This document shows, in pieces, positions 1 to 64,000 of a stretch of 64,000 nt of DNA (its first letter is position 1; each line of letters begins with the position of its first letter). Source of the stretch: Aquamicrobium aerolatum DSM 21857 (GTDB taxonomy: Bacteria > Pseudomonadota > Alphaproteobacteria > Rhizobiales > Rhizobiaceae); the NCBI RefSeq assembly GCF_900113935.1, contig NZ_FORF01000017.1:1-64000 (forward strand), given 5' to 3'. The notes beneath the pieces are model-generated. The model did not search any database. It saw only the letters and a list, made by a program, of their open reading frames with translations, and was not told where the DNA came from. The position numbers and the translations under genes were made by a program.

Positions 1-328
1 GAAGCTTTACGAGCGCACCAGCGTCATCATCACCACCAATCTCGCTTTCGCAGAATGGCCGAGCGTCTTCGGCGACGCCAAGATGACGACCGCACTGCTG
101 GACAGGCTCACGCACCACTGCGAAATCGTCGAGACCGGAAACGAATCCTGGCGCTTCAAAAGCCGCTCTCAAAGCTAAAGCCGAAAAGCCAATCAGCCGC
201 GCCCGATCAGGCTGTGCAACCCCGACCAGCTTCGCCTGATCGGGCGCTAACCGGCGTGCCCTTCACAAGCTCTAACCGGGGTCCCTTTTACACGAAAAGG
301 CGGGGTCCCGTTTCCACGGTCATTGACA
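1..328 (+). mobile_element. IS21-family insertion sequence, distal end
   Basis: The left edge of the window cuts into an IS21-type element. It holds the last 58 codons of the helper ATPase IstB followed by about 150 bases of non-coding end. That end has two copies of a GGGTCCC-containing motif (near 281 and 303) and finishes in CATTGACA at 321-328, which read on the other strand is TGTCAATG, the usual style of IS21 tips. The exact outer boundary is inferred from this motif; the other end, istA and any target duplication lie outside the window. Confidence 0.75.
2..178 (+). CDS. istB: IstB-like IS21 transposition helper ATPase, C-terminal fragment
   Basis: This is the C-terminal 58 residues of IstB, the AAA+ ATPase that assists the IstA transposase of IS21 elements. 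The reading frame is open from base 2 and ends at TAA 176-178. The tail contains the strings [29 protein letters not shown] and [17 protein letters not shown], which are characteristic of the conserved IstB C-terminus (sensor-1 Asn in TTN, then the helical lid). The Walker motifs would lie off the left edge. The longer frame starting at 55 in another register is only its shadow. The gene appears intact as far as it can be seen. Confidence 0.85.
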
Positions 329-609
329 GTCGCATTCACAAACAAAGCCGCGCTCGCTCCTTGGCTGACTTCTGCGTGAACCAAATCACTCATTCAGCGC
401 CTGCGTGCACGGTAACAAAGCCACTGATCACCATATCCGCGGACAGCTCAATAGGTCAGCCCTGAGCCCAAAAGAAGCAGAGCACTATCCCGCACAAAGT
501 AATTCATACTTGACCACAACAGATTTTGAATAAATTATTAATTGAAGTTTATTCAAAACTACAAAACTGTCTCATTTGAATTATTATCATCAATGCTGGC
601 GTCATAATC
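329..609. other. Intergenic region between IS21 end and acyltransferase gene
   Basis: No convincing gene is present. The first part (329-480) is ordinary-GC sequence and may be remnant DNA interrupted by the insertion. The last 120 bases are markedly AT-rich compared with the rest of the window and contain an exact 11-base inverted repeat (listed separately), so they probably carry the promoter of the acyltransferase at 610. Confidence 0.5.
524..558. promoter_or_regulatory. AT-rich inverted repeat, candidate operator
   Basis: TTTTGAATAAA at 524-534 is repeated exactly in inverse as TTTATTCAAAA at 548-558, separated by 13 bases. It ends about 50 bases upstream of the acyltransferase start. 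The position suits a dimeric regulator site or a leader hairpin; which one cannot be told from sequence, and no known consensus was recognised. Confidence 0.35.
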
Positions 610-1677
610 ATGAATAATAAAATTCATGGAATTCAGGTGATGCGCGGCGTTGCTGCCAGCATGGTTGCTTTTGGGCATTTTGCTGCAGTTGCGGAAGAGC
701 TTTACGGCTCTGAACAAGGCCTATCATCATCGCTCCGAACCTTTCACAGTACGATTGGTCAATCCGGAGTCGATATATTCTTTTGCATCAGTGGATTTAT
801 TATCGTTCTTATCACCGGGAAACAAAGGCGCAACACAGTCTTTAGGGATGCAGCCTATTTTCTCTTCCGTCGCATCATCAGAATATACCCGTTGTTTTGG
901 ATCGCACTGGCGGCCTCAATCATTGTTGAGCGAACTTGGCTCACTATCGCCAGCGAGCAAGCGTGGCTCACTGTGGTCGGCCACGGCCCCCTGGCGTCAA
1001 TTGTGCTCTACGACACGCCGGTCGCGCTGCCGATTGCATGGACGCTGATGTTTGAAGTTCGGTTTTACGCCCTGATTGCCATGGTGCTCTTGGTTTTCCG
1101 GGCCAAACTCCAGAAGGGAATCCTGATTGCTTGCCTTGGCACTGTCACCTGCGTCAGCCTGACGAGCCTCCAGATCCTGCCTTACGTCCGCATCGGCGAC
1201 CGCATCATGCTGGAATTTGTCTTCGGCGCATTGGTGGGATTGGCAGTCATCAACCGTATAACCGTGCTACCACGCGTGATGGTTATTGTGGGGCTGCTCT
1301 GGTTCCTGGCAACAACATTTTTCACGTCTGGCGACGTCGCGGTCTACCGCATCTGGGGCTACGGGTTTCCCGCCGCGCTGTTTCTGTACGGGCTTGTCAC
1401 TATTGAGCGCCAGCGTGGTCTGCGGGTACCAAGATGGCTCCTTGCCATCGGCGACTGGAGCTATAGCATCTATTTGTGGCATTGGGTGATCATGAGATCA
1501 CTCGCGCACGGCGCCCTCCAACTCGAGCACACTCCCGGAACAGCTATTGCTTTCATGGCAACGGGGTTGGCCGCCACCTATTTTGCGGGATACCTCAGTT
1601 TTAGATTTATCGAACGCCCATTGTTTCAAGTTGCTAAATTCTCTCTGCGCCCGCAAGAACCAGCCCCCGCAACTTGA
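610..1677 (+). CDS. Acyltransferase family 3 membrane protein, ExoZ-like
   Basis: This 355-residue integral membrane protein belongs to the acyltransferase 3 family (Pfam PF01757), whose members O-acetylate or otherwise acylate exported sugars and glycans. The N-terminus has the family signature RGVAASMVAFGHF (about residues 12-24) with the conserved His, followed by a glycine-rich FFCISGFIIV segment near residue 58 and about ten hydrophobic segments. An ERP motif near the C-terminus (ERPLF) is also typical. It most resembles ExoZ, the exopolysaccharide acetyltransferase, but the substrate cannot be read from sequence. No strong ribosome-binding site precedes the ATG. It sits alone beside an IS21 end with an AT-rich upstream region, which suggests acquisition by transfer. 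Confidence 0.85.
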   Translation: MNNKIHGIQVMRGVAASMVAFGHFAAVAEELYGSEQGLSSSLRTFHSTIGQSGVDIFFCISGFIIVLITGKQRRNTVFRDAAYFLFRRIIRIYPLFWIALAASIIVERTWLTIASEQAWLTVVGHGPLASIVLYDTPVALPIAWTLMFEVRFYALIAMVLLVFRAKLQKGILIACLGTVTCVSLTSLQILPYVRIGDRIMLEFVFGALVGLAVINRITVLPRVMVIVGLLWFLATTFFTSGDVAVYRIWGYGFPAALFLYGLVTIERQRGLRVPRWLLAIGDWSYSIYLWHWVIMRSLAHGALQLEHTPGTAIAFMATGLAATYFAGYLSFRFIERPLFQVAKFSLRPQEPAPAT

Positions 1678-1812
1678 GGCACGACACTTGTTGCATGGCA
1701 AAGTCCCCATTGGGTTCTTTTTGTCCAAGTCCGCGAGGGACAGTTTGTCACCCCGCCACAGTCTAGGCGCTCGCGCTGCGGTGCGGCATAAGCGGCAAAA
1801 AGGAGATATCCG

Positions 1813-1971
1813 ATGTCCCCCACCCCCCTCTTTCTGATCATCGCTCTTGTCGCCATCGCATTGGTAGCTGCCGGCATCGCCACGGTCGGATTTTGGCCGG
1901 CCATTACCATGCTGGCCGTTGCCTCGACTTTCGGCGTATTTGTCATGCTGGTCGGTGTTTCGCGCCTCTGA
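1813..1971 (+). CDS. Small hydrophobic membrane protein, 52 aa
   Basis: A short frame of 53 codons begins with ATG at 1813 behind a clear ribosome-binding site (AAAAAGGAGA at 1796-1805, about 7 bases before the start) and ends with TGA at 1969-1971. The product is almost wholly hydrophobic, with two predicted membrane helices joined by a short loop containing GFWP. It carries no motif that I recognise. The strong Shine-Dalgarno sequence and the clean composition of two helices argue that it is a real gene. It is followed by a hairpin at 2071. Function unknown. Confidence 0.6.
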   Translation: MSPTPLFLIIALVAIALVAAGIATVGFWPAITMLAVASTFGVFVMLVGVSRL

Positions 1972-2070
1972 GTAACGCGCATGAAAATGAAAAAGTTTCT
2001 TTTTTCATTTCTGAAGGGTTGCCGCTTCAGTTCGATGACATAGGTTCAGGCTAGATCATAAAACGAAGAA

Positions 2071-2094
2071 CCCCGCCGACCGGAGTCGACGGGG
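2071..2094. terminator. Hairpin, possible transcription terminator
   Basis: A 10-base-pair stem (CCCCGCCGAC / GTCGACGGGG, one G-T pair) with a four-base loop. There is no T-run on the + strand, but the minus strand continues into TTCTTCGTTTT. It may end the small membrane-protein transcript weakly. Confidence 0.4.
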
Positions 2095-2242
2095 CCTGTT
2101 GCCTGAGTGCTTCCACCAAAGCGGCAGATGCAAATGGTAATGCGCGATTGTCGAAAGCGTTCCGATGACGCTGCGGAATGGCGGACAGATTTGCGTAAAG
2201 TTTCTATGCTCCGCCAATCAAGCCGATTCTGCGGAGCCCTTT

Positions 2243-2728
2243 GTGAACAAGACCCTTTCATCATTCATACTCATTGCCGTGCTCACCGGCCTTCTGGCCG
2301 CTTTGAGCCTCGCGCTTCAGACCAAGGGCTACGGCTTTGGCGCATTGGGCATCGCAAGGCTTGATGCGCTGGCTAGCGCGGCGACCTTCATGCCACTGGC
2401 TGCACTCTATGCCTTGTCGGGCGCTTTGATGGTGCTCTTGCCGCTCAAGGCTGCCGGTTTTGTCTACATCAATGCGGCAGCGCCGGTTCATGCCACTGCG
2501 CTGGTATTGTTTGCCACAATCCTTGGGGTTCAGTGTGCCCGCTTTGGCTTTGGCAAATCCGACGCGTTGTGGACGCTGGTCGACTGGCAGTTCCTTTTTG
2601 CCGCCGCGATCGTTGCCACACACTTCTTCCTCAACGCCATGCGCGCGAATGTGCTGATGCGCACGCTGTTTTTCCTGATCTTCATCGCAGCCACTCTGGC
2701 TTGTCTTTACTGGACGTTCCGCCTCTAA
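2243..2728 (+). CDS. Four-helix membrane protein of unknown function
   Basis: The product of 161 residues is a small integral membrane protein with about four predicted transmembrane segments (near residues 5-25, 40-65, 75-100 and 110-130) and a last segment reaching the C-terminus. I chose the GTG at 2243 because GGAG lies six bases before it, whereas the in-frame ATG at 2165 has no ribosome-binding site and would add 26 hydrophilic residues. No conserved motif is recognised. It lies between the small membrane protein and a bidirectional terminator and faces the outer-membrane protein gene on the other strand. Confidence 0.6.
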   Translation: MNKTLSSFILIAVLTGLLAALSLALQTKGYGFGALGIARLDALASAATFMPLAALYALSGALMVLLPLKAAGFVYINAAAPVHATALVLFATILGVQCARFGFGKSDALWTLVDWQFLFAAAIVATHFFLNAMRANVLMRTLFFLIFIAATLACLYWTFRL

Positions 2729-2735
2729 GGCGCCA

Positions 2736-2771
2736 GCAAAAAAGGCGGACACCAATGCCCGCCTTTTTTGC
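2736..2771. terminator. Bidirectional rho-independent terminator
   Basis: GCAAAAAAGGCGG pairs exactly with CCGCCTTTTTTGC around a ten-base loop, giving a GC-rich stem with an A-run on one side and a T-run on the other. It serves the convergent genes ending at 2728 (+) and 2788 (-). Confidence 0.9.
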
Positions 2772-2787
2772 TTCAATGTTCCATCAT

Positions 2788-3840
2788 CTACCAGAGTTCG
2801 TAGCGCAATCCGACTTTGATCTGATGTTCGCTTAGCCCCTTGCGCGAGTGAATACCGTCCTCGTTGATCACATAGTGGCGGACATTCGGTGCGCTGAGAT
2901 ATTGATAACCGACATCAATCTTTGTGTTTTCAGCAAGCTGATAGGCAACGCCGGCCGACAGCGAGTACATAAAGTTGTAGTCGGTCTTGCTGTAGTCTGC
3001 GGCCTGATGCCGTCCCGGGGTACCACGACAGTTGAAGTTGACCTCAGTCGTCGAGACGGCACTGCTGGTCGAGGTGGTCTCGCTCCAGCGTTCGTTTTCG
3101 CAGGCGCCTTCAGCACTGAACTTGGTGCTGGTGAACAGCAATCCGATGCCCGCTCCAACATAAGGCGTAAAACCGGAAATAGTACCGAGATCGACATATC
3201 CATTGGCCATGCCGTTCCATGCAGCTTTTTCAGCGGCGCCATAGACCATACAATCATTGCGCCAGTCGGCGTTGCTAATCGTATTGACCGAAGGCGCGCC
3301 GACGGGACTACCTGTGCTGTCAATTGACTGCACAGTGGTCGTGACATCTCGCGATCCCAGGCAGCCAAAGTCAGGCACCCGCGACAGAGCCGGGTCCATC
3401 GCATTGACAATGCTGTAGGGCTGCAGATAGCCCGCGCTCAGATGTGCGGACCCAGTGTAATTCTCCTTGCCGAGATAGCCGACGGTCAAATCGCCACGAA
3501 TATAGTCATTGAGGCGGTAACCGAAGCCAACGCTGCCATTGACTGGCCACACATCGGCACTGGCCGAGAAGAAATCGACCGGGCCAACCCAACCCAACCC
3601 AACAAGGTTGTTGTCAAACAGCGAATCGTCGACCGAGATCCGCGTGTCCTTGTGATTTTTCTTGAAAGCGTAGCTGACATCGCCGCGCAGATACCACCCC
3701 GAGCCAATTTCGACAGGCACCCATTCGGGCGCCTCTTCGATGAAGATCGGCGGATCATAGTCGGCTGCAATTGCCTGCGCGCTCGCCGTGATGGCCAGCG
3801 CTGCAACGCAGGAAGCGAAAAATCTGCTTTTGAGGCTCAT
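2788..3840 (-). CDS. Outer-membrane beta-barrel protein (Omp25/Omp31-like)
   Basis: This 350-residue protein has a Sec signal peptide (basic start, hydrophobic core, cleavage near AIAA-DYDPP) followed by an outer-membrane beta-barrel domain (PF13505 type). Alternating strands such as GSGWYLRGDVSYAF and GLRYELW, many Gly/Tyr/Asp, and a terminal aromatic residue (Trp) are what the BAM machinery recognises. It resembles the Omp25/Omp31 and related opacity-like proteins of Rhizobiales but is longer, with a Ser/Thr- and Cys-containing insert about residues 145-275 that is probably extracellular loops. I use the ATG at 3840, which has GGAG seven bases upstream, instead of the upstream ATG at 3867. 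A CtrA box lies 68 bases before the start. Confidence 0.8.
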   Translation of the reverse strand: MSLKSRFFASCVAALAITASAQAIAADYDPPIFIEEAPEWVPVEIGSGWYLRGDVSYAFKKNHKDTRISVDDSLFDNNLVGLGWVGPVDFFSASADVWPVNGSVGFGYRLNDYIRGDLTVGYLGKENYTGSAHLSAGYLQPYSIVNAMDPALSRVPDFGCLGSRDVTTTVQSIDSTGSPVGAPSVNTISNADWRNDCMVYGAAEKAAWNGMANGYVDLGTISGFTPYVGAGIGLLFTSTKFSAEGACENERWSETTSTSSAVSTTEVNFNCRGTPGRHQAADYSKTDYNFMYSLSAGVAYQLAENTKIDVGYQYLSAPNVRHYVINEDGIHSRKGLSEHQIKVGLRYELW

Positions 3841-3907
3841 CTGTCCACTCCAGAGAACGGCGCGCAAGCACCTGCCAGGATTTGATGAGCATTGTTAACT
3901 ATAGTCG

Positions 3908-3922
3908 TTAAACTGCAGTTAA
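3908..3922. promoter_or_regulatory. CtrA-type box TTAA-N7-TTAA
   Basis: TTAAACTGCAGTTAA matches the full CtrA consensus (TTAA, seven bases, TTAA) exactly. It sits 68 bases upstream of the outer-membrane protein start at 3840, a normal distance for a promoter-overlapping site. Confidence 0.6.
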
Positions 3923-3970
3923 GGATAACCAATAGTTACTGACGGCAGGGCAAGAGCGTGGGCTAAATGA

Positions 3971-3996
3971 AAAAACCCGGCCAGAGCCGGGTTTTT
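3971..3996. terminator. Rho-independent terminator after the 4019-4813 gene
   Basis: AAAAACCCGGC and GCCGGGTTTTT form a strong stem around CAGA. On the minus strand it follows the stop of the second outer-membrane protein gene by about 20 bases and runs into a T-run. Confidence 0.9.
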
Positions 3997-4018
3997 GCGA
4001 TGAATTTTGCAGGTACGA

Positions 4019-4813
4019 TCAATTCAGAGCGTAGCGAATGCCCAGTTTCACGTCATGCGACGTGATCTTGCGAAAGTGCATCGGGTTATCGATGCTTCCG
4101 GGGCCGTCATAGGGCCTGATGTCACCTGATCGCGCATGGCCCAGATCAAGATAGCTGTAGCCAAGGTCGATGGTCATCCTGTCCGTGGCCTTGAAGCCGA
4201 CACCCGCATGAACCGCCCATGCCAGGTTCCATGTCGAGGCTGCATCGGCATAAGCCAGCGTCGGGGAGCCGCCGGGACCGGTGGTGCCGGCGTCGCGGAA
4301 CGAATGAATCGTATTACGGCTAGCGCCGATACCGGCACCAATATAGGGCACAACACCACGGAACTCGCCGAGATCTGCGTAGGCATTTGCCATCAGCAGC
4401 CATTCGGACTTCTTGGCAGTGTAGTTGTTGTATCGTGTGGTCGTGCCGTCCATCCAGGTATCAAGACCATGGAAGCCGACTTCACCGCGATACTCGACAA
4501 TACCGTCGACGCGCAGGAAGTCGTTCACCGCATAGCCGACACCGGCGCCAAACGTCGGGCCTGCCTCGAAATTCTTGTCCAGAACGTTCAGTCCGGTCGT
4601 CGTGTCGAACAACACATTGTACAGGCTGCCGACCTTCTGGTTCGACATGCCAATGTGCCCGCGCAAGTACCATCCGCCAAACTGTACCGGCTCCGGCGCG
4701 ACATATTCGATGACGGGGGGTTCGTACAAGTCAGCACCGACTGCCGGAACTGCGGCAGCGAAGGCCAGAGTAGCGACCGTCGTCAGCAGTTTGGCAAGCT
4801 TCAACATCATCAT
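4019..4813 (-). CDS. Outer-membrane beta-barrel protein, paralogue of the 2788 gene
   Basis: The 264-residue product has a signal peptide ending near VPAVGA-DLYEPP and an eight-strand-type outer-membrane beta barrel (PF13505). It shares with the neighbouring protein the proline-rich linker after the signal peptide (PPVIEYVAPEP), the strand FGGWYLRGHIGMS and a C-terminal strand LGIRYALN. It is therefore a divergent paralogue arranged in tandem. Three consecutive ATG codons occur at the start; I use the first of them (4813), since the further upstream ATG at 4828 would place charged residues outside the normal signal peptide. A CtrA box lies about 76 bases upstream. Likely a structural surface protein; no enzymatic residues are seen. 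Confidence 0.8.
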   Translation of the reverse strand: MMMLKLAKLLTTVATLAFAAAVPAVGADLYEPPVIEYVAPEPVQFGGWYLRGHIGMSNQKVGSLYNVLFDTTTGLNVLDKNFEAGPTFGAGVGYAVNDFLRVDGIVEYRGEVGFHGLDTWMDGTTTRYNNYTAKKSEWLLMANAYADLGEFRGVVPYIGAGIGASRNTIHSFRDAGTTGPGGSPTLAYADAASTWNLAWAVHAGVGFKATDRMTIDLGYSYLDLGHARSGDIRPYDGPGSIDNPMHFRKITSHDVKLGIRYALN

Positions 4814-4888
4814 TACCCCGGCATGCACCCACAGATCTGATCTGCACGGGCGACAGTTGATCCCAGTAAGGATAATAGAATGGAAAAG

Positions 4889-4903
4889 TTAAGCTCGACT
4901 TAA
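4889..4903. promoter_or_regulatory. CtrA-type box TTAA-N7-TTAA
   Basis: TTAAGCTCGACTTAA is an exact match to the CtrA full site and lies 76 bases upstream of the outer-membrane protein start at 4813. A further TTAA half-site follows at 4913-4916. The same arrangement precedes the paralogous gene at 3840. Confidence 0.6.
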
Positions 4904-4941
4904 CCCTGCGGATTAACCATCCCATGCTAGGCCGAGGCATG

Positions 4942-4973
4942 AAAAAAGCCCGCAACTGCTGTCGCGGGCTTTC
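4942..4973. terminator. Rho-independent terminator of glmM
   Basis: GAAAGCCCGCGACAGCAGTT continues on the minus strand into GCGGGCTTTTTTC: a nine-base stem followed by a T-run, 20 bases after the glmM stop. Confidence 0.85.
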
Positions 4974-4993
4974 AAGTCTCTGAAGAGATAGCG

Positions 4994-6346
4994 TCAGGCT
5001 GCGTACTTGGCGTCGCCGATTGCCCCGATGATGTCATCCACCACCTGCTCGACCAGTGAGCGGTCGTCGCCCTCGGCCATTACACGGATCAAAGGCTCGG
5101 TGCCCGACGGACGAATGACCAGGCGTCCGGAATTGCCCAAGCGCGAGCGCGCTTCGTCAATCGCAGCCTTCACAAGATTATGCTCAAGCGGTGCGCCCCC
5201 TGAAAAGCGTACATTCTTCAGGATCTGTGGCACCGGCTCAAACTTCCTGCAGACATCGCTCACCGGCCGGTCAGCACGCTTGATGCAAGCCAGCACCTGC
5301 AGTGCCGCGACCAGGCCATCGCCGGTCGTGGAAAAATCAGAAAGCACAATGTGGCCGGATTGCTCCCCACCCACATTGAAGCCATGGCCACGCATATGTT
5401 CCACGACGTAGCGATCGCCCACCTTGGTACGGTGCATCGACAGGCCGATATCGCCCAGATACCGCTCAAGGCCAAGATTGGACATCACAGTGGTCACGAG
5501 GCCGCCGCCGGCCAGCCTTCCCGCGCGATGCCAGCTCTCAGCGATCAGCGCCATGATCTGGTCGCCATCGATCACGGTTCCGTTTTCGTCGACGATGACG
5601 ACACGGTCAGCATCACCATCGAGCGCGATGCCAATATCGGCACGCACTTCATGAACCTTCTTGGCCAAGCCCAACGGGTGCGTGGAGCCGCAATCCTCGT
5701 TGATGTTGAGACCGTTTGGCTCGTTATTGATGGTGATCACTTCCGCGCCCAGCTCCCAAAGAGCCGCTGGAGCCACCTTGTAGCCTGCACCATTGGCGCA
5801 ATCGATGACGATGCGCAGACCCGAGAGCGACATTGAACGTGGCAATGTGCGCTTGGCAAACTCGATATAGCGATCATGCACGCCGTCGATACGCTTGGCA
5901 CGGCCCAGCCCCTCGGCATCGGCGAGCGCAATTTCGACATCCTGATCCAGCAATTGCTCGATCCGCATCTCGATTTCGTCGGAAAGCTTGTAACCGTCCG
6001 GGCCAAAGAGCTTGATGCCGTTGTCGTAGTACGGATTGTGGGAGGCCGAGATCATCACACCGATATCGGCGCGCAGCGAGCGCACCAGCATGGCAACGCC
6101 TGGGGTCGGAATCGGTCCGAGAAGGAAGACATCCATTCCCGCAGCACAAAAACCTGCCACCATCGCGTTTTCGATCATGTAGCCCGACAGGCGCGTGTCC
6201 TTGCCTACCACCACACGATGGCGGTGACTTCCACGCTTGAACGACATCCCGACTGCCATACCGACCCGCATGGCGATTTCTGCCGTCATCGGCAGCCGGT
6301 TGGCGCGTCCCCTGATACCGTCAGTTCCAAAATAGCGTCTGCTCAT
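4994..6346 (-). CDS. glmM: Phosphoglucosamine mutase
   Basis: GlmM converts glucosamine-6-phosphate to glucosamine-1-phosphate in the cytoplasm, feeding UDP-GlcNAc for peptidoglycan and lipopolysaccharide. The 450-residue length is normal. The protein opens with [11 protein letters not shown], carries the catalytic phosphoserine loop [12 protein letters not shown] near residue 100, the magnesium loop DGDADR near residue 245 and the phosphate-binding RPSGTEP loop near residue 415, so it should be active. I start at the ATG at 6346, preceded by GAGTGAG, because that gives the conserved N-terminus; the upstream in-frame ATG is unsupported. In many Rhizobiales glmM directly follows ftsH; here a three-gene cassette separates them. 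Confidence 0.97.
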
Positions 6347-6484
6347 ACTCACTCGTCGGCGTTGCCCATTTCCGCAGGTTTGCCACAATGACAGGCGGGT
6401 TTGGTATCACATTGTATGAGATTGTGTTACCGAACCGGAAATGCTGGCGCGTGCGACTTGCACTGCTTGTCCACTGCACACACC

Positions 6485-7540
6485 TTATTTGAGACTGCTG
6501 ATCCATCGGCGCAGCATGTCAGTCGCCTCGACATCCTCCAGCACCCTGCCAATCTCGGGCATCATTACACCGGGCTCCGTGCTCTCAAGGCGGTAGACCA
6601 AAATTGAGCCGTCGGGATCTCCGGGCTTGATGTCGAACAGCCGGCCACCCGAGCCGCGTCCAGCTGCGACGGGCCGCTTGTTGATACCAAAAGACGGTCC
6701 TTTCGGCTCAGACCAGTTCAAGAAAAGTCCCGAATTGCTCGCTGGCCCCGTCCTTCGGTGGCAGTGTGCGCAATTAACATCGAGCCAGCCACGTGCGCGT
6801 GCGTCGATATCAGCCGTTTCATCACGCCAATCTGGCACTGCCTCGATCCGGTCAAGTGCCGGCACGCCCTCCAGAATGCCGATCGTCTGCCAATACTCAA
6901 GCTGGTTTGCCACTGTGCCGTCAGGATAGGTCAGCTCAAAATGGAGGTTGCGTGCCTTGGGCCCAAGCGGCACGATCACCCCACCGACATCATGACACGC
7001 CTTGCACTGGTTTTTGTTGGGTACCGCATAGGTGAAACTTATCGGCGCACCATCTTCCGCCACGCTGACGACCGGCACCTTCGCCCCGGCGATATTCAGC
7101 GTTGCATCGGTCTGTTCGTCATTCCAGACATAGGCCCATGCCTGCCAGCCTGAATCGTGCTTCAGAAGCACACGGGTTTCGATGATTGAAACGACCGAGG
7201 ATGCATCTGCGTAGTCGGCCGGAAAAGAAAAGGATTTGATCAGCGCAGAGCCGGTCGGAAACTCGAACGCTTCACCTTCGACATAGGAAGCGGCTTTTCC
7301 TTCAGGCACATAGACAAAGCGATCCTTTAAGGCGCCATCGGAAAATAGTGCAGTGCTGGGCGCGAAATTCACGACACCAGCGGCTGGCTTCCGATCTTTC
7401 AGATCATCAAAGAAGCCAAATTCCGAGAGAAGCTTCGGCGGTCGCGGCGCCAGGATTGCCGCGTCGGAAACAGCATAGGCTGATCCTGCCCAGCTTGTCG
7501 CCATCGCCGCATAAGCGAGCGCTCGCCAGAGACGTTTCAC
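6485..7540 (-). CDS. Periplasmic diheme c-type cytochrome, SO2930/HNE_0200 family
   Basis: The 351-residue product has a signal peptide ending near GSAYA and two haem c attachment motifs, CKACH (179-183) and CAHCH (257-261), so it is an exported diheme cytochrome. A Met-rich segment GVMMPEIG near residue 330 could supply an axial ligand. The overall pattern fits the family called SO2930 or HNE_0200, which is regularly encoded beside a parallel beta-helix protein; the role of that pair is not known. It begins with GTG, six bases after the stop of the beta-helix gene, so the two are surely cotranscribed. A respiratory or dehydrogenase-linked electron transfer role in the periplasm is an inference. 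Confidence 0.85.
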   Translation of the reverse strand: MKRLWRALAYAAMATSWAGSAYAVSDAAILAPRPPKLLSEFGFFDDLKDRKPAAGVVNFAPSTALFSDGALKDRFVYVPEGKAASYVEGEAFEFPTGSALIKSFSFPADYADASSVVSIIETRVLLKHDSGWQAWAYVWNDEQTDATLNIAGAKVPVVSVAEDGAPISFTYAVPNKNQCKACHDVGGVIVPLGPKARNLHFELTYPDGTVANQLEYWQTIGILEGVPALDRIEAVPDWRDETADIDARARGWLDVNCAHCHRRTGPASNSGLFLNWSEPKGPSFGINKRPVAAGRGSGGRLFDIKPGDPDGSILVYRLESTEPGVMMPEIGRVLEDVEATDMLRRWISSLK

Positions 7541-7546
7541 GGTGTA

Positions 7547-8782
7547 TCAAGCTCCACTTTCCTGCGGCAACTGCACAGGTGACGGCTCTTGCAATGTACC
7601 TCGATAGGCATTGATGTCCTTGTCTGGCCACCAACCCCAAGGCAGCAACATCTGGGAGATCATCTTCAGATTTACAAAAGTGGTGCCCTCAGCTTCCTTG
7701 ATGTAGATCCGATCTGCTGCCGCAACCCAAGAAAAATATTCCGGAATGCGCGTAACCCCATCCCAGACAATATCGGGAACCGGGGTTCCGGAGAGGTCTG
7801 CAATCAGCTTGCCAACCTCGCCATCTGGCTCTGAACCGCCTTCGCCATAATGGTTGTCGTGCACGTAAACACCACGTGGCACGAACATGTAATTGTCGTC
7901 GTCATAGTCGTTTGGATACGCGTTGATTAGCACATGAGCGGTGCCGTTTCGCTCGAACCGGTTGTCGAAAACATGGACGTTGCGGTTGGCCATCACCATC
8001 AGCCCCATCCCACGCGGCACCATGCCGACGATATTGCCGGCAGGCGCAAAGTTTGGGGTGTCGTTATCGACCATGTCATTGTCGAACACGCGAATGTCGC
8101 GACCGCCCTGAACCGGCAGGTTCGGCAGGTCGAAAATCAGGATTCCCCCGGTATTATGTCGGGCAATGTTGCCGAAAACATCCGCGCCGACCGAGTTTTC
8201 GATCTCGATTCCGGCAACGTTGTACTCAGCGATCGAGTTGCGAACGATGATATTCTCGCTCTGACCGACATAAATTCCGGCATCTGACGCGCCCCGGACG
8301 AGCACACCGTCAATCAGGACATTTTTTGAAGATACTGGATAGACGCCATAAGCGCCGTTCTCGGCCTTGGGCCCGGCCGTCCACTCCACTCGCAGGTTGC
8401 GGAACGTGATCTGGTCCGAGCCTTTCGACTTGACGCCATCACCCTTGCTGTCCTCGACTGCGAAATCTTCAAGGACAACCTTGTTGGACGTCACCAGAAG
8501 CCCTTCGCCGGAGGCGGTCTGACCCTTGAAGGACAGAACCGTGGCGTCCGGCCCCTCGCCGCGCACCGTCACGTCATCGACCGCCAGAGACAACCCTTCG
8601 GTCAGATCGTAACGCCCCGCCCCGATCAAGATCATGTCGCCCGGCTCAGCCATGATGAGCGCCTCGAGCAACCGCTCGTTAGCTCCGTCTCCCGGAACAA
8701 TTCTGTGCTCGGCTGCTGCGACCATAGCTGTTGTCGAAAGCAACATCATGCCTAAAATCGTGGCAACGCGCGCAGTTTTCAT
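7547..8782 (-). CDS. Exported parallel beta-helix repeat protein
   Basis: This 411-residue protein has a signal peptide (cleavage near MVAAA-EH) and a right-handed parallel beta-helix built from repeated NIIVRNSIAEYN-, GIEIENSVGADVF- and NVHVFDNRF-like rungs about residues 60-330 (pectate-lyase/NosD style fold). It matches the TIGR03805-type family that occurs in two-gene pairs with the diheme cytochrome found directly downstream. No catalytic residues of pectate lyases are evident. The ATG at 8782 follows GGGAGG by six bases and is preferred to the GTG two codons before. A TetR-type gene is divergently transcribed 74 bases away and probably controls the pair. Confidence 0.85.
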   Translation of the reverse strand: MKTARVATILGMMLLSTTAMVAAAEHRIVPGDGANERLLEALIMAEPGDMILIGAGRYDLTEGLSLAVDDVTVRGEGPDATVLSFKGQTASGEGLLVTSNKVVLEDFAVEDSKGDGVKSKGSDQITFRNLRVEWTAGPKAENGAYGVYPVSSKNVLIDGVLVRGASDAGIYVGQSENIIVRNSIAEYNVAGIEIENSVGADVFGNIARHNTGGILIFDLPNLPVQGGRDIRVFDNDMVDNDTPNFAPAGNIVGMVPRGMGLMVMANRNVHVFDNRFERNGTAHVLINAYPNDYDDDNYMFVPRGVYVHDNHYGEGGSEPDGEVGKLIADLSGTPVPDIVWDGVTRIPEYFSWVAAADRIYIKEAEGTTFVNLKMISQMLLPWGWWPDKDINAYRGTLQEPSPVQLPQESGA

Positions 8783-8856
8783 GACCACCCTCCCGAATTA
8801 CTGTAACGATGCGCTTGGTGACGAATGAAGTCAACGAACATGAAGCAATTTCAGTT

Positions 8857-9474
8857 ATGATCCGCGCCACTCCATCCAGCCCGATTATTCCGCAACAGCC
8901 ACGCGCCATTGCCACGCGCGCACGAGTTCTGGAGATAGTGGAAACAATCGTCGCGCGCGACGGGGCTGATCATGTCACGACAACACGGGTCGCGGCAGAG
9001 GCAGGAACCGCGGTGGGGACGATCTATCGCTACTTTGAAAATCGCAACGCGATGCTCCTTGACGCCTATGACGCGATAGTCCTGCGTCTGGTCAGTTGTT
9101 GCCAGGCAGCTCTGGACGAGTTGCCAGCCTCGATGCCCATCGCGCAAGCAGCCTCCGAGCTCTTGAACATATATCTGGAGGCGTCCGAGAAACTTCCCGC
9201 TCACGCCGCACTGCTGGCTGAAATGCGTCGCATCCGTCCGTTCGAGAACGGCCATCCCCGCGAGAGTACGGAACTCGCCGAAACGGTCATCTCACCATTT
9301 CTGCAGCGTTTTGCGCCCGGCACCGAAAACTCCGCGATCCGTCTGCGTATTATCGGGACGATCCTGGTGACGATGGTCGACCTCTATCTCGTCACCAGCG
9401 ATCCGCTCGAGCGCGCCACGGTGCGCACCGAATTGGAGGCCCATCTGCAACTCATGTTGTGCCGGCTGAAATAG
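8857..9474 (+). CDS. TetR/AcrR-family transcriptional regulator
   Basis: The protein has an N-terminal TetR helix-turn-helix (about residues 20-65) with the hallmark TRVAAEAGTAVGTIYRYFENRNAML, and a variable all-helical C-terminal ligand domain. Length (205 residues) is normal. The start is uncertain: neither the ATG at 8857 nor the upstream ATG at 8809 has a good ribosome-binding site; 8857 leaves a usual-length N-terminal arm. It is divergent from the beta-helix/cytochrome operon and most likely represses it. The short intergenic region contains TGAC-N7-GTCA and TTACTGTAA, both possible operators. The ligand is unknown. Confidence 0.85.
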   Translation: MIRATPSSPIIPQQPRAIATRARVLEIVETIVARDGADHVTTTRVAAEAGTAVGTIYRYFENRNAMLLDAYDAIVLRLVSCCQAALDELPASMPIAQAASELLNIYLEASEKLPAHAALLAEMRRIRPFENGHPRESTELAETVISPFLQRFAPGTENSAIRLRIIGTILVTMVDLYLVTSDPLERATVRTELEAHLQLMLCRLK

Positions 9475-9503
9475 GCTAAATAGGCCCAGCGGTGTTCAAA
9501 AAA

Positions 9504-9532
9504 GAAACGCCGCGATCAGATCGCGGCGTTTC
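9504..9532. terminator. Bidirectional terminator between tetR-type gene and ftsH
   Basis: A perfect 12-base stem, GAAACGCCGCGA with TCGCGGCGTTTC, around TCAGA. On the minus strand a T-run follows, so it ends ftsH; it also lies after the convergent TetR gene. Confidence 0.9.
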
Positions 9533-9548
9533 GGTTGGCTCGGTAAAA

Positions 9549-11486
9549 TCAGCCTTGTGGCTGCGGCTCAAGGCCCGAATCCGGCTCTTCGCCGCCCTTC
9601 TTGTCGGCCTTGGGCTTGCCAGCCTTCGGAACGGCGGTGCCGCGCGAGGTCGGGCTGTCATCGCCAAGGTCACGCGCCGGCTTTTCACCCGCAATCAGAG
9701 CCTTGATCTCGTCACCGGAAAGGGTCTCGTATTCAAGCAGGCCTTCCGCAATCGCCAGCCACTCGTCCCGATGATCTTTCAGGATGCGGTGCGCTTCCTT
9801 GTAGGCCTCGTCGATCAGGCGGCGCACTTCGGCGTCAATGATCTGCGCGGTCTCTTCCGAAACGTTCTGCGTGCGGGCCACCGAATGGCCGAGGAACACT
9901 TCCTCCTGATTGTCGCCATAGGCAACGTGGCCAAGCTTGTCGGAGAAGCCCCAGCGCGTCACCATGGCGCGCGCCAGCTTGGTCGCCTGGTCAATATCGG
10001 ACGACGCGCCCGATGTGATGTTCTCCTTGCCGAACTTGATCTCTTCCGCGACACGACCGCCCATCATGATCACAAGACGCGAGGTCATGTACTTGTAGCT
10101 CATCGAGTAACGGTCGCCTTCGGGCAATTGCATCACCATGCCGAGCGCACGGCCACGCGGAATGATCGTCGCCTTGTGCAGCGGATCAGCAGAGGGAACA
10201 TGCAGCGCGGTGATCGCGTGACCGGCCTCGTGATAGGCGGTGAGTTCCTTTTCGGCCTGCGTCATGGCGTTGGAGCGGCGCTCCGCACCCATCATGATCT
10301 TGTCCTTGGCGTCCTCGAACTCGGCCATCGTCACGAGCCGCTTGTTGCGGCGGGCCGCCATCAGCGCAGCTTCGTTGACGAGGTTGGCAAGGTCGGCACC
10401 CGAAAAGCCCGGCGTGCCACGAGCCATGACCTTGAGGTCGACATTTGGCGCCAGCGGCACGTTGCGCACATGCACCTTGAGGATCTTCTCGCGGCCCAGC
10501 ACGTCAGGGTTCGGCACCACAACCTGGCGGTCGAAACGGCCTGGACGCAGCAGCGCAGGGTCAAGAACGTCGGGACGGTTGGTTGCGGCGATCAGGATCA
10601 CGCCCTCATTCGCCTCAAAGCCGTCCATTTCGACCAGCAGTTGGTTCAGCGTCTGTTCGCGCTCATCATTGCCACCGCCAAGGCCTGCGCCACGGTGACG
10701 TCCGACCGCGTCGATTTCGTCGATGAAGATAATGCAGGGCGCATTCTTCTTGGCCTGTTCGAACATGTCACGGACGCGGCTTGCACCGACACCGACGAAC
10801 ATTTCAACGAAGTCCGACCCGGAAATGGTAAAGAACGGCACATTGGCTTCGCCGGCAACCGCTCGCGCGGTCAGGGTCTTGCCAGTGCCGGGAGGGCCCA
10901 CGAGCAGCACACCGCGCGGAATCTTGCCGCCCAGGCGCTGGAACTTCTGCGGATCACGCAGGAACTCCACGATCTCTTCCAGATCCTGCTTGGCTTCGTC
11001 GACACCGGCAACGTCGGCAAAAGTCACGCGGCCATGCGCTTCGGTCAGAAGCTTGGCCTTCGATTTGCCGAAGCCCATGGCGCGGCCCGAGCCCGACTGC
11101 ATCTGGCGCATGAAGAAAATCCACACGCCGAGAATGAGGATCATCGGCAGCCAGGATACGAGATATCCGAGAATGGAGTTCGAGCCGTCAGTTTCGGGAC
11201 GAGCGTTGATCGTCACGCCCTTGCCTTCAAGGCGCTGCACCAGCGCGGTGTCGCCGGGCGAATAAGTCTGGAATCCGGTGCTTGCGTCGCCGTAAGTGCC
11301 CGTAATGCGCTCACCTGCGATTGTCACGGTGGTCACGCGACCGGCATCGACTTCACGCAAGAATTCTGAATAGGGAATCTCACGCGCCATGCCACGCTGC
11401 TGCGGAGCCTGAAACAGGTTGAAAAGCGCGATCAGCAAGACGGCGATGATCGCCCAGAGCGCGAGATTGCGATAATTCGGATTCAT
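9549..11486 (-). CDS. ftsH: ATP-dependent zinc metalloprotease FtsH
   Basis: FtsH is the membrane-anchored AAA+ protease that degrades unassembled membrane proteins and regulators such as LpxC or sigma-32. The 645-residue protein has two N-terminal membrane segments (about 9-25 and 105-125) flanking a periplasmic domain, a Walker A GPPGTGKT near residue 195, Walker B IIFIDEID, the second region of homology [20 protein letters not shown], and the zinc-binding HEAGH near residue 415. The ATG at 11486 follows GGGA by six bases and yields the usual MNPN start. It lies downstream of tilS in the same direction, with a 123-base gap. Confidence 0.98.
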
Positions 11487-11609
11487 TGTGTTTCCCATTC
11501 ATGTCCGCAGGTCCATGTTTCTGCGAACATCGCCAAATAAGCTTACGCTTGGCCTAACATAAGGAGCGCCTGGGGCCTTGCCAAGCACAACCGACGTACT
11601 TGTCTACGC

Positions 11610-12935
11610 TCACGGCGCAATGTGTTTCTTCCAAGGCGACGATTTCAGTTTCGGGTTACCCATCAGGTGGGACAACACACTCGCAGCCGCAAGATCAAAC
11701 TCCGGCAAAAAAAGCGAATATGGTGCGACTATGCGGCGCGCCGACAAGCCGATATTGCAGTTGTTGGTTTCAATCGCAGTCCCAAGAGGTCTGCCATTGC
11801 GATAAATCCACGGCTCCGCCGCAAGCGCCGCGCGCGCCAGCCCCTCTGGAAATTCCCGGTTTGACGTCTCGCCGATGACTACCGAGCCTGGTCCGGGGCG
11901 GATCTCAGCGTCGGAAGCGCCCTTCGGGCTCTCGATCCGCCAGCGGCCATCCCACAATGTCGACTGCCCAGCTTGCAGGGTCGGCAATCCACGCGCCTCC
12001 CGATACATCCACACCGCCTCGGAACGTGCGTCGATCACTACGCGCGACAACGAGACGCGTCTTCTGCCGGTGGAAATCGCGGCATGAAGCGCCGCGACAC
12101 GCTCTACAGCAGGCAGATAGGCGCGCCCGCCCACACTCGCCAGCAGCAGGCGAAGCGCATGGATCGATTCTGACCTGTCTTCTGCCAAGAGCGATCTTTC
12201 AACCCTGAAAAGGCCCGGAGACGGCATGCTCACCCGGCTTTCCAATAGTCTTGCAGCGGCGTTGGAGAGAGCACGCCTATTCTCACCGGCCACTTTCGCA
12301 GTGACGGAAGCAGCTTCGACTTCACGATCCTGCATGCTCTCGCGGATGCGGACCCGCTCATAGGCCGCATTCTCGTTGCTCGGATCGTCGTACCAGCTCA
12401 CGCCCTTCGCGCTTAGAAAGCTACGCAGATGAGCGCGTCTCTGATCCAGCAGGGGCCGCACAATCCAGACGCGGTCGTCATAAAGTGTGGCACGCGCCAT
12501 GCCCGCAAGCCCGCCGCCAGCCCCTCTTTTCGCGCGCATGACGACGGTCTCAGCCTGATCGTCCAGCGTATGACCGGTGAGAATACAATCGACGCCCGCC
12601 TCCTCTGCAGCTTGTGCAAGCAGCGCGTAGCGCGCCTCGCGTGCTGCAGCGCTCAGTCCGGAAACCGGCTTGGCGCCTTGCCAATTCATAGTGCGATGCC
12701 GGATGCCACGTGACGCGCAAAATTGGGCAACGCCGCGCGCTTCATCAGCAGATTCCTTGCGCAAGCCATGATCGACGGTCACCGCCACAAGATTTGTGTC
12801 CGGCCAATGCCGTTCAGCGTGAGAATGGGCTGCGATCAGCAAAGAGAGGGAGTCGCTTCCTCCGGAAACAGCTACGACAAAGCCAGACATCGGAGGGGAG
12901 AGATCACAAAAAAGGTGATCTGTGTCGAGGCACAT
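11610..12935 (-). CDS. tilS: tRNA(Ile)-lysidine synthase
   Basis: TilS attaches lysine to C34 of tRNA-Ile(CAU) so that it reads AUA and is charged with isoleucine. The N-terminal N-type ATP pyrophosphatase domain shows the PP-loop VAVSGGSDS (about residues 22-30), followed by VTVDHGLR and the LTGHTLDDQAET motif. The C-terminal part is less conserved, as usual. The start ATG at 12935 lies eight bases after the cpoB stop and behind GAAGG. The arrangement cpoB-tilS-ftsH is standard in Rhizobiales. Length of 441 residues is normal for alphaproteobacteria. Confidence 0.95.
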   Translation of the reverse strand: MCLDTDHLFCDLSPPMSGFVVAVSGGSDSLSLLIAAHSHAERHWPDTNLVAVTVDHGLRKESADEARGVAQFCASRGIRHRTMNWQGAKPVSGLSAAAREARYALLAQAAEEAGVDCILTGHTLDDQAETVVMRAKRGAGGGLAGMARATLYDDRVWIVRPLLDQRRAHLRSFLSAKGVSWYDDPSNENAAYERVRIRESMQDREVEAASVTAKVAGENRRALSNAAARLLESRVSMPSPGLFRVERSLLAEDRSESIHALRLLLASVGGRAYLPAVERVAALHAAISTGRRRVSLSRVVIDARSEAVWMYREARGLPTLQAGQSTLWDGRWRIESPKGASDAEIRPGPGSVVIGETSNREFPEGLARAALAAEPWIYRNGRPLGTAIETNNCNIGLSARRIVAPYSLFLPEFDLAAASVLSHLMGNPKLKSSPWKKHIAP

Positions 12936-12944
12936 GGCCAACCT

Positions 12945-13838
12945 TCAGCAGGACGCCTGCTTCTGTTGCTGGCTGATGCTGGTCTTCAGCGCAGCCGAAA
13001 CCTGCGGATAGCGCTGCAGCACTTCCCGGAAGGTGGCGCAGGCAACGTCACGCTGGTTCATGGCGGCAAGGGAAACGCCAAGTTTGAAGAGCGTGTCAGG
13101 AGCCTTTCGAGCCTGGGGATAGGTGCGGCTCGCCGACAGGAAGATCTCGGCTGCCTCTCGGGGACGCTGCTGCGCCAGCAAAGCTTCGCCGAGCCAAAAA
13201 TGCGCGTCAGACGCATGATCGCTCTGAGGGAACCGCTCGATCAGACTACGAAATCCAGCCTCGGCAGTACCATAATCGCCCTGCAACACGAATTCATAGG
13301 CATTGCGGTACAGTTCGTCATCGGTGTCGCCCTGCGGCGGCAGCGCGGCAACGGTCGTGTTGTCGGCCGGTGCCGGCACCGGGTTTACACCCGCACCGGT
13401 GGCATTGCCGTTTGCATCAAAGGTAATCGTGCCGAAATCTCTGGGCGGTGCGCCCATCACCCGTGCATCGCCTTGAGCCACAGCTGGCTGCTCGATCCGC
13501 GCGCCGTCTTCGACGCGCGGTGTCTGTGCATAAAACTCATCGTCCCCGCTGCCGCCGGCATTGCCCTGCTGCTGCGATTTATCGCCCGATGCAGAACCAC
13601 CCTCCAGTTCCTGGAAGCGCAGTTCATTATCTTCCTGCATGCGGCGCAACTGGTCCTGCATCTGCAGGATCTGGAAATTGAGCTCTTCCAGCGTGCCGGT
13701 CAGCTGACGCACCTGCTCTTCAAGTTGCAGGACACGCTGGTCGGCACCCTGTGCTGACGATGGCAGCGCCATTACCAGCATGAAAGGCAGGGCCAAAAGG
13801 GCACTGATCAAGGTTTTTGGAAACATGGTCCGTCTCAT
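12945..13838 (-). CDS. cpoB: Cell division coordinator CpoB (YbgF), Tol-associated TPR protein
   Basis: CpoB is a periplasmic protein that links Tol-Pal to peptidoglycan synthesis at division. The 297-residue product has a signal peptide (MFPKTLISALLALPF core, cleavage near SSAQG), an N-terminal trimerising coiled coil (about 30-75, with QLEEQVRQLTGTLEELNFQI), a low-complexity linker and C-terminal tetratricopeptide repeats (NAYEFVLQGDYGTAEAGF and following). The start is taken at the ATG at 13838, which gives a basic n-region; the ATG four codons later is an alternative. It is the last Tol-related gene before tilS. Confidence 0.93.
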   Translation of the reverse strand: MRRTMFPKTLISALLALPFMLVMALPSSAQGADQRVLQLEEQVRQLTGTLEELNFQILQMQDQLRRMQEDNELRFQELEGGSASGDKSQQQGNAGGSGDDEFYAQTPRVEDGARIEQPAVAQGDARVMGAPPRDFGTITFDANGNATGAGVNPVPAPADNTTVAALPPQGDTDDELYRNAYEFVLQGDYGTAEAGFRSLIERFPQSDHASDAHFWLGEALLAQQRPREAAEIFLSASRTYPQARKAPDTLFKLGVSLAAMNQRDVACATFREVLQRYPQVSAALKTSISQQQKQASC

Positions 13839-13927
13839 CACCTGCAGTCTGTCTAGAAGGATTGGAAAGCGCTTCCTTCTATCAGGCTCCCTGAGTTCGG
13901 CCAAATTTTGTTTGCAGCAGTCGCAAA

Positions 13928-13952
13928 GAAAAAGGCGACCCGAAGGCCGCCT
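13928..13952. terminator. Terminator between pal and cpoB
   Basis: On the minus strand AGGCGGCC-TTCG-GGTCGCCT is followed by TTTTTC, 25 bases after the pal stop. The UUCG loop and T-run suggest a functional terminator, possibly partial because cpoB follows. Confidence 0.75.
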
Positions 13953-13976
13953 CCATTTCAAGCAAAAATGCCTGAA

Positions 13977-14498
13977 TTACATGCTTGCGCCGTTGAGAAC
14001 CGTGACAGCGCGGCGGTTCTGCGACCAGCAGGAGATGTTGTCACAAACCGCAACCGGACGCTCCTTGCCGTAAGAGATCGTGCGGATACGATTGGCTGGC
14101 ACGCCGCGAGCAATCAGGAAGTCGCGTGCGGAGGCGGCGCGGCGAGCGCTCAACGCAAGGTTATACTCACGCGTGCCGCGTTCGTCGGCATGGCCTTCGA
14201 CCGTGATCGAGTACTGATTGTACTGCGCAAGCCACTGCGCCTGGCGGCTCAGCGTGGTCTGCGCATCGGCGCGAATAAGGGTCGAGTCCGTATCGAAGAA
14301 AATACGGTCGCCGACATTGACGGTGAAGTCCTGCGCCGAACCTGGCGTGGCCGAACCTGCGCCGCCAATGCCACCAGCGCCCAGCCCCAGATCACCGGGG
14401 TTGTTTGGCGTATTCTTGTTGGCGCACCCGGCTACCGCGAGCATGGCGACGAGCGCGATAACGGCTGGATTACGTGTGATCGCTGCGATACGGCGCAT
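13977..14498 (-). CDS. pal: Peptidoglycan-associated lipoprotein Pal
   Basis: Pal is an outer-membrane lipoprotein that binds peptidoglycan and TolB and keeps the outer membrane tethered during constriction. The 173-residue protein has a lipoprotein signal with lipobox AVAGC (Cys about residue 25), a Gly-rich linker and a C-terminal OmpA-like domain with TVEGHADERGTREYNLALSARRA (the Asp and Arg of this motif bind diaminopimelate). The start ATG at 14498 follows GGAG by eight bases; the earlier in-frame ATG would spoil the signal peptide. It lies downstream of tolB. Confidence 0.97.
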   Translation of the reverse strand: MRRIAAITRNPAVIALVAMLAVAGCANKNTPNNPGDLGLGAGGIGGAGSATPGSAQDFTVNVGDRIFFDTDSTLIRADAQTTLSRQAQWLAQYNQYSITVEGHADERGTREYNLALSARRAASARDFLIARGVPANRIRTISYGKERPVAVCDNISCWSQNRRAVTVLNGASM

Positions 14499-14727
14499 GA
14501 CCGCCTCTCCTTCGCATTTAAATGATTTTCCTGACCATCCAGTAACCATGTCGCGGTTAACGTACGCTCAAGAAACAGGGTTAATGACTTGTGAATGCCG
14601 AAGACAAGCTGCTGTAGACATTGCTCCCGGCCGCTGAACTGTCCCACCTCGTCGGCATGAATCGCCTGCTTGACGGTTTGGCTTGAACCCTAAATCGAAT
14701 TGGGGCCGAAACTAGGCGACTTTAAGT

Positions 14728-14751
14728 AAAAGGCGACCCGAGGCCGCCTTT
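14728..14751. terminator. Terminator between tolB and pal
   Basis: On the minus strand AAGGCGGCC-TCG-GGTCGCCTTTT forms a stem-loop with a short T-run just after the tolB stop; it is nearly the same sequence as the pal terminator. Confidence 0.7.
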
Positions 14752-14775
14752 CACTCACTATTCAGTGCTGCGTAA

Positions 14776-16092
14776 TCAGTCGAGCAATGGCGACCATGCA
14801 GGGTCGGACGCAAACTGTGCAGTTGGGATCGACTGCTCGTTGCGGCCGGTCAGATCGATCGAGTACAGTTTTGGCCCGCTCTGACCACCGCCTTCACGGA
14901 AGAACATGATGACACGCCCATTGGGTGCCCATGTCGGGCCTTCCTGAAGATTTCCGCTCGACAAAATACGTTCGCCGGAACCGTCGACGCGCATCACCCC
15001 GATCTGGAACTGACCGGAAGTCTGCTTCGTGAACGCGATCAGATCACCGCGTGGCGACCACACCGGCGTCGAATAGGTGCCATCCCCGAAGGAAATTCGC
15101 TGCGGGTTCGAACCATCGGCACCCATCACGTAAATATGCGGACGTCCGCCACGGTCAGATGTGAACACGACCTTGCTGCCATCCGGCGAATAGGAGGGCG
15201 ACGTGTCGATGGCGTTGGACGAGGTCAGGCGCGTCGTGGTGCGGCTGCGCAAATCCATAGCGTAAATGTTGCTGTTGCCGTCATCGCGCAGCAGACTCAT
15301 GATCACCTTCTGGCCATCGGGCGAGAAGCGGGGCGCAAAGGTCATGCCGGGGAAGTTGCCCACCAGCTCACGCTGACCGGTCTCGATCTGCAACAGATAA
15401 ACCTGCGGCTGCCCCCCCTCATAAGACATGTAGGTGACCTCCTGACGGTTCGGCGAAAAGCGCGGCGTGAGCACGATCGAACGACCGTCGGTCAGGGCAC
15501 GCTGATTTGCGCCGTCCTGATCCATGATCGCCAGGCGCTTGACGCGCTGGTTTTTCGGGCCGCTCTCTTCAACGAACACAATGCGCGTATCGAAGTAACC
15601 CTTTTCGCCGGTCAGACGCTCATAGATCGCATCGGAGATGATGTGCGCCACACGACGCCAATTATTCCGGTTGGCGAAAAACTGTTCACCAACCATCTGC
15701 TGACCTGCCAGCGTGTCCCAGAGCCGAAACTCGGCACGCAGCCGGCCATCGGCTTCCTGTGTGACACGCCCTGTCACCAGCGCCTGCGCGTTGATCACCG
15801 ACCAGTCGGAAAATCGCGGCGCAGCGTCCGGGTTGCTGATCTTCTCGATGAAGGCGCCTTTGTCGATCGGTGCAAACAAACCTGATCGCTTCAGATTGGC
15901 GGCCACCACCGCGGAGATCTCGGCCCCCATCGTATCGCTCGACACGAAGTCGGTGATCGCGATCGGCAACGGCTCGACGACACCTTGCGTGACGTCGATC
16001 ACGAGTTGAGCACGGGCAGGCAGAACCCCCGCAATGGCAACGCCTGTTGCCAACAAACCGAGGGAGAAGAGAGTCTTGAAAATTTTCATCAT
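14776..16092 (-). CDS. tolB: Tol-Pal system protein TolB
   Basis: TolB is the periplasmic beta-propeller that binds Pal and TolA. The 438-residue product has a signal peptide (cleavage near [10 protein letters not shown]), an N-terminal alpha/beta domain (about 30-165) and a six-bladed propeller marked by repeats such as [51 protein letters not shown] and [13 protein letters not shown]. The start at 16092 is the first of two ATGs and has GAGG eight bases before it. It is 47 bases downstream of tolA. Confidence 0.97.
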
Positions 16093-16139
16093 TCACTTGG
16101 CCTCATGGGTCCGAATGGGCTCATGCCGGATTGAAATCA

Positions 16140-17201
16140 TCAGAACATGTCACGTGGATCGAAGTTGACGGTCACTTCCGCCCACGCATCGTATTTGTCG
16201 CTTGGCAGCTGGAAGCCGCGCTGATTGCAAAGGCGAACTGCGCGCAGCGCACTATCGTCGAACGTGCGATCGCCGCTGGGCTTGTCCACGGTCGGCGAGC
16301 CCTGCAACGTCCCCGAAGGATCCAGCTTGAAACTGACCGTCACCTTCAGGTCCGACGCGCCAACCGCGCCCGCAGGCACGTTCCAGCACGCGACGAGCTG
16401 ACGACGTATCGCATCTTCTTCACTCTGGCTCAGCTTTGCGCCGGTCGTTTGACGTCCACCAAGCGATGCCTGCTCCTGCGAGCGCTTTGCGCCTCCGCCC
16501 GAAGCACGATCACGGTTCAAGAGCGCAGCAACCTGATCTTCGACGCTCTTCTCGCTCGATTCGCTCGATGCAGATTCTCGTCGCGGCTGCTGCGGCTGGC
16601 GGTCAGGCTCGCGCCTCTCGGGCGTGCGCGCGGCCTGGGCCTGCGGTGGCTGTGGGCGTGCCTGCGGCACCGGCGCACTCGTCGGCAATGCAGCAACGTC
16701 AGGTGCGGGCGCAGGCGCTTCTGTCACCTGTTCGGGTACTGGATCCGGGGCGACTTCCTGAGGTGGCTGCGGCTGCGGCGCAACTTCGGTTGTCGGCACA
16801 GGTTCTGGTTCAGGCTGCGGTGCGGGCGCCGGTTCTGGCTCAGGCACAGGTTCTGGCGTGGGTGTCGGCGTTTCGGACGGCGGCGGCGCGGCTGCCACCT
16901 CGACCTCACGCGGTCGCGGATCCGGCGTCGGCGGGGTCGTCAGATCGACCTTGTTGTCACCCACCTCCTGCGCCTCTGGCACATCATCAGGTCTGGTCGT
17001 CGGAACCGGTGCCGGGCGTTCTGCAACAGGCGCGGTACGCTCACCGCGCACGCTCTGGGAAACCTCCTCCATCGGCACGATGTCGACGGGAAAGGATTCA
17101 ACCGCTCCCAATTCCATCGGCTGTGGCGAAGACAATGAGACAAGGCCCAGCCCGATCACGACCACATGCAATGCCACCGATGTCGACAGGCCGGTCTTCA
17201 T
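16140..17201 (-). CDS. tolA: Tol-Pal energy transducer TolA
   Basis: TolA spans the periplasm from TolQR in the inner membrane to TolB/Pal. The 353-residue product has one N-terminal membrane helix (about 6-26), a long Pro/Glu/Ala-rich linker (about 60-200, runs such as EPVPEPEPAPAPQPEPEP) and a C-terminal TonB/TolA domain (LVACWNVPAGA, FKLDPSGTL, WAEVTVNFDP). The linker is proline-rich and not the Ala/Lys helix of enterobacterial TolA; this is common in alphaproteobacteria. The ATG at 17201, four bases after the tolR stop, is the natural start. Confidence 0.92.
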   Translation of the reverse strand: MKTGLSTSVALHVVVIGLGLVSLSSPQPMELGAVESFPVDIVPMEEVSQSVRGERTAPVAERPAPVPTTRPDDVPEAQEVGDNKVDLTTPPTPDPRPREVEVAAAPPPSETPTPTPEPVPEPEPAPAPQPEPEPVPTTEVAPQPQPPQEVAPDPVPEQVTEAPAPAPDVAALPTSAPVPQARPQPPQAQAARTPERREPDRQPQQPRRESASSESSEKSVEDQVAALLNRDRASGGGAKRSQEQASLGGRQTTGAKLSQSEEDAIRRQLVACWNVPAGAVGASDLKVTVSFKLDPSGTLQGSPTVDKPSGDRTFDDSALRAVRLCNQRGFQLPSDKYDAWAEVTVNFDPRDMF

Positions 17202-17205
17202 TGCG

Positions 17206-17655
17206 TCAGTTGCCCTGTTCCTGCAGGGTGACAAGACCAAGGTTGCGGTAACCCGCCGAAGAGATGCGCGCCATCACGCGCATGACTGTGCCGTAATCCG
17301 CGCTGCGGTCACCGCGCACGAAAATGCGTTCTTCATAACCCGTCTGGGAAATGGCTTGCAGGCGCGGAACGATCTCATCGAGCGAAATTTCGGTCTCCTG
17401 CAAAAAGATCTGTCCCTGCTCGTTGACCGAAACAGTAATTGGCTGCGTCTTGGCCTCAAGCGCACGCGCCTGCGTCTCTGGCAGTTCGATCGGCACGCCC
17501 ACAGTCATCAGCGGTGCTGCCACCATGAAGATGATCAGCAACACCAGCATGACGTCGACAAAGGGCGTGACGTTGATTTCGGAGACCAGCGCGCGGCGCT
17601 GGCCACGCCGTCTGCGTCCGCCACCGCCTGCTCGTCCACCCATCGACATAGCCAT
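17206..17655 (-). CDS. tolR: Tol-Pal system protein TolR
   Basis: TolR is the ExbD/TolR family partner of TolQ in the proton-driven inner-membrane motor. The 149-residue protein has a short basic N-terminus, a single membrane helix (about 28-48) containing the conserved proton-binding Asp in TPFVDVMLVLLIIF, and a periplasmic domain ending in YRNLGLVTLQ. Its glycine/arginine-rich N-terminus (GGRAGGGGRRRRG) is unusual but typical of Rhizobiales. The start at 17655 follows GGAG by eight bases. Confidence 0.96.
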   Translation of the reverse strand: MAMSMGGRAGGGGRRRRGQRRALVSEINVTPFVDVMLVLLIIFMVAAPLMTVGVPIELPETQARALEAKTQPITVSVNEQGQIFLQETEISLDEIVPRLQAISQTGYEERIFVRGDRSADYGTVMRVMARISSAGYRNLGLVTLQEQGN

Positions 17656-17666
17656 CGAACCCGCTC

Positions 17667-18383
17667 CTACGCCGCAGCCCTGACGGGCACTTTCTCATCG
17701 ATTTGTCGCGACAGTATGGCCGAGAATTCGTCCGCAAAGCCCTCCATGCGCAGCGCCAGTTTGCCTGCATCGGCAGACAGCTTGTTGTAGGCAATGGTGG
17801 CCGGAATGGCGGCAAGAAGTCCCAGAGCTGTCGCCAGCAACGCTTCGGCGATGCCTGGTGCAACAACTGCAAGATTGGTCGCGCCCGATGCTGCAATCGC
17901 CTGGAACGAGGTCATGATACCGACCACAGTTCCAAACAGCCCGATGAAGGGCGCTGCTGAACCGACCGAGGCAAGAAAGCCAAGACGGCTTTCCAGACCC
18001 TCCATCTCGCGGGTCAGCGCCAGATCCATTGCCTTGTCGATGCGGTTCTGCAAGCCGATGGGCGACTTCACGCCCTTTTCGAAACTCTTTTTCCATTCGC
18101 GCATCGCTGCGACGAAGATTGAGCCCATCCCGGAAGTCTTGCGTTCAGCCAGGGTGCGATAGAGCTCCTCAAGCGACTGTCCCGACCAGAATACTTCTTC
18201 GAAACGCGTCAGCGCAGCGCGGGTGCGCGCATAAGTCAGGATCTTGTCGACAATGATTGCCCAGGTCCAGACCGATGCAGCAATGAGCCCCAGCATGACA
18301 AGCTTGACGACCCAGCCAGCCTGCCAGAAAAGGCTCCACAAGGAATGATCGCCGCCGGGCGCGGCAAGAGCCACCTGTTCCAT
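17667..18383 (-). CDS. tolQ: Tol-Pal system protein TolQ
   Basis: TolQ is the MotA/TolQ/ExbB family proton-channel subunit; with TolR it energises TolA during outer-membrane invagination. The 238 residues contain three membrane helices (about 20-42, 135-160 and 170-195) and the conserved block LASVGSAAPFIGLFGTVVGIM, followed by APGIAEALLATALGLLAAIPA. It is the first gene of tolQRAB, with an 11-base gap to tolR. A near-match CtrA site lies about 195 bases upstream. Confidence 0.96.
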   Translation of the reverse strand: MEQVALAAPGGDHSLWSLFWQAGWVVKLVMLGLIAASVWTWAIIVDKILTYARTRAALTRFEEVFWSGQSLEELYRTLAERKTSGMGSIFVAAMREWKKSFEKGVKSPIGLQNRIDKAMDLALTREMEGLESRLGFLASVGSAAPFIGLFGTVVGIMTSFQAIAASGATNLAVVAPGIAEALLATALGLLAAIPATIAYNKLSADAGKLALRMEGFADEFSAILSRQIDEKVPVRAAA

Positions 18384-18674
18384 GAATGTTAGTCCCTAAG
18401 AGTTTTGGACCGCCTCATGCGGGCCTGTACGCATCATTCCCTGTCGACCCTCGCCCGTTAAAGACAAGAACCGCCCTCAATGCGCTGTTCCGGCCTTGTC
18501 TGAGCGAAATTTGGTGAAAGGAAGGCGCGTACCTGCCTCGCAATCCTCGCAACGATCCTTCATGGGCCGTTAAGGTTAATGTTCAGTTAGGATTCTGCGC
18601 GGCACGAATGTCGTGTCCAATGTGCACCGCCGCACCGGAGCGTTCGCGATAATCGTGGACGGTAGCGCCGCGGC
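18384..18674. other. Intergenic region between ybgC and tolQ
   Basis: About 290 bases without a gene. It contains the near-match CtrA site at 18576 and a further TTAA at 18570-18573, and probably carries the tolQ promoter. No terminator with a T-run is evident after ybgC. Confidence 0.5.
18576..18590. promoter_or_regulatory. CtrA-like site upstream of tolQ (one mismatch)
   Basis: TTAATGTTCAGTTAG agrees with TTAA-N7-TTAA at seven of eight positions and overlaps another TTAA six bases upstream. It lies about 193 bases before the tolQ start, so its relevance depends on where the promoter is. Confidence 0.35.
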
Positions 18675-19127
18675 TTAGCCTTGCGGCATGAACACGTCGA
18701 TCCACTCCTTGGGGAAGCGACGCGGGCGTCCGGATTCGGAAATGATCGCCGCTTCGACACGTGCCTCGATCAGCACCTCGTCGCCGCGGCGGATCTGCTG
18801 CGCCATGAAGATGCGTGCACCGGACAAGCTTTCGGTCCGCGTATCGATGGTCAGAACGTCGTCAATCTTGGCGGGTGCCTTGAAATCAATCTCCATGCGC
18901 CGCACGACCCAGACCAGCTTTTCGCCGTGCTTGCCTTCGGCGAGTTCCGTGTGATGAACGCCAGCCAGCCGCAGGAAGTCCGACCGGCCACGTTCGAGGA
19001 ACTCCAGATAACGCGCATGGTAGACGACGCCGGAAAAATCCGTGTCGGCATAATAGACCCGCGCCATCAGGCGATGGCCAAACGTGGTGAGTTCGCCGGA
19101 AAGCCCGGCCAGGCTGGTCTCGGTCAC
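18675..19127 (-). CDS. ybgC: Acyl-CoA thioesterase of the YbgC family
   Basis: YbgC is a hotdog-fold thioesterase that accompanies the tol-pal genes in most proteobacteria. The 150-residue protein contains the active-site segment YYADTDFSGVVYHARYLEFLE (about residues 25-45) with the catalytic Asp and the helical His/Tyr residues. It may hydrolyse short- or long-chain acyl-CoA and has been linked to phospholipid metabolism. Its ATG lies two bases after the ruvB stop, so ruvB and ybgC are translated from one transcript. Confidence 0.93.
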   Translation of the reverse strand: MTETSLAGLSGELTTFGHRLMARVYYADTDFSGVVYHARYLEFLERGRSDFLRLAGVHHTELAEGKHGEKLVWVVRRMEIDFKAPAKIDDVLTIDTRTESLSGARIFMAQQIRRGDEVLIEARVEAAIISESGRPRRFPKEWIDVFMPQG

Positions 19128-19129
19128 GC

Positions 19130-20167
19130 TTATTCTTCCTGAAACAGGTTGATCTGCTGGCGCACGATCTCTTCCGGCGCGTTGAGGCCAAGATGCTTCC
19201 AGGCATTACTGGTCATCACCCGCCCGCGCGGGGTGCGCTGAATGAAGCCCTGCTGGATCAGATAAGGCTCGATGATGTCCTCAATCGCATCACGCGGCTC
19301 GGAAAGGCCGGCCGAAATCGTTTCGATACCCACGGGCCCGCCACCGAAATTTCGTGCGATCATCCCAAGATAGCGCCGGTCCAAACTGTCGAGCCCGAGA
19401 GCATCGACCTCAAGCCGCGACAAGGCGGCATCGGCAACCTTGCGGTCAACGATCTCTGCTCCTGCGACCGATGCAAAGTCACGCACGCGCCGCAACAACC
19501 GCCCGGCAATACGTGGCGTGCCGCGCGCCCGGCGCGCAATTTCCACCGCACCATCGTCGCTCATTGGCAGGGACAGAATGCGTGCGCCGCGCCGCACGAT
19601 CAGCTCGAGTTCTTCGACAGTGTAGAAGTCGAGCCGCGTCGGAATGCCAAAACGATCTCTCAAAGGATTGGTCAAAAGGCCAAGCCGGGTCGTCGCGGCT
19701 ACCAGCGTGAATTTTGCCAGATCGATCTTCACCGAACGCGCCGCCGGGCCCTCGCCAATGATCAGATCGAGCTGAAAATCTTCCATCGCCGGATAGAGGA
19801 TTTCCTCAACCGCCGGGCTCAGGCGGTGGATCTCATCAATAAAGAGGACGTCGCGTTCTTCCAGATTGGTCAAAAGCGCCGCAAGATCACCCGCCTTGGC
19901 GATCACCGGTCCGGAGGTCGAGCGAAAATTGACGCCGAGTTCGCGCGCCATGATCTGCGCCAGCGTCGTCTTGCCCAGCCCGGGCGGGCCAACGAACAAC
20001 ACGTGGTCGAGCGCTTCGCCACGCCCCTTGGTGGCTTCGATGAATATCTTGAGATTGGCACGCGCGGCCTGCTGGCCGACGAAATCGTCCAGTGTCTGCG
20101 GGCGCAGCGAGACGTCGACATCTTCGCCGCGCTTTTCCGGGGTCAGGAGACGGGGTGGTACACTCAT
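19130..20167 (-). CDS. ruvB: Holliday junction branch migration helicase RuvB
   Basis: RuvB is the hexameric AAA+ motor that drives branch migration of Holliday junctions together with RuvA. The 345-residue protein begins the core with [11 protein letters not shown], has Walker [11 protein letters not shown] (about 61-70), Walker [10 protein letters not shown], the sensor ATTRLG, and the winged-helix DNA-binding end with [10 protein letters not shown]. All catalytic residues appear intact. The gene lies 42 bases downstream of ruvA. Confidence 0.98.
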
Positions 20168-20209
20168 GAAGCTGTCATTTCACGACGCAGGGCGGCTTGC
20201 AACATCAGC

Positions 20210-20824
20210 TTAGCGCGCCAGTTCTTTCAGGCCGAGGCGAATGAGGGTGGCAGAGTTCGCATCCTCCCCCGCCGATTTGAGCGCCGCAGCAACCGCGTTT
20301 GCAGCAATATCCCGCGAATAGCCAAGATTGGTCAGCGCCGAAACAGCATCCGCTACCGGCGCGGGTGCCACGCCTTCGCCCAGCTCCTGCTTCAACCCGA
20401 TCGTCCCCGTCGCCTCGCCGGCATAGGCAGGAGCCTTGCTTTTCAGCTCCGTGACGATGCGCTCAGCCACCTTTTTGCCAACACCTGGTGCGCGCGAAAC
20501 CATTGCCAGATCACGCAGCGCAATGGCATTTGCCAGTTCGGCGGTCGTCAGTGTCGACAACACTGCCAGCGCCACCTTGGCACCGACGCCCTGCACGCTC
20601 TGCAACAGCTTGAACCATTCGCGCTCCAGGGCCGTGGTGAAACCGTATAGCCGGATCATGTCCTCGCGCACATAGGTTTCGATCAGCAGCACGGCGGCCT
20701 CACCAGGGCGGAGCGTTGCCAGCGTGCGGACACCGCAAAACGCGACATAGCCGACGCCATGCACATCGATGATGCAATGATCATCACCGATTTCGTCCAC
20801 CGTGCCCTTGAGCTTGCCTATCAT
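20210..20824 (-). CDS. ruvA: Holliday junction DNA helicase subunit RuvA
   Basis: RuvA forms the tetramer that holds the four-way junction for RuvB and RuvC. The 204 residues start with [12 protein letters not shown], the family standard, so the ATG at 20824 is used over the longer frame. Domain I is an OB fold, domain II has two helix-hairpin-helix motifs ([16 protein letters not shown] and [16 protein letters not shown]), and domain III (about 155-204) is the RuvB-binding three-helix end. Eight bases separate it from ruvC. Confidence 0.98.
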
Positions 20825-20832
20825 GACCTTCC

Positions 20833-21360
20833 CTACCCCGCTTTCGCCATCGCCAACGCGGCGGCCATCCTTCCTGTAACACTCTGACGGTGGTGCGCAT
20901 GGCATATTGCGATTGCCAATGCATCGGCCGCATCATCGGTGTCGAATGTCGCCTTGGGCATCAAAACACGCACCATCATGTGAATTTGCTTCTTATCGCC
21001 ATGGCCGACCCCGATGACCGCCTTCTTCACGGCATTTGGCGCATATTCCGCAACCTGCAAACCCGCGAGCGCAGGCACCAGCAGCGCGACGCCTCGCGCC
21101 TGACCCAGCTTCAACGTAGCAACCGCATCCTTGTTAACAAATGTCTGTTCGACTGCGGCTTCATGTGGCATCTGGCCGTGAACGATCTGGCTGAGGCCGT
21201 CATGCAACTGGCACAGCCGGGTCGCAAGCTCCGCCTTGCCGTCAGACAGGACGGTTCCTGACCCTACAAAACGCAACGAATTTCCCAGGACATCAATGAT
21301 GCCCCACCCCGTGCGTCGAAGGCCGGGATCTATCCCGATAATACGAATCGTCTCGTTCAT
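20833..21360 (-). CDS. ruvC: Crossover junction endodeoxyribonuclease RuvC
   Basis: RuvC is the dimeric resolvase that cuts Holliday junctions. The 175-residue protein has the RNase H-like fold with all four acidic catalytic residues: Asp11 in IIGIDPG, Glu71 in AAVEQTFV, and Asp143 and Asp146 in [14 protein letters not shown]. The ATG at 21360 gives the usual N-terminus. It is the first gene of ruvC-ruvA-ruvB-ybgC. In many Rhizobiales yebC lies just upstream; here yebC is 18 kb away. Confidence 0.98.
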
Positions 21361-21495
21361 GACACTCACCCTAGCTTGACGGGTAAGGATTGCCATCAGA
21401 AAAGTGAACAAACCAGAAACACACACGATCTGGAGCAACCGGAGTGCTGCTTTTGCCCCTAGGCAGCACGAACGACGCGCGCCACAGCCATCTGC

Positions 21496-22278
21496 ATGAG
21501 CGAAATGAGCTTGTGGGCCCTGCCCGAATTCAACACCGCCTATATCCTGCTTCTGGGCGTGATTTTTCTTGCAGGGATCGCTCGCGGCCTCTCCGGCTTT
21601 GGGTCCGGCATGATCATTGCGCCGATCGCGGGAGCGATCTACGGCCCGCCGGCGGCGCTCACGCTTCTGGTCCTGATCGACATCGTGCCATCCCTGCCCG
21701 TAACGATCCCCGCCTTCCGCATCGCGCGGTGGCGGGAGATCATCCCGATCCTCTTCGGCATGGTCGTCGGACTTCCGCTCGGTATCTGGATCCTCGTCAC
21801 TGGAGACGAGCTGTTTCTGCGGTGGCTGATCTGCCTGACGATTCTGGGCTGCGTGGTGATCTTGTGGCTGCGCTGGACATGGCGCGGCCCTCGCAACCTT
21901 GCGGTCTCGTTCGGAATTGGCGGAGTGGCGGGCGTTCTTTCCGGCATCGCGTCGATCCCCGGCCCGCCCATCATCGCCTACTGGATGACTTCTGGCCTTC
22001 CCGCGATGGTCGTGCGCGCCAATCTTCTGTCGCTGTTCTTCATCTCGACATTCATCACGCTCGCAAACCTCATCTACGCAGACATCTTTGCGTGGGAGAT
22101 AGCGATACGCGCGCTGATCGCGGCTCCGATCTATTTCATCGGCATTTCACTGGGAAGCGCCGCCTTTTCAAAAGGCGGCGAGCGGCTCTATCGTGCGGCC
22201 ACCTTCATGCTCATTCTGTTGGCCGCCCTGCTGGCTCTGCCAGTCTTTGACTCTCTGTTCAGCCTTTTTGGCGGGTAG
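21496..22278 (+). CDS. TauE/SafE (TSUP) family membrane transporter
   Basis: The 260-residue protein has about eight hydrophobic segments and the two inverted repeats typical of the TauE/SafE family (PF01925), with [16 protein letters not shown] in the first half and [18 protein letters not shown] in the second. Family members export organosulfur anions such as sulfoacetate or sulfite, but the substrate of this one is unknown. It is divergent from ruvC (135-base gap) and convergent with the rcdA-type gene. It is not closely related to the second TSUP protein at 24916, judged by the different conserved loops. Confidence 0.88.
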
Positions 22279-22295
22279 CCCCCGCCACTTGCTGG

Positions 22296-22829
22296 TCAGT
22301 TGCGCCCAAATGCGGTGTGAAGAAGATTGATCTGGTCGGAAACCGGATTGCCACGGCGTACCGTGGTCGAGACGGCAGGTGCCATCGGATCGGTATCGAG
22401 ATCCTCATCGACGCGCCGCACCAGTGCCTGCAGTCGCAACGAGTGCTCGACGATCGAACGAAAATCGCCCGGCAATTCGACCCAGCCCGGCGTATCCTGT
22501 GGCGCCGACGCCGTGTCGAGGCGCACCTTGGTCTTTTCGGCAGCCACCTGGTCACGTGTCATCTCGCCGGCATTTGCCGCGCGCTGAAGCAACAACCACG
22601 ACGCAACCTGCATCAGCCGGGTGGTCAGGCGCATGGATTCTGCAGCGTAGAGCGTGGCGGCAATCCGTGACAGTTCCTTGGCCGCAACGCGGCCATCGCC
22701 ATCCAGATACTCGGCGGCGCGCTCTACCAGGCCCATGCCCTCATTGTAAAGGGGTTTGAACGAGTCGGTATAGACCCGCCTTTCGGCGAGCTTGATCGTG
22801 TTGCCGCTCTGGAAACCCTGCTCGTGCAT
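22296..22829 (-). CDS. rcdA: RcdA-type regulator of CtrA degradation (DUF1465)
   Basis: This 177-residue helical protein matches the DUF1465/RcdA family. RcdA is known from Caulobacter as an adaptor that delivers CtrA and other substrates to ClpXP at the G1-S transition. Conserved stretches include VERAAEYLDGDGR, LYAAESMRLTTRLMQVASWLLLQR and the C-terminal DQINLLHTAFG. The longer open frame running back to 23102 is non-coding leader; I start at ATG 22829, which gives the usual family N-terminus, although the ribosome-binding site is weak. A full CtrA box lies 123 bases upstream, consistent with feedback on the cell-cycle regulator. Confidence 0.85.
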   Translation of the reverse strand: MHEQGFQSGNTIKLAERRVYTDSFKPLYNEGMGLVERAAEYLDGDGRVAAKELSRIAATLYAAESMRLTTRLMQVASWLLLQRAANAGEMTRDQVAAEKTKVRLDTASAPQDTPGWVELPGDFRSIVEHSLRLQALVRRVDEDLDTDPMAPAVSTTVRRGNPVSDQINLLHTAFGRN

Positions 22830-22951
22830 GAAACCCACACCCCGTAAACTTACAACGCCACTGCGTTTAGAATGACAGCGGCCCAAGGCGCGCTGACTAA
22901 ACGAGCCCGACGGGAATTTGATCCCCTCATGACGCAAACGCAAGCACATGT

Positions 22952-22966
22952 TTAATGAAGGGTTAA
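22952..22966. promoter_or_regulatory. CtrA-type box TTAA-N7-TTAA upstream of rcdA
   Basis: TTAATGAAGGGTTAA matches the CtrA full site exactly. It lies between the terminator at 22997-23026 and the rcdA start, 123 bases upstream of the ATG, in the right place to control rcdA. Confidence 0.65.
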
Positions 22967-22994
22967 TGCGATAGGCCGTCGACATGACAGCCAG

Positions 22995-23026
22995 AAAACA
23001 AAAAAAGAGCCGCAAAAGGCGGCTCT
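22995..23026 (-). terminator. Rho-independent terminator
   Basis: AGAGCCGC-CTTTT-GCGGCTCT on the minus strand is followed by a run of seven T. It ends either the acyl-CoA synthetase mRNA or the candidate sRNA, or both. Confidence 0.9.
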
Positions 23027-23105
23027 CAGGAGTTAAACAGGGAGGCGTCAAACGGAGTGGCCAAGCCACTCGGTAAGAATCCAGATCACTGGATACCCAC
23101 AAATA
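22995..23105 (-). ncRNA. Candidate small regulatory RNA, about 105 nt
   Basis: Between the acyl-CoA synthetase and rcdA lies a self-contained unit on the minus strand. It has a CtrA box at 23119-23133, a perfect hairpin ATCCAG-TGAT-CTGGAT (23079-23094), a second perfect hairpin GAGTGGC-TTG-GCCACTC (23055-23071), a CU-rich single-stranded stretch with CCTCCCTG and CTCCTG that is complementary to ribosome-binding sites, and a strong intrinsic terminator (23006-23026 plus T-run). No coding frame with a start and ribosome-binding site fits. The 5' end near 23103 is inferred. It could instead be only the 3' untranslated region of the synthetase mRNA, since no other terminator precedes it. Confidence 0.5.
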
Positions 23106-23118
23106 TCACATATGAAGC

Positions 23119-23133
23119 TTAACCAAACCTTAA
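23119..23133. promoter_or_regulatory. CtrA-type box TTAA-N7-TTAA upstream of the candidate sRNA
   Basis: TTAACCAAACCTTAA is an exact full CtrA site. It lies inside the 3' gap after the acyl-CoA synthetase, where no protein gene begins within 250 bases on either strand except rcdA beyond a terminator. It is therefore best explained as the promoter site of the short transcript at 22995-23105. Confidence 0.55.
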
Positions 23134-23223
23134 CACGGTGACTGGCATTGCAGAAAAATGTGCCATCGGGAGACAGTCGCGCTGCTGACGGGCTCCATTT
23201 GAAGGGGGCATAAACACTCCGCC

Positions 23224-24864
23224 TCAAAGGCGCTTGGCCATCTCACGCAACACGAATTTCTGGATTTTTCCAGTCGAGGTCTTTGGGATCTCCACGAACA
23301 CGACCGTGCGTGGACATTTGAACCGCGCAAGCAGCGAGCGGCAATGCTCGATGATGTCTTCCTCGGTTGCCGTCTGGCCAGACTTGAGCTCGACATAGGC
23401 CACGGGCGTCTCGCCCCACTTGTCGTCGGCCCGCGCCACCACAGCACAGGATGAAACTGCCTTGTGCTTGTAGATCGCATCCTCGACCTCAATCGAGGAG
23501 ATATTCTCCCCGCCGGAGATGATGATATCCTTCGACCTGTCCTTGAGCTGGATATAGCCATCGGGATGCATGACGCCGAGGTCTCCGGAATGGAACCACC
23601 CGCCCGCAAATGCCTCTTCCGTGGCCGTCCGATTCTTGAGGTACCCCTTCATAACGATGTTGCCGCGCATCATCACTTCACCAATGGTCTCACCATCGGC
23701 GGGTGTTTCCTCCATTGTTATCGGATCGCGCACACTCAATCCGTCAAGGGCAGCGTAACGAACACCCTGGCGCGCCTTCTTCGAGTTGCGCGCGTCGCGC
23801 TCCAAACCGTCCCAATCGGAATGCCATTCATTGACCACCGCAGGACCATAGGTCTCGGTCAGGCCGTAAAGATGCGTGACTGCAAACCCGGCATCTGCCA
23901 TGCCAGCCAGAACAGCTTCAGGTGGCGGGGCAGCAGCCGTATTGAACGTCACGATCTGGTCAAAGCTGCGCTTCTCGTCATCCTTGGCGTTGATCAGGGC
24001 CGACATGACCACCGGCGCTCCACACAGATGGGTTACGCCATGGTCAGCAATGGCATCGAACATCGCCTTCGCCCGAACCCAGCGCAGGCAGACATGAGTG
24101 CCAGCGGTGATCGCGAGCGTCCAGGGAAAGCACCAGCCGTTGCAATGGAACATTGGCAACGTCCACAGATAGACCGGGTGTTTGCCCATCCCGGCATGAA
24201 CTGTGTTTGAAAAAGCCATCAGCGCCGCGCCGCGGTGATGATAGACGACCCCTTTCGGATTGCCCGTTGTGCCCGACGTATAGTTGAGCGCAATCGAATC
24301 CCATTCGTCGTCGGGCATCGACCACCGGAAATTCTCGTCGCCAGATTCGACGAACTCCTCATAGTCCAGCATTCCGATACGCTCACCCTTGCTGTAGGGC
24401 GCATCGACATCGAAGTCCGGGTCGTCATAGTCGATCACCAATGGCTTGACGCTTGTCAGCGTCAGCGCCTGCTTCACGACCGGCGAGAACTCCCGATCGA
24501 CGATCAGGATCTTCGTCTCGGCATGGTCAAGCTGAAAAGCAATGATTGCGGCATCAAGGCGCGTATTCAGGGAATGCAGCACGCCTTTGACCATCGGCAC
24601 CCCGAAATGGGCTTCCAGCATCGGCGGCGTATTCGACAGCATCACCGAGACGGTATCGCCCTTGCCGATACCACGCCGCGCCAGAGCGGAGGCGAGTTTC
24701 AGCGAGCGCCGCCAGAAATCTCGATAGCTGACGCGCTGCGCACCATGAATGATGGCAAGCTGATCGGGATAGGCCTTGGCCGCACGCTCCAAGTAACTGA
24801 GCGGCGTCAGAGGCTGAAAGTTGGCCGGGTTCTTGCCAAGATCTGTCTCGTAGGGATTGGTCAT
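23224..24864 (-). CDS. Acyl-CoA synthetase (AMP-forming), AlkK/DmdB type
   Basis: This 546-residue enzyme of the ANL superfamily activates a carboxylic acid with ATP and CoA. It shows the P-loop YTSGTTGNPKGV (about 180-191), the YGLTETYGP motif that binds adenylate, the hinge region FHSGDLGVMHPDGYIQLKDRSKD, and the C-terminal catalytic Lys in KTSTGKIQKF. Overall it resembles medium-chain (AlkK) and methylmercaptopropionate (DmdB) ligases; the acyl substrate cannot be assigned. The ATG at 24864 has GGAGG seven bases upstream, which decides the start. It lies 51 bases downstream of a TSUP transporter gene on the same strand. Confidence 0.88.
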   Translation of the reverse strand: MTNPYETDLGKNPANFQPLTPLSYLERAAKAYPDQLAIIHGAQRVSYRDFWRRSLKLASALARRGIGKGDTVSVMLSNTPPMLEAHFGVPMVKGVLHSLNTRLDAAIIAFQLDHAETKILIVDREFSPVVKQALTLTSVKPLVIDYDDPDFDVDAPYSKGERIGMLDYEEFVESGDENFRWSMPDDEWDSIALNYTSGTTGNPKGVVYHHRGAALMAFSNTVHAGMGKHPVYLWTLPMFHCNGWCFPWTLAITAGTHVCLRWVRAKAMFDAIADHGVTHLCGAPVVMSALINAKDDEKRSFDQIVTFNTAAAPPPEAVLAGMADAGFAVTHLYGLTETYGPAVVNEWHSDWDGLERDARNSKKARQGVRYAALDGLSVRDPITMEETPADGETIGEVMMRGNIVMKGYLKNRTATEEAFAGGWFHSGDLGVMHPDGYIQLKDRSKDIIISGGENISSIEVEDAIYKHKAVSSCAVVARADDKWGETPVAYVELKSGQTATEEDIIEHCRSLLARFKCPRTVVFVEIPKTSTGKIQKFVLREMAKRL

Positions 24865-24915
24865 CTGGTAGCCTCCTGATCGGCGCGGATTATGCACATC
24901 CGAACCGAGCCGTCA

Positions 24916-25686
24916 TTACCCCCAGAGCTGGAAAATGCCGTCCCAAGTCAGCTTGAGGCCAACAACCAGCGCAAGGATATACATGAACGGATAAAACAGC
25001 GCAGGCCGCATCCGCCGGACAATCCATGCACCCGCAAGAATTGCAACCGGGGCGACTGGTGCCAGCACGGCCGATGCAGCCAGCGTAGCAGGATCAAACT
25101 GCCCGAGCATGAAATACGGCACCAGCTTCACCGTGTTGAGCACGGCAAAGAAGATGACACTGGTTCCGACATAGAGGGCCGGTGGCTGCTTCAGCGGCAA
25201 TGCATAGACCTGATAGGGCGGACCACCGGCATGCGCAACGAAACTTGTAAAGCCTGTGATCAGGCTCCAGACCGCAGCCTTCACGACATTGTGCGGCGCG
25301 GCGCGCTCACCGGAAGCGATCTTTTGCCAGATCCAACGAGCGAAAAACGCGATGGCGACAATACCGACAATCAAACGCACCATACTGGCTGAAACCATCG
25401 CTGCGGTCAGCCATCCCAGCGCAAGGCCAGCCATCGCCCCCGGCATCATCAGTTTGAGGGTGACCGTGTCGCGCTCTCCGCGCCATGTCCACAGTGACAC
25501 CGCGTCCATCAGAACGAGGATCGGGAGCAGGATCGCAGCTGCCTGCACCGGTGACATAACCAAAGACATCAACGGCACGCCCATCAGCGCCATCGCACCG
25601 CCAAGGCCACCCTTGGCCAGCCCCACCAGCATGACCGCAGGTATGGCGGCGGCATAAAACCACGGATCGGTCAGTAAGTCATGCAC
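24916..25686 (-). CDS. TauE/SafE (TSUP) family membrane transporter
   Basis: The second TSUP transporter of the window has about eight membrane segments and the paired family motifs GLAKGGLGGAMALMGVPLMSL (first repeat) and TGFTSFVAHAGGPPYQVYALP (second repeat). This is the YfcA/TSUP subtype that is widespread with unknown substrates. I place the start at GTG 25686, behind GGGGGAGA; the ATG at 25725 lacks a ribosome-binding site and would add 13 residues. It precedes the acyl-CoA synthetase and is divergent from the thiE-like gene, with about 180 bases of shared promoter region. Confidence 0.85.
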   Translation of the reverse strand: MHDLLTDPWFYAAAIPAVMLVGLAKGGLGGAMALMGVPLMSLVMSPVQAAAILLPILVLMDAVSLWTWRGERDTVTLKLMMPGAMAGLALGWLTAAMVSASMVRLIVGIVAIAFFARWIWQKIASGERAAPHNVVKAAVWSLITGFTSFVAHAGGPPYQVYALPLKQPPALYVGTSVIFFAVLNTVKLVPYFMLGQFDPATLAASAVLAPVAPVAILAGAWIVRRMRPALFYPFMYILALVVGLKLTWDGIFQLWG

Positions 25687-25866
25687 TGCTATGGCATCTC
25701 CCCCGGGGAAGCTCCTTAGCTGCATTTGCCGTCATCAGCAACGCGCCGGCGCCAGCCTCGCGATGACGAACACGGCCGTCAGCGCTGTTCAAACGGTCAC
25801 GGTTGTTCTATGCCCAATTCCTACCATGATCCCCCGCCATTTGGGGCAGAACTGCGCAGGAAAGCC

Positions 25867-26514
25867 ATGAACCCCACCCAAGCGCCAAACCGCTGCCGCC
25901 TCGTTCTTATCGCGCCGCCCTCGTCGTCTCCCGAGCGCGTTCTTTCCGCCTTGGCAGGGGGCGATGTCGCGTCGCTGATCCTGCCGCAAGGTGAAATCGA
26001 TGACGCAACCTTCCAGTCGTTTGCCGAAAAAATCGTGCCTGCAGCCCAGCAAGAGGGTGTCGCGGTGATCCTGGCAGGCGAACCGCGCATCGCAGCACGC
26101 GTCCATGCCGACGGCATCCACGTCGAAGGATCGAAGGACACGATCGGCGACCTCATCGAGAAGCATCAGGGCAAGATGATGGTAGGCTCTGGTGGTGTGA
26201 CGACCCGCGACGATGCCCTCGAGCTCGGCGAGCTCCAGCCAGACTACATTTTTTTTGGCCGCTTCAACTACGACAACAAGCCAGAACCCCACCCGCGCAA
26301 TCTTAAACTCGGCGGCTGGTGGTCGGAGATGGTCGAAGTGCCCTGCATCGTTCTTGCAGGCTCCACGATCGAAAGTGTTATCGACGTCGCTGCTGCCGGG
26401 GTCGACTTCGTGGCGGTTTCGGCCGCGGTTTATGGCGATGGGATTGACCCTGCCGTTGCCGTTGCCCGCGCCAACGCCCTTCTCGAAGAACAAGCACCGC
26501 AATTCGAAAGCTGA
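25867..26514 (+). CDS. Thiamine phosphate synthase-like protein
   Basis: The 215-residue TIM-barrel protein belongs to the ThiE/TenI family (PF02581). It has LVLIAPPS at the first strand, a conserved GIHVEGSKD (positions as in the GVHLGQ motif of ThiE), MVGSGGVTTRDDALELGELQPDYIFFGRF, and a C-terminal VAVSAAVYGD. ThiE joins the pyrimidine and thiazole moieties of thiamine; this shorter rhizobial form may have a related function instead, so I give no symbol. The ATG at 25867 follows AGGAAAG, which fixes the start over the frame beginning at 25726. It is eight bases upstream of the Sel1-repeat gene and so cotranscribed. Confidence 0.75.
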   Translation: MNPTQAPNRCRLVLIAPPSSSPERVLSALAGGDVASLILPQGEIDDATFQSFAEKIVPAAQQEGVAVILAGEPRIAARVHADGIHVEGSKDTIGDLIEKHQGKMMVGSGGVTTRDDALELGELQPDYIFFGRFNYDNKPEPHPRNLKLGGWWSEMVEVPCIVLAGSTIESVIDVAAAGVDFVAVSAAVYGDGIDPAVAVARANALLEEQAPQFES

Positions 26515-26522
26515 CGAGTGCC

Positions 26523-27497
26523 ATGCGCCACGCTGCGATCCCTCTCATCCTTGCCCTCTCCGCCCTGCCCGCGCTAGCGCAGGAGACCGAGAGCGGCGCC
26601 GAGAATGGTCCGGACGGCGCGCGCGTGACCGCACCGACGCTGGAGGCGGTCGACCCTGGCAGGTTTGCAACGCGTCCTTCGGATATCGCCTATGGCGCCT
26701 TTCAACGCGGCTACTACATCACGGCGCTCAACCTTGCCTCGCCGCTGGCGCTGCAGGGGGATCCGGCTGCCCAAACACTGGTTGCCGAAATTTATTCGCG
26801 CGGACTTGGGGTTCAGCGCGACCCGATCCGCGCTGCCGAATTCTACGAAAAGGCAGCAGAACAGAACGTTCCCGAGGCGCTGTTCCAGTTTGCGATGATG
26901 CTGCTCGAGGACAGTCCAGAATTTAAGGACGCCGAACGCGGCTACGATCTGATGAAACGCGCCGCAGAAGCCGGCCACCGTCTTGCCCAGTTCAATCTTG
27001 CGCAGATGATCGTCGCCCGCAGCACGACAGAAAGCGGCCTCGCACAGGCAGCGGTCTATTATGAGAAAGCCGCAGAAGCCGGCCTGCCAGATGCTCAATA
27101 CGCAATGGCGCAACTGTACCGCACCGGTCGTGGCGGCAAGGCAGTAGATCCTGAAAAGGCTCGTCTTTGGCTTGAAAAGGCTGCCGCGCAGAACTTCGAC
27201 ACAGCGCAGATCGAATTTGGCACCGAATTGGTCGAGAGCAACGGCGGCCCCGATGTGGATGAAGCCGGTTTTGGCTGGCTGATGCGCGCCGCACAAGCCG
27301 GAAATCCCGCTGCCCAGAACCGTGTCGCCAAGCTTTACCGCTCAGGCGTTGGTGTCGAGGCTGACCGCGTAACCGCTGTCGCCTGGTATTTGCGCGCGCG
27401 CCGCGCGGGCCTCATCGACCCCCTCATGGAGGACCAGATCGACGGCCTCACAGAAGACGAGCTGAAGCTGGCTAATTCGCGCGCAGCCGTGCTCTGA
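26523..27497 (+). CDS. Exported Sel1-like repeat protein
   Basis: The 324-residue product has a short signal peptide (cleavage near ALPALA-QE) and six or more Sel1/TPR-like repeats of about 36 residues, for example GDPAAQTLVAEIYSRGLGVQRDPIRAA, GLPDAQYAMAQLYRTGRGG and GNPAAQNRVAKLYRSGVGV. Such repeats form a superhelix used for protein contacts, often in the periplasm. It follows the thiE-like gene with an eight-base gap and is followed by a rho-independent terminator just before efp. The partner is unknown. Confidence 0.85.
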   Translation: MRHAAIPLILALSALPALAQETESGAENGPDGARVTAPTLEAVDPGRFATRPSDIAYGAFQRGYYITALNLASPLALQGDPAAQTLVAEIYSRGLGVQRDPIRAAEFYEKAAEQNVPEALFQFAMMLLEDSPEFKDAERGYDLMKRAAEAGHRLAQFNLAQMIVARSTTESGLAQAAVYYEKAAEAGLPDAQYAMAQLYRTGRGGKAVDPEKARLWLEKAAAQNFDTAQIEFGTELVESNGGPDVDEAGFGWLMRAAQAGNPAAQNRVAKLYRSGVGVEADRVTAVAWYLRARRAGLIDPLMEDQIDGLTEDELKLANSRAAVL

Positions 27498-27583
27498 CGG
27501 CATGGCCCCAAAGGGCCAAAGCAACAGGATATGCGCACTCTCTTGCTTCAAGGGCCAATTTGTGGTCTTGGAAGCGCCGATAC

Positions 27584-27609
27584 GCGCGCCCGCTTAGGCG
27601 CGCCCTTTT
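27584..27609 (+). terminator. Terminator after the Sel1 gene
   Basis: GCGCGCC-CGCTTA-GGCGCGC is followed by CCTTTTA. It lies 18 bases before the efp start, so it either ends the upstream operon or acts as a leader attenuator of efp. Confidence 0.75.
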
Positions 27610-27627
27610 AGATTCCGGAACAGAGCA

Positions 27628-28191
27628 ATGGCAAAGATCAACGGCAACGAAATCCGTCCGGGCAATGTTATCGAACACGATGGCGGCCTTTGGGTGGCAG
27701 TTAGGACCAACGCGGTAAAGCCTGGCAAGGGCGGCGCCTACAATCAGGTCGAACTCAAGAACCTCATCAACGGCACCAAGCTCAACGAGCGCTTCCGCGC
27801 TGCGGAAACAGTCGAGCGTGTACGTCTGGAGCAGAAGGACTTCACGTTCCTTTACGAGCAGGGCGAGGCTCTGGTGTTCATGGACGATGAGAGCTACGAG
27901 CAGCTCGAACTGGAGAAGGATTTCGTGGGCGACCGCGCGGCGTTCCTTCAGGACGGCATGAAAGTGACCGTGGAACTGCACGAAGAGCGCCCGATCGGCA
28001 TCAAGCTTCCAGACCAGGTGACGCTGACCATCACTGAAGCCGATCCGGTCGTGAAAGGCCAGACGGCTGCATCGTCCTATAAGCCGGCGATGCTCGAAAA
28101 CGGCATTCGCGTTCTGGTCCCGCCATTCATCTCCTCGGGTGAAAAGATCATCGTCGACACCAACGAGATCACCTATATCAGCCGCGCCTGA
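27628..28191 (+). CDS. efp: Elongation factor P
   Basis: EF-P enters the ribosomal E site and relieves stalling at consecutive prolines. The 187-residue protein has the KOW-like domain I and two OB domains. The tip of domain I reads [13 protein letters not shown], with Lys34 in the position that receives beta-lysine in many bacteria; the modifying enzymes EpmA and EpmB are not encoded in this window. The C-terminus [22 protein letters not shown] matches the domain III signature. TolA, a proline-rich protein in this window, is a likely client, which is inference. Confidence 0.97.
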
Positions 28192-28388
28192 ACCAGCACA
28201 TCGACGATTGATGGCGGGCTGAAGATGCAGCCCCCATCAAGATCGCCGCTTCCGTTCTCCCGGTTGTCCAACGTGCTCCCGGTGTAGAAAGACGCTCAGG
28301 ACATTTGACAGAGCAGCGGTGTCGTCCGAAAACGGACTCTCATTGACCCGTTCCCCTTGTCGCCAGCATACGCTTTCGGAGATACTTC
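28192..28388 (+). other. Intergenic region between efp and suhB
   Basis: This 197-base gap has more structure than a normal spacer: a hairpin at 28208-28240 (TTGATGG-GGGCTG paired with CAGCCC-CCATCAA), two copies of CTCCCGG at 28257 and 28276, and a hairpin GTCCG-AAAA-CGGAC at 28324-28337. See the candidate RNA entry. Confidence 0.5.
28208..28340 (+). ncRNA. Candidate small RNA next to suhB
   Basis: Two CTCCCGGT motifs, 19 bases apart, flanked by two hairpins, form an unpaired CU-rich region that could pair with ribosome-binding sites. The position beside suhB recalls the suhB (alpha-r9) RNA motif described for Rhizobiales, but I cannot run the covariance model, and neither end has a convincing T-run. 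The strand is assumed to be +. Confidence 0.35.
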
Positions 28389-29180
28389 ATGGCGCGTTCA
28401 GCAATCATCAATGTCATGGTCCAGGCTGCCATGAAGGCGGGCCGTTCGCTGGCGCGTGATTTTGGCGAAGTCCAGAACCTGCAGGTGTCACTGAAGGGCC
28501 CAGGTGACTATGTCAGCCAGGCAGATCGCAAGGCTGAAGAGATCATTCACGCCGAACTTTCCAAAGCGCGGCCCTCTTACTCCTTCCTGATGGAAGAGCG
28601 TGGCGCGGTCGAAGGTGAGGACGATCAGCACCGCTGGATCGTCGACCCGCTCGACGGGACGACCAACTTCCTTCACGGCATCCCGATCTTTGCCATTTCG
28701 ATCGCGCTCGAGCGTCAGGGCCAGATCGTGGCCGGCGTGATCTACAACCCGGCAATGGATGAGCTTTACACAGCCGAGCGCGGCGGCGGCGCATTCATGA
28801 ACGATCGCCGTCTGCGCGTTGCCGCCCGCAAAACGCTCAGTGACGCAGTGATCACCACCGGAATCCCGCATCTTGGTCGCGGCCACCACGGGCATGCCCT
28901 GGTCGAGCTCAAGAATGTCATGGGCGAAGTGGCCGGCGTTCGACGTTTCGGCACAGCATCGCTGGACCTTGCCTATGTCGCGGCAGGACGCGTCGATGGC
29001 TACTGGGAGAGCTGGCTTGCACCCTGGGACACGGCAGCTGGCATCCTGATGGTGCGCGAAGCTGGCGGCTTCTGCACCGACATCAAGGGTGGGCAGGACA
29101 TGCTGGACGCAGGCAATATCGTGGCGGGCAATGAATTCATCCACAAAGCGCTGCTGAAGACCGTTCAAAAATCGATCTGA
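28389..29180 (+). CDS. suhB: Inositol-1-monophosphatase
   Basis: SuhB hydrolyses inositol monophosphate with Mg2+ and also acts as an rRNA-transcription factor in enterobacteria. The 263-residue product has the Li+-sensitive phosphatase motifs: MEERGA (Glu near 70), WIVDPLDGTTNFLHG (about 81-95) and WDTAAGILMVREAGG (about 213-227). All metal ligands are present. It is separated from efp by a structured 197-base gap and from the next gene by 128 bases. Confidence 0.95.
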   Translation: MARSAIINVMVQAAMKAGRSLARDFGEVQNLQVSLKGPGDYVSQADRKAEEIIHAELSKARPSYSFLMEERGAVEGEDDQHRWIVDPLDGTTNFLHGIPIFAISIALERQGQIVAGVIYNPAMDELYTAERGGGAFMNDRRLRVAARKTLSDAVITTGIPHLGRGHHGHALVELKNVMGEVAGVRRFGTASLDLAYVAAGRVDGYWESWLAPWDTAAGILMVREAGGFCTDIKGGQDMLDAGNIVAGNEFIHKALLKTVQKSI

Positions 29181-29308
29181 CCAGAGCGCCAATCGCGCAA
29201 ACCTGCGTCAGTACCGCTTTTGCTGCTTACGCCGCCTTTCATTTTCGTCACAATTCCGTTTAGAGTCGTGACCAAGAGTGAAGGCTGGATTCTCGCAAGG
29301 GCGCATGC

Positions 29309-30334
29309 ATGGCAATTCTCCGTTCGCTGGGGGCTGACGACGGGTTGGCGGAGGGGTCAGACTACGACCCTCGCAACCTGTCAAGTCCGCAGGTTTTCCT
29401 TCTGTCGATGCTGATTTTCCTGGCGATCGCCGGCTTCATCGCCGCCATTCTCTATCGTCAGATATCGTCCGCTTTCCAGACCAACCCCGGCCTGAACGGA
29501 TTGATCATCGGGGTTCTCGCCGTCGGTATCCTGTTGATCTTCGGGCAGGTGCTGCGCCTTTTCCGCGAAGTGAAATGGGTCAACTCGTTCCGAGCCGGAA
29601 GACAGGCGAAAGATCCTGTTCTGCTCGCCCCGATGAAAGCTCTGGTCGGACGCTCGTCCGGGCAAGCTCTCTCGACTTCTTCAATGCGATCCATCCTCGA
29701 TTCGATTGCAACGCGCCTGGATGAAAGCCGGGACATTTCGCGCTATCTCACCGGCCTTCTGATTTTTCTCGGTCTTCTTGGCACTTTCTGGGGACTACTT
29801 CAGACCATCGGATCGATTGGCGACACGATCCAGACGCTGGATCCCGGCTCAGGCGATGCCAATGTGGTGCTGGATACCCTCAAGACTGGTCTGTCCGCCC
29901 CGCTGGCAGGTATGGGCACAGCATTTTCATCATCCCTGTTCGGATTGTCCGGATCGCTGGTCCTGGGGTTCCTCGACCTTCAGGCCGGACGGGCGCAAAC
30001 GCGGTTCTACATCGAACTCGAAAACTGGCTGTCGTCGGTGACCGATGTCAATTCCGACTTCGCGGTCAGCAGCGACAGTCTCAACACGTCAGAAGAATTG
30101 CGGTTATTGTCGGAACGACTGCGCGCCATGCAGGAAGGCGACCCGACCAATCCGCGTATTGCTGCGTCGATGGCCAATCTCGCAGACGGCATTTCAGGGT
30201 TGGTGAAGAACATGCGCTCCGAACAGCAGTTGATGCGCGACTGGGTTGAAGCGCAGGCGAACGAACAGAAGGCGATGCGCGTGACGCTGGACAAGCTTGC
30301 GGACGCCCTGCGCAAGCAACAGGACAGGCAGTAA
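29309..30334 (+). CDS. MotA/TolQ/ExbB-like proton channel protein
   Basis: The 341-residue protein has three or four membrane helices: about 30-50, 62-82, 145-167 and 200-222. The conserved core LTGLLIFLGLLGTFWGLLQTIGSI and PLAGMGTAFSSSLFGLSGSLVLGFL is that of the MotA/TolQ/ExbB superfamily (PF01618). A cytoplasmic tail of about 100 residues follows. It ends one base before the OmpA/MotB-like gene, so the two form a stator-like pair in which ion flow would drive a peptidoglycan-anchored partner. No flagellar, tonB or Zorya genes surround it. The pair is a conserved Rhizobiales housekeeping gene set of unknown purpose. Confidence 0.8.
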   Translation: MAILRSLGADDGLAEGSDYDPRNLSSPQVFLLSMLIFLAIAGFIAAILYRQISSAFQTNPGLNGLIIGVLAVGILLIFGQVLRLFREVKWVNSFRAGRQAKDPVLLAPMKALVGRSSGQALSTSSMRSILDSIATRLDESRDISRYLTGLLIFLGLLGTFWGLLQTIGSIGDTIQTLDPGSGDANVVLDTLKTGLSAPLAGMGTAFSSSLFGLSGSLVLGFLDLQAGRAQTRFYIELENWLSSVTDVNSDFAVSSDSLNTSEELRLLSERLRAMQEGDPTNPRIAASMANLADGISGLVKNMRSEQQLMRDWVEAQANEQKAMRVTLDKLADALRKQQDRQ

Positions 30335-30335
30335 G

Positions 30336-31367
30336 ATGGCGCTGGCGCGCAACCGTCGCGGCGATCGCCACATTGATTATTGGCCTGGCTTCGTCGACGT
30401 TTTGTCGACGCTGCTTCTTGCCATCATGTTCCTGTTGTCTGTGTTCATGCTGGCACAGTTTCTACTCAGCCAGGAAATCAGCGGGCGAGACGAGGTGCTC
30501 GGACGCCTCAACACGCAGATCAATGAACTGACCCAGTTGCTCGCACTGGAGCAATCGAACTCGCAGGACCTGGAAGACATGCTGTCCAACCTGCGGTCTT
30601 CGCTGGCAGAATCTGAAGGCGAGCGTTCGCGTCTGGAGCAATTGCTGTCGGCAGGTTCGGGGGCTGGCGCTGCTGCGGAAGCACGGGCAGGCCAACTCTC
30701 GGGTGAACTCGACAGCGAGCGCCAGATCAGCCAACGCGCCTTGAGCCAGGTCGAATTGCTGAATCGCCAGATCGCTGCGCTGCGCAACCAGATCGGTGCA
30801 CTGGAGTCGGCGCTCGAGGTTTCCGAATCGCGTGACCGCGAGTCGAACGCCAAGATTGCCGATCTGGGGCGGCGCCTGAACGTGGCGCTGGCTCAACGCG
30901 TACAGGAACTGAACCGCTACCGCTCCGATTTCTTCGGGCGCTTGCGTGAGATCCTGTCTGACCGCGAAAACATCCGCATTGTCGGCGACCGTTTCGTCTT
31001 TCAATCAGAGGTATTGTTCCCGCTCGGCTCCGAACAGATCAACGAAGCCGGACGCTCCGAGATGGCAAAGCTCGCGGGCGCTATTTTGGAATTGCAGCGG
31101 GAAATTCCACCTGAAATCAACTGGGTGCTGCGTGTTGACGGACACACCGATAACATTCCCCTTTCGGGCTCCGGTCGCTATCGGGACAACTGGGAACTAT
31201 CGTCTGCGCGTGCCACATCCGTGGTGAAGTTCCTGATCGAACAGGGCGTTCCGCCACAGCGTCTGGTTGCAGCCGGCTTTGGTGAATATCAGCCGCTGGA
31301 TCCCGAAGACACCCCCGAAGCACGCAACCGCAATCGACGCATCGAGCTGAAGCTCACGGAACGATAA
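30336..31367 (+). CDS. MotB/OmpA-like peptidoglycan-binding stator partner
   Basis: The 343-residue protein has a single N-terminal helix with the proton-acceptor-type Asp21 (PGFVDVLSTLLLAIMF), a long coiled coil (about 60-190) and a C-terminal OmpA-like domain. That domain has FVFQSEVLFPLGSEQIN, VDGHTDNIPL and LSSARATSVVKFLIEQG, with the Asp and Arg that bind peptidoglycan. The layout is that of MotB or ZorB with an added periplasmic coiled coil. The start at 30336 is one base after the upstream stop and avoids the longer unsupported frame from 30297. Confidence 0.82.
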   Translation: MALARNRRGDRHIDYWPGFVDVLSTLLLAIMFLLSVFMLAQFLLSQEISGRDEVLGRLNTQINELTQLLALEQSNSQDLEDMLSNLRSSLAESEGERSRLEQLLSAGSGAGAAAEARAGQLSGELDSERQISQRALSQVELLNRQIAALRNQIGALESALEVSESRDRESNAKIADLGRRLNVALAQRVQELNRYRSDFFGRLREILSDRENIRIVGDRFVFQSEVLFPLGSEQINEAGRSEMAKLAGAILELQREIPPEINWVLRVDGHTDNIPLSGSGRYRDNWELSSARATSVVKFLIEQGVPPQRLVAAGFGEYQPLDPEDTPEARNRNRRIELKLTER

Positions 31368-31446
31368 TCATCTTGCAGTCGCATGGCTCCCCTCTGGCGT
31401 CGCGCTATCGCGACCAACATCAATAACTCAGCCCAACAGGTACCCA

Positions 31447-32943
31447 ATGTCGTTTCAAAAGCTCGATGACCTCAACCGGCGCCTCGACGCGTATAATCAC
31501 GCGCTCGCAATTCTCGGCACAGATGAAGCCACCCACATGGCGGTGGGCGGTGGTGAAGCGCGTGCGGAAGCGATGGCGACCCTTGCTGGCATACGTCATC
31601 GCACTGCGACAGCCCCGGAAATTGCAGACTGGATCGAAGCTGCCGAAAACGAGACGCTTAACGAGGATCAGACAGCGGCACTACGCGAGTTCAAGCGTAC
31701 GCACACAAATGTCACCTGCCTTCCGGCAGAATTCGTTGAGCACCAGACACGTACGCGGATGCGCTGCGAGCAGCTATGGCGTGACTTGCGTGCGAAAAAT
31801 GACTGGACCAACTTCCAGCCAGCACTCGATGCTGTCGTGGCGATGGTTCGTGAAGAGGCCCAGCTACGTGCTGACGCGCTGCAGTTGAAGCCATACGATG
31901 CTCTGATGGAGCAGTACGACCCCGGCAACCGCGTGGCCGAGGTGGAACCGGTGCTGAACGACTTGAAAGCATTTCTGGTCGATTTTGTTCCTCAGGCGCT
32001 GGACGTTCAGGCACAACGACTGGCGAAGCGCCCGCTCAGGGCATTGTCCGGAAACTACCCGATCGACATGCAGCGCGACCTTTGTCTTGCCTTGATGGAA
32101 GCCGTTGGTTTCGACATGACCCGGGGCAGCCTGAGTATCTCGCACCATCCATTTTGTGGCGGCGTTCCAACCGATACCCGCATCACGACGCGGTATCGCA
32201 CGGACGAATTTCTCTCGTCACTGATGGGTGTGTTGCATGAGACCGGCCATGCGCTTTACGAACAAAACCTTCCTGCCGAATGGGTTCACTGGCCGTCAGG
32301 CAAGGCGCGTGGGATAGCGCTCCACGAAAGCCAGAGCTTGTTCGTGGAGAAACAGATCGGGCGCAATCCATCCTTCTGGCGCTGGGCACTTCCTGTCGTT
32401 GAACGGCATCTGGGTGAGCACTGGTCAATCGAAGATCTCATGCCGCATGTCCATCATGTCGAGAAAAGCCTGATCCGCGTTGACGCTGACGAAGTGACCT
32501 ATCCCCTGCATGTGATCCTGCGGTTCGAACTCGAACAGGAACTGGTGTCGGGTAAGCTCGCCGTTTCCGACCTGCCGGAAGCCTGGGATGCGAAAATGAA
32601 AGCCTATCTCGGGCTTTCCACAATCGACAATCCCGCCGATGGGCCAATGCAGGACGTGCACTGGCCATCGGGAGCATTTGGCTACTTCCCGTCCTACACG
32701 CTTGGAGCTGTCATTGCCGCGCAACAATGGGCCGCAATCCAACGCACGCATGAAGGAATTGAAGAAGAGTTCGCGGTCGGAAACTTCCGATCAGTCAATG
32801 AATGGCGCAAAAAGAATATCTGGTCGCAGGGCTCGCGCTGGTCGACGCCGGAACTGATTCTGCGAGCCACGGGCGAGCCACTCAACGCGACTCACCTCAA
32901 AAACCATCTGACGGAACGGTATGGTTCAAATGTAACCGACTAG
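31447..32943 (+). CDS. Metallocarboxypeptidase Taq (M32 family)
   Basis: This 498-residue enzyme belongs to peptidase family M32, a zinc carboxypeptidase that removes C-terminal residues with broad specificity. The catalytic site VLHETGHALYEQNLP (HEXXH, about 259-263) is present. It is followed about 25 residues later by IALHESQSLFVEKQIGR, which supplies the third zinc ligand (Glu). The length and the C-terminal GYFPSYTLGAVIAAQ block are standard. It stands 79 bases after the MotB-like gene, possibly with its own promoter. Confidence 0.93.
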   Translation: MSFQKLDDLNRRLDAYNHALAILGTDEATHMAVGGGEARAEAMATLAGIRHRTATAPEIADWIEAAENETLNEDQTAALREFKRTHTNVTCLPAEFVEHQTRTRMRCEQLWRDLRAKNDWTNFQPALDAVVAMVREEAQLRADALQLKPYDALMEQYDPGNRVAEVEPVLNDLKAFLVDFVPQALDVQAQRLAKRPLRALSGNYPIDMQRDLCLALMEAVGFDMTRGSLSISHHPFCGGVPTDTRITTRYRTDEFLSSLMGVLHETGHALYEQNLPAEWVHWPSGKARGIALHESQSLFVEKQIGRNPSFWRWALPVVERHLGEHWSIEDLMPHVHHVEKSLIRVDADEVTYPLHVILRFELEQELVSGKLAVSDLPEAWDAKMKAYLGLSTIDNPADGPMQDVHWPSGAFGYFPSYTLGAVIAAQQWAAIQRTHEGIEEEFAVGNFRSVNEWRKKNIWSQGSRWSTPELILRATGEPLNATHLKNHLTERYGSNVTD

Positions 32944-33255
32944 ACCTCAAAACGCGCAATTTCGTTACTCGGCTAAGTCGCGAAATTGTGTTCACACAAC
33001 TGACAACAGAGCGTTCACGAAAACTTTCATTAGTGTTTTTAATGTTTGAATTCATGTACTTATAAGTACGCGACGCGACGTCACCTCCAAGCTTCATTGC
33101 TCCTCGGGGTTGAACGTCCCTGCCCTCGTACATAGCTTCCAATCAGCCGGGGTTGCCCGGGCACGCTTTGGTGAGAGCGTGGCCGACGGGCAACCTGACG
33201 GTGCAATTGTAGGTCGATGGCTCCCAACATCGACCTGTTGAATTGGACAAGAAAA
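32944..33255 (+). other. Intergenic region with promoter and folded leader
   Basis: The first 120 bases are AT-rich and probably contain the promoter; the region from 33143 carries the structured element described separately. No frame with a ribosome-binding site is seen before 33256. Confidence 0.5.
33151..33236 (+). ncRNA. Structured 5' leader element
   Basis: A nested stem, GGTTGCCCG (33151-33159) with CGGGCAACC (33187-33195), encloses CACGCT/AGCGTG. A second perfect nine-base hairpin follows: AGGTCGATG (33211-33219) with CATCGACCT (33228-33236), loop GCTCCCAA. The element ends 19 bases before the ATG at 33256. No T-run follows, so it is more likely a cis-acting leader, or an sRNA processed from it, than a terminator. 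It matches no riboswitch I know. Confidence 0.5.
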
Positions 33256-33729
33256 ATGAACAACTTCGCAATCAAGACCACCCTCGCTGTTCTCCTCGCC
33301 TCCACTCCGCTCGTCGGAGCCTATGCACAGCCCCTCAGCTCACAGATTTCTCCGGAAGACCGTGTCTATTCGCGCTCGATCGACAGCGTCGACACGATCT
33401 CGACTTCGAGCATCAACCGCGCCGCCTCCGGCTATGTCGGCAAGTCCCCTGCGGACCTCACCTACGAAGCTTCGATCTCGGCCCAGCGCCAGGCTCCTTC
33501 GCTTTCTCTGACCCAGCAGCTCGAGCGCCAGATCAAGGCCGCTGAAAGCAACGTCAACAATGCTCGTCAGAACGGCTATGTCGATGCAGGACGCGTTTCA
33601 CAGCTGCGCGCTCAGATTGACAACATTCGTCAGCAGGCAGCAGGTGGCGTTTCCAATGCAGCCTTCCACGACCTTTCCCAGCAACTGAAGGCTGTGAACC
33701 AGGGTGCTTACGCGCTCGTCACCGGCTGA
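33256..33729 (+). CDS. Small secreted helical protein of unknown function
   Basis: The 157-residue product has a clear signal peptide (NNFAIKTTLAVLLASTPLVG, cleavage near AYAQ). The mature part is Ser/Gln/Ala-rich with a predicted helical or coiled-coil stretch about 95-150 (LERQIKAAESNVNNARQNG and LRAQIDNIRQQ). No known domain is recognised; a DUF4148-like exported protein is a loose comparison. The ATG at 33256 is used because it gives the signal peptide; the frame from 33217 would begin inside a strong hairpin. It is preceded by the structured leader and followed by a terminator, so it is monocistronic, which suits a highly expressed envelope protein. Confidence 0.75.
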   Translation: MNNFAIKTTLAVLLASTPLVGAYAQPLSSQISPEDRVYSRSIDSVDTISTSSINRAASGYVGKSPADLTYEASISAQRQAPSLSLTQQLERQIKAAESNVNNARQNGYVDAGRVSQLRAQIDNIRQQAAGGVSNAAFHDLSQQLKAVNQGAYALVTG

Positions 33730-33761
33730 TTTCAGCTTGACCTGAAATATCGCTTCCAGAG

Positions 33762-33785
33762 GGCCGCCGCGAGGCGGCCTTCTTT
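33762..33785 (+). terminator. Rho-independent terminator
   Basis: GGCCGCC-GCGA-GGCGGCC followed by TTCTTT, about 30 bases after the stop at 33729. Confidence 0.9.
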
Positions 33786-33880
33786 ATGCTTGCAGTCGGG
33801 CCTGCAACGGCACTGACGATCAGACGTTGACCGGACTGCCTAAACAACGTCACTCTTCCAGTTATTACGGGGGAGGAAAT

Positions 33881-35542
33881 ATGAGCGAAGCGGTCGACGC
33901 TATCATTGTGGGTGCAGGACTTGCTGGCCTTGTGGCCGCTATGGAACTGGCGGACGCCGGCAAGCGTGTCGTGATGATCGAGCAGGAGGGTGAGCAGTCG
34001 CTTGGCGGACAGGCGTTCTGGTCCCTCGGCGGCCTGTTCTTTGTCGATAGCCCCGAGCAGCGCCGAATGGGCATACGCGACAGCCGCGATCTTGCGCTAC
34101 AGGATTGGCTCGGCTCTGCGCAATTCGACCGTTCCGAAGATTTCTGGCCACGCCAGGTCGCTGAAGCGTTTGTCGATTTTTCTGCCGGTGAAATGCGGTC
34201 CTGGCTTCACCAAATGGGAATGCGCTGGTTTCCGGTTGTAGGCTGGGCAGAGCGTGGAGGGGGGCACGCCCATGGTCACGGCAACTCGGTTCCGAGATTC
34301 CATCTGACATGGGGCACAGGCCCCGGTGTCCTGGAGCCATTCCTGGCGCGAGTACAGGAGCATCGCAGGAAAGGGCGCATTGCGATCCGTTTCCGTCACC
34401 AGGTCAGTCGCATCCTGCGCGCCGGTGGAATGATCTCAGGTGTAGGCGGCGAAATTCTCGAACCCACCGCAGTCGAACGCGGCCAGCAATCAAGCCGATC
34501 CATCACCGGAGCATTCGAATTGCTGGCTCCGGTCGTCATCGTCACATCCGGCGGAATCGGCGGTAATTTCGAACTGGTCCGCAAGGCCTGGCCAGAGGAC
34601 CGTCTCGGGCCGTGTCCGACGACGATGGTCGCCGGCGTGCCCCATCATGTCGATGGCCGCATGGTTGCCATCACACAGAATGCCGGCGGCGCCGTGATCA
34701 ACGCCGATCGGATGTGGCACTATACCGAAGGTGTGCGCAACTGGGCTCCAATCTGGCCGGCACATGGCATCCGAATTCTGCCCGGTCCCTCGTCGATGTG
34801 GTTCGATGCCTGTGGCGAGCGGCTGCCGGCGCCATATCTTCCCGGCTTCGACACGCTTGGAACGTTGCGGCACATTCTCGCCACGGGGTACGATTATTCT
34901 TGGTTCGTGCTGACCCAGTCGATCATCAAGAAGGAGTTCGCGCTGTCCGGCTCCGAACAGAACCCCGACTTCACATCCAAGAAGTGGCTGAACGTCATCA
35001 GGAGCCGCGTGCTGAACAAGCGTGCGCCAGAGCCGGTCGAGGCTTTCAAGGAAAATGGCAGTGACTTCATTGTCGCCGATACTCTGCCCGAACTCGTTGC
35101 CGGCATGAACGCGCTGACCGGCGACGACCTGATCGATCTCGATCACCTCACCATGCAGATTGAAGCGCGAGATCGCGAGATCGCCAATCCTTTTTCCAAG
35201 GACGCCCAAGTGACCGCCATACGCGGCGCGCGCCAGTATCGCGGTGACAAGCTGGTGCGCACCGCACGGCCCCACCGAATTCTCGATTCTGCTCACGGGC
35301 CATTGATTGCCGTGAAACTTCACATCCTCACACGCAAGACACTGGGTGGCCTGCATACGAATCTGGATAGCCAGGTGCTTGACGAGCATGGCGATCCGAT
35401 CTCCGGCTTGTACGCGGCAGGTGAGGTCGCGGGCTTCGGCGGCGGCGGCTACCACGGTTACAACGCGCTGGAAGGCACGTTTCTCGGCGGCTGCATTTTC
35501 TCCGGGCGCAATGCCGGTCGTCACGCAGCGCAAAACCTGTGA
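33881..35542 (+). CDS. FAD-binding dehydrogenase, COG3573/KsdD-like
   Basis: This 553-residue flavoprotein begins with the FAD dinucleotide motif IIVGAGLAGLVAA (about 8-20) and ends with SGLYAAGEVAGFGGGGYHG, which closes the FAD site. It belongs to the fumarate reductase/3-ketosteroid dehydrogenase-like family but to the predicted-oxidoreductase branch, so steroid activity should not be assumed. The start at ATG 33881 lies behind GGGGGAGGAAAT, a very strong ribosome-binding site. The M20 amidohydrolase gene starts 11 bases downstream and is probably cotranscribed. Confidence 0.85.
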   Translation: MSEAVDAIIVGAGLAGLVAAMELADAGKRVVMIEQEGEQSLGGQAFWSLGGLFFVDSPEQRRMGIRDSRDLALQDWLGSAQFDRSEDFWPRQVAEAFVDFSAGEMRSWLHQMGMRWFPVVGWAERGGGHAHGHGNSVPRFHLTWGTGPGVLEPFLARVQEHRRKGRIAIRFRHQVSRILRAGGMISGVGGEILEPTAVERGQQSSRSITGAFELLAPVVIVTSGGIGGNFELVRKAWPEDRLGPCPTTMVAGVPHHVDGRMVAITQNAGGAVINADRMWHYTEGVRNWAPIWPAHGIRILPGPSSMWFDACGERLPAPYLPGFDTLGTLRHILATGYDYSWFVLTQSIIKKEFALSGSEQNPDFTSKKWLNVIRSRVLNKRAPEPVEAFKENGSDFIVADTLPELVAGMNALTGDDLIDLDHLTMQIEARDREIANPFSKDAQVTAIRGARQYRGDKLVRTARPHRILDSAHGPLIAVKLHILTRKTLGGLHTNLDSQVLDEHGDPISGLYAAGEVAGFGGGGYHGYNALEGTFLGGCIFSGRNAGRHAAQNL

Positions 35543-35553
35543 AGGATCATGAC

Positions 35554-36702
35554 ATGGGCCTGACTCCTGAAGACATGAGCGAACTGATCGCCTTTCGCCA
35601 TGAGTTGCACCGGTTTCCAGAAATCTCGAACGAAGAAGAACACACCGCGCAGCGTGTTGTCGATTTTCTCGCAAACACCAATCCCGGCAATGTGATCACA
35701 AATCTCGGCGGTTACGGCGTGGCGCTGGTTTATGACGGCGATGAGCCCGGCCCCACAATCCTGTTTCGAAGCGAACTGGATGCACTGCCGATTGAAGAAG
35801 TTTCCCAGATCCCACATCGCTCGACCGTCGCCGGGAAATCGCACATGTGCGGGCATGACGGACATACTGCAATTCTCGCTGCGTTGGCGCGGCAGTTCGG
35901 CAGGCAGAAGCCGGCCCGGGGCAAAGTTGTCCTGATGTTCCAGCCGGCCGAAGAGACCGGCAACGGTGCGGCTGGTGTGGTCAGCGATCCGCGCTATGAC
36001 GATATCCGGCCGGATTTCGCGTTTTCGCTTCACAATTTGCCTGGAACACCCTTGGGGCATGTTCGCCTCAAGCCGGGCGTCGTCAATTGTGCCTCTCGCG
36101 GAATGCGCATCACGCTTGAAGGCAAGACTGCTCACTCATCGATGCCCGAAACGGGCATCTCTCCGATGTGGGCGATCGCCACGCTGATGCCAGCGCTGGT
36201 CGGGTTGGGCAGCGGGAGCTTCAATGATGACGAGTTCTCGATGATCACCGTCACCCATGCTTCGATGGGTGAGCCTGTGTTCGGCATTGCACCCGGCCAT
36301 GCCGAACTGCGTATCACCCTTCGCACGCGTCTCGACGAACGCATGGCTGCCTTATGCGCCGACGCCGAGGCGATGGCTCAGGAAGCCGCTTCTCGCAACG
36401 GGCTGACAGCAGCTTTCGACTACCACGAGATCTTTGTCGCCAGCATCAATGCGCCCGAAGCCGTTGAGCATCTGCGCACCGCGCTTGACGCCGAGGGTAT
36501 TTCTCACGACGAGGCCGAATTGCCGATGCGCGCATCGGAAGATTTTGGCACATTCGGGCATGGCGCAAAATCCGCGATGCTATTTCTGGGTGCAGGCACG
36601 GACCATCCGCAACTGCACAACCCCGATTATGATTTTCCCGACGATCTGATCGAGATCGGCACACGCATCTTCATGCGCACCGCTCGAAATCTCGTCGGAT
36701 AG
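35554..36702 (+). CDS. M20-family metal-dependent amidohydrolase
   Basis: The 382-residue protein is of the M20D type (hippurate, IAA-amino-acid or N-acyl-amino-acid hydrolases). Metal ligands are visible in MCGHDGHTA (about 96-104), FQPAEETGNG (Glu-Glu about 130) and HNLPG, and the dimerisation domain carries KTAHSSMPETGISP. The C-terminal His near residue 359 (DHPQLHNPDY) is the remaining ligand. The ATG at 35554 is preceded by AAGGA. The physiological substrate is unknown. Confidence 0.88.
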   Translation: MGLTPEDMSELIAFRHELHRFPEISNEEEHTAQRVVDFLANTNPGNVITNLGGYGVALVYDGDEPGPTILFRSELDALPIEEVSQIPHRSTVAGKSHMCGHDGHTAILAALARQFGRQKPARGKVVLMFQPAEETGNGAAGVVSDPRYDDIRPDFAFSLHNLPGTPLGHVRLKPGVVNCASRGMRITLEGKTAHSSMPETGISPMWAIATLMPALVGLGSGSFNDDEFSMITVTHASMGEPVFGIAPGHAELRITLRTRLDERMAALCADAEAMAQEAASRNGLTAAFDYHEIFVASINAPEAVEHLRTALDAEGISHDEAELPMRASEDFGTFGHGAKSAMLFLGAGTDHPQLHNPDYDFPDDLIEIGTRIFMRTARNLVG

Positions 36703-36707
36703 AAGGC

Positions 36708-38510
36708 CTATTCGGCAGCTTTCGAAAAGGCCTCGCCGCCAACGTCGAATTGCAATTTGGCCAAGCGCGCATACACGCCGCCCTTGGCAACAAGACTGCG
36801 ATGGGTGCCCTCTTCGACGATGCGTCCGTCTTCCATCACGAAAATGCGGTCGGCCTTCAACACTGTAGCCAGACGATGAGCGACGACGATTGTCGTGCGT
36901 CCTTCCATCAGCCGGTCGAGCGCCTGTTGTACCAGCGTCTCGCTCTCGGCATCCAGCGCCGATGTTGCCTCATCGAGCAGTAGAATCGGCGCATCGCGCA
37001 GGATGGCCCGGGCAATCGCCACGCGCTGGCGCTGACCACCGGAAAGCGTAACACCGCGCTCGCCAAGCTCGGTATCATAGCCATCCGTCAACCGGGAGAT
37101 GAAGATGTCAGCATGGGCGTCGCGCGCAGCAGCCTCGATATCGGACCGGCTTGCTCCCGGCTTGCCAAATGCAATGTTGTCGGCTGCTGTGGCGGCGAAG
37201 ATGGTAACGTCCTGCGGCACGATCGCGATACGGCTGCGAACGTCTGCCGGGTCTGCCTCCCGCACATCCACGCCGTCGATCAGGATCTTGCCCTCGAGCG
37301 GATCGTAGAACCGCATCAACATCGAAAAGACCGTGCTCTTGCCAGCACCCGATGCACCGACAATCGCAACCGTCTCCCCCGGCTGAACTGCAAATGTCAG
37401 TCCCTCAAGGGCCGAATGGCCGGGCCGTGTCGGGTAGGCAAAACGCACATCATGGAATTCCACCTTGCCTGCGGCGGGCTCCGGCATCATTGCAGGCTGG
37501 CTGGGAGCCGTAATTGCGGGCACTTCATCCAGAAGCTCGGTCAGACGCTCAGCCGCCCCGGCCGCCTGGTTCAGCTCGCCCCAGACCTCCGAAAGTGCAC
37601 CCAGCGCGCCGGCGGCAAACACCGCATAGAGCAAGAATTGTCCCAGCGTCCCCGCCGACAAATTGCCGGAAAGGACGTCGCCTGCACCGATCCACAACAC
37701 AGCCACAACCGACGTGAAAATCGTGAAGATGGCAAAGAAAGTCAAAAATGCCCGTGCAAACACCGATGCGCGCGCCGCGCGGAACGCAGTTTCCACTGCA
37801 TCGGCAAAGCGTTTGGTCACCAGCCCCTCATTGGTGAAGGCCTGGAGCGTCCGCACTGCGCCAATCTGCTCGCTCGCATAAGCGCTGGCTTGCGCAAGCG
37901 TGTCCTGGGCTAGGCGCGATTTGCGACGTACCGATCGCCCGAACGCTATGAGCGGCACAACGACGACCGGAATTGCTGCAATCACCAACGCCGACAGCTT
38001 CGGGCTCGTCACCACCATCATCCCCAGCGCACCGAGGCCCATGATGAGATTTCGCAACGCCACCGAGGCAGTTGCCCCAACAGCGGACTTGATCTGCGTT
38101 GTGTCGGCAGTCAGCCGCGAGACGATCTCACCCGACTGGGTCCGGTCAAAGAACGCAGGCGACAGCGTCGCAACATGCGAAAATACATCGCGCCTGACAT
38201 CGGACACGACGCGCTCGCCAAGCGTGATGACAAAATAGTACCGGGTGGCCGACGCCAGAGCGAGAATGCTCACCAGCACGATCAGCATGGTGAAATAATT
38301 GGCCATGAAGCCGGAATTGGTTTCGCTGAAACCATGGTCGATCATCCGCCGCACCGCGATCGGCAGGGTCAGCGTCGTGACCGCGGCTGCGACCAGGGAG
38401 ATGAGCGCGCCGATGACCAACGCGCGGTAGCGGGCCAGATACGGGACGAGACGCCGCAATGGGCCGATGGACCGACCTTTGCGTTCGCCGTTCATGATTT
38501 CTCTTGCCAT
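36708..38510 (-). CDS. ABC exporter with fused permease and ATPase (MsbA-like)
   Basis: The 600-residue half-transporter has six N-terminal membrane helices (PF00664, about 30-300) and a C-terminal ATPase. The latter shows Walker A GASGAGKST (about 392-400), the signature LSGGQRQR and Walker B ILLLDEATSALD. Homologues are called MsbA-like or multidrug/lipid exporters and act as homodimers; lipid A export cannot be claimed here. The ATG at 38510 follows AGGAAGGG. It is convergent with the amidohydrolase (five-base gap) and divergent from rpmE. Confidence 0.88.
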   Translation of the reverse strand: MAREIMNGERKGRSIGPLRRLVPYLARYRALVIGALISLVAAAVTTLTLPIAVRRMIDHGFSETNSGFMANYFTMLIVLVSILALASATRYYFVITLGERVVSDVRRDVFSHVATLSPAFFDRTQSGEIVSRLTADTTQIKSAVGATASVALRNLIMGLGALGMMVVTSPKLSALVIAAIPVVVVPLIAFGRSVRRKSRLAQDTLAQASAYASEQIGAVRTLQAFTNEGLVTKRFADAVETAFRAARASVFARAFLTFFAIFTIFTSVVAVLWIGAGDVLSGNLSAGTLGQFLLYAVFAAGALGALSEVWGELNQAAGAAERLTELLDEVPAITAPSQPAMMPEPAAGKVEFHDVRFAYPTRPGHSALEGLTFAVQPGETVAIVGASGAGKSTVFSMLMRFYDPLEGKILIDGVDVREADPADVRSRIAIVPQDVTIFAATAADNIAFGKPGASRSDIEAAARDAHADIFISRLTDGYDTELGERGVTLSGGQRQRVAIARAILRDAPILLLDEATSALDAESETLVQQALDRLMEGRTTIVVAHRLATVLKADRIFVMEDGRIVEEGTHRSLVAKGGVYARLAKLQFDVGGEAFSKAAE

Positions 38511-38698
38511 GAGCCCTTCCTGTGCCGTATCGGCGAAATTGCCGTGCCACCGGCCTTGTGAATTCAAACCGGCTCCTGTATATGCCAGCCGACTGTTTTT
38601 GGAGCCGCAGCTTCCTTAGCCGCGGCTTCAGGTTTTGATAGTGGGCGCATCGCCGCAGCGAAGCGCGCGCGTTAGCCCCGAAAGCCAGGACGACACCG

Positions 38699-38920
38699 AT
38701 GAAGACCGATATCCATCCAGACTACCACACCATCAAAGTCGTGATGACCGATGGCACCGAGTACCTCACCCGCTCCACCTGGGGCAAGGAAGGCGACACG
38801 ATGAACCTCGACATCGACCCGACCACCCATCCGGCCTGGACCGGTGCGTCGCAGACGCTGATGGACCGTGGCGGCCGCGTTTCCAAGTTCAAGAAGCGCT
38901 ACGAAGGCCTCGGTATCTGA
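38699..38920 (+). CDS. rpmE: 50S ribosomal protein L31 (zinc-free form)
   Basis: L31 bridges the two ribosomal subunits. The 73-residue protein opens with [19 protein letters not shown] and contains [16 protein letters not shown] and HPAWTG, which identify it. The four zinc-binding cysteines of the enterobacterial form are all absent, as is usual in alphaproteobacteria, so it needs no zinc. AGGACG lies nine bases before the ATG. A possible hairpin (38603-38627, AGCCGC and GCGGCT) precedes it and a strong terminator follows. Confidence 0.96.
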
Positions 38921-38996
38921 TACCGCATGCCCGAAACAAGACTTGTCTCGGTATAGAGATGCCGTAGTCACAAGCCTTGCGCCAAATCAAATACAG

Positions 38997-39026
38997 AAAA
39001 ACCCGCCAGTTTGGCGGGTTTTTTTT
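38997..39026. terminator. Strong rho-independent terminator, bidirectional
   Basis: AAAAACCCGCCAGTTTGGCG continues into GGTTTTTTTT: a stem of ACCCGCCA-class pairs with A- and T-runs on both sides, between convergent rpmE (+) and yebC (-). Confidence 0.93.
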
Positions 39027-39138
39027 GTGCTCAGTCGCGCTTGGGCTCAAATCATCCCGAGGTCGCAGAGATTCAGCTTGCTGCAAAAGCGAGCGCGCGG
39101 CTCCGGCCATATCAAGCAACCGGAACCGCGAAACCGTC

Positions 39139-39888
39139 CTACACGGCGCTGAGCTTGGCCATGGTCTCGTCGTCGACTTCAAAGTTGGCGTAAACGTTCT
39201 GAACGTCATCGTCGTCTTCAAGCGTCGCCACCAGTTTGAGGATTGAACGTGCGCGATCCTCGTCGACTGGCGTATTGGTCTGCGGCTTCCAGATCGTCTT
39301 GACCGATTCGGGTTCGCCAAGGGCAGCCTCAAGCGCAGCCGTGACCTCGCCGACACTTTCAAAGGCGCAAAGGATGACGTGGCTTTCATCATCGGATTCG
39401 ACATCGTCAGCACCGGCTTCGATGGCGGCTTCCATCACCTTGTCGGCATCGCCTGCCGCCGCGCTATAGACGATCTCGCCAACGCGATCCCACAGGAACG
39501 ACACCGAACCGGTTTCGCCCAGTGCGCCGCCCGCCTTGGTGAAGGCTGCGCGGACGGTCGAGGCCGTGCGATTGCGATTATCTGTCAACGCCTCGACGAT
39601 GACAGCGATACCACCGGGGCCGTAGCCTTCGTAGCGGACTTCGTCGTAGTTCTCGCTATCGCTGCCCGACGCCTTGTTGATGGCGCGCTGGATGTTGTCC
39701 TTCGGCATCGACTGCGCCTTGGCGTTCTGGATCGCAAGGCGCAAGCGGGCGTTCATGCTGGGGTCGGGAGCGCCCATCTTGGCCGCGACAGTGATCTCGC
39801 GCGCAAGCTTGGAAAACATCTTCGAGCGAACGGCGTCCTGCCGGCCCTTGCGATGCATGATGTTCTTGAATTGTGAGTGACCTGCCAT
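39139..39888 (-). CDS. YebC/PmpR-family protein (translation/transcription regulator)
   Basis: The 249-residue product has the invariant N-terminus [18 protein letters not shown], the middle block [30 protein letters not shown] and the C-terminal [15 protein letters not shown]. Members were described as transcription regulators (PmpR) and more recently as relieving ribosome stalling at polyproline. The ATG at 39888 follows AGGGG and is clearly the correct start. In many Rhizobiales it lies directly upstream of ruvC; in this window it is about 18 kb from it, between terC and rpmE. Confidence 0.95.
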
Positions 39889-39979
39889 AACACCCCTGTT
39901 CGGACTTTTCCCAACGTGTTGAATGCCGGGGCTTATAGATAAAACGCCGGGAAACGTCCAGCCAAGGCACTGGCCAGCC

Positions 39980-39997
39980 GAGGTGCCGAAGCACCTC
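39980..39997. other. Perfect hairpin overlapping the terC stop codon
   Basis: GAGGTGC-CGAA-GCACCTC pairs perfectly over seven bases; on the minus strand the loop is TTCG. It overlaps the terC stop and has no T-run, so it may protect the 3' end or act as a weak terminator. Confidence 0.4.
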
Positions 39998-40769
39998 AAC
40001 TGTCAGGAAGGCTGTGCTGCGGACTACGAGCACCGGCGCGCCGGCGACGCGACAGCATATTCAGAATCTCCACCAAAGCAGAAAATCCCATCGCCACGTA
40101 GATGTAGCCCTTGGGGACATGGAAACCCATGCCTTCGGCAATGAGGGTCATGCCGATCATCAGCAGGAACGCGAGCGCCAGCATAACGATGGTGGGATTT
40201 CGCTCAATGAAGCGGGACAACGGGTTCACCGCCAGAAGCATCGCGACCACAGCGACAATAACCGCGATATACATGATGGCGATCTCATCGGTCATACCGA
40301 CCGCAGTGATGATGGAGTCGATCGAGAACACCAGATCGAGCAGCAGGATCTGGAAGACTGCGCCCGCAAAGGACAAAGTGACTACATCTGAGACCATGTT
40401 GCCTTTGCTGTCTTGCGGGTCGACCGAATGATGGATTTCCTTCGTTGCCTTCCACACAAGAAACAGACCGCCGACGATCAGGATAATATCGCGCCATGAG
40501 AATGGCTGATCGAACAAAGTGAAGAGGGGATTGGTCAGCTGGACGATCCAGGCAACGGTTGCCAGCAGCAAAAGTCGCATCAATAGCGCGGCGCCGATTC
40601 CGATACGGCGTGCACTCACTCGATGCTCTGGGGGGAGTTTGTTGGTCAGGATCGAAATAAAGATGAGATTGTCGATGCCCAGAACAACCTCGATCACCAC
40701 GAGGGTCAAAAGCGCAACCCATGCCGTCGGGTCGTTGATCCAGTCGAAGAACCCGGCAAAAAACTCCAT
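39996..40769 (-). CDS. TerC-family integral membrane protein
   Basis: The 257-residue protein has about seven membrane segments and the TerC (PF03741) signature: [15 protein letters not shown] near residue 27 and [19 protein letters not shown] near residue 135, with paired Asp residues that may bind metal. TerC relatives export manganese or confer tellurite resistance and are proposed to load metals on secreted proteins. The start at ATG 40769 is chosen because it gives the usual short N-terminus; the ribosome-binding site is weak. No CBS or transporter-associated domain follows, so it is a minimal TerC. Confidence 0.9.
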
Positions 40770-40929
40770 AGAAAACACCCGCGTGTTGAAAGAATGGCGC
40801 AATAAATTATCCGCGTCGCGTCACTTCCGACAACGCGACCAGCGCCCTAAAATGCGCGAGCTGAATTTCCGTTCCAAACAAATAGGTGAAATTGCATGGC
40901 AGAAGATGTCTGACGCCGCTGCACGGTTA

Positions 40930-41754
40930 TCAGCGCCAGAAGGCTGGAACAGTTTCCTCAAGGCGCGGTCCAAGCCGCAACGGTGCGATCCGTTCGCAAA
41001 GGCCCGTACGATCGGAGATATCCAAACCAACGCCGCAGATCGTCGCCGGTCCGCCAGCAGCCTCAAAGCGGCCACGCGGCACTTTTGACAGGAAGCGATT
41101 GAGCGGCTCTTCCTTGTCCATTCCAAGCGACGAATTGTAGTCGCCGCACATGCCGGCGTCGCTCAGGTAACCAGTGCCGCCATCCAGAATCTGGTGGTCT
41201 GCGGTCGGCTGGTGCGTGTGCGTGCCGACCACAAGGCTCGCCCTGCCGTCGACAAAATGTCCCATGCACATCTTCTCGGACGTTGCCTCGGCGTGAAAAT
41301 CGATCACCACCGCATCGGCGACTTCACCCAATGGACACGCCTCCAGTTCGCGTTCGGCAGCCTGGAAAGGATCATCAAGTTCCGGGTGCATGAACACCCG
41401 GCCCATAATATTCGTCACGAAGACACGAGCGCCGTTCCGTGCCTCATAAAGGCCCGTACCGCGACCCGGCGTGCCGAGCGGGAAGTTTGCCGGACGAATG
41501 AAGCGATCCGAGCGCGACGCAAACTCAAGTGCCTCACGCTGGTCCCAGACGTGGTTTCCAGTCGTCACCACATCGGCGCCCGCATCGAGCGTGCGCAGAT
41601 AGATTTCTTCGGTAATACCAAAGCCGCCAGCTGCGTTCTCGCCATTCACGATGACGAAATCGAGCCGGAAATCGGAAATCAGTCCGGGGAGCTTGTCCCA
41701 AACCGCCGTGCGGCCGGAGCGTCCGACCATGTCGCCAAGAAATAACAGTCTCAT
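40930..41754 (-). CDS. YmdB-family metallophosphoesterase (TIGR00282)
   Basis: The 274-residue enzyme matches the YmdB/TIGR00282 family: FLGDMVGRSGR (about 5-15), VNGENAAGGFGIT, TTGNHVWDQRE and VVGTHTHQPTADHQIL with FHAEATSEK between them. These supply the binuclear metal ligands. YmdB of Bacillus cleaves 2',3'-cAMP; the substrate here is unknown. It starts at 41754, 22 bases after the stop of the 5-formyl-THF cyclo-ligase gene, and is probably cotranscribed with it. Confidence 0.93.
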   Translation of the reverse strand: MRLLFLGDMVGRSGRTAVWDKLPGLISDFRLDFVIVNGENAAGGFGITEEIYLRTLDAGADVVTTGNHVWDQREALEFASRSDRFIRPANFPLGTPGRGTGLYEARNGARVFVTNIMGRVFMHPELDDPFQAAERELEACPLGEVADAVVIDFHAEATSEKMCMGHFVDGRASLVVGTHTHQPTADHQILDGGTGYLSDAGMCGDYNSSLGMDKEEPLNRFLSKVPRGRFEAAGGPATICGVGLDISDRTGLCERIAPLRLGPRLEETVPAFWR

Positions 41755-41776
41755 GGCCGGGCTCTATAGATCAGTT

Positions 41777-42406
41777 CTACGACGCGTGGAAAGCGTTAAT
41801 CGGCGCGTAGGCAGGCGGGCGAGCCGCAAGCGGAAACGATCGAAGGCCCGTATCGCTCAACAATTGATGGAGCTGGACATCATGCGCGGCCTCCGGAACC
41901 CGCGGCACCTCCTGGCAGTCGAAGCCAACCGCAACGAGGCGCGGCGAATGACCATCTGCATGCAGCCTGGCGATCGCACGGTCGTAATATCCCGCGCCGT
42001 AGCCAATTCGGTGACCGCGTGCGTCGAACGCTGCCAGCGGGATGAGCATGACCGACGGCTCGAGCAACGCTGCGTTCCCATCAGGGCCACGCGTCCCAAA
42101 CCCCATGTCGACCAGTGGCGCTCCGCGCTTGAGTTCGCGAAAAACGATGGTCGTCTTGTCGAGGATGGCAGGAAGACACACGCGCATGCCGCTGTCGATC
42201 AGTCGGAACATCAACGGGCGCAGGTCGAGTTCCGAGCGCATGGGCCAAAACCCTGACACGATGGTGCCCGGCTCTATCCGCAGCAGGTCGTTTGCATGTC
42301 CAAGCTGAAGCGCAACTTCGGCGCGCAAAACCGGGTCCAGCGCGTTTCGCCGCGCCAGAGCTTCAGCGCGCAACTGCTTCTTGATGTCCGAAGAGGCAAG
42401 CGACAT
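41777..42406 (-). CDS. 5-formyltetrahydrofolate cyclo-ligase
   Basis: This enzyme returns 5-formyl-THF to the active folate pool as 5,10-methenyl-THF with ATP. The 209 residues include KKQLRAEALARRNAL at the start, FWPMRSELDLRPL, and the diagnostic RGHRIGYGAGYYDRAIA near residue 140. It is encoded downstream of the region that has the shape of a 6S RNA, a neighbourhood found in many proteobacteria. The start at 42406 lacks a clear ribosome-binding site, so the exact N-terminus is uncertain by a few residues. Confidence 0.93.
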   Translation of the reverse strand: MSLASSDIKKQLRAEALARRNALDPVLRAEVALQLGHANDLLRIEPGTIVSGFWPMRSELDLRPLMFRLIDSGMRVCLPAILDKTTIVFRELKRGAPLVDMGFGTRGPDGNAALLEPSVMLIPLAAFDARGHRIGYGAGYYDRAIARLHADGHSPRLVAVGFDCQEVPRVPEAAHDVQLHQLLSDTGLRSFPLAARPPAYAPINAFHAS

Positions 42407-42499
42407 GGGCGATGAACTGGCCAGTACCAGCAGGACAGAAAAGAACAGTAGCGATCCACGACGACCGATGTCGCGGTTGATCCCGGTGGCCTACAAAGT

Positions 42500-42680
42500 A
42501 GGTGGGCGCCGTGTGTCCGAACCCACGGGTTCGGACAGGGACAGCTCCCTAAGGATCAGTAAGGCCCCGGGGAAGTGTTGCTCCTGTCGAGAAGCGCAGA
42601 TCGCTACTGGCGAATATAGGAGGGTAAAGGCATGTGCGCCAGTGGGCATTTGCCTCCCACACGCCGCATCGCCCATCCTT
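42500..42680 (-). ncRNA. ssrS: Probable 6S RNA
   Basis: 6S RNA mimics an open promoter and binds sigma-70 RNA polymerase. The evidence is position (just upstream of 5-formyl-THF cyclo-ligase, same strand) and shape. On the minus strand GGATGGGCG (42670-42678) and GCGTGT near 42658-42664 can pair with ACACGGCGCCCACC (42501-42514) to close a long rod. GTCCGAACCC-GTG-GGTTCGGAC (42514-42536) is a strong internal hairpin beside the expected central bubble. The end sequence CACCTACTTTGTAGG recalls alphaproteobacterial 6S RNAs. Boundaries are approximate. Confidence 0.55.
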
Positions 42681-42734
42681 GCCCTTGCCACATGCCGGTA
42701 CTAGTGTCGCCCGCGACAATCGGGAGAGCATTGC

Positions 42735-43574
42735 ATGCGCTTTGAAGGAACGGCGGCCTATGTTGCCGACAAGGATCTGATGGTTGCCGTCAACGCGGCC
42801 ATCGCACTTGAACGCCCCTTGCTGGTCAAGGGCGAGCCGGGCACCGGCAAGACGGAACTCGCCAAGCAGATTGCCTCGTCGCTGGGTCTGGAGCTGATCG
42901 AATGGAACGTAAAATCCACCACCCGCGCACAGCAGGGACTTTATGAGTACGACGCAGTCTCACGTCTGCGCGACAGCCAGCTTGGCGACGAGCGGTTCAA
43001 CGACATCTCCAACTACATTCGCCATGGCAAGCTGTGGGAAGCGTTCACGACCGACAAGAAGGTGGTGCTGCTGATCGATGAGATCGACAAGGCTGACATC
43101 GAGTTTCCAAACGACCTGCTGCAGGAGTTGGACAAGATGGAGTTCCACGTCTACGAGACCGGCGAAACCATTCGCGCAAAGCACCGCCCGATCGTCATCA
43201 TCACGTCGAACAATGAGAAAGAGCTGCCAGACGCGTTTCTGCGCCGCTGCTTCTTCCACTACATTCGCTTTCCCGACATCGAGACGCTGCACCGGATCGT
43301 CGAAGTTCACTATCCCGGCATCAAGCAGAAGCTGGTGAGCGCAGCGCTGACGCAGTTTTACGAAGTCCGAGAAGTTGCCGGCCTGAAGAAAAAGCCCTCG
43401 ACTTCCGAGGCTCTCGACTGGATCCGCCTGCTCGTTGCTGACGATGTCTCGCCCGAAGACCTGCGCGGCGATGCAAAGAACGCCCTGCCCCGCCTCCACG
43501 GCGCGCTGCTCAAGAACGAACAGGACGTTCACCTCTTCGAGCGGCTCGCATTTCTGGCGCGCCGACAAGGCTAG
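42735..43574 (+). CDS. MoxR-family AAA+ ATPase
   Basis: The 279-residue protein is a MoxR-type AAA+ chaperone ATPase: Walker A VKGEPGTGKTEL (about 31-42), Walker B VVLLIDEIDKAD (about 110-121), sensor-1 IITSNNEKELPDAFLRRC with the arginine finger. Such ATPases act with a VWA-domain protein to mature or insert cofactors; the VWA partner is encoded at 44045. The start ATG follows GGGAGA by eight bases. A GNAT gene separates the pair but all three are tightly spaced in one operon. Confidence 0.93.
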   Translation: MRFEGTAAYVADKDLMVAVNAAIALERPLLVKGEPGTGKTELAKQIASSLGLELIEWNVKSTTRAQQGLYEYDAVSRLRDSQLGDERFNDISNYIRHGKLWEAFTTDKKVVLLIDEIDKADIEFPNDLLQELDKMEFHVYETGETIRAKHRPIVIITSNNEKELPDAFLRRCFFHYIRFPDIETLHRIVEVHYPGIKQKLVSAALTQFYEVREVAGLKKKPSTSEALDWIRLLVADDVSPEDLRGDAKNALPRLHGALLKNEQDVHLFERLAFLARRQG

Positions 43575-43592
43575 CATCAGCAGAGAACCCGC

Positions 43593-44039
43593 ATGGCCAA
43601 CCTGATCATTCGCCCGCTCGCCCCGTCCGACCATGAGGAATGGCGGCGATTGTGGACGGCTTATCTTGCCTTCTACGACACCGCGCTGCCCGCCGACGTC
43701 TTTGAGTCCACCTGGACGCGGCTTCTCGATGAGGGGAAATACGAACCGAACGGCTTGATCGCGGAAGCCGGCGGCAAGCCGGTTGGACTGGTGCACTACA
43801 TCTACCACCGCACCTGCTGGGCGGTTGCCGACAACTGCTATCTTCAGGATCTATACGCAGAACCGGGCGTGCGAGGCACCGGCATCGGCCGGGCGCTGAT
43901 CGAGGCGGTCTATGCGCAGGCAGATGCGGCTGGGGCGGCAAATGTCTACTGGATGACGCAGCACTTCAACGAGAATGCACGCAAACTCTACGATCGCGTC
44001 GCAACCCTCACCCCCTTCATCAAATACCAGCGGACCTGA
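43593..44039 (+). CDS. GNAT-family N-acetyltransferase
   Basis: The 148-residue protein has the GNAT fold: N-terminal IIRPLAPSDHEEWRRLW, the beta-4 segment CYLQDLYAEPGVRGTGIGRALIEAVY with the acetyl-CoA pyrophosphate loop (RGTGIG), and MTQHFNENARKLYDRV near the end. The acceptor substrate is unknown. It is 18 bases after the MoxR stop and five bases before the VWA gene, so it is cotranscribed with both. Confidence 0.9.
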   Translation: MANLIIRPLAPSDHEEWRRLWTAYLAFYDTALPADVFESTWTRLLDEGKYEPNGLIAEAGGKPVGLVHYIYHRTCWAVADNCYLQDLYAEPGVRGTGIGRALIEAVYAQADAAGAANVYWMTQHFNENARKLYDRVATLTPFIKYQRT

Positions 44040-44044
44040 CGCCC

Positions 44045-45235
44045 ATGTTCCTGCCATTCTTCCTGGAACTGAAAGCCGCCAAGGTACCTGTCTCCTTGCG
44101 AGAATGTCTTTCGCTGCTGGAAGGCATGGAAGCGGGGCTTGTCGACTACGATGTCGAGGCATTCTATTACCTGGCACGCGCCTCGCTGGTGAAGGACGAA
44201 CGATATATCGACCGCTTTGACCAGGTCTTCAAGCACGTGTTCAAGGGACTGGAGGCTGTGTCAGGCCAAGGTGCCGTCGACGTCGCCAACCTGCCGGAGG
44301 AATGGTTGCGCCGCCTGGCTGAAAAGCACCTGAGCGACGAGGAAAAGAAGCTGATCGAATCGCTTGGCGGGTTTGAAAAGCTGATGGAAACGCTGAAACA
44401 GCGCCTCGAAGAACAGCAGGGCCGTCATCAGGGCGGTAACAAGTGGATCGGTACCGCCGGCACCTCGCCCTTCGGCGCCTATGGCTACAACCCGGAAGGC
44501 GTTCGCATCGGCCAGCACGAAAGCCGTCACCGCCGCGCCGTGAAAGTGTGGGACCAGCGCGAGTTCAGGAATTTCGACGACAGTGTCGAGCTTGGCACCC
44601 GCAACATCAAGGTCGCCCTGAAACGTCTGCGGCGCTGGGTGCGAGAGGGCGCGCATGAAGAACTCGACCTGCCCGGCACGATTTCATCGACTGCAGAGCA
44701 CGGCTATCTCGACGTCAAGACGCGGCCCGAGCGCCGCAACGCGGTCAAGCTGTTGATGTTCTTCGATGTGGGCGGCTCCATGGACGACCACATCAAGGTG
44801 ATCGAAGAGCTGTTCTCGGCAGCTCGCGTCGAATTCAAGCACATGGAGTATTTTTACTTCCACAACTGCCTTTACGAAGGCGTGTGGAAAGACAATCGCC
44901 GCCGTCATTCGGAGGTCATCCCAACCTTCGACGTGCTGCACAAATACGCTTCCGACTACAAGGTGATCTTCGTCGGCGATGCGTCGATGAGCCCTTACGA
45001 GATCGCCTACAAAGGCGGATCGGTCGAGCACTGGAACGAGGAAGCGGGTGCCGTCTGGCTCCAGCGCGTGCGCGCCCAGTGGCCCAACGCGGTTTGGCTG
45101 AACCCAGTGCAGGAAAAACATTGGGGCTACACACATTCGATTCAGATGATTCGTGAACTTTTCTCGGATCGCATGTATCCGCTGACCCTCGAGGGGCTGG
45201 AGCGCGCAACGCGAGAACTATCGCGCAAGCATTGA
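44045..45235 (+). CDS. CoxE-like VWA-domain protein, partner of MoxR
   Basis: The 396-residue protein has a helical N-terminal half (about 1-200) and a C-terminal von Willebrand A domain (about 230-390) of the CoxE type. The metal-ion-dependent adhesion site reads FFDVGGSMDDH; the usual DxSxS has Gly at the second position, and the residue pattern FVGDASMSPYE later supplies the other MIDAS elements. Together with MoxR it is expected to act as a chaperone for a metalloenzyme, whose gene is not in the window. It starts five bases after the GNAT gene. Confidence 0.88.
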   Translation: MFLPFFLELKAAKVPVSLRECLSLLEGMEAGLVDYDVEAFYYLARASLVKDERYIDRFDQVFKHVFKGLEAVSGQGAVDVANLPEEWLRRLAEKHLSDEEKKLIESLGGFEKLMETLKQRLEEQQGRHQGGNKWIGTAGTSPFGAYGYNPEGVRIGQHESRHRRAVKVWDQREFRNFDDSVELGTRNIKVALKRLRRWVREGAHEELDLPGTISSTAEHGYLDVKTRPERRNAVKLLMFFDVGGSMDDHIKVIEELFSAARVEFKHMEYFYFHNCLYEGVWKDNRRRHSEVIPTFDVLHKYASDYKVIFVGDASMSPYEIAYKGGSVEHWNEEAGAVWLQRVRAQWPNAVWLNPVQEKHWGYTHSIQMIRELFSDRMYPLTLEGLERATRELSRKH

Positions 45236-45288
45236 GGGCGCGCATTACCGACCCTACATCTGGCACAACAACAAATCAGGAGCCAATC

Positions 45289-45690
45289 ATGGACGCCAAG
45301 ACCTTTCCTGTCAGCCGCACGGACGCTGAATGGCGCGCGCTTTTGACCCCGGAACAGTATCAGGTGATGCGCCAGCACGGCACCGAGCGCCCCGGCAGTT
45401 GCGCCTTGCTGCATGAACATCGCGCCGGCACATTTCAGTGTGTGGGCTGTGACGAAAAGCTGTTTGCCGCGACGTTGAAATTCGAGAGCGGAACCGGCTG
45501 GCCGAGCTTCAATGATCCTCTACCCGGCGCGGTCGAGACAACCGAAGACCGGTCATTCGGTATGGTTCGTACAGAAGTGCACTGCGCCACATGCGGCAGC
45601 CATCTGGGGCATGTGTTCCCCGACGGCCCACCGCCGACCGGCTTGCGCTATTGCATCAACGGTGTGGCGCTCAAGTTCCAGCCAGACTAA
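45289..45690 (+). CDS. msrB: Peptide-methionine (R)-S-oxide reductase
   Basis: MsrB repairs the R epimer of methionine sulfoxide. The 133-residue protein has the four zinc cysteines (CVGC and CATC), the core GTGWPSFNDP with catalytic residues and the nucleophilic Cys in GLRYCING near the C-terminus. There is no signal peptide, so it acts in the cytoplasm. The ATG at 45289 follows CAGGAG by six bases and rules out the longer frame starting at 45232. A terminator follows. Confidence 0.96.
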   Translation: MDAKTFPVSRTDAEWRALLTPEQYQVMRQHGTERPGSCALLHEHRAGTFQCVGCDEKLFAATLKFESGTGWPSFNDPLPGAVETTEDRSFGMVRTEVHCATCGSHLGHVFPDGPPPTGLRYCINGVALKFQPD

Positions 45691-45716
45691 CGCCTGCGCG
45701 AGTTCTATTCACCCGT

Positions 45717-45753
45717 CAAAAGCCGCTGATCGCCAGGCGTTCGGCGGCTTTTC
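45717..45753 (+). terminator. Rho-independent terminator of msrB
   Basis: AAAAGCCGC pairs with GCGGCTTTT around a long loop (TGATCGCCAGGCGTTCG), about 25 bases after the msrB stop. Confidence 0.85.
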
Positions 45754-45937
45754 TATTGGGCTATCTGCCGCCTCACGACATCCTCCCTATCCAAAAGGTG
45801 TAACCAACAATCCTTCACTCCACCTGTTTGCGCATTAGCAGTAGCTCTTACCCAATAGGGCGTTGTTTCTTGTGCCCCTGCGGCAACCTATTCTTTGCGT
45901 ACATTGAAACGGGCTCGCGACCCGGCGGAGTATATTG

Positions 45938-47158
45938 ATGCAAGGTAGACTGGTATTGGCAGGGCTGTGCCTGGTGACGTTGTGCGCCAATGGGCACGCA
46001 CAGGACCACTATCGCCTTGCGACAGGTGACCGGGTGGAAATCTGGACTTCTGTCGATGAGGCGATGCGACGCACGGTCACGATCGGTCCCGACGGTTGGC
46101 TTTCACTGCCTCTGGCAGGGCACCTTCAAGGTGCCGGCCTTACCCTCATCGAGCTGGAAACACAGATCAAAGACAAGCTCCGGCCCTTTTTCAAGGACGA
46201 CCCGGACCTGACGCTGATGCTCGTTCCCGGCGCCGAGCGTGAGCAGACTATCTATGTCAACGGCGACGTCACAAATCCAGGTGCCTATCCCTATCGGCCC
46301 GGCCTTCTGGTCGCGCACAGCATCAGCATGGCTGGGGGACGTCCACGTGGCGCCGGCACCGCATCGAGCGATGAACGGCGCATCACGACGAATGGCGAGA
46401 TTGATCGCACGACGGCGCTGATTTCCCAGCTGACGGCCCAGGCGGCCCGTATCCGCTCGGAGCAGAGTGATCGCACGACGATCGATGCGTCCACAGCCAT
46501 GCCGACGGACATTGCCCGTGAAAGCTCGATCCTCCGTTCCCGGCTTGAGGAAAAGAGCGAACAGGCACGAGCGCATGCAGAACGTTTGAAGATCCGCCGC
46601 GAATTGGCAGAGACACTCAGCGAACAAGGCAAAGCCATCGAGCTACAGGTCGAACTGGCCGAGGCTCGACTGCGCTCAATCTCGCAACTGGTTGAGAAAG
46701 GCTACGCCAATGAAACCCGGCAGATAGAGATCCGAAGCGAAATCGCCGAATTGCGGGCACGTCGTCATGAACTGGAGGGCCAGATCGTCACGGCACGTCT
46801 CAATGTAGCCGATGAGGGCGAAACATACCGCGAATTGCTCGCTGCGCGCAGAGGCCAGCTCATCATCGATCTTCGCGACACGGAGCGGCAGCTCGAAAAT
46901 GCCACGCTGACGCTGGCAGACAACAAGCGCCTCCTTTCTCTTCTCGACGCCGCTCCCCTGGATAGCGATTCCCCATCCACGCAACTCATCATCAAGGTCG
47001 TCAGATCGGTCAACGGACAGCCAATCGAGATCGATGCCTCCGAACTCTCCGAAGTACAGCCTGGCGACTTGATCCGCGTCTCGCGCCCGAGCGAGGAAAC
47101 CCCGCCTCACCCCGCATCTGCGACGGGAATTGAAAATGCTCAACGATCTCCTTCGTAA
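45938..47158 (+). CDS. Outer-membrane polysaccharide export protein (ExoF-like)
   Basis: The 406-residue protein has a signal peptide (cleavage near GHAQ-DHYRL), a Poly_export domain (PF02563, YRLATGDRVEIW through DPDLTLML) and an SLBB-type block (IYVNGDVTNPGAYPYRPGLL). About 230 residues of coiled coil follow, and then a C-terminal LIIKVVRSVNGQPIEID/LSEVQPGDLIRVSRP repeat. No lipobox Cys is seen, so this is the ExoF type, not a Wza lipoprotein. GGCGGAG seven bases before ATG 45938 decides the start. It overlaps the next gene by 23 bases. Confidence 0.88.
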   Translation: MQGRLVLAGLCLVTLCANGHAQDHYRLATGDRVEIWTSVDEAMRRTVTIGPDGWLSLPLAGHLQGAGLTLIELETQIKDKLRPFFKDDPDLTLMLVPGAEREQTIYVNGDVTNPGAYPYRPGLLVAHSISMAGGRPRGAGTASSDERRITTNGEIDRTTALISQLTAQAARIRSEQSDRTTIDASTAMPTDIARESSILRSRLEEKSEQARAHAERLKIRRELAETLSEQGKAIELQVELAEARLRSISQLVEKGYANETRQIEIRSEIAELRARRHELEGQIVTARLNVADEGETYRELLAARRGQLIIDLRDTERQLENATLTLADNKRLLSLLDAAPLDSDSPSTQLIIKVVRSVNGQPIEIDASELSEVQPGDLIRVSRPSEETPPHPASATGIENAQRSPS

Positions 47159-48617
47159 CGCCATCTACTATGCCGAGGCCTTCGCCAAGCGCCCCCTGTT
47201 TGCGATTGTGCCGGGCGCAACGGTTCTGGTCGTCGCTCTGGCTGCGATCCTGTTGCTGCCGCGCACCTATCAGTCCGAAGCATTGTTGATGGTGGAGCCC
47301 ACCCCAGCATCATCGAACCTGCTTCCCGAGACGGTCATGAGCGAGCAACTGCAATTCATCGAGCAGCGCGTTCTCGCGCGTGAAAAACTATTGGCTCTGG
47401 CCAACGAGTTCGACCTCTTCCCCGGTGCACGGACGGAAATGTCGACGACGATGCTTGCTGACCTGGTACGCCAGCACATCAACATCAACACGGTCGCCGC
47501 TGAACCATCCGCGCGCCACGCTGCAACCAGCGCAATGCGGGTCGCCTTTCGTTCAGACTCAGCGGAACGCACTGCAGCGGTGACGTCGCGACTGGTGGAG
47601 ATGATCATCGAGGAAAACCGCCGCCTTCGCATTCAACGCGCCACCGAAGCAACCAGGTTCCTGGAACTGGAGGCAAAGACCCTTGCCGAGCGCATTGCCC
47701 AGCGCGAAGCGGAATGGCGCGACTTCGTTGCAGCCAATGCAGACGCGATGCCCGCACGCGTCACCGGCCTTGAAAGCGAACTGCATGAGCGCGAGCGCGA
47801 GGCCTCGACACAAGCCGCCACACTTGCCGCATTGACCCAGGAAATCCAACTTTCCGAGGTTGAACTGCGCACCGCGATGCAGAGCTCCGAACCCGTTGCC
47901 CAGGCGCGTCATCAATTGTCCCAGCTTGAAGCCGAACACAACAGCAAGTCCGTCATCTATTCTGCCGAACACCCGGAAATGCGTTCGTTGAACCAGCGCA
48001 TCGAGAGCCTTCGCCAGCGCATCGCGCTGGGCATTACCACCCCTGCTCAACGACCCGACCTGCCGCCCGAACTGACGATGATCACTGAACGGATCGCCAT
48101 CGGTAAACGACGCCAGGAAACGCTGCAAACCGAGCATGCTGAAACGATCAGCCGGATCACCGAACTTCGTGACATCCTCGCGCGCGCGCCAGCAGTTCAG
48201 GCTCAAGTCGACGCTTTCGAACGCGATCGCGCCGGCATTTGGCGTGCATCCGACGATACCAATGGAAAGCTGGCTGCAGCACGCTCAAGCGAGCGACTCG
48301 AAATTGCCGACTCCAACTCGCAGGTTCAGATCATTGAACAGCCGGAGGTCCCACTTTACCCGGCCTCGCCGAACAGAAAACGGCTCTTTCTGCTTGCGCT
48401 CGCCGCCGCTTTTGGCGCGGGCATCGGTGGAGTCTATCTGGGCGACAGTCTGCAGCGCACCATTCGCGGCAGCTTCGACCTTCGTAACGCGCTTGCTGGC
48501 TCAACCCTCGTGATGATCCCCGATTGGCAGCCCCAGAACGAACGCCGAAAATTGGTAGATGTCGCGCTCGACTGGTTAGCAGGGGTACGTCATCCGAAAA
48601 CCCAGGCCAACGCCTGA
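47136..48617 (+). CDS. Polysaccharide chain-length/co-polymerase protein (GumC/Wzc-type)
   Basis: The 493-residue inner-membrane protein has a membrane helix at each end (about 20-42 and 415-436), a large periplasmic coiled-coil domain between, and an LPxx-type loop at VEPTPASSNLLPE. It resembles polysaccharide co-polymerases (GumC, EpsF) that set chain length together with a cytoplasmic tyrosine kinase. The conserved proline-rich stretch PLYPASPNRKR precedes the second helix. The ATG at 47136 overlaps the export gene, with GGGAAT upstream. There is no kinase domain at its C-terminus; the separate kinase-like gene follows 17 bases later. Confidence 0.88.
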   Translation: MLNDLLRNAIYYAEAFAKRPLFAIVPGATVLVVALAAILLLPRTYQSEALLMVEPTPASSNLLPETVMSEQLQFIEQRVLAREKLLALANEFDLFPGARTEMSTTMLADLVRQHININTVAAEPSARHAATSAMRVAFRSDSAERTAAVTSRLVEMIIEENRRLRIQRATEATRFLELEAKTLAERIAQREAEWRDFVAANADAMPARVTGLESELHEREREASTQAATLAALTQEIQLSEVELRTAMQSSEPVAQARHQLSQLEAEHNSKSVIYSAEHPEMRSLNQRIESLRQRIALGITTPAQRPDLPPELTMITERIAIGKRRQETLQTEHAETISRITELRDILARAPAVQAQVDAFERDRAGIWRASDDTNGKLAAARSSERLEIADSNSQVQIIEQPEVPLYPASPNRKRLFLLALAAAFGAGIGGVYLGDSLQRTIRGSFDLRNALAGSTLVMIPDWQPQNERRKLVDVALDWLAGVRHPKTQANA

Positions 48618-48634
48618 GAGGCAAGAGTCATTCC

Positions 48635-49456
48635 ATGGACAGCATTACCAAGGCCGTACAAAGGGCGCGAGAACTAAGACAATCCCCTTCATCACCGTTC
48701 GTGACGTTATCTGGCAAGCGGATGGGCGTGTCTTCCGTCACACGCGAGCCGGACAACCTGTCGCCATCGACCACGTCTGGCACACAAGGAGCGCACCGCG
48801 CCGAAACGAGCGTTCAGCTCGACGCCACCCTTCTGCAGCGCAATAGGATCGTGGCCTTCGAACCGACTGCCTTTGCTTGCCGACATTATGACCTGCTGCG
48901 AGACCAGATCATCCACGATCAAATGGGTTCGGATTTTATCATCGTTGCAGTCGCCGGAGCAGCTGCAGGTAACGGCGCGACGGTCACCGCCGCCAATCTG
49001 GCATTCACATTCGCACGGAACCAAAAACACCGTGTTGTGCTGATCTCTCCGGATGGGGCGACCGACCCTTCTCTGCTTCGTTATTTGGGGTTGGAGGGTC
49101 AGGATTGGCAAGATGCGAGTTGGCCAAGCAACGAGGCAAGCGGCGGGCATATCCTGGCAGGCAATGTCGGGATGTGGCTCGAAATTGCCAATGACGACGC
49201 CCGTGATAACGCACATGCCCTGATAGATGGCGCGCGGACCAACCGCCGATGGCCGGCAACCGTGATCGTGCTTGATCTGCCGCCTTTGCCGGCATCCGAT
49301 TTGGCAGCTGCCTACATATCGTTGTCGACCAACGTAGTTGTCGTTCTGGCAAGCGGTGAAACTACACTGCCGCAGGTCGAGTCTTGCAAAAGCATCCTCG
49401 GACAGCGCAGCGGCGTTCATTACATTCTCAACAAGACGGGCCGGCATGGGCTTTAG
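48635..49456 (+). CDS. BY-kinase-like P-loop protein with degenerate Walker A
   Basis: The 273-residue cytoplasmic protein has the fold of CpsD/CapB tyrosine kinases: a ~70-residue N-terminal region, NRIVAFEPTAFACRHYDLLRDQI before the P-loop, then AGAAAGNGATVTAANLA (about 107-122). The normal motif is PGEGKT; here Lys is Ala (residue 115), so ATP hydrolysis and autophosphorylation are unlikely. A Walker-B-like VIVLDLPPL and the C-terminal NKTGRH remain. There is no tyrosine-rich tail. It probably acts as a non-catalytic regulator of the chain-length protein. The start ATG follows GAGAGG. Confidence 0.8.
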   Translation: MDSITKAVQRARELRQSPSSPFVTLSGKRMGVSSVTREPDNLSPSTTSGTQGAHRAETSVQLDATLLQRNRIVAFEPTAFACRHYDLLRDQIIHDQMGSDFIIVAVAGAAAGNGATVTAANLAFTFARNQKHRVVLISPDGATDPSLLRYLGLEGQDWQDASWPSNEASGGHILAGNVGMWLEIANDDARDNAHALIDGARTNRRWPATVIVLDLPPLPASDLAAAYISLSTNVVVVLASGETTLPQVESCKSILGQRSGVHYILNKTGRHGL

Positions 49457-49490
49457 CCGTAACAGTCAGCCCGACTATTGGAGATAGACA

Positions 49491-50330
49491 TTGTACGCAG
49501 ATCATTTCGGGTTTCGCGAGATGCCATTTTCGATCCTGCCGGATCCGCGCTTTCTCTATCTTAGCAGAGCGCATTCCATGGCGCTGTCTATGCTGGAATA
49601 CGGCGTTCTGAATCAGGCTGGCTTCACTGTCGTGACAGGAGAAATCGGGTCCGGAAAAACAACTTTGATCAAACACCTTCTCCGGAACGTGGAAGGCGAC
49701 CTGACGATTGGTCTCATCAACAATACGCCACGAGAGGATGACAACCTTCTTGAATGGCTGTTGCTGGCTTTCAACCAGCCGGCACCCGTCGGCGAGTCGC
49801 GTGCTTACCTTCACCGCCGATTCAGCGATTTCGTAGCTGGCCTTGCCGACCACGGCAGACGTGCCGTTGTCGTGATTGATGAAGCCCAGAATCTGAGCCC
49901 CTCGTTGATCGAGGAGTTGCGCATGCTCTCCAATATGAACGATGCAAGGATGATGCTGCAATTGATCCTGGTCGGCCAGCCGGAGCTCAGTCTCACATTG
50001 AGCGCTCCCGAACTGCGGCAGTTCGCGTTGCGCGTATCGTCCGATTTTCACTTGCCAAGACTGCTTCCAGCTGAGGTGAACCACTATATCCGTCACCGGC
50101 TCGAGTATGTCGGCAGCCACGCGGGGATCATCCGGCGCGGCGCGCGCGCGTTGATTGCCGAAGAAACGCAAGGCATCCCCCGACAGATCAACATTCTGGC
50201 AGACCGGTGTCTGGCCTACGCCTATGGCCGCGGCCTTCGGTCCGTCAGCCAACGGCTGGTCCAACAGGTTATTGACGAGCGCCAGCGCCACGGCGTCTTC
50301 CGACACACCGCCCAGCTTGCGCTCGGGTGA
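49491..50330 (+). CDS. ExeA-type AAA+ ATPase of exopolysaccharide/exosortase loci
   Basis: The 279-residue ATPase starts with YADHFGFREMPFSILPDPRF, the family hallmark of the ExeA/TIGR03015 type. It has Walker A VTGEIGSGKTTL (about 43-54) and Walker B VVVIDEAQNL (about 124-133). The start codon is TTG at 49491 behind GGAG (seven-base spacer), which is rare; no other start fits the conserved N-terminus. Members occur in XrtA-type exosortase polysaccharide loci and in type II secretion (ExeA), but no exosortase gene is present here. It probably couples ATP to assembly of the export machinery. Confidence 0.85.
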   Translation: MYADHFGFREMPFSILPDPRFLYLSRAHSMALSMLEYGVLNQAGFTVVTGEIGSGKTTLIKHLLRNVEGDLTIGLINNTPREDDNLLEWLLLAFNQPAPVGESRAYLHRRFSDFVAGLADHGRRAVVVIDEAQNLSPSLIEELRMLSNMNDARMMLQLILVGQPELSLTLSAPELRQFALRVSSDFHLPRLLPAEVNHYIRHRLEYVGSHAGIIRRGARALIAEETQGIPRQINILADRCLAYAYGRGLRSVSQRLVQQVIDERQRHGVFRHTAQLALG

Positions 50331-50350
50331 GGAAGAGTCTGGAGCCGCAC

Positions 50351-51310
50351 ATGACCAATCCATTTCGGCTGGGCATCATCATCGTTAACTACCGAACGGC
50401 CGAACTGGTCATCGATTGCCTGCAATCGCTGAATCTTCCGGCGGTGTTGCCTGACGGCACGCAAATTGTAGTTGTCGAGGGCGGATCGAGCGATAACTCA
50501 GCCCGATTGATCGGCGAGGCGATCGTGTCAAACGGGTGGAGTGATCGGACTGCGTTGCTGTCGCTGGAACGGAATGGCGGCTTCGCCTTTGCCAACAATC
50601 GAGGTCTTGAGCACCTGCGCGCGCGTCATGGTGAACCCGAATATGTGTTGTTCCTCAACCCTGACACCGTGGTGCGGCCGCGGGCGATAACGGAATTGCT
50701 GGCTTATGTGGTGCAAATGCCCAGCGTCGGGATAGCCGGCAGCCGGTTGGAGGACTTCGACGGCACGCCTCAGGCATGCGCTTTCCGATTTCCTTCCGCT
50801 GCCGCGGAGCTGGAAAGTGAAGCTCGTATCGGTGTGATCTCGCGCCTTCTCAGCCCATGGCGTGTTGTTCCCGACATCGGAGAAGAAGCGCTTCGGGTCG
50901 ACTGGGTTTCAGGTGCGAGCATGATGGTGCGTTCCCGCGTTCTGCAGGAAGTTGGGTCGTTCGACGAGGAGTATTTTCTCTATTTCGAGGAAGTTGACCT
51001 TTGCCGGCGGGCCGCACGTGCCGGCTGGGAATGCCACCACGTCCCCACCAGCCGTGTCGTACATCTTGTCGGACAGTCGACTGGCGTAACCCGCCGCGAC
51101 ATCCGCCTGCCCCGCAGACCATCCTACTGGTTCAGATCACGCAATCTCTATTTTCGAAAGCATCATCGCGCCAGCTATCGCCTTATTGCGAATATCTCAT
51201 GGATCATGGGACATTTGGCGTACAGGACGCGACATCTGGTTCTGCGTCGGCGAAGCGACCTCCCACCCCATCTATTGACCGACTTCCTTCGACACAGCCT
51301 TCAGCGCTGA
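50351..51310 (+). CDS. Glycosyltransferase family 2 (WbbL-like)
   Basis: The 319-residue enzyme is a GT-A glycosyltransferase: IIIVNYRTAELVIDCLQSL at the nucleotide-binding N-terminus, VLFLNPDTVV for the DxD-like site (about 105), WVSGASMMVRSRVLQEVGSFDEEYFLYFEEVDLCRR in the middle, and a C-terminal amphipathic segment that may contact the membrane. WbbL-type enzymes add rhamnose or related sugars to a lipid-linked acceptor; donor and acceptor cannot be fixed. The ATG at 50351 follows GGAGCC. It ends the five-gene rightward operon that starts at 45938. Confidence 0.88.
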   Translation: MTNPFRLGIIIVNYRTAELVIDCLQSLNLPAVLPDGTQIVVVEGGSSDNSARLIGEAIVSNGWSDRTALLSLERNGGFAFANNRGLEHLRARHGEPEYVLFLNPDTVVRPRAITELLAYVVQMPSVGIAGSRLEDFDGTPQACAFRFPSAAAELESEARIGVISRLLSPWRVVPDIGEEALRVDWVSGASMMVRSRVLQEVGSFDEEYFLYFEEVDLCRRAARAGWECHHVPTSRVVHLVGQSTGVTRRDIRLPRRPSYWFRSRNLYFRKHHRASYRLIANISWIMGHLAYRTRHLVLRRRSDLPPHLLTDFLRHSLQR

Positions 51311-51348
51311 GCGGCACCCGTCGCCAAAACTCACCCACAAGGCAGCCG

Positions 51349-52380
51349 TCAAATACGCACTGGGGGCAAAGGTTCAGATGCAATCCGGCCACGTGAGGCC
51401 GAGCGTGCCAGTGCGATGCAAGGCCTTTCGATCACCCTGTACATGACCCACGCGAACGTCACGCATGTCACAGTCGCGAGCAGCAGTCCTGACGCCTGTG
51501 CCGCTACCGAACGCCCGGCAATCATGTACCAGACGCGAAACGTTGCGCCGGTGATGGGGTTGTGTGTCAGATAAAGTGAGTAGGAAATCATCCCGAGGAA
51601 CTGCAACCAGCGCCAGTTCAAGGTGTTGTGAAGTCGTCCCTTGATCGCGGCGGATGCAAGGATCAGGGCCGTCGCGCTCGAAATCAGTGCGAAGAGATTG
51701 GAATGAAGGAAGGAGGCGACGAGCAGAACAGCTGTGTACGCCAGAAACAGGGGACGCGTGCGTGGGAAACACCAGGCGAAATGCACCCCCACTCCCAGCA
51801 GGAACGCATAAAACAAATTGACGAAAACACCGCGGAATTCCGGCACCAGGCCCAACGGCCACAACAGGCTCAAACAGAACGTAATCAACAGCACCGAGGT
51901 TGAGCGCGTCACCAATACAAGCGCAAGGACGACGTAGAACTGAATTTCATAACACAGAGTCCAGAAAACCGGATTCAAATGCGTGTAGCCAAGTATTTCC
52001 TGCGCGTAAAACAGATGGGCGATCAATTGGCCGACAGAAAATTCGGGATCGGGTCGCCCAACGACAACGGCACTCGCCAAGACTGAAAAGCCGACCGCAA
52101 GCAGGATCGCTACCCAATAGGGCGGATCAAGCCGGATCGACCTGCGCAACATGAAATAAACGAGAAAGCGCGGAGTAATCGGTGCCTTCGATATCGAATG
52201 CATGATCACGAATCCGCTGATCACAAAAAAGATCGCGACACCGCCCTCACCAAGCGTGGCGATATGTGCAAACTCACGTGGAACAAAGTCGACATGGTTG
52301 CCGCGCAAAGCGTGAAACATCACAACGGCAAATGCCGCCAGGCCCCGCAGACCATCGATGAAACTGTAGCGACCATTCAT
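51349..52380 (-). CDS. Acyltransferase family 3 membrane protein
   Basis: The 343-residue protein has the PF01757 core: SFIDGLRGLAAFAVVMFHALRG at residues 6-27 with the conserved Arg and His, GVAIFFVISGFVIMHS near residue 50, ten or so membrane helices, and YSLYLTHNPITG near residue 280, with IERPCIALARS at the C-terminus. It would acylate a membrane-linked sugar or polysaccharide; the donor and acceptor are unknown. AGGCAGGTAG precedes ATG 52380. It faces the GT2 gene and is transcribed away from the LuxR gene. Confidence 0.88.
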   Translation of the reverse strand: MNGRYSFIDGLRGLAAFAVVMFHALRGNHVDFVPREFAHIATLGEGGVAIFFVISGFVIMHSISKAPITPRFLVYFMLRRSIRLDPPYWVAILLAVGFSVLASAVVVGRPDPEFSVGQLIAHLFYAQEILGYTHLNPVFWTLCYEIQFYVVLALVLVTRSTSVLLITFCLSLLWPLGLVPEFRGVFVNLFYAFLLGVGVHFAWCFPRTRPLFLAYTAVLLVASFLHSNLFALISSATALILASAAIKGRLHNTLNWRWLQFLGMISYSLYLTHNPITGATFRVWYMIAGRSVAAQASGLLLATVTCVTFAWVMYRVIERPCIALARSASRGRIASEPLPPVRI

Positions 52381-52803
52381 GGTCTACCTGCCTGAGCGCG
52401 AGGTTGAGACAGATGTCGCGCGTCTATCATCTAACCCGAAACCGCTCGTCTGTTCTGCCTCTCCAATGGTGGTAGAGATCGAGGTAATTCGGCAACACGG
52501 CGTCCCAGAAAACAGTCGTGAGCGATTATTCCTCCTTGCGGAGATTTAATACCTGCCAGCAGACGAGGAACTTTTTATAAGCCGCCGCGTTAATGATCCC
52601 TAAACCATAGTATGTAGAGGCAAGACACTAGCTAGCCAAAAGCAACTAAACAAGAGATCAATATTGATATAATTCACAACAATGCACCAAACGCCACCTA
52701 GACCTCATGTTTATTGTTACAGATTCTGTCGTGCGGTATACAAAAGAAAGTCATCTTACTGTTAAAAGATGAACAACTAGATAAACGGAGGAAAGGTCAG
52801 GCA
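52381..52803. other. Long AT-rich intergenic region upstream of the LuxR regulator
   Basis: No gene is seen in these 423 bases. The first part holds the promoter of the leftward acyltransferase and the last 250 bases, distinctly AT-rich, the promoter and leader of the regulator. TTAATGATCCCTAAA near 52592 resembles a CtrA site but lacks the second TTAA. A short frame from 52714 ends into the regulator and has no ribosome-binding site. Confidence 0.5.
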
Positions 52804-53571
52804 ATGCATACTCCGGAATCCTTCTCAAATGCGAGCACAATACATTCACACTTTGATCCCCAGATGCCACCTTCGCTGCAAGAGCGTGCTGTCAAGGGCC
52901 TTCTTATCGTTAACAGCCGACCACTGGAACGAGAGTGTCTGGCACAAGCGCTGACGCGACATCAGCTCAAGCTGGAGATAATCGACGCTCCGTCCGTCGA
53001 AGCCTGGCGCGCAATCAAGGACCAGTACCCACCACTTGGGGCTGTTCTGTACAATCTGGGCACAGGCAAGCTTACCGAACCGGAATACATAAACTCCATC
53101 CACAAGCTGACGGCCGAACTGGGAAACATTCCGGTCGTTGTGCTTGCAGACACAGATGAGTTTTCTCAGGTTCTGAAGGCTCTGGAACTGGGCGCCAAGG
53201 GGTTCATCCCGTCGTCCGTACACATTGGAGTGTGCGCCGAAGCGATCGAGCTTGCGGTTGCGGGAGGCATTTTTGTTCCAGCGACCTGTGTCCTTGCGAT
53301 CAAGCACCTCATTGAAACCGGTGCAAGCGAGGGCCGGGAACTGTCCGAGATGTTCACACCGCGCCAGGCGGAAGTGGTCAACGCACTGCGGAAGGGCAAG
53401 GCAAACAAGATCATCGCCTACGACCTGCAACTGCGTGAAAGCACGGTGAAGGTCCACATCCGCAACATCATGAAAAAGCTGAATGCGACCAATCGGACGG
53501 AAGTGGTCTACAAGATCAACTCCTTGTATCCGACCGAAATGACGGGGCGCATGGAGCGCTATATGGCTTGA
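52804..53571 (+). CDS. LuxR/NarL-family regulator with degenerate receiver domain
   Basis: The 255-residue protein has a response-regulator-like N-terminal domain (about 30-150) and a C-terminal LuxR helix-turn-helix (about 185-245; MFTPRQAEVVNALRKGKANK, YDLQLRESTVKVHIRNIMKKL). In the receiver the acid-pocket pair is Asn37-Ser38 and the phosphoacceptor position is Asn84 (GAVLYNLGTG), so it cannot be phosphorylated in the usual manner. The Lys of the KG motif remains (LGAKGFIPSS). It likely regulates the surrounding polysaccharide genes in response to another signal. ATG 52804 has AGG nearby upstream. Confidence 0.82.
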   Translation: MHTPESFSNASTIHSHFDPQMPPSLQERAVKGLLIVNSRPLERECLAQALTRHQLKLEIIDAPSVEAWRAIKDQYPPLGAVLYNLGTGKLTEPEYINSIHKLTAELGNIPVVVLADTDEFSQVLKALELGAKGFIPSSVHIGVCAEAIELAVAGGIFVPATCVLAIKHLIETGASEGRELSEMFTPRQAEVVNALRKGKANKIIAYDLQLRESTVKVHIRNIMKKLNATNRTEVVYKINSLYPTEMTGRMERYMA

Positions 53572-53582
53572 GTAATCAACCT

Positions 53583-53623
53583 GACCAGGAGCGCCGCCAA
53601 GATTCGTTTCTTCGCTCCTGGTC
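53583..53623. terminator. Inverted repeat between convergent genes
   Basis: GACCAGGAGCG (53583-53593) and CGCTCCTGGTC (53613-53623) are exact inverse copies around a 19-base spacer. The right arm overlaps the stop of the glycosyltransferase on the minus strand. No T-run follows, so the terminator function is probable but not certain. Confidence 0.5.
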
Positions 53624-54902
53624 ATGGCGCCAGATGCTCCTTGATCAGCTCGCTGCGGTGCCGGAAGACAAGTTCCTCGTCAAATGGCTTTCCGTCCTGC
53701 GTTGCACTCATGATCATTCGCTGCAGCGTTTCCCTGTCCCGATCGAGGGCGGCCAATGCTTTCGCAAGCATTGCGACCTCGCCGCTCGGCACCATCGCTC
53801 CCCCACCCGCTGACGCGATCAGATCCCGCGCATATCCAGATTCATACCCGATGATGGGGCACCCAGATACAAGTGCCTCGATGAGGCATCGTGGCGATTC
53901 AGGCGTGCGGTGACAAAAGAGAAAAACATGCGCGTCGCGCAGCGCACGCAGTACGACCTCGCGATCTGCGACGTAGCCGGGAGCCGTCACGCGCGCGCCC
54001 AGCCCTGCCAGTTCGATCCTGCTGACCAGATCAGCATGCAGCTCGCCATCCCCGAGCCATACCGCGCGGAAATCGACATTCTCACGCGCCAGGAGTTCCA
54101 GAGTCTCCACCCAGTCCAGCGGCGCCTTCATCGCATCGGCGCGCCCCACATAGACGATACGTAGCGGACCCTGTCGACAGCCTTGAAGCTTGTGATGAAG
54201 CTGCGCCGCGGAAATGTGGTCTGATCGTTTCAGATGAATATCATGCACGATCTGCGGATTGCTGCAGAAGCCCGAATAGGCTTCAAATGTATCACGCCCG
54301 TGGAACAATCCTAGCGTCGAGCGCTCAATGACATACCGTTCAAGCCAGGCCATAGGTCTGTGCGTAAGCCGCGCACGAAGCCGGGAGCGAAACCGCCCCT
54401 CCCCCGCCGAACGCCTGACCACCTCGGACTCGACCCGATCAGTCCAAACTGCGAAACGCCGCCCCATCCTGTGCGCTTCGAGCGCCGCCACCGCGCCCCA
54501 GTCTCCGATCAGCCCCCCGAGCGCGAAGGAAAGGTAGTCAGCTTGCGCGATGAGTTCGCGCATCCTGCGTCTGACAGGAGAGAGCTGCCGTAGGAAAACA
54601 TCCGGGCGGTAGGCAAATGGTACAGGCTCGACCGAGATGGCAGGCTCGGATGCATCCAACGCCACCATTGCACCGGCAGGACGCGATGTTGCCAGCGGCA
54701 TGATCGCGACGACACGTTCAAAATTCTTGGCCCATAGGCGCAAGCCATTTGCCGCCTGAGCCTCAACCATCAGTTGCCCGTGTTCCTGCCAGACAGGCAC
54801 GGGTGCGTAAATCAGTAAGCGCCCCCGATCAGCCGCTCGCGATCGTGGCGCTTTTTGCGTCAGGACATCGGCTGGCCGCGGATGTATCGCGATTGAGCTC
54901 AT
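53622..54902 (-). CDS. Glycosyltransferase family 4 (GT1/GT-B fold)
   Basis: The 426-residue enzyme is a GT-B glycosyltransferase: RIVYVGRADAMKAPLDWVETLELL opens the C-terminal nucleotide-sugar domain (about 240 on), and the acceptor/donor motif PESPRCLIEALVSGCPIIGYESG (about 345-365) contains the E-x7-E type motif. It would transfer a sugar to the growing lipid-linked unit; the sugar is unknown. The ATG at 54902 starts one base after the SDR stop, behind GAGG. It is the last gene of the leftward operon OafA-GMC-SDR-GT4. Confidence 0.87.
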   Translation of the reverse strand: MSSIAIHPRPADVLTQKAPRSRAADRGRLLIYAPVPVWQEHGQLMVEAQAANGLRLWAKNFERVVAIMPLATSRPAGAMVALDASEPAISVEPVPFAYRPDVFLRQLSPVRRRMRELIAQADYLSFALGGLIGDWGAVAALEAHRMGRRFAVWTDRVESEVVRRSAGEGRFRSRLRARLTHRPMAWLERYVIERSTLGLFHGRDTFEAYSGFCSNPQIVHDIHLKRSDHISAAQLHHKLQGCRQGPLRIVYVGRADAMKAPLDWVETLELLARENVDFRAVWLGDGELHADLVSRIELAGLGARVTAPGYVADREVVLRALRDAHVFLFCHRTPESPRCLIEALVSGCPIIGYESGYARDLIASAGGGAMVPSGEVAMLAKALAALDRDRETLQRMIMSATQDGKPFDEELVFRHRSELIKEHLAP

Positions 54903-54903
54903 A

Positions 54904-55686
54904 TCATGCCTCAAGACCGAGCCGGCGCAGGGGCGGTCCGCGACGCAGGAGCTTTTCCAGGATTCGACGTTTCAACGAACGCGCTTCGGGCAGTTGCACA
55001 TTCTGCTCGAAGACCGCCCCGTTGAGCCCCGCATCATTGCTCAAGGCAAGTTCAACACCCCATCGCGCTGCAATAGCCGGGTCAAGCCCGGTGACCAGCC
55101 CCATACGCGTCGCGAGAATGCCCGGCATCCACGTCGACACCACAATCCCCGGAAAGCGGTCTCCGAGATCGGCCACCAGCGTGCGCGAAAAGATGCGTAG
55201 CGCCCCTTTCGAGACACTGTAAGCACCCGCCATCGGCTGCGGGGCAATGTCGGCAAAGCTGCCAATATTGACGATTCGACCCTCTCCGGTGCGGATCATC
55301 GACTGCAGTGCCGCATGCGTGCAATTCACGGCACCGCCCAGATTGATCGACACGCACTCCATGAACTCTCCCGGCTGACTGGCTAGAAAGTCGCGGTGCG
55401 GGTGAACGGCCGCGTTGTTGATCAGGATTGTTGGATCACCCATCTGCTGACGAATTGCCGCAAATGTATCAAGCACGGCGCGCGTTTCGCTCACGTCGAC
55501 GCGAAACGGCACCACCATCGCGCCAACAGCCAGATCGACGGTCCGCTGCAGGTCTGCAGGGTTCCGACTGATCGCCGCAACCGGGATACCGCGAATGGCC
55601 AACTCGACGGTCATGGCCCTGCCAAGGCCTGTTCCTGCGCCGGTCACGATTGCCAGCGGTGCGTTCTCTTTTTTCATCATGCGCAT
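54904..55686 (-). CDS. Short-chain dehydrogenase/reductase
   Basis: The 260-residue protein is a classical SDR: VTGAGTGLGRAM for NAD(P) binding (about 15-26), ILINNAAVHP (about 88-97), IVNIGSFADIAPQPMAGAYSVSKGAL with the Ser-Tyr-x3-Lys catalytic triad (about 137-160). It reduces or oxidises an alcohol/carbonyl, here probably a sugar intermediate. The ATG at 55686 overlaps the GMC stop (TGATG) and has GGAG seven bases upstream, so translation is coupled. Pairing with a GMC oxidoreductase is discussed in the findings. Confidence 0.9.
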   Translation of the reverse strand: MRMMKKENAPLAIVTGAGTGLGRAMTVELAIRGIPVAAISRNPADLQRTVDLAVGAMVVPFRVDVSETRAVLDTFAAIRQQMGDPTILINNAAVHPHRDFLASQPGEFMECVSINLGGAVNCTHAALQSMIRTGEGRIVNIGSFADIAPQPMAGAYSVSKGALRIFSRTLVADLGDRFPGIVVSTWMPGILATRMGLVTGLDPAIAARWGVELALSNDAGLNGAVFEQNVQLPEARSLKRRILEKLLRRGPPLRRLGLEA

Positions 55687-57266
55687 CACCGGGCTCCGCC
55701 TTTGGCTGCGTCTGCAATGATGTCTCCGACCCGCAGCGCGTTCGCCGCAATCGTCAAACTCGGATTGATCCCAAGCGACGTCGGCATGAACGACGAGTCG
55801 GTGACATATAGATTGTCGACCCCATGCACGCGGCAGTTGCGGTCCAGGACGCTCGTTTCAGGGTCGTCGCCGAAGCGAAGCGTGCCACAGCAATGCGCGA
55901 CATTGAGAGCGGGCTCGAGCGAAAGAAACGCCGTCCGATGCCCCTTGAGCCTTCGACGTACAATCTTGCGGTAAGACCGTCGACGCTGATTGAGTTCCGT
56001 CGGCACAGTGTATTCGAACGACAATTTCTCTGGGTCTTCGGGGTCGATGGTCACCCGATTGTGGGGATATGAAAGATCCTCGACGATCCCGGCAAAGATC
56101 TTGGCCTTGCCGAATATGCGGGCCGCCGCATAGCCGACAACACGCGTCAGCCCCCGCAGGGGACGAAGGCCACGCAGAACCGAGCGATCGAACACACCAT
56201 TGAGGTAGTGAACGATCATGCCGTAGGACGCATCCACCCCCATCGCCTGAAGAGCACCAAATCGCGCACCATCTACATAATAAAAATCGCGCAGAGCCAA
56301 GGTCTTCGTCGGCCCCGTCGACTTCGACCCCTTGGCCGGCCAGATCGCGATCATCTCTGTCAGATGAAACATCAGATTGCGGCCAACCAGATCGTTGCGA
56401 TTGCCGAAACCGGATGGCCAGACGTCACTGCGCGATGACAAGAGCAATCGCGGCGACCCGAGGCCGCCTGCTGCAAGAACGTAATTGTGCGCCCGAAGGT
56501 TGACGATCCTGCCATCAAGCTGCGCCTCGATATAGGAGACGTGACGCTCATCACCATGGACGGCTACGACACTGCATCGGTCCAGAAGCTCAGCATTTCC
56601 GGTTGCGAGAGCCGGTTCGATACCTGCAGTCCTGCCATCCATCTTGCAGCGTTTCGGGCACTTGTGACCGAAGCAATTGAGACAGCCAGGAACGGCACGG
56701 ATGCCCATATGAACGTGATACGGGTTCAGCTTGTTGCGCCGGAAACTCTCCATCATGCTATCATCGTCCGTCCTGATTGGCGGCGGTGATCGCAATTGCG
56801 GATCGGGATCCCGTGACAAAGGGTCCGGCTCACCACAGACGGCGAAAAGACGTTCCGCTTCGCTGAAGTAGGGAAGAAAGTCATTGTAATTCACCGGCCA
56901 TCCGCCGGTTGGATGAGGACGCGTCGGCGAATGTTCCAGATCATGACGCTCCGGCCTCTCCAAGGTCGCTGCGTAGAAGGCGGAAGTTCCGCCGACGCCC
57001 GCGCCGATCGCACCGAAGAATGTAGACCGACGGCCATCGATGGTCGCGACCACAGGCTTTGGCCAGTAGCCGCGCAACAGACGCGCCTCCGGGTCCTGCA
57101 TCTCCGTATCAAGATATTGCCGCTCACTCGAAAAGCCGTAAGGGCCCTTTTCCACGAACAGCACCGACAGGCCCCGCTCCGCGAGACGTCGGCCAATCGT
57201 TCCGCCACCGATACCCGTACCGACGACGATAACATCCCAAATCTTTCTGGTTGGATCAGTTTTCAT
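55686..57266 (-). CDS. GMC-family FAD oxidoreductase with a four-cysteine insert
   Basis: The 526-residue flavoprotein has the FAD motif VVGTGIGGG (about 14-22), AGGLGSPRLLLSSRS (GMC signature 2, about 265) and the catalytic pair His458 (NVAHCCGTLRFG) and Asn501 (INPSLT). A CX2CX4CX3C cluster (195, 198, 203, 207) resembles the iron-sulfur binding insert of some FAD-dependent sugar dehydrogenases. It would oxidise an alcohol group, perhaps of a sugar, with electrons leaving through the Fe-S site if it is real. The ATG (57264-57266) overlaps the OafA stop, so the operon is translationally coupled. There is no signal peptide. Confidence 0.85.
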   Translation of the reverse strand: MKTDPTRKIWDVIVVGTGIGGGTIGRRLAERGLSVLFVEKGPYGFSSERQYLDTEMQDPEARLLRGYWPKPVVATIDGRRSTFFGAIGAGVGGTSAFYAATLERPERHDLEHSPTRPHPTGGWPVNYNDFLPYFSEAERLFAVCGEPDPLSRDPDPQLRSPPPIRTDDDSMMESFRRNKLNPYHVHMGIRAVPGCLNCFGHKCPKRCKMDGRTAGIEPALATGNAELLDRCSVVAVHGDERHVSYIEAQLDGRIVNLRAHNYVLAAGGLGSPRLLLSSRSDVWPSGFGNRNDLVGRNLMFHLTEMIAIWPAKGSKSTGPTKTLALRDFYYVDGARFGALQAMGVDASYGMIVHYLNGVFDRSVLRGLRPLRGLTRVVGYAAARIFGKAKIFAGIVEDLSYPHNRVTIDPEDPEKLSFEYTVPTELNQRRRSYRKIVRRRLKGHRTAFLSLEPALNVAHCCGTLRFGDDPETSVLDRNCRVHGVDNLYVTDSSFMPTSLGINPSLTIAANALRVGDIIADAAKGGAR

Positions 57267-59326
57267 GGACGCACATGCAGGGCAACGGCCTCGCCGGAAC
57301 TGGCTGTGACAACAGGAGCAAAAACGCTCCGGATCGCGTTGGCAGCCGTGTTGGTGATATGATTGTTGTCAAAATAGAACGACACACCGTCATGAACGAC
57401 GGAGCAGACCTTGCCGTCGCAGAAGCGATCAACGAGCGGGAGATATTTTATGCGTTGCTCCGCAGCGAGCTGGCGAAACGGTGCTTCTGCACGTCCACTT
57501 CGCGTCTGGAGATCTGCCATCGTCTGCACGAGCGGCATGTTGTCGAGCGTTCTTCCGTGCGCCAGCAATCGCGCCGCTTCACGGGAATCGTAATAGGGAA
57601 TTTCTGGCGGCTGCTCGACGACATAGACATCGGGAATCGACTTGCGAATCTCATCGATCGTGGCAAGCGTCGCATCGACAAAGATCTGTTCCTGCGAGCG
57701 GCCTTCTTCTTGCAACGCACTGATGACAATGCGGTTGCCCTTGTCCAGCCCTGTACCGCCGCCGTTGAAATAGTAAGTCCAGCGCCCGATCAGCAGAACT
57801 TTCTCGACAGACACCAACTGCGGTAGTGCCGCACGAATTTGTGCATTTGCGGCCGTGCAGGCACTGTTTTGCGCAGGTGTCGCAGCGTTCTCCTGCTTCT
57901 CGACGTCAAACAATGGCGGACAGCCAGCCCGCCAGATCAGAAGACCGGCACTTTGCGCTTCACGCGCGGCGTGGTCGATCCCCTCCTTCATCGCACGGAC
58001 GTGAGAGTCGCCCCAGACAAGGAAGGTCGGCTCGCCCTGCACGCCCACCGGGCAAATCTCGATCCCTGAAAACGGCCCGTCCGAAGGTATGCGGCATCGG
58101 CTCCAGTCCTGAATGAAATCGGACGAAGCCTGGATGTGCATCCGCGTCGCGGTGCCATAGCGGCCCGGCAGACCATCTCCATGGTAGATGAAAAATCCTG
58201 CCAGAAACAGCGCCGCCGACGCGAAGCCTGCGCCGGAAACCAATGTCGTCACCGAAAGAAAGCGCGCCTCCCGAACCGGACGTTCGACGAAGCGCCATGA
58301 CAGGATCGACAGGCCAATCGCGACAGCCAGCCACAACACCATCGAGCTGGGCTGCTCACCATCATGATAGTAGGACGCCAACGTCAGAACAGGCCAGTGC
58401 CACAAGTAAAGCGAATAGGAAATCAGCCCCAGCATAACCATCGGACGCCAGGAGAGCACCAAATTGACCGGGTTGCGGTCGTTCATGTTGAGGAGCAGCA
58501 GCACTGTTCCAACGGTTGGCAACAAGGCCCATGCGCCGGGAAAATCATGCTCCGGCCGTGTCAGCGCGACGCCAGCCGCAATCAAGACGATACCAAGCCA
58601 CGATAGCGCTCCGCCATAGGCGCCGGAAAAGCGTCGCTCCGTCCAGGCAATCGCCAACCCGACGCCCAGAAGCAATTCCCACGCGCGGAACGGGAAGAGA
58701 AAAAAGGTCGCCGTCGGTGACAGCGGCGTCACCAGGATGCAAGCGACCAAAGAGATGGCCAGTATCGCGGCGAGCACACCGATGAGCATGCGCTTGCTGC
58801 GCCGGAACACCAGCAGAAGCACCGGCAGGAAAAGATAGAACTGCTCCTCGACCGCAAGCGACCATGTGTGAAGCAGGATCTTGTTTTCGGAGGCGATGTC
58901 GAAATAGCCAGCTTCGCGAAAGAACTGGACGTTCGAGAGATAGACCACCGACGCAATCAGCGACTTTGCATATTCGCGAAACTCGAATGGCAATAAAATG
59001 AAATAGGCGGCAACGGTGGTGACCGCAGCCATCACGAAATAAGCCGGAGCGAGCCGACGCAGGCGACGCAAGAGAAAATGTGGCACGTCAATCGTGCCGC
59101 GTGAAGTCAGCTCCCGCCACAGAATGCCGCCGATGAGGAAGCCGGAGATAACGAAAAAGATGTCGACGCCGACAAAGCCACCCGGCAACCATGCACGCGA
59201 AAAGTGATGCACCACAACGGCAGCGACGGCCACGCCGCGCAACCCGTCGATCTGCGCGATATTCGTGGTCACGCCCCCGGCACTGGCATCTCGTGCCGCA
59301 TTATAGGTCGCAAACGCGGCGGTCAT
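57263..59326 (-). CDS. OafA-type acyltransferase with C-terminal SGNH domain
   Basis: The 687-residue protein fuses an acyltransferase-3 membrane part (about 1-380, IDGLRGVAVAAVVVHHFSR near residue 26, DIFFVISGFLIGG, HTWSLAVEEQFYLFLP) to a periplasmic SGNH hydrolase-like domain (about 400-687) with WGDSH near residue 425 and DNNHIT near residue 656. This fusion is known from O-antigen acetylases (OafA) and exopolysaccharide modifiers: the membrane part passes acetyl groups across and the SGNH part places them. It heads the four-gene leftward operon; the start ATG has only a weak ribosome-binding site. Confidence 0.92.
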   Translation of the reverse strand: MTAAFATYNAARDASAGGVTTNIAQIDGLRGVAVAAVVVHHFSRAWLPGGFVGVDIFFVISGFLIGGILWRELTSRGTIDVPHFLLRRLRRLAPAYFVMAAVTTVAAYFILLPFEFREYAKSLIASVVYLSNVQFFREAGYFDIASENKILLHTWSLAVEEQFYLFLPVLLLVFRRSKRMLIGVLAAILAISLVACILVTPLSPTATFFLFPFRAWELLLGVGLAIAWTERRFSGAYGGALSWLGIVLIAAGVALTRPEHDFPGAWALLPTVGTVLLLLNMNDRNPVNLVLSWRPMVMLGLISYSLYLWHWPVLTLASYYHDGEQPSSMVLWLAVAIGLSILSWRFVERPVREARFLSVTTLVSGAGFASAALFLAGFFIYHGDGLPGRYGTATRMHIQASSDFIQDWSRCRIPSDGPFSGIEICPVGVQGEPTFLVWGDSHVRAMKEGIDHAAREAQSAGLLIWRAGCPPLFDVEKQENAATPAQNSACTAANAQIRAALPQLVSVEKVLLIGRWTYYFNGGGTGLDKGNRIVISALQEEGRSQEQIFVDATLATIDEIRKSIPDVYVVEQPPEIPYYDSREAARLLAHGRTLDNMPLVQTMADLQTRSGRAEAPFRQLAAEQRIKYLPLVDRFCDGKVCSVVHDGVSFYFDNNHITNTAANAIRSVFAPVVTASSGEAVALHVRP

Positions 59327-59671
59327 CGACAGATGGCAGCTTCAACAGCAGGAATGTGTCCGACAGTCTTCATCATACGCTCCTCCGGTCGTCGCCGCTT
59401 GAAATGCATCGACCGCAACCGCTTGGGATTGACGGAGGTTATGAACAATACCGATCTTCAATCGAGTCAGTAAAAGATTGCATCAGATAGTACATTTGGA
59501 TGAACGGCGGCGTAGCTTCGCTCTGCATTACCGATCTCGACATGACTGGACTTGATCCGCACCGGTCTGCAACGCCGAGCGTCTCATCCTTTTTTGGTAA
59601 AAGCTCTCGGAACGGATAGCTTGCCCACCGGCCCCCGGCACGCCCAAAATCTGCTTCTCAAAGACCAGCGC
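59327..59671. other. Divergent intergenic region between two acyltransferase genes
   Basis: About 345 bases separate the OafA-type gene (-) from the next acyltransferase (+). It must hold both promoters. AT-rich tracts occur at 59440-59500. The frames seen here have no ribosome-binding sites and I consider them chance. Confidence 0.45.
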
Positions 59672-60856
59672 ATGGCTGATACCGCTTGCGCTCTGGATGT
59701 CGGAAGCGACGGCTCGGAGGCAGTGATTGTGAAAGATGAAACCGGTAGCATGCCGGGCGATATCCCGTCCCTGAACGGGATTCGGGCTATCTCTGTCATC
59801 ATCGTTCTTCTGTCCCACGCAGGCTTCGAACGGATCGTACCGGGTGGCCTCGGCGTCACAATATTTTTCTTCCTCAGCGGCTTCCTGATCACCACATTGC
59901 TGCTACGCGAACAGGCTCAGTTTGGCAGTATCAACATCCCTGCCTTCTATCTGCGCCGCTTCTATCGGCTCATCCCGCCACTACTCGTGACCTTGGCGAT
60001 CGCCTATAGCCTCACCTATGTCGGCATCCTGGCAGGCAACATCACGCCCGAAGGCATTCTCGTGCAACTTTTCTATTTTGCGAACTATTTCGAGATTTTC
60101 TTCGACGGTTCAGCAAAAATTCCCGCCGGAACTGGCGTTCTCTGGTCTCTGGCAGTCGAGGAGCACTTCTATATCGTGTTCCCGCTTGTGATGAGCCTGG
60201 GCTTCCTGATCGGCCTTTCAAGTCGCAGCAAACTGTTCGTCGCGCTTGCTCTTTGCGGCATCATCCTGCTCTGGCGCATCTTCCTCGTCTATGGGCTGAA
60301 TGTGCCTGCGTCGCGGACCTATTACGGTTCCGACACCCGTTTTGATTCCATCCTCTACGGGTGCATTCTCGCCTTTGCCGCGGCGACATGGGGCAAGCAG
60401 GACGACCGCAATCTCAGTCGTCTGTCATGGCCCGAATGGGTGCTTCTGGCAGCCGGATTGCTGCTCCTGTCCGCCACGTTCATCATCCGCGATCCGCAGT
60501 TCCGCGAGACATTTCGCTACTCATTGCAGGGGATCGCCCTGATCCCGATCTTCCATCTCGCCGTCAATCGCCCGCAGAGCTGGCCGTTCCGTTTTCTCGA
60601 CAACCGGTTTCTCGTGCGGCTGGGAATCTACTCCTATTCCATCTACCTGATCCATCGGGTTTTCATTGTCGCTCTTTTCGACAATGTGGAACTTCTGGCA
60701 GCGCATCCGGTGCTTCTGGCGCTGGCTAGCTTTGGGCTCTCGGTGCTTTTCGCGGCATTTGTAGACCGCTATGTCGACAGATACTTCCGTCGGCGACGCG
60801 CCCGGATGCGGCGAGCTACCATCGCCCCCACGACAGCACAGACCGTGCCGGGCTGA
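59672..60856 (+). CDS. Acyltransferase family 3 membrane protein
   Basis: The 394-residue membrane protein has the PF01757 core: SLNGIRAISVIIVLLSHAGFE near residue 32 with the conserved Arg and His, GLGVTIFFFLSGFLITTLLLRE, LWSLAVEEHFYIVFPLV, and IYSYSIYLIHRVFI near the end, with a basic C-terminal tail. No SGNH domain follows. The start is uncertain: ATG 59672 or ATG 59750 are both possible and neither has a strong ribosome-binding site; the long frame from 59552 is unlikely. It is convergent with the Wzy-type gene (27-base gap). Confidence 0.83.
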   Translation: MADTACALDVGSDGSEAVIVKDETGSMPGDIPSLNGIRAISVIIVLLSHAGFERIVPGGLGVTIFFFLSGFLITTLLLREQAQFGSINIPAFYLRRFYRLIPPLLVTLAIAYSLTYVGILAGNITPEGILVQLFYFANYFEIFFDGSAKIPAGTGVLWSLAVEEHFYIVFPLVMSLGFLIGLSSRSKLFVALALCGIILLWRIFLVYGLNVPASRTYYGSDTRFDSILYGCILAFAAATWGKQDDRNLSRLSWPEWVLLAAGLLLLSATFIIRDPQFRETFRYSLQGIALIPIFHLAVNRPQSWPFRFLDNRFLVRLGIYSYSIYLIHRVFIVALFDNVELLAAHPVLLALASFGLSVLFAAFVDRYVDRYFRRRRARMRRATIAPTTAQTVPG

Positions 60857-60883
60857 TCTTCAGGTCATATCTGGACAAGGTCG

Positions 60884-62413
60884 TCAGCGCCGTCCCAAAA
60901 CCGTCAGTGGTCTGGGCATCATCACAGCTGACGTCGACGTCGGATTTGCCAGTCCCTGCGCGGCCACCCTTGCGACGGCCACACAACAACCCGCCATCGT
61001 CCAATACAGGAACGGGATGACCGAGACGCTGCTGACCGTGCCGATAATCAGAAGAATGGCTGCCATTGTGGCAAGCATGGCGCGCGCCACGAGGGTTACA
61101 TCGTTTCCTTCGTCAGCGTAGCTGAGCTTGACAAGGCCCCATGATGCGACGGCAAAGATCAACACGAAACTGACCAACCCGGTCAAGCCATGCTCCAGTG
61201 CAACGGCAGCGTAGCTATTGACCACGTCAATGATGCCCTGCCCCTGATACATCTCCAGCATCTCGGGCTCCGACAGATACAGTGCAGAACCAAACAGCGG
61301 ATTGCGGCCCACAATGGCAATTGTGGCGTCGATCAGTTGCTGACGATAATCCTCATTCGCGGAATCTACCCCGCCAACAAAAGGCAGCAGACGAATAACG
61401 CGCTCACCATAGGACGACATGAGCACAGGAACCATCAAGACTGCGCCAACGACAGAAATCCTGGCAAGCATTCCGATGCCCCTGGGCCGCACCACCGCCA
61501 GCACGACGACCAGCAATGCCGCACCCAGCCATGGTCCGCGCGACAGCCCCGCGATCAGCCCCAGAACGATAATTCCGCCGCACGCAAGACGGAGATACCC
61601 TTTCGCCATCCGATCATAGATCGCCAGAAAACAACCGATCCCGACAACGCATGCAAAACCGAAAGCGATCGGCTCGACAGCCGTAGCAGCCGCACGCAAC
61701 ATTCCGTCACGGAAAAGATATGTCTGCAACAGCGTGACGCCCCAATGCAGGATTGCGGCATCGTAGAGGCGCCAACCGCGCAACGTCTCGAACATGCCCG
61801 CTAAAGCAAACGGGACGCAGGCGAACACAACCGCCGCCATCGCCCATCTCAAGGTCTGCGCGCTGCGGATGCTCCGGCTGAAGACGTAGTAGGGCAAGGT
61901 GATATCGAAAATCAGCATCAGACAGGCATGCAGCATATAGGTTGGACTGCCATGACGCAGGGCAAGTACACCGACCAGCAGAATAAACACGACGAACACC
62001 TTGTCGGTAGCCGCGCCCGGCATCGTCTCCCGACTTCGCCACAGATTCAGTGCCGCCGGCAGCAGGAAGGCGATGGAGAATATTCTTGGCGGCGACACCT
62101 GGATCACCGAATTGATGATGCCAGGAATGCCGATCGTCACGCCTACGGTCGGCGTGGTCAGCAACAGAACGAGGAAAAACAGGAACGGCGCTTTCGAAGC
62201 TCGGTGAACATAGATCGAAAGGGCTGCAATTGCCGCTGCATACAGAAAGATGCTGTTGGTCAGGAACAGCGCCGCTGTCGACACGAGCCAACCGTTTCTC
62301 CACAACCGTAGCTCTCGCTGCTCCACTACGGGCGCCAAAGCTTTGCCGGCAAGATAAAGGCCGAACAGGCCGAGCCCCAGGACAACGACAAACGCACGAT
62401 GGGTCTCATTCAT
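60884..62413 (-). CDS. O-antigen ligase/polymerase-like membrane protein (Wzy)
   Basis: The 509-residue protein has about 11-12 membrane segments and a large periplasmic loop (about 340-430) before the last helices, with GLIAGLSRGPWLGAALLVVVLA as the Wzy_C-type (PF04932) signature. Such proteins polymerise lipid-linked repeat units in the periplasm or ligate O-antigen to lipid A. Given a Wzx-like gene directly upstream (two bases between stop and start), polymerase is the better guess. The ATG at 62413 is the natural start; the longer frame is not supported. Confidence 0.8.
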   Translation of the reverse strand: MNETHRAFVVVLGLGLFGLYLAGKALAPVVEQRELRLWRNGWLVSTAALFLTNSIFLYAAAIAALSIYVHRASKAPFLFFLVLLLTTPTVGVTIGIPGIINSVIQVSPPRIFSIAFLLPAALNLWRSRETMPGAATDKVFVVFILLVGVLALRHGSPTYMLHACLMLIFDITLPYYVFSRSIRSAQTLRWAMAAVVFACVPFALAGMFETLRGWRLYDAAILHWGVTLLQTYLFRDGMLRAAATAVEPIAFGFACVVGIGCFLAIYDRMAKGYLRLACGGIIVLGLIAGLSRGPWLGAALLVVVLAVVRPRGIGMLARISVVGAVLMVPVLMSSYGERVIRLLPFVGGVDSANEDYRQQLIDATIAIVGRNPLFGSALYLSEPEMLEMYQGQGIIDVVNSYAAVALEHGLTGLVSFVLIFAVASWGLVKLSYADEGNDVTLVARAMLATMAAILLIIGTVSSVSVIPFLYWTMAGCCVAVARVAAQGLANPTSTSAVMMPRPLTVLGRR

Positions 62414-62415
62414 CG

Positions 62416-63849
62416 TCAAAACACCCCCGGCAACCATAGAAGTGCCGCTGACGTAAGCTGACCGATCGCGTAGCCCACCGGCCAGAAGCATAGAACGGCA
62501 AGTTCGAACCAGGGTCTGCCCAGACCCTCACGCCATTTAAGAAAGAAGATCACGGGAACGGTCACCACCCCGTGCAGCGCGATGCCCCAGAGGGCTCCGT
62601 CAAAGCCCATGATATGGTGTCCCAGAGGGACTGTGATGAAAAGTGCCGCCGCCTTTATGCCGGCAATCAACCCGAGATATTTGGGCTTTCCCAGTGCCAG
62701 AAACAGCGCGCTTGTAAGACCGAACCTCGAGAGCAGAAGACCAAAGGAGAGGATCTGGAGAATTCGCCCCGCCTGCTCATATCGCGCATCGTAGAGAACC
62801 TGAATAATCGCTTCCCCACCACCGTAAAGAATGCCCCCACAGCCGACATAGATGATGTCGAACGGCAGACGGCTTCTGTAGTAGGCGGCGCGCATCGCCT
62901 CGGGTCGCTCATTTGCGATCTTGCTGAACGCCGCTGTTCCGACGGACCAGAACAGCCGCCCTCCTGCTCCATCGATCATTGCGATCAGATTGAAAGCAAG
63001 CACGTAGAGCCCCAGAACGACCGGGTCTGTCCAGCCGGCCAGCATGATGCGATCCCCGTTCGCTGCCAGCACCGTGAACAGCGACGAGATGAACATCCAG
63101 CGCCCAAAACCGATCAACTCTCGAAAACACGCAGGGTCGAGACGCCAGCGATTGCGCGTACCGGGCAGGTAAAAATGCGTCATCGCGACGTTGACTATTG
63201 CACCGGCGAGCGCGGACACAACAAACGACCAGATGGACCCCGTCGCATAGCCGATGATGAACGCCACAATCAGCGCGGCGGCCTGCGAAACCAGCTCGAC
63301 CATCGCCAGCTGACGCTGATTGAGATGGCGGTCGCTGGTCATCGATTTTGTGGACTGGAAGCCCATGATCACCGCAGACAAGGAGATCACGACAATGATG
63401 TAGGGCAGCACCGGATCTGCATAGACCGAGCCGGGTTCAAAGAAGCCGGAGTTGACGGCCCACACGATGGCCAAGGCGCAAAGGCAGCACACGACCCAGA
63501 TGATGCCGCCGCGGATGATCTGCATCGTCCACGCGGTGTCGAGAAAGTCCCGGTTGTCGCCACGTGGGCTTTGGATCACTGCCTGCCGCAGGCCAACATC
63601 GCAGAGCATCGCCGTCACGACCTGCACAACCGTCGCCACGGCCATCACGCCGAACATCTCCGGAGCCAGCAATCTCGTCATCGCGAGGCTGGCGACAAAG
63701 CGCAGGCCATAGCCGCTGACATGAGCGGCCATCGACCATCCAACTGCCCGCAGCACCCGCGCGCGCAGGCTGGCGTCCGGCTTTTCCGGTGCTGGCACGC
63801 CCCGCAAGACTGCCTTGGGGGTAGGCTTTGTCTCCACGACCATTACCAT
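62416..63849 (-). CDS. Polysaccharide flippase (Wzx-like, MOP superfamily)
   Basis: The 477-residue protein has 12-14 membrane helices and the polysaccharide-synthase/flippase pattern: LRARVLRAVGWSMAAHVSGYGLRFVASLAMTRLLAPEMFGVMAVATVV at the N-terminus is the clear signature of the PST/Wzx family, and RIMLAGWTDPVVLGLYVLAFNLIAMIDGAG is the second. It moves lipid-linked repeat units across the inner membrane. Two ATG codons (63849 and 63843) are near the start; I use the first. It precedes the Wzy-like gene and follows the partial gene at the edge. Confidence 0.88.
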   Translation of the reverse strand: MVMVVETKPTPKAVLRGVPAPEKPDASLRARVLRAVGWSMAAHVSGYGLRFVASLAMTRLLAPEMFGVMAVATVVQVVTAMLCDVGLRQAVIQSPRGDNRDFLDTAWTMQIIRGGIIWVVCCLCALAIVWAVNSGFFEPGSVYADPVLPYIIVVISLSAVIMGFQSTKSMTSDRHLNQRQLAMVELVSQAAALIVAFIIGYATGSIWSFVVSALAGAIVNVAMTHFYLPGTRNRWRLDPACFRELIGFGRWMFISSLFTVLAANGDRIMLAGWTDPVVLGLYVLAFNLIAMIDGAGGRLFWSVGTAAFSKIANERPEAMRAAYYRSRLPFDIIYVGCGGILYGGGEAIIQVLYDARYEQAGRILQILSFGLLLSRFGLTSALFLALGKPKYLGLIAGIKAAALFITVPLGHHIMGFDGALWGIALHGVVTVPVIFFLKWREGLGRPWFELAVLCFWPVGYAIGQLTSAALLWLPGVF

Positions 63850-63861
63850 CGGCAGCGCGCT

Positions 63862-64000
63862 CTAAGCATGCTCGGGCTGACGTCGATCGACATTGGCCGT
63901 CCGCGCTTCAACCCGACCTGCCTCTTGCTTGGCGCGCGCCACAGGAACTCGGCTCAGCACCCGGCGCATATGTCGCGCGAGCGCCCGCACATTGGGTTCG
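63862..64000 (-). CDS. Partial gene at the right edge, C-terminal 45 residues
   Basis: An open frame comes in from the right edge and ends at TAG 63862-63864, 12 bases before the Wzx start. The visible tail is basic and helical (RALARHMRRVLSRVPVARAK), with no recognisable motif. Position upstream of wzx-wzy suggests another polysaccharide gene, possibly a glycosyltransferase, but the visible part gives no proof. Confidence 0.5.
   Translation of the reverse strand, partial: EPNVRALARHMRRVLSRVPVARAKQEAGRVEARTANVDRRQPEHA

Follow-up and report, generated by a model that had tools for sequence, protein, structure and literature searches.

A BjrC1505-family small RNA gene with a conserved CtrA box beside rcdA in Aquamicrobium aerolatum and other Alphaproteobacteria

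Results

The locus between the acyl-CoA synthetase gene and rcdA

The stretch of DNA analysed here, called the window throughout, comprises 64,000 nucleotides of the Aquamicrobium aerolatum genome. On its minus strand, rcdA (DUF1465, PF07323, E = 1e-49) occupies positions 22296–22829 with its start at 22829, and the upstream neighbour, likewise on the minus strand, is an acyl-CoA synthetase gene (AMP-binding domain, 23224–24861) which the neighbourhood count given below places outside the unit. An Rfam scan of the window located in the gap a minus-strand match to RF02356 (BjrC1505) at 23140–23000, which scores 70.3 bits against a cut-off of 50 and spans model positions 1–140, the full length. 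Accordingly, the RNA is not new but belongs to a family already described. BjrC1505 was reportedly described as a Bradyrhizobium japonicum sRNA by Madhugiri et al. in 2012, in a study said to have traced the family in Bradyrhizobium and Rhodopseudomonas and to have detected its expression by Northern blot, with no function assigned. A link to CtrA or rcdA, or a function, for BjrC1505/RF02356 was not found in the literature searched. What is novel is thus the regulation and context of BjrC1505, the RNA family itself being already known. Elsewhere in the window, a 6S RNA (RF00013, 78.6 bits) lies at 42449–42605 on the minus strand.

The predicted transcript of about 96–99 nt (22999–23097, minus strand) was delimited by the Rfam match, folding and covariation, with a putative start at 23097–23094 and an end at the U run. 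It consists of hairpin 1 (AUCCAG-UGAU-CUGGAU, 23079–23094), hairpin 2 (GAGUGGC-UUG-GCCACUC, 23055–23071), a CU-rich linker (UUUGACGCCUCCCUGUUUAACUCCU, about 23028–23052) that is unpaired in the fold and constitutes a candidate pairing region, and an intrinsic terminator with a 9-bp hairpin followed by seven U residues (22999–23027), all on the minus strand. The 98-nt RNA has a minimum free energy of −36.6 kcal/mol compared to −20.2 kcal/mol in shuffles (z = −5.6, with none of 200 shuffles as good). A first-pass annotation of this DNA had described two perfect hairpins on the minus strand after the CtrA box, which sequence, folding and covariation bear out, followed by an unpaired CU-rich segment with CCTCCCTG and CTCCTG, both of which are present in the linker, and by a strong terminator, which is the structure at 23027–22999. 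Its remark that no protein start follows the box before the terminator holds for ATG, but not for TTG, since a mechanically called TTG ORF (23102–22296), in frame with rcdA, runs through the region. The linker also contains GACGCCUCCCUGUUUAACUCCU, and GACGCCUCCCUGUU (23049–23036) shows the highest conservation within the family, being nearly invariant, other orders included.

Upstream of the RNA, the exact TTAA-N7-TTAA site annotated at 23119 was confirmed at 23119–23133 (minus strand) with a spacing of 7; it reads TTAA-GGTTTGG-TTAA and is referred to as box 1. A further exact match, box 2 (TTAACCCTTCATTAA, 22952–22966, minus strand), lies between the terminator and rcdA and is missing from the first-pass annotation. 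De novo motif discovery in alphaproteobacteria has given TTAA-N7-TTAA for CtrA (PMC12403871). The 64-kb window holds four exact sites where 0.11 would be expected, and the whole 3.64-Mb genome holds 26. Given this small number of genome sites, the presence of a second one before rcdA and the recurrence of the box upstream of the RNA, box 1 is not a chance match. The two other exact sites in the window (3908–3922 and 4889–4903) each lie upstream of a minus-strand gene for an outer-membrane beta-barrel-like protein (2788–3867 and 4019–4828), and these proteins could possibly be under CtrA control.

Distribution, covariation and gene neighbourhood

Across the order, Hyphomicrobiales, the RF02356 RNA was found in 245 of 297 genomes, nearly always in single copy with few exceptions, while in a class-wide sample 30 of 289 genomes gave a match at an E value of 0.001 or better; control genomes gave no RF02356 match in the same search. 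Alignments and pair counts show that the gap RNA shares with the BjrC1505 family the same two hairpins, the GACGCCUCCCUGUU linker and the GC-rich terminator. Among 61 order-wide sequences, the three helices, the terminator being helix 3, are paired in 99.4% of cells and double changes occur at 12 of 19 pairs, against 4.0 in shuffles and at most 4 in slid controls. This covariation is carried by hairpins 1 and 2. Rhizobium and Ensifer possess a diverged form of the RNA that retains CUCCCUGUU, the terminator and the box.

In one lineage (G705, locus L313 on contig C6) and a related genome (G504, contig C10) the sRNA is tandemly duplicated, the copies lying ~200 bp apart, and both copies examined in G705 have their own exact CtrA box. 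Pseudaminobacter arsenicus (L101) has no sRNA copy, an apparent loss, and in Aquibium carbonis (L110) the sRNA is degenerate, apparently by decay; box 2 and rcdA remain in both species, which makes them natural test cases for the function of the sRNA.

Of 70 order-wide loci, 69 have rcdA just downstream of the RNA in the same orientation, with about 100–470 nt between the terminator and the rcdA start. Only 2 of 73 loci have the acyl-CoA synthetase gene upstream, the RNA and the box persisting in the others, and this gene is an incidental neighbour. Most Rhizobiaceae sensu lato carry an exact box 2, whose sequence varies elsewhere. Three loci where rcdA is not directly adjacent (L280, L278 and L060) often have a quinone-oxidoreductase-like gene in the neighbourhood, and that of L280 and L278 includes a protein resembling DUF1013, which we take to be TrcR-like.

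The CtrA box accompanies the RNA

A box of at least 7/8 lies upstream of the RNA in 72 of 73 order-wide loci, compared to 0.2% of same-size control windows from the same loci, and its position is mostly 75–81 nt before the GUUUGACGCC core. Because the RF02356 model itself spans the box, this count could be circular and two further tests were made. In one of them rcdA served as bait in named genomes, yielding 80 loci (Mesorhizobium, Aquamicrobium, Nitratireductor, Phyllobacterium, Brucella, Rhizobium and Ensifer sesbaniae being among those represented). The RNA was present in 78 or 79 of the 80, by pattern or by model, and the RNA together with a box of at least 7/8 at the expected place in at least 72. 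The other test employed a covariance model, R1, made of hairpin 2, the linker and the terminator only, with the box and hairpin 1 excluded. Of 385 class-wide genomes searched with R1, 87 gave matches at an E value of 0.001 or better. In other orders, a box of at least 7/8 stands upstream in 17 of 21 matches unused in model building, against 0.24% in controls; the R1 training set included loci first found with RF02356, the tested matches being different loci. The box is likewise present in all 19 testable Rfam matches from other orders. Many families have TTTA as their first half-site (7/8), and a few loci show a weak box or none (4 of the 21 R1 matches from other orders). The hairpins covary across the order and the box is conserved there and in other orders, where a lack of conservation would have told against the first-pass reading.

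Promoter anatomy

A position logo of the 73 loci, aligned on the box, gives 1.0–2.0 bits per position for the half-sites and mostly 0.1–0.4 bits for the spacer, its first and last base excepted. The box is followed by GCTTTC and then by a −10-like element, TATnACT, starting 26 nt from the beginning of the box; the corresponding putative element of A. aerolatum is GATATTT (23101–23107, minus strand). Conserved half-sites, a variable spacer and a −10-like element are typical of a promoter with a protein-binding site, not of a paired RNA, and for this reason the first 35–40 positions of RF02356 are probably promoter DNA. The 5′ third of the BjrC1505 model resembles promoter DNA, and many 5′ pairs of the model are disrupted in the window match. 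Positions 1 to about 38 of RF02356 appear to take in promoter DNA together with the CtrA box, and the boundaries of the model may need revision.

The transcription start was first placed near 23103, whereas the promoter logo favours a predicted start near 23097–23094, within ~3 bases of hairpin 1. Counted from this predicted start, the box has its 5′ end at about −36 to −39. Caulobacter promoters with a full CtrA motif whose 5′ nucleotide is near −35 are activated in predivisional cells; where CtrA represses, its sites cover the −10 region (PMC4287350). With the predicted start, box 1 would be placed as in the Caulobacter full-motif activator class.

Potential targets of the linker

A conserved linker of anti-Shine–Dalgarno type that stays unpaired suggests that the RNA pairs with ribosome-binding sites, in the manner of EcpR1 and CcnA. 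The RBS-type pattern ACAGGGAGG-N-ATG has six matches in the A. aerolatum genome, among them genes that by eye were named as encoding a cytochrome c, a TAXI-type binding protein, an amidase and a PIG-L deacetylase. Order-wide, CAGGGAGGCGTC-N-ATG has 78 matches against 2 for the reversed pattern, a total that is inflated by natural Shine–Dalgarno sites and includes several matches to the antisense strand of the sRNA itself. No conserved target emerged order-wide, as no CAGGGAGGCGTC-N-ATG gene recurs beyond one family; perfect linker complements just before start codons belong to lineage-specific genes, some of them for transport or exported proteins. As conserved targets, ctrA and gcrA were rejected, their 5′ regions giving duplex energies of −20.0 and −21.3 kcal/mol compared to −19.6 and −20.3 kcal/mol for flank controls (SD ~3.5). 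A search elsewhere in the genome for the long perfect complement ACAGGGAGGCGT returned the sRNA itself as sole match.

Discussion

The gap between rcdA and the acyl-CoA synthetase gene probably contains a BjrC1505-family gene with its own CtrA-activated promoter, whose product would be a trans-acting sRNA masking ribosome-binding sites with its linker and co-controlled with rcdA. An sRNA beside rcdA driven by a CtrA box had been the proposal of the first-pass annotation, and it gains support from the fixed distance of the box, the covarying hairpins and the near-constant rcdA neighbour. Phosphorylated CtrA would bind box 1, which overlaps the predicted −35 region, and turn on transcription when CtrA levels are high. 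The RNA of ~97 nt would end at its own terminator and act in trans, its unpaired GACGCCUCCCUGUU linker pairing with purine-rich ribosome-binding sites and thereby lowering translation of the targets. The sRNA would be co-controlled with rcdA, which in Rhizobiaceae has its own CtrA box, and so CtrA would switch on both the adaptor promoting CtrA proteolysis and an RNA regulator.

Published data on CtrA at rcdA are compatible with this. In S. meliloti, CtrA ChIP-seq gives a peak at the rcdA promoter while CtrA depletion leaves rcdA mRNA unchanged (PMC4433202), and in three agrobacteria rcdA has several mapped starts, with CtrA sites further upstream than in Caulobacter (PMC10469942). Both observations would be expected if the interval from box 1 to rcdA held an RNA gene under CtrA control. 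Taken at the level of the gene, the peak and the starts may instead belong to box 2.

The near-constant position of rcdA directly downstream, at about 100–470 nt from the terminator, would also be explained if the RNA were the 5′ leader of rcdA, with transcription from box 1 proceeding toward rcdA, the terminator acting as an attenuator and the short RNA as an abortive product. Outside Rhizobiaceae sensu lato box 2 is poorly conserved, so that rcdA there might depend on read-through. However, for about nine Rfam matches and eleven R1 matches from other orders, mostly with a box, no rcdA is present in the flank examined, and an RNA and box without a nearby rcdA argue against a mere rcdA leader. 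In addition, rcdA of Rhizobiaceae has its own exact CtrA box past the terminator, no alternative antiterminator pairing was seen, and rcdA mRNA in S. meliloti is unchanged on CtrA depletion (PMC4433202). We consider this explanation rather unlikely as a general one, although a leader role in some lineages is possible. Still harder to sustain is the alternative offered with the first-pass annotation, which takes the RNA for the 3′ UTR of the acyl-CoA synthetase mRNA and the CtrA box for a chance match. The RNA does lie on the same strand, 90 nt past the synthetase stop, with only a weak terminator-like site between them. Yet the synthetase gene is upstream in just 2 of 73 loci, with RNA and box staying in the rest, and the conservation of the box is far above chance, which makes this reading highly implausible. 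The RNA thus appears to be neither merely an rcdA leader nor a synthetase 3′ end.

The role of the box itself leaves room for two other explanations. Activation by CtrA is a prediction from sequence, and CtrA also represses promoters, while SciP and MucR share CtrA promoters (PMC4287350). A genuine sRNA might therefore carry in TTAA-N7-TTAA a CtrA repressor site, or a site read by SciP or MucR, and not be activated by CtrA. A box with a predicted position of about −36 to −39 would nevertheless fit the activator class and not the repressing sites over the −10 region, and the motif is the one recovered de novo as that of CtrA (PMC12403871); we regard a repressor or another protein as improbable here. 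That the RF02356 model begins upstream of the box could also mean that TTAA-N7-TTAA is part of the RNA and conserved for its structure. This is very unlikely considering that many of the model's 5′ pairs are broken in the window match, that the half-sites and not the spacer are conserved, as for a protein site, and that covariation sits in hairpins 1 and 2.

The proposed CtrA-activated sRNA has parallels in other alphaproteobacterial RNAs. CcnA of Caulobacter is also a non-coding RNA with a predicted CtrA site and a positive link to CtrA, and its C-rich loop pairs near ribosome-binding sites, comparable to the action proposed here; CcnA, which has a CCCC loop A, differs, by description and locus context, in being 182 nt long, located at the replication origin and directed at ctrA and gcrA, and its authors did not clearly detect a homolog in S. 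meliloti (PMC8959179). EcpR1 of S. meliloti, likewise a widely conserved rhizobial sRNA, represses cell-cycle mRNAs with which it pairs via a conserved GC-rich loop, but lies downstream of divK-pleD next to rpmG and has a sigma-70 promoter under stringent control, with no CtrA box reported (PMC4414408). Homology with EcpR1 was rejected, the gap RNA being flanked by the acyl-CoA synthetase gene and rcdA instead of divK-pleD/rpmG. Homology with GspR, an S. meliloti sRNA also acting on the CtrA circuit, was dismissed on the different genomic context; GspR is confined to Sinorhizobium, lies between SMc03844 and SMc03845 and has no known promoter motif (PMC5928217). The MmgR/suhB family (RF00519) similarly combines a hairpin, a CCUCCC-type linker and a terminator; this resemblance is weak and sub-threshold, and membership was rejected at 20.2 bits in the window against a cut-off of 41.

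BjrC1505 thus gains as a well-supported property, deduced from comparison of genomes, a conserved linkage to a CtrA box and, over most of its range, to rcdA. A CtrA box that goes with the RNA gene almost everywhere in the Alphaproteobacteria points to an ancient RNA branch of the CtrA network that has been overlooked. We give about even chances to the broader idea that BjrC1505 is an ancestral class-wide CtrA-activated sRNA, retained from Hyphomicrobiales to other alphaproteobacterial orders and usually paired with rcdA, that forms a post-transcriptional arm of the CtrA circuit. If true, it would explain the presence of CtrA at the S. meliloti rcdA upstream region without an effect on rcdA mRNA. 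CtrA controls the cell cycle and motility of Alphaproteobacteria as well as the host-associated life of the pathogens and symbionts among them, and protein genes make up, to our knowledge, nearly all of its outputs. An sRNA that is conserved, has a CtrA box and is encoded next to a CtrA-degradation adaptor would give this network a candidate RNA output of very wide conservation. With relatives of the sRNA in the tractable genera Rhizobium, Ensifer and Mesorhizobium, the role of CtrA binding at rcdA becomes directly testable through the sRNA.
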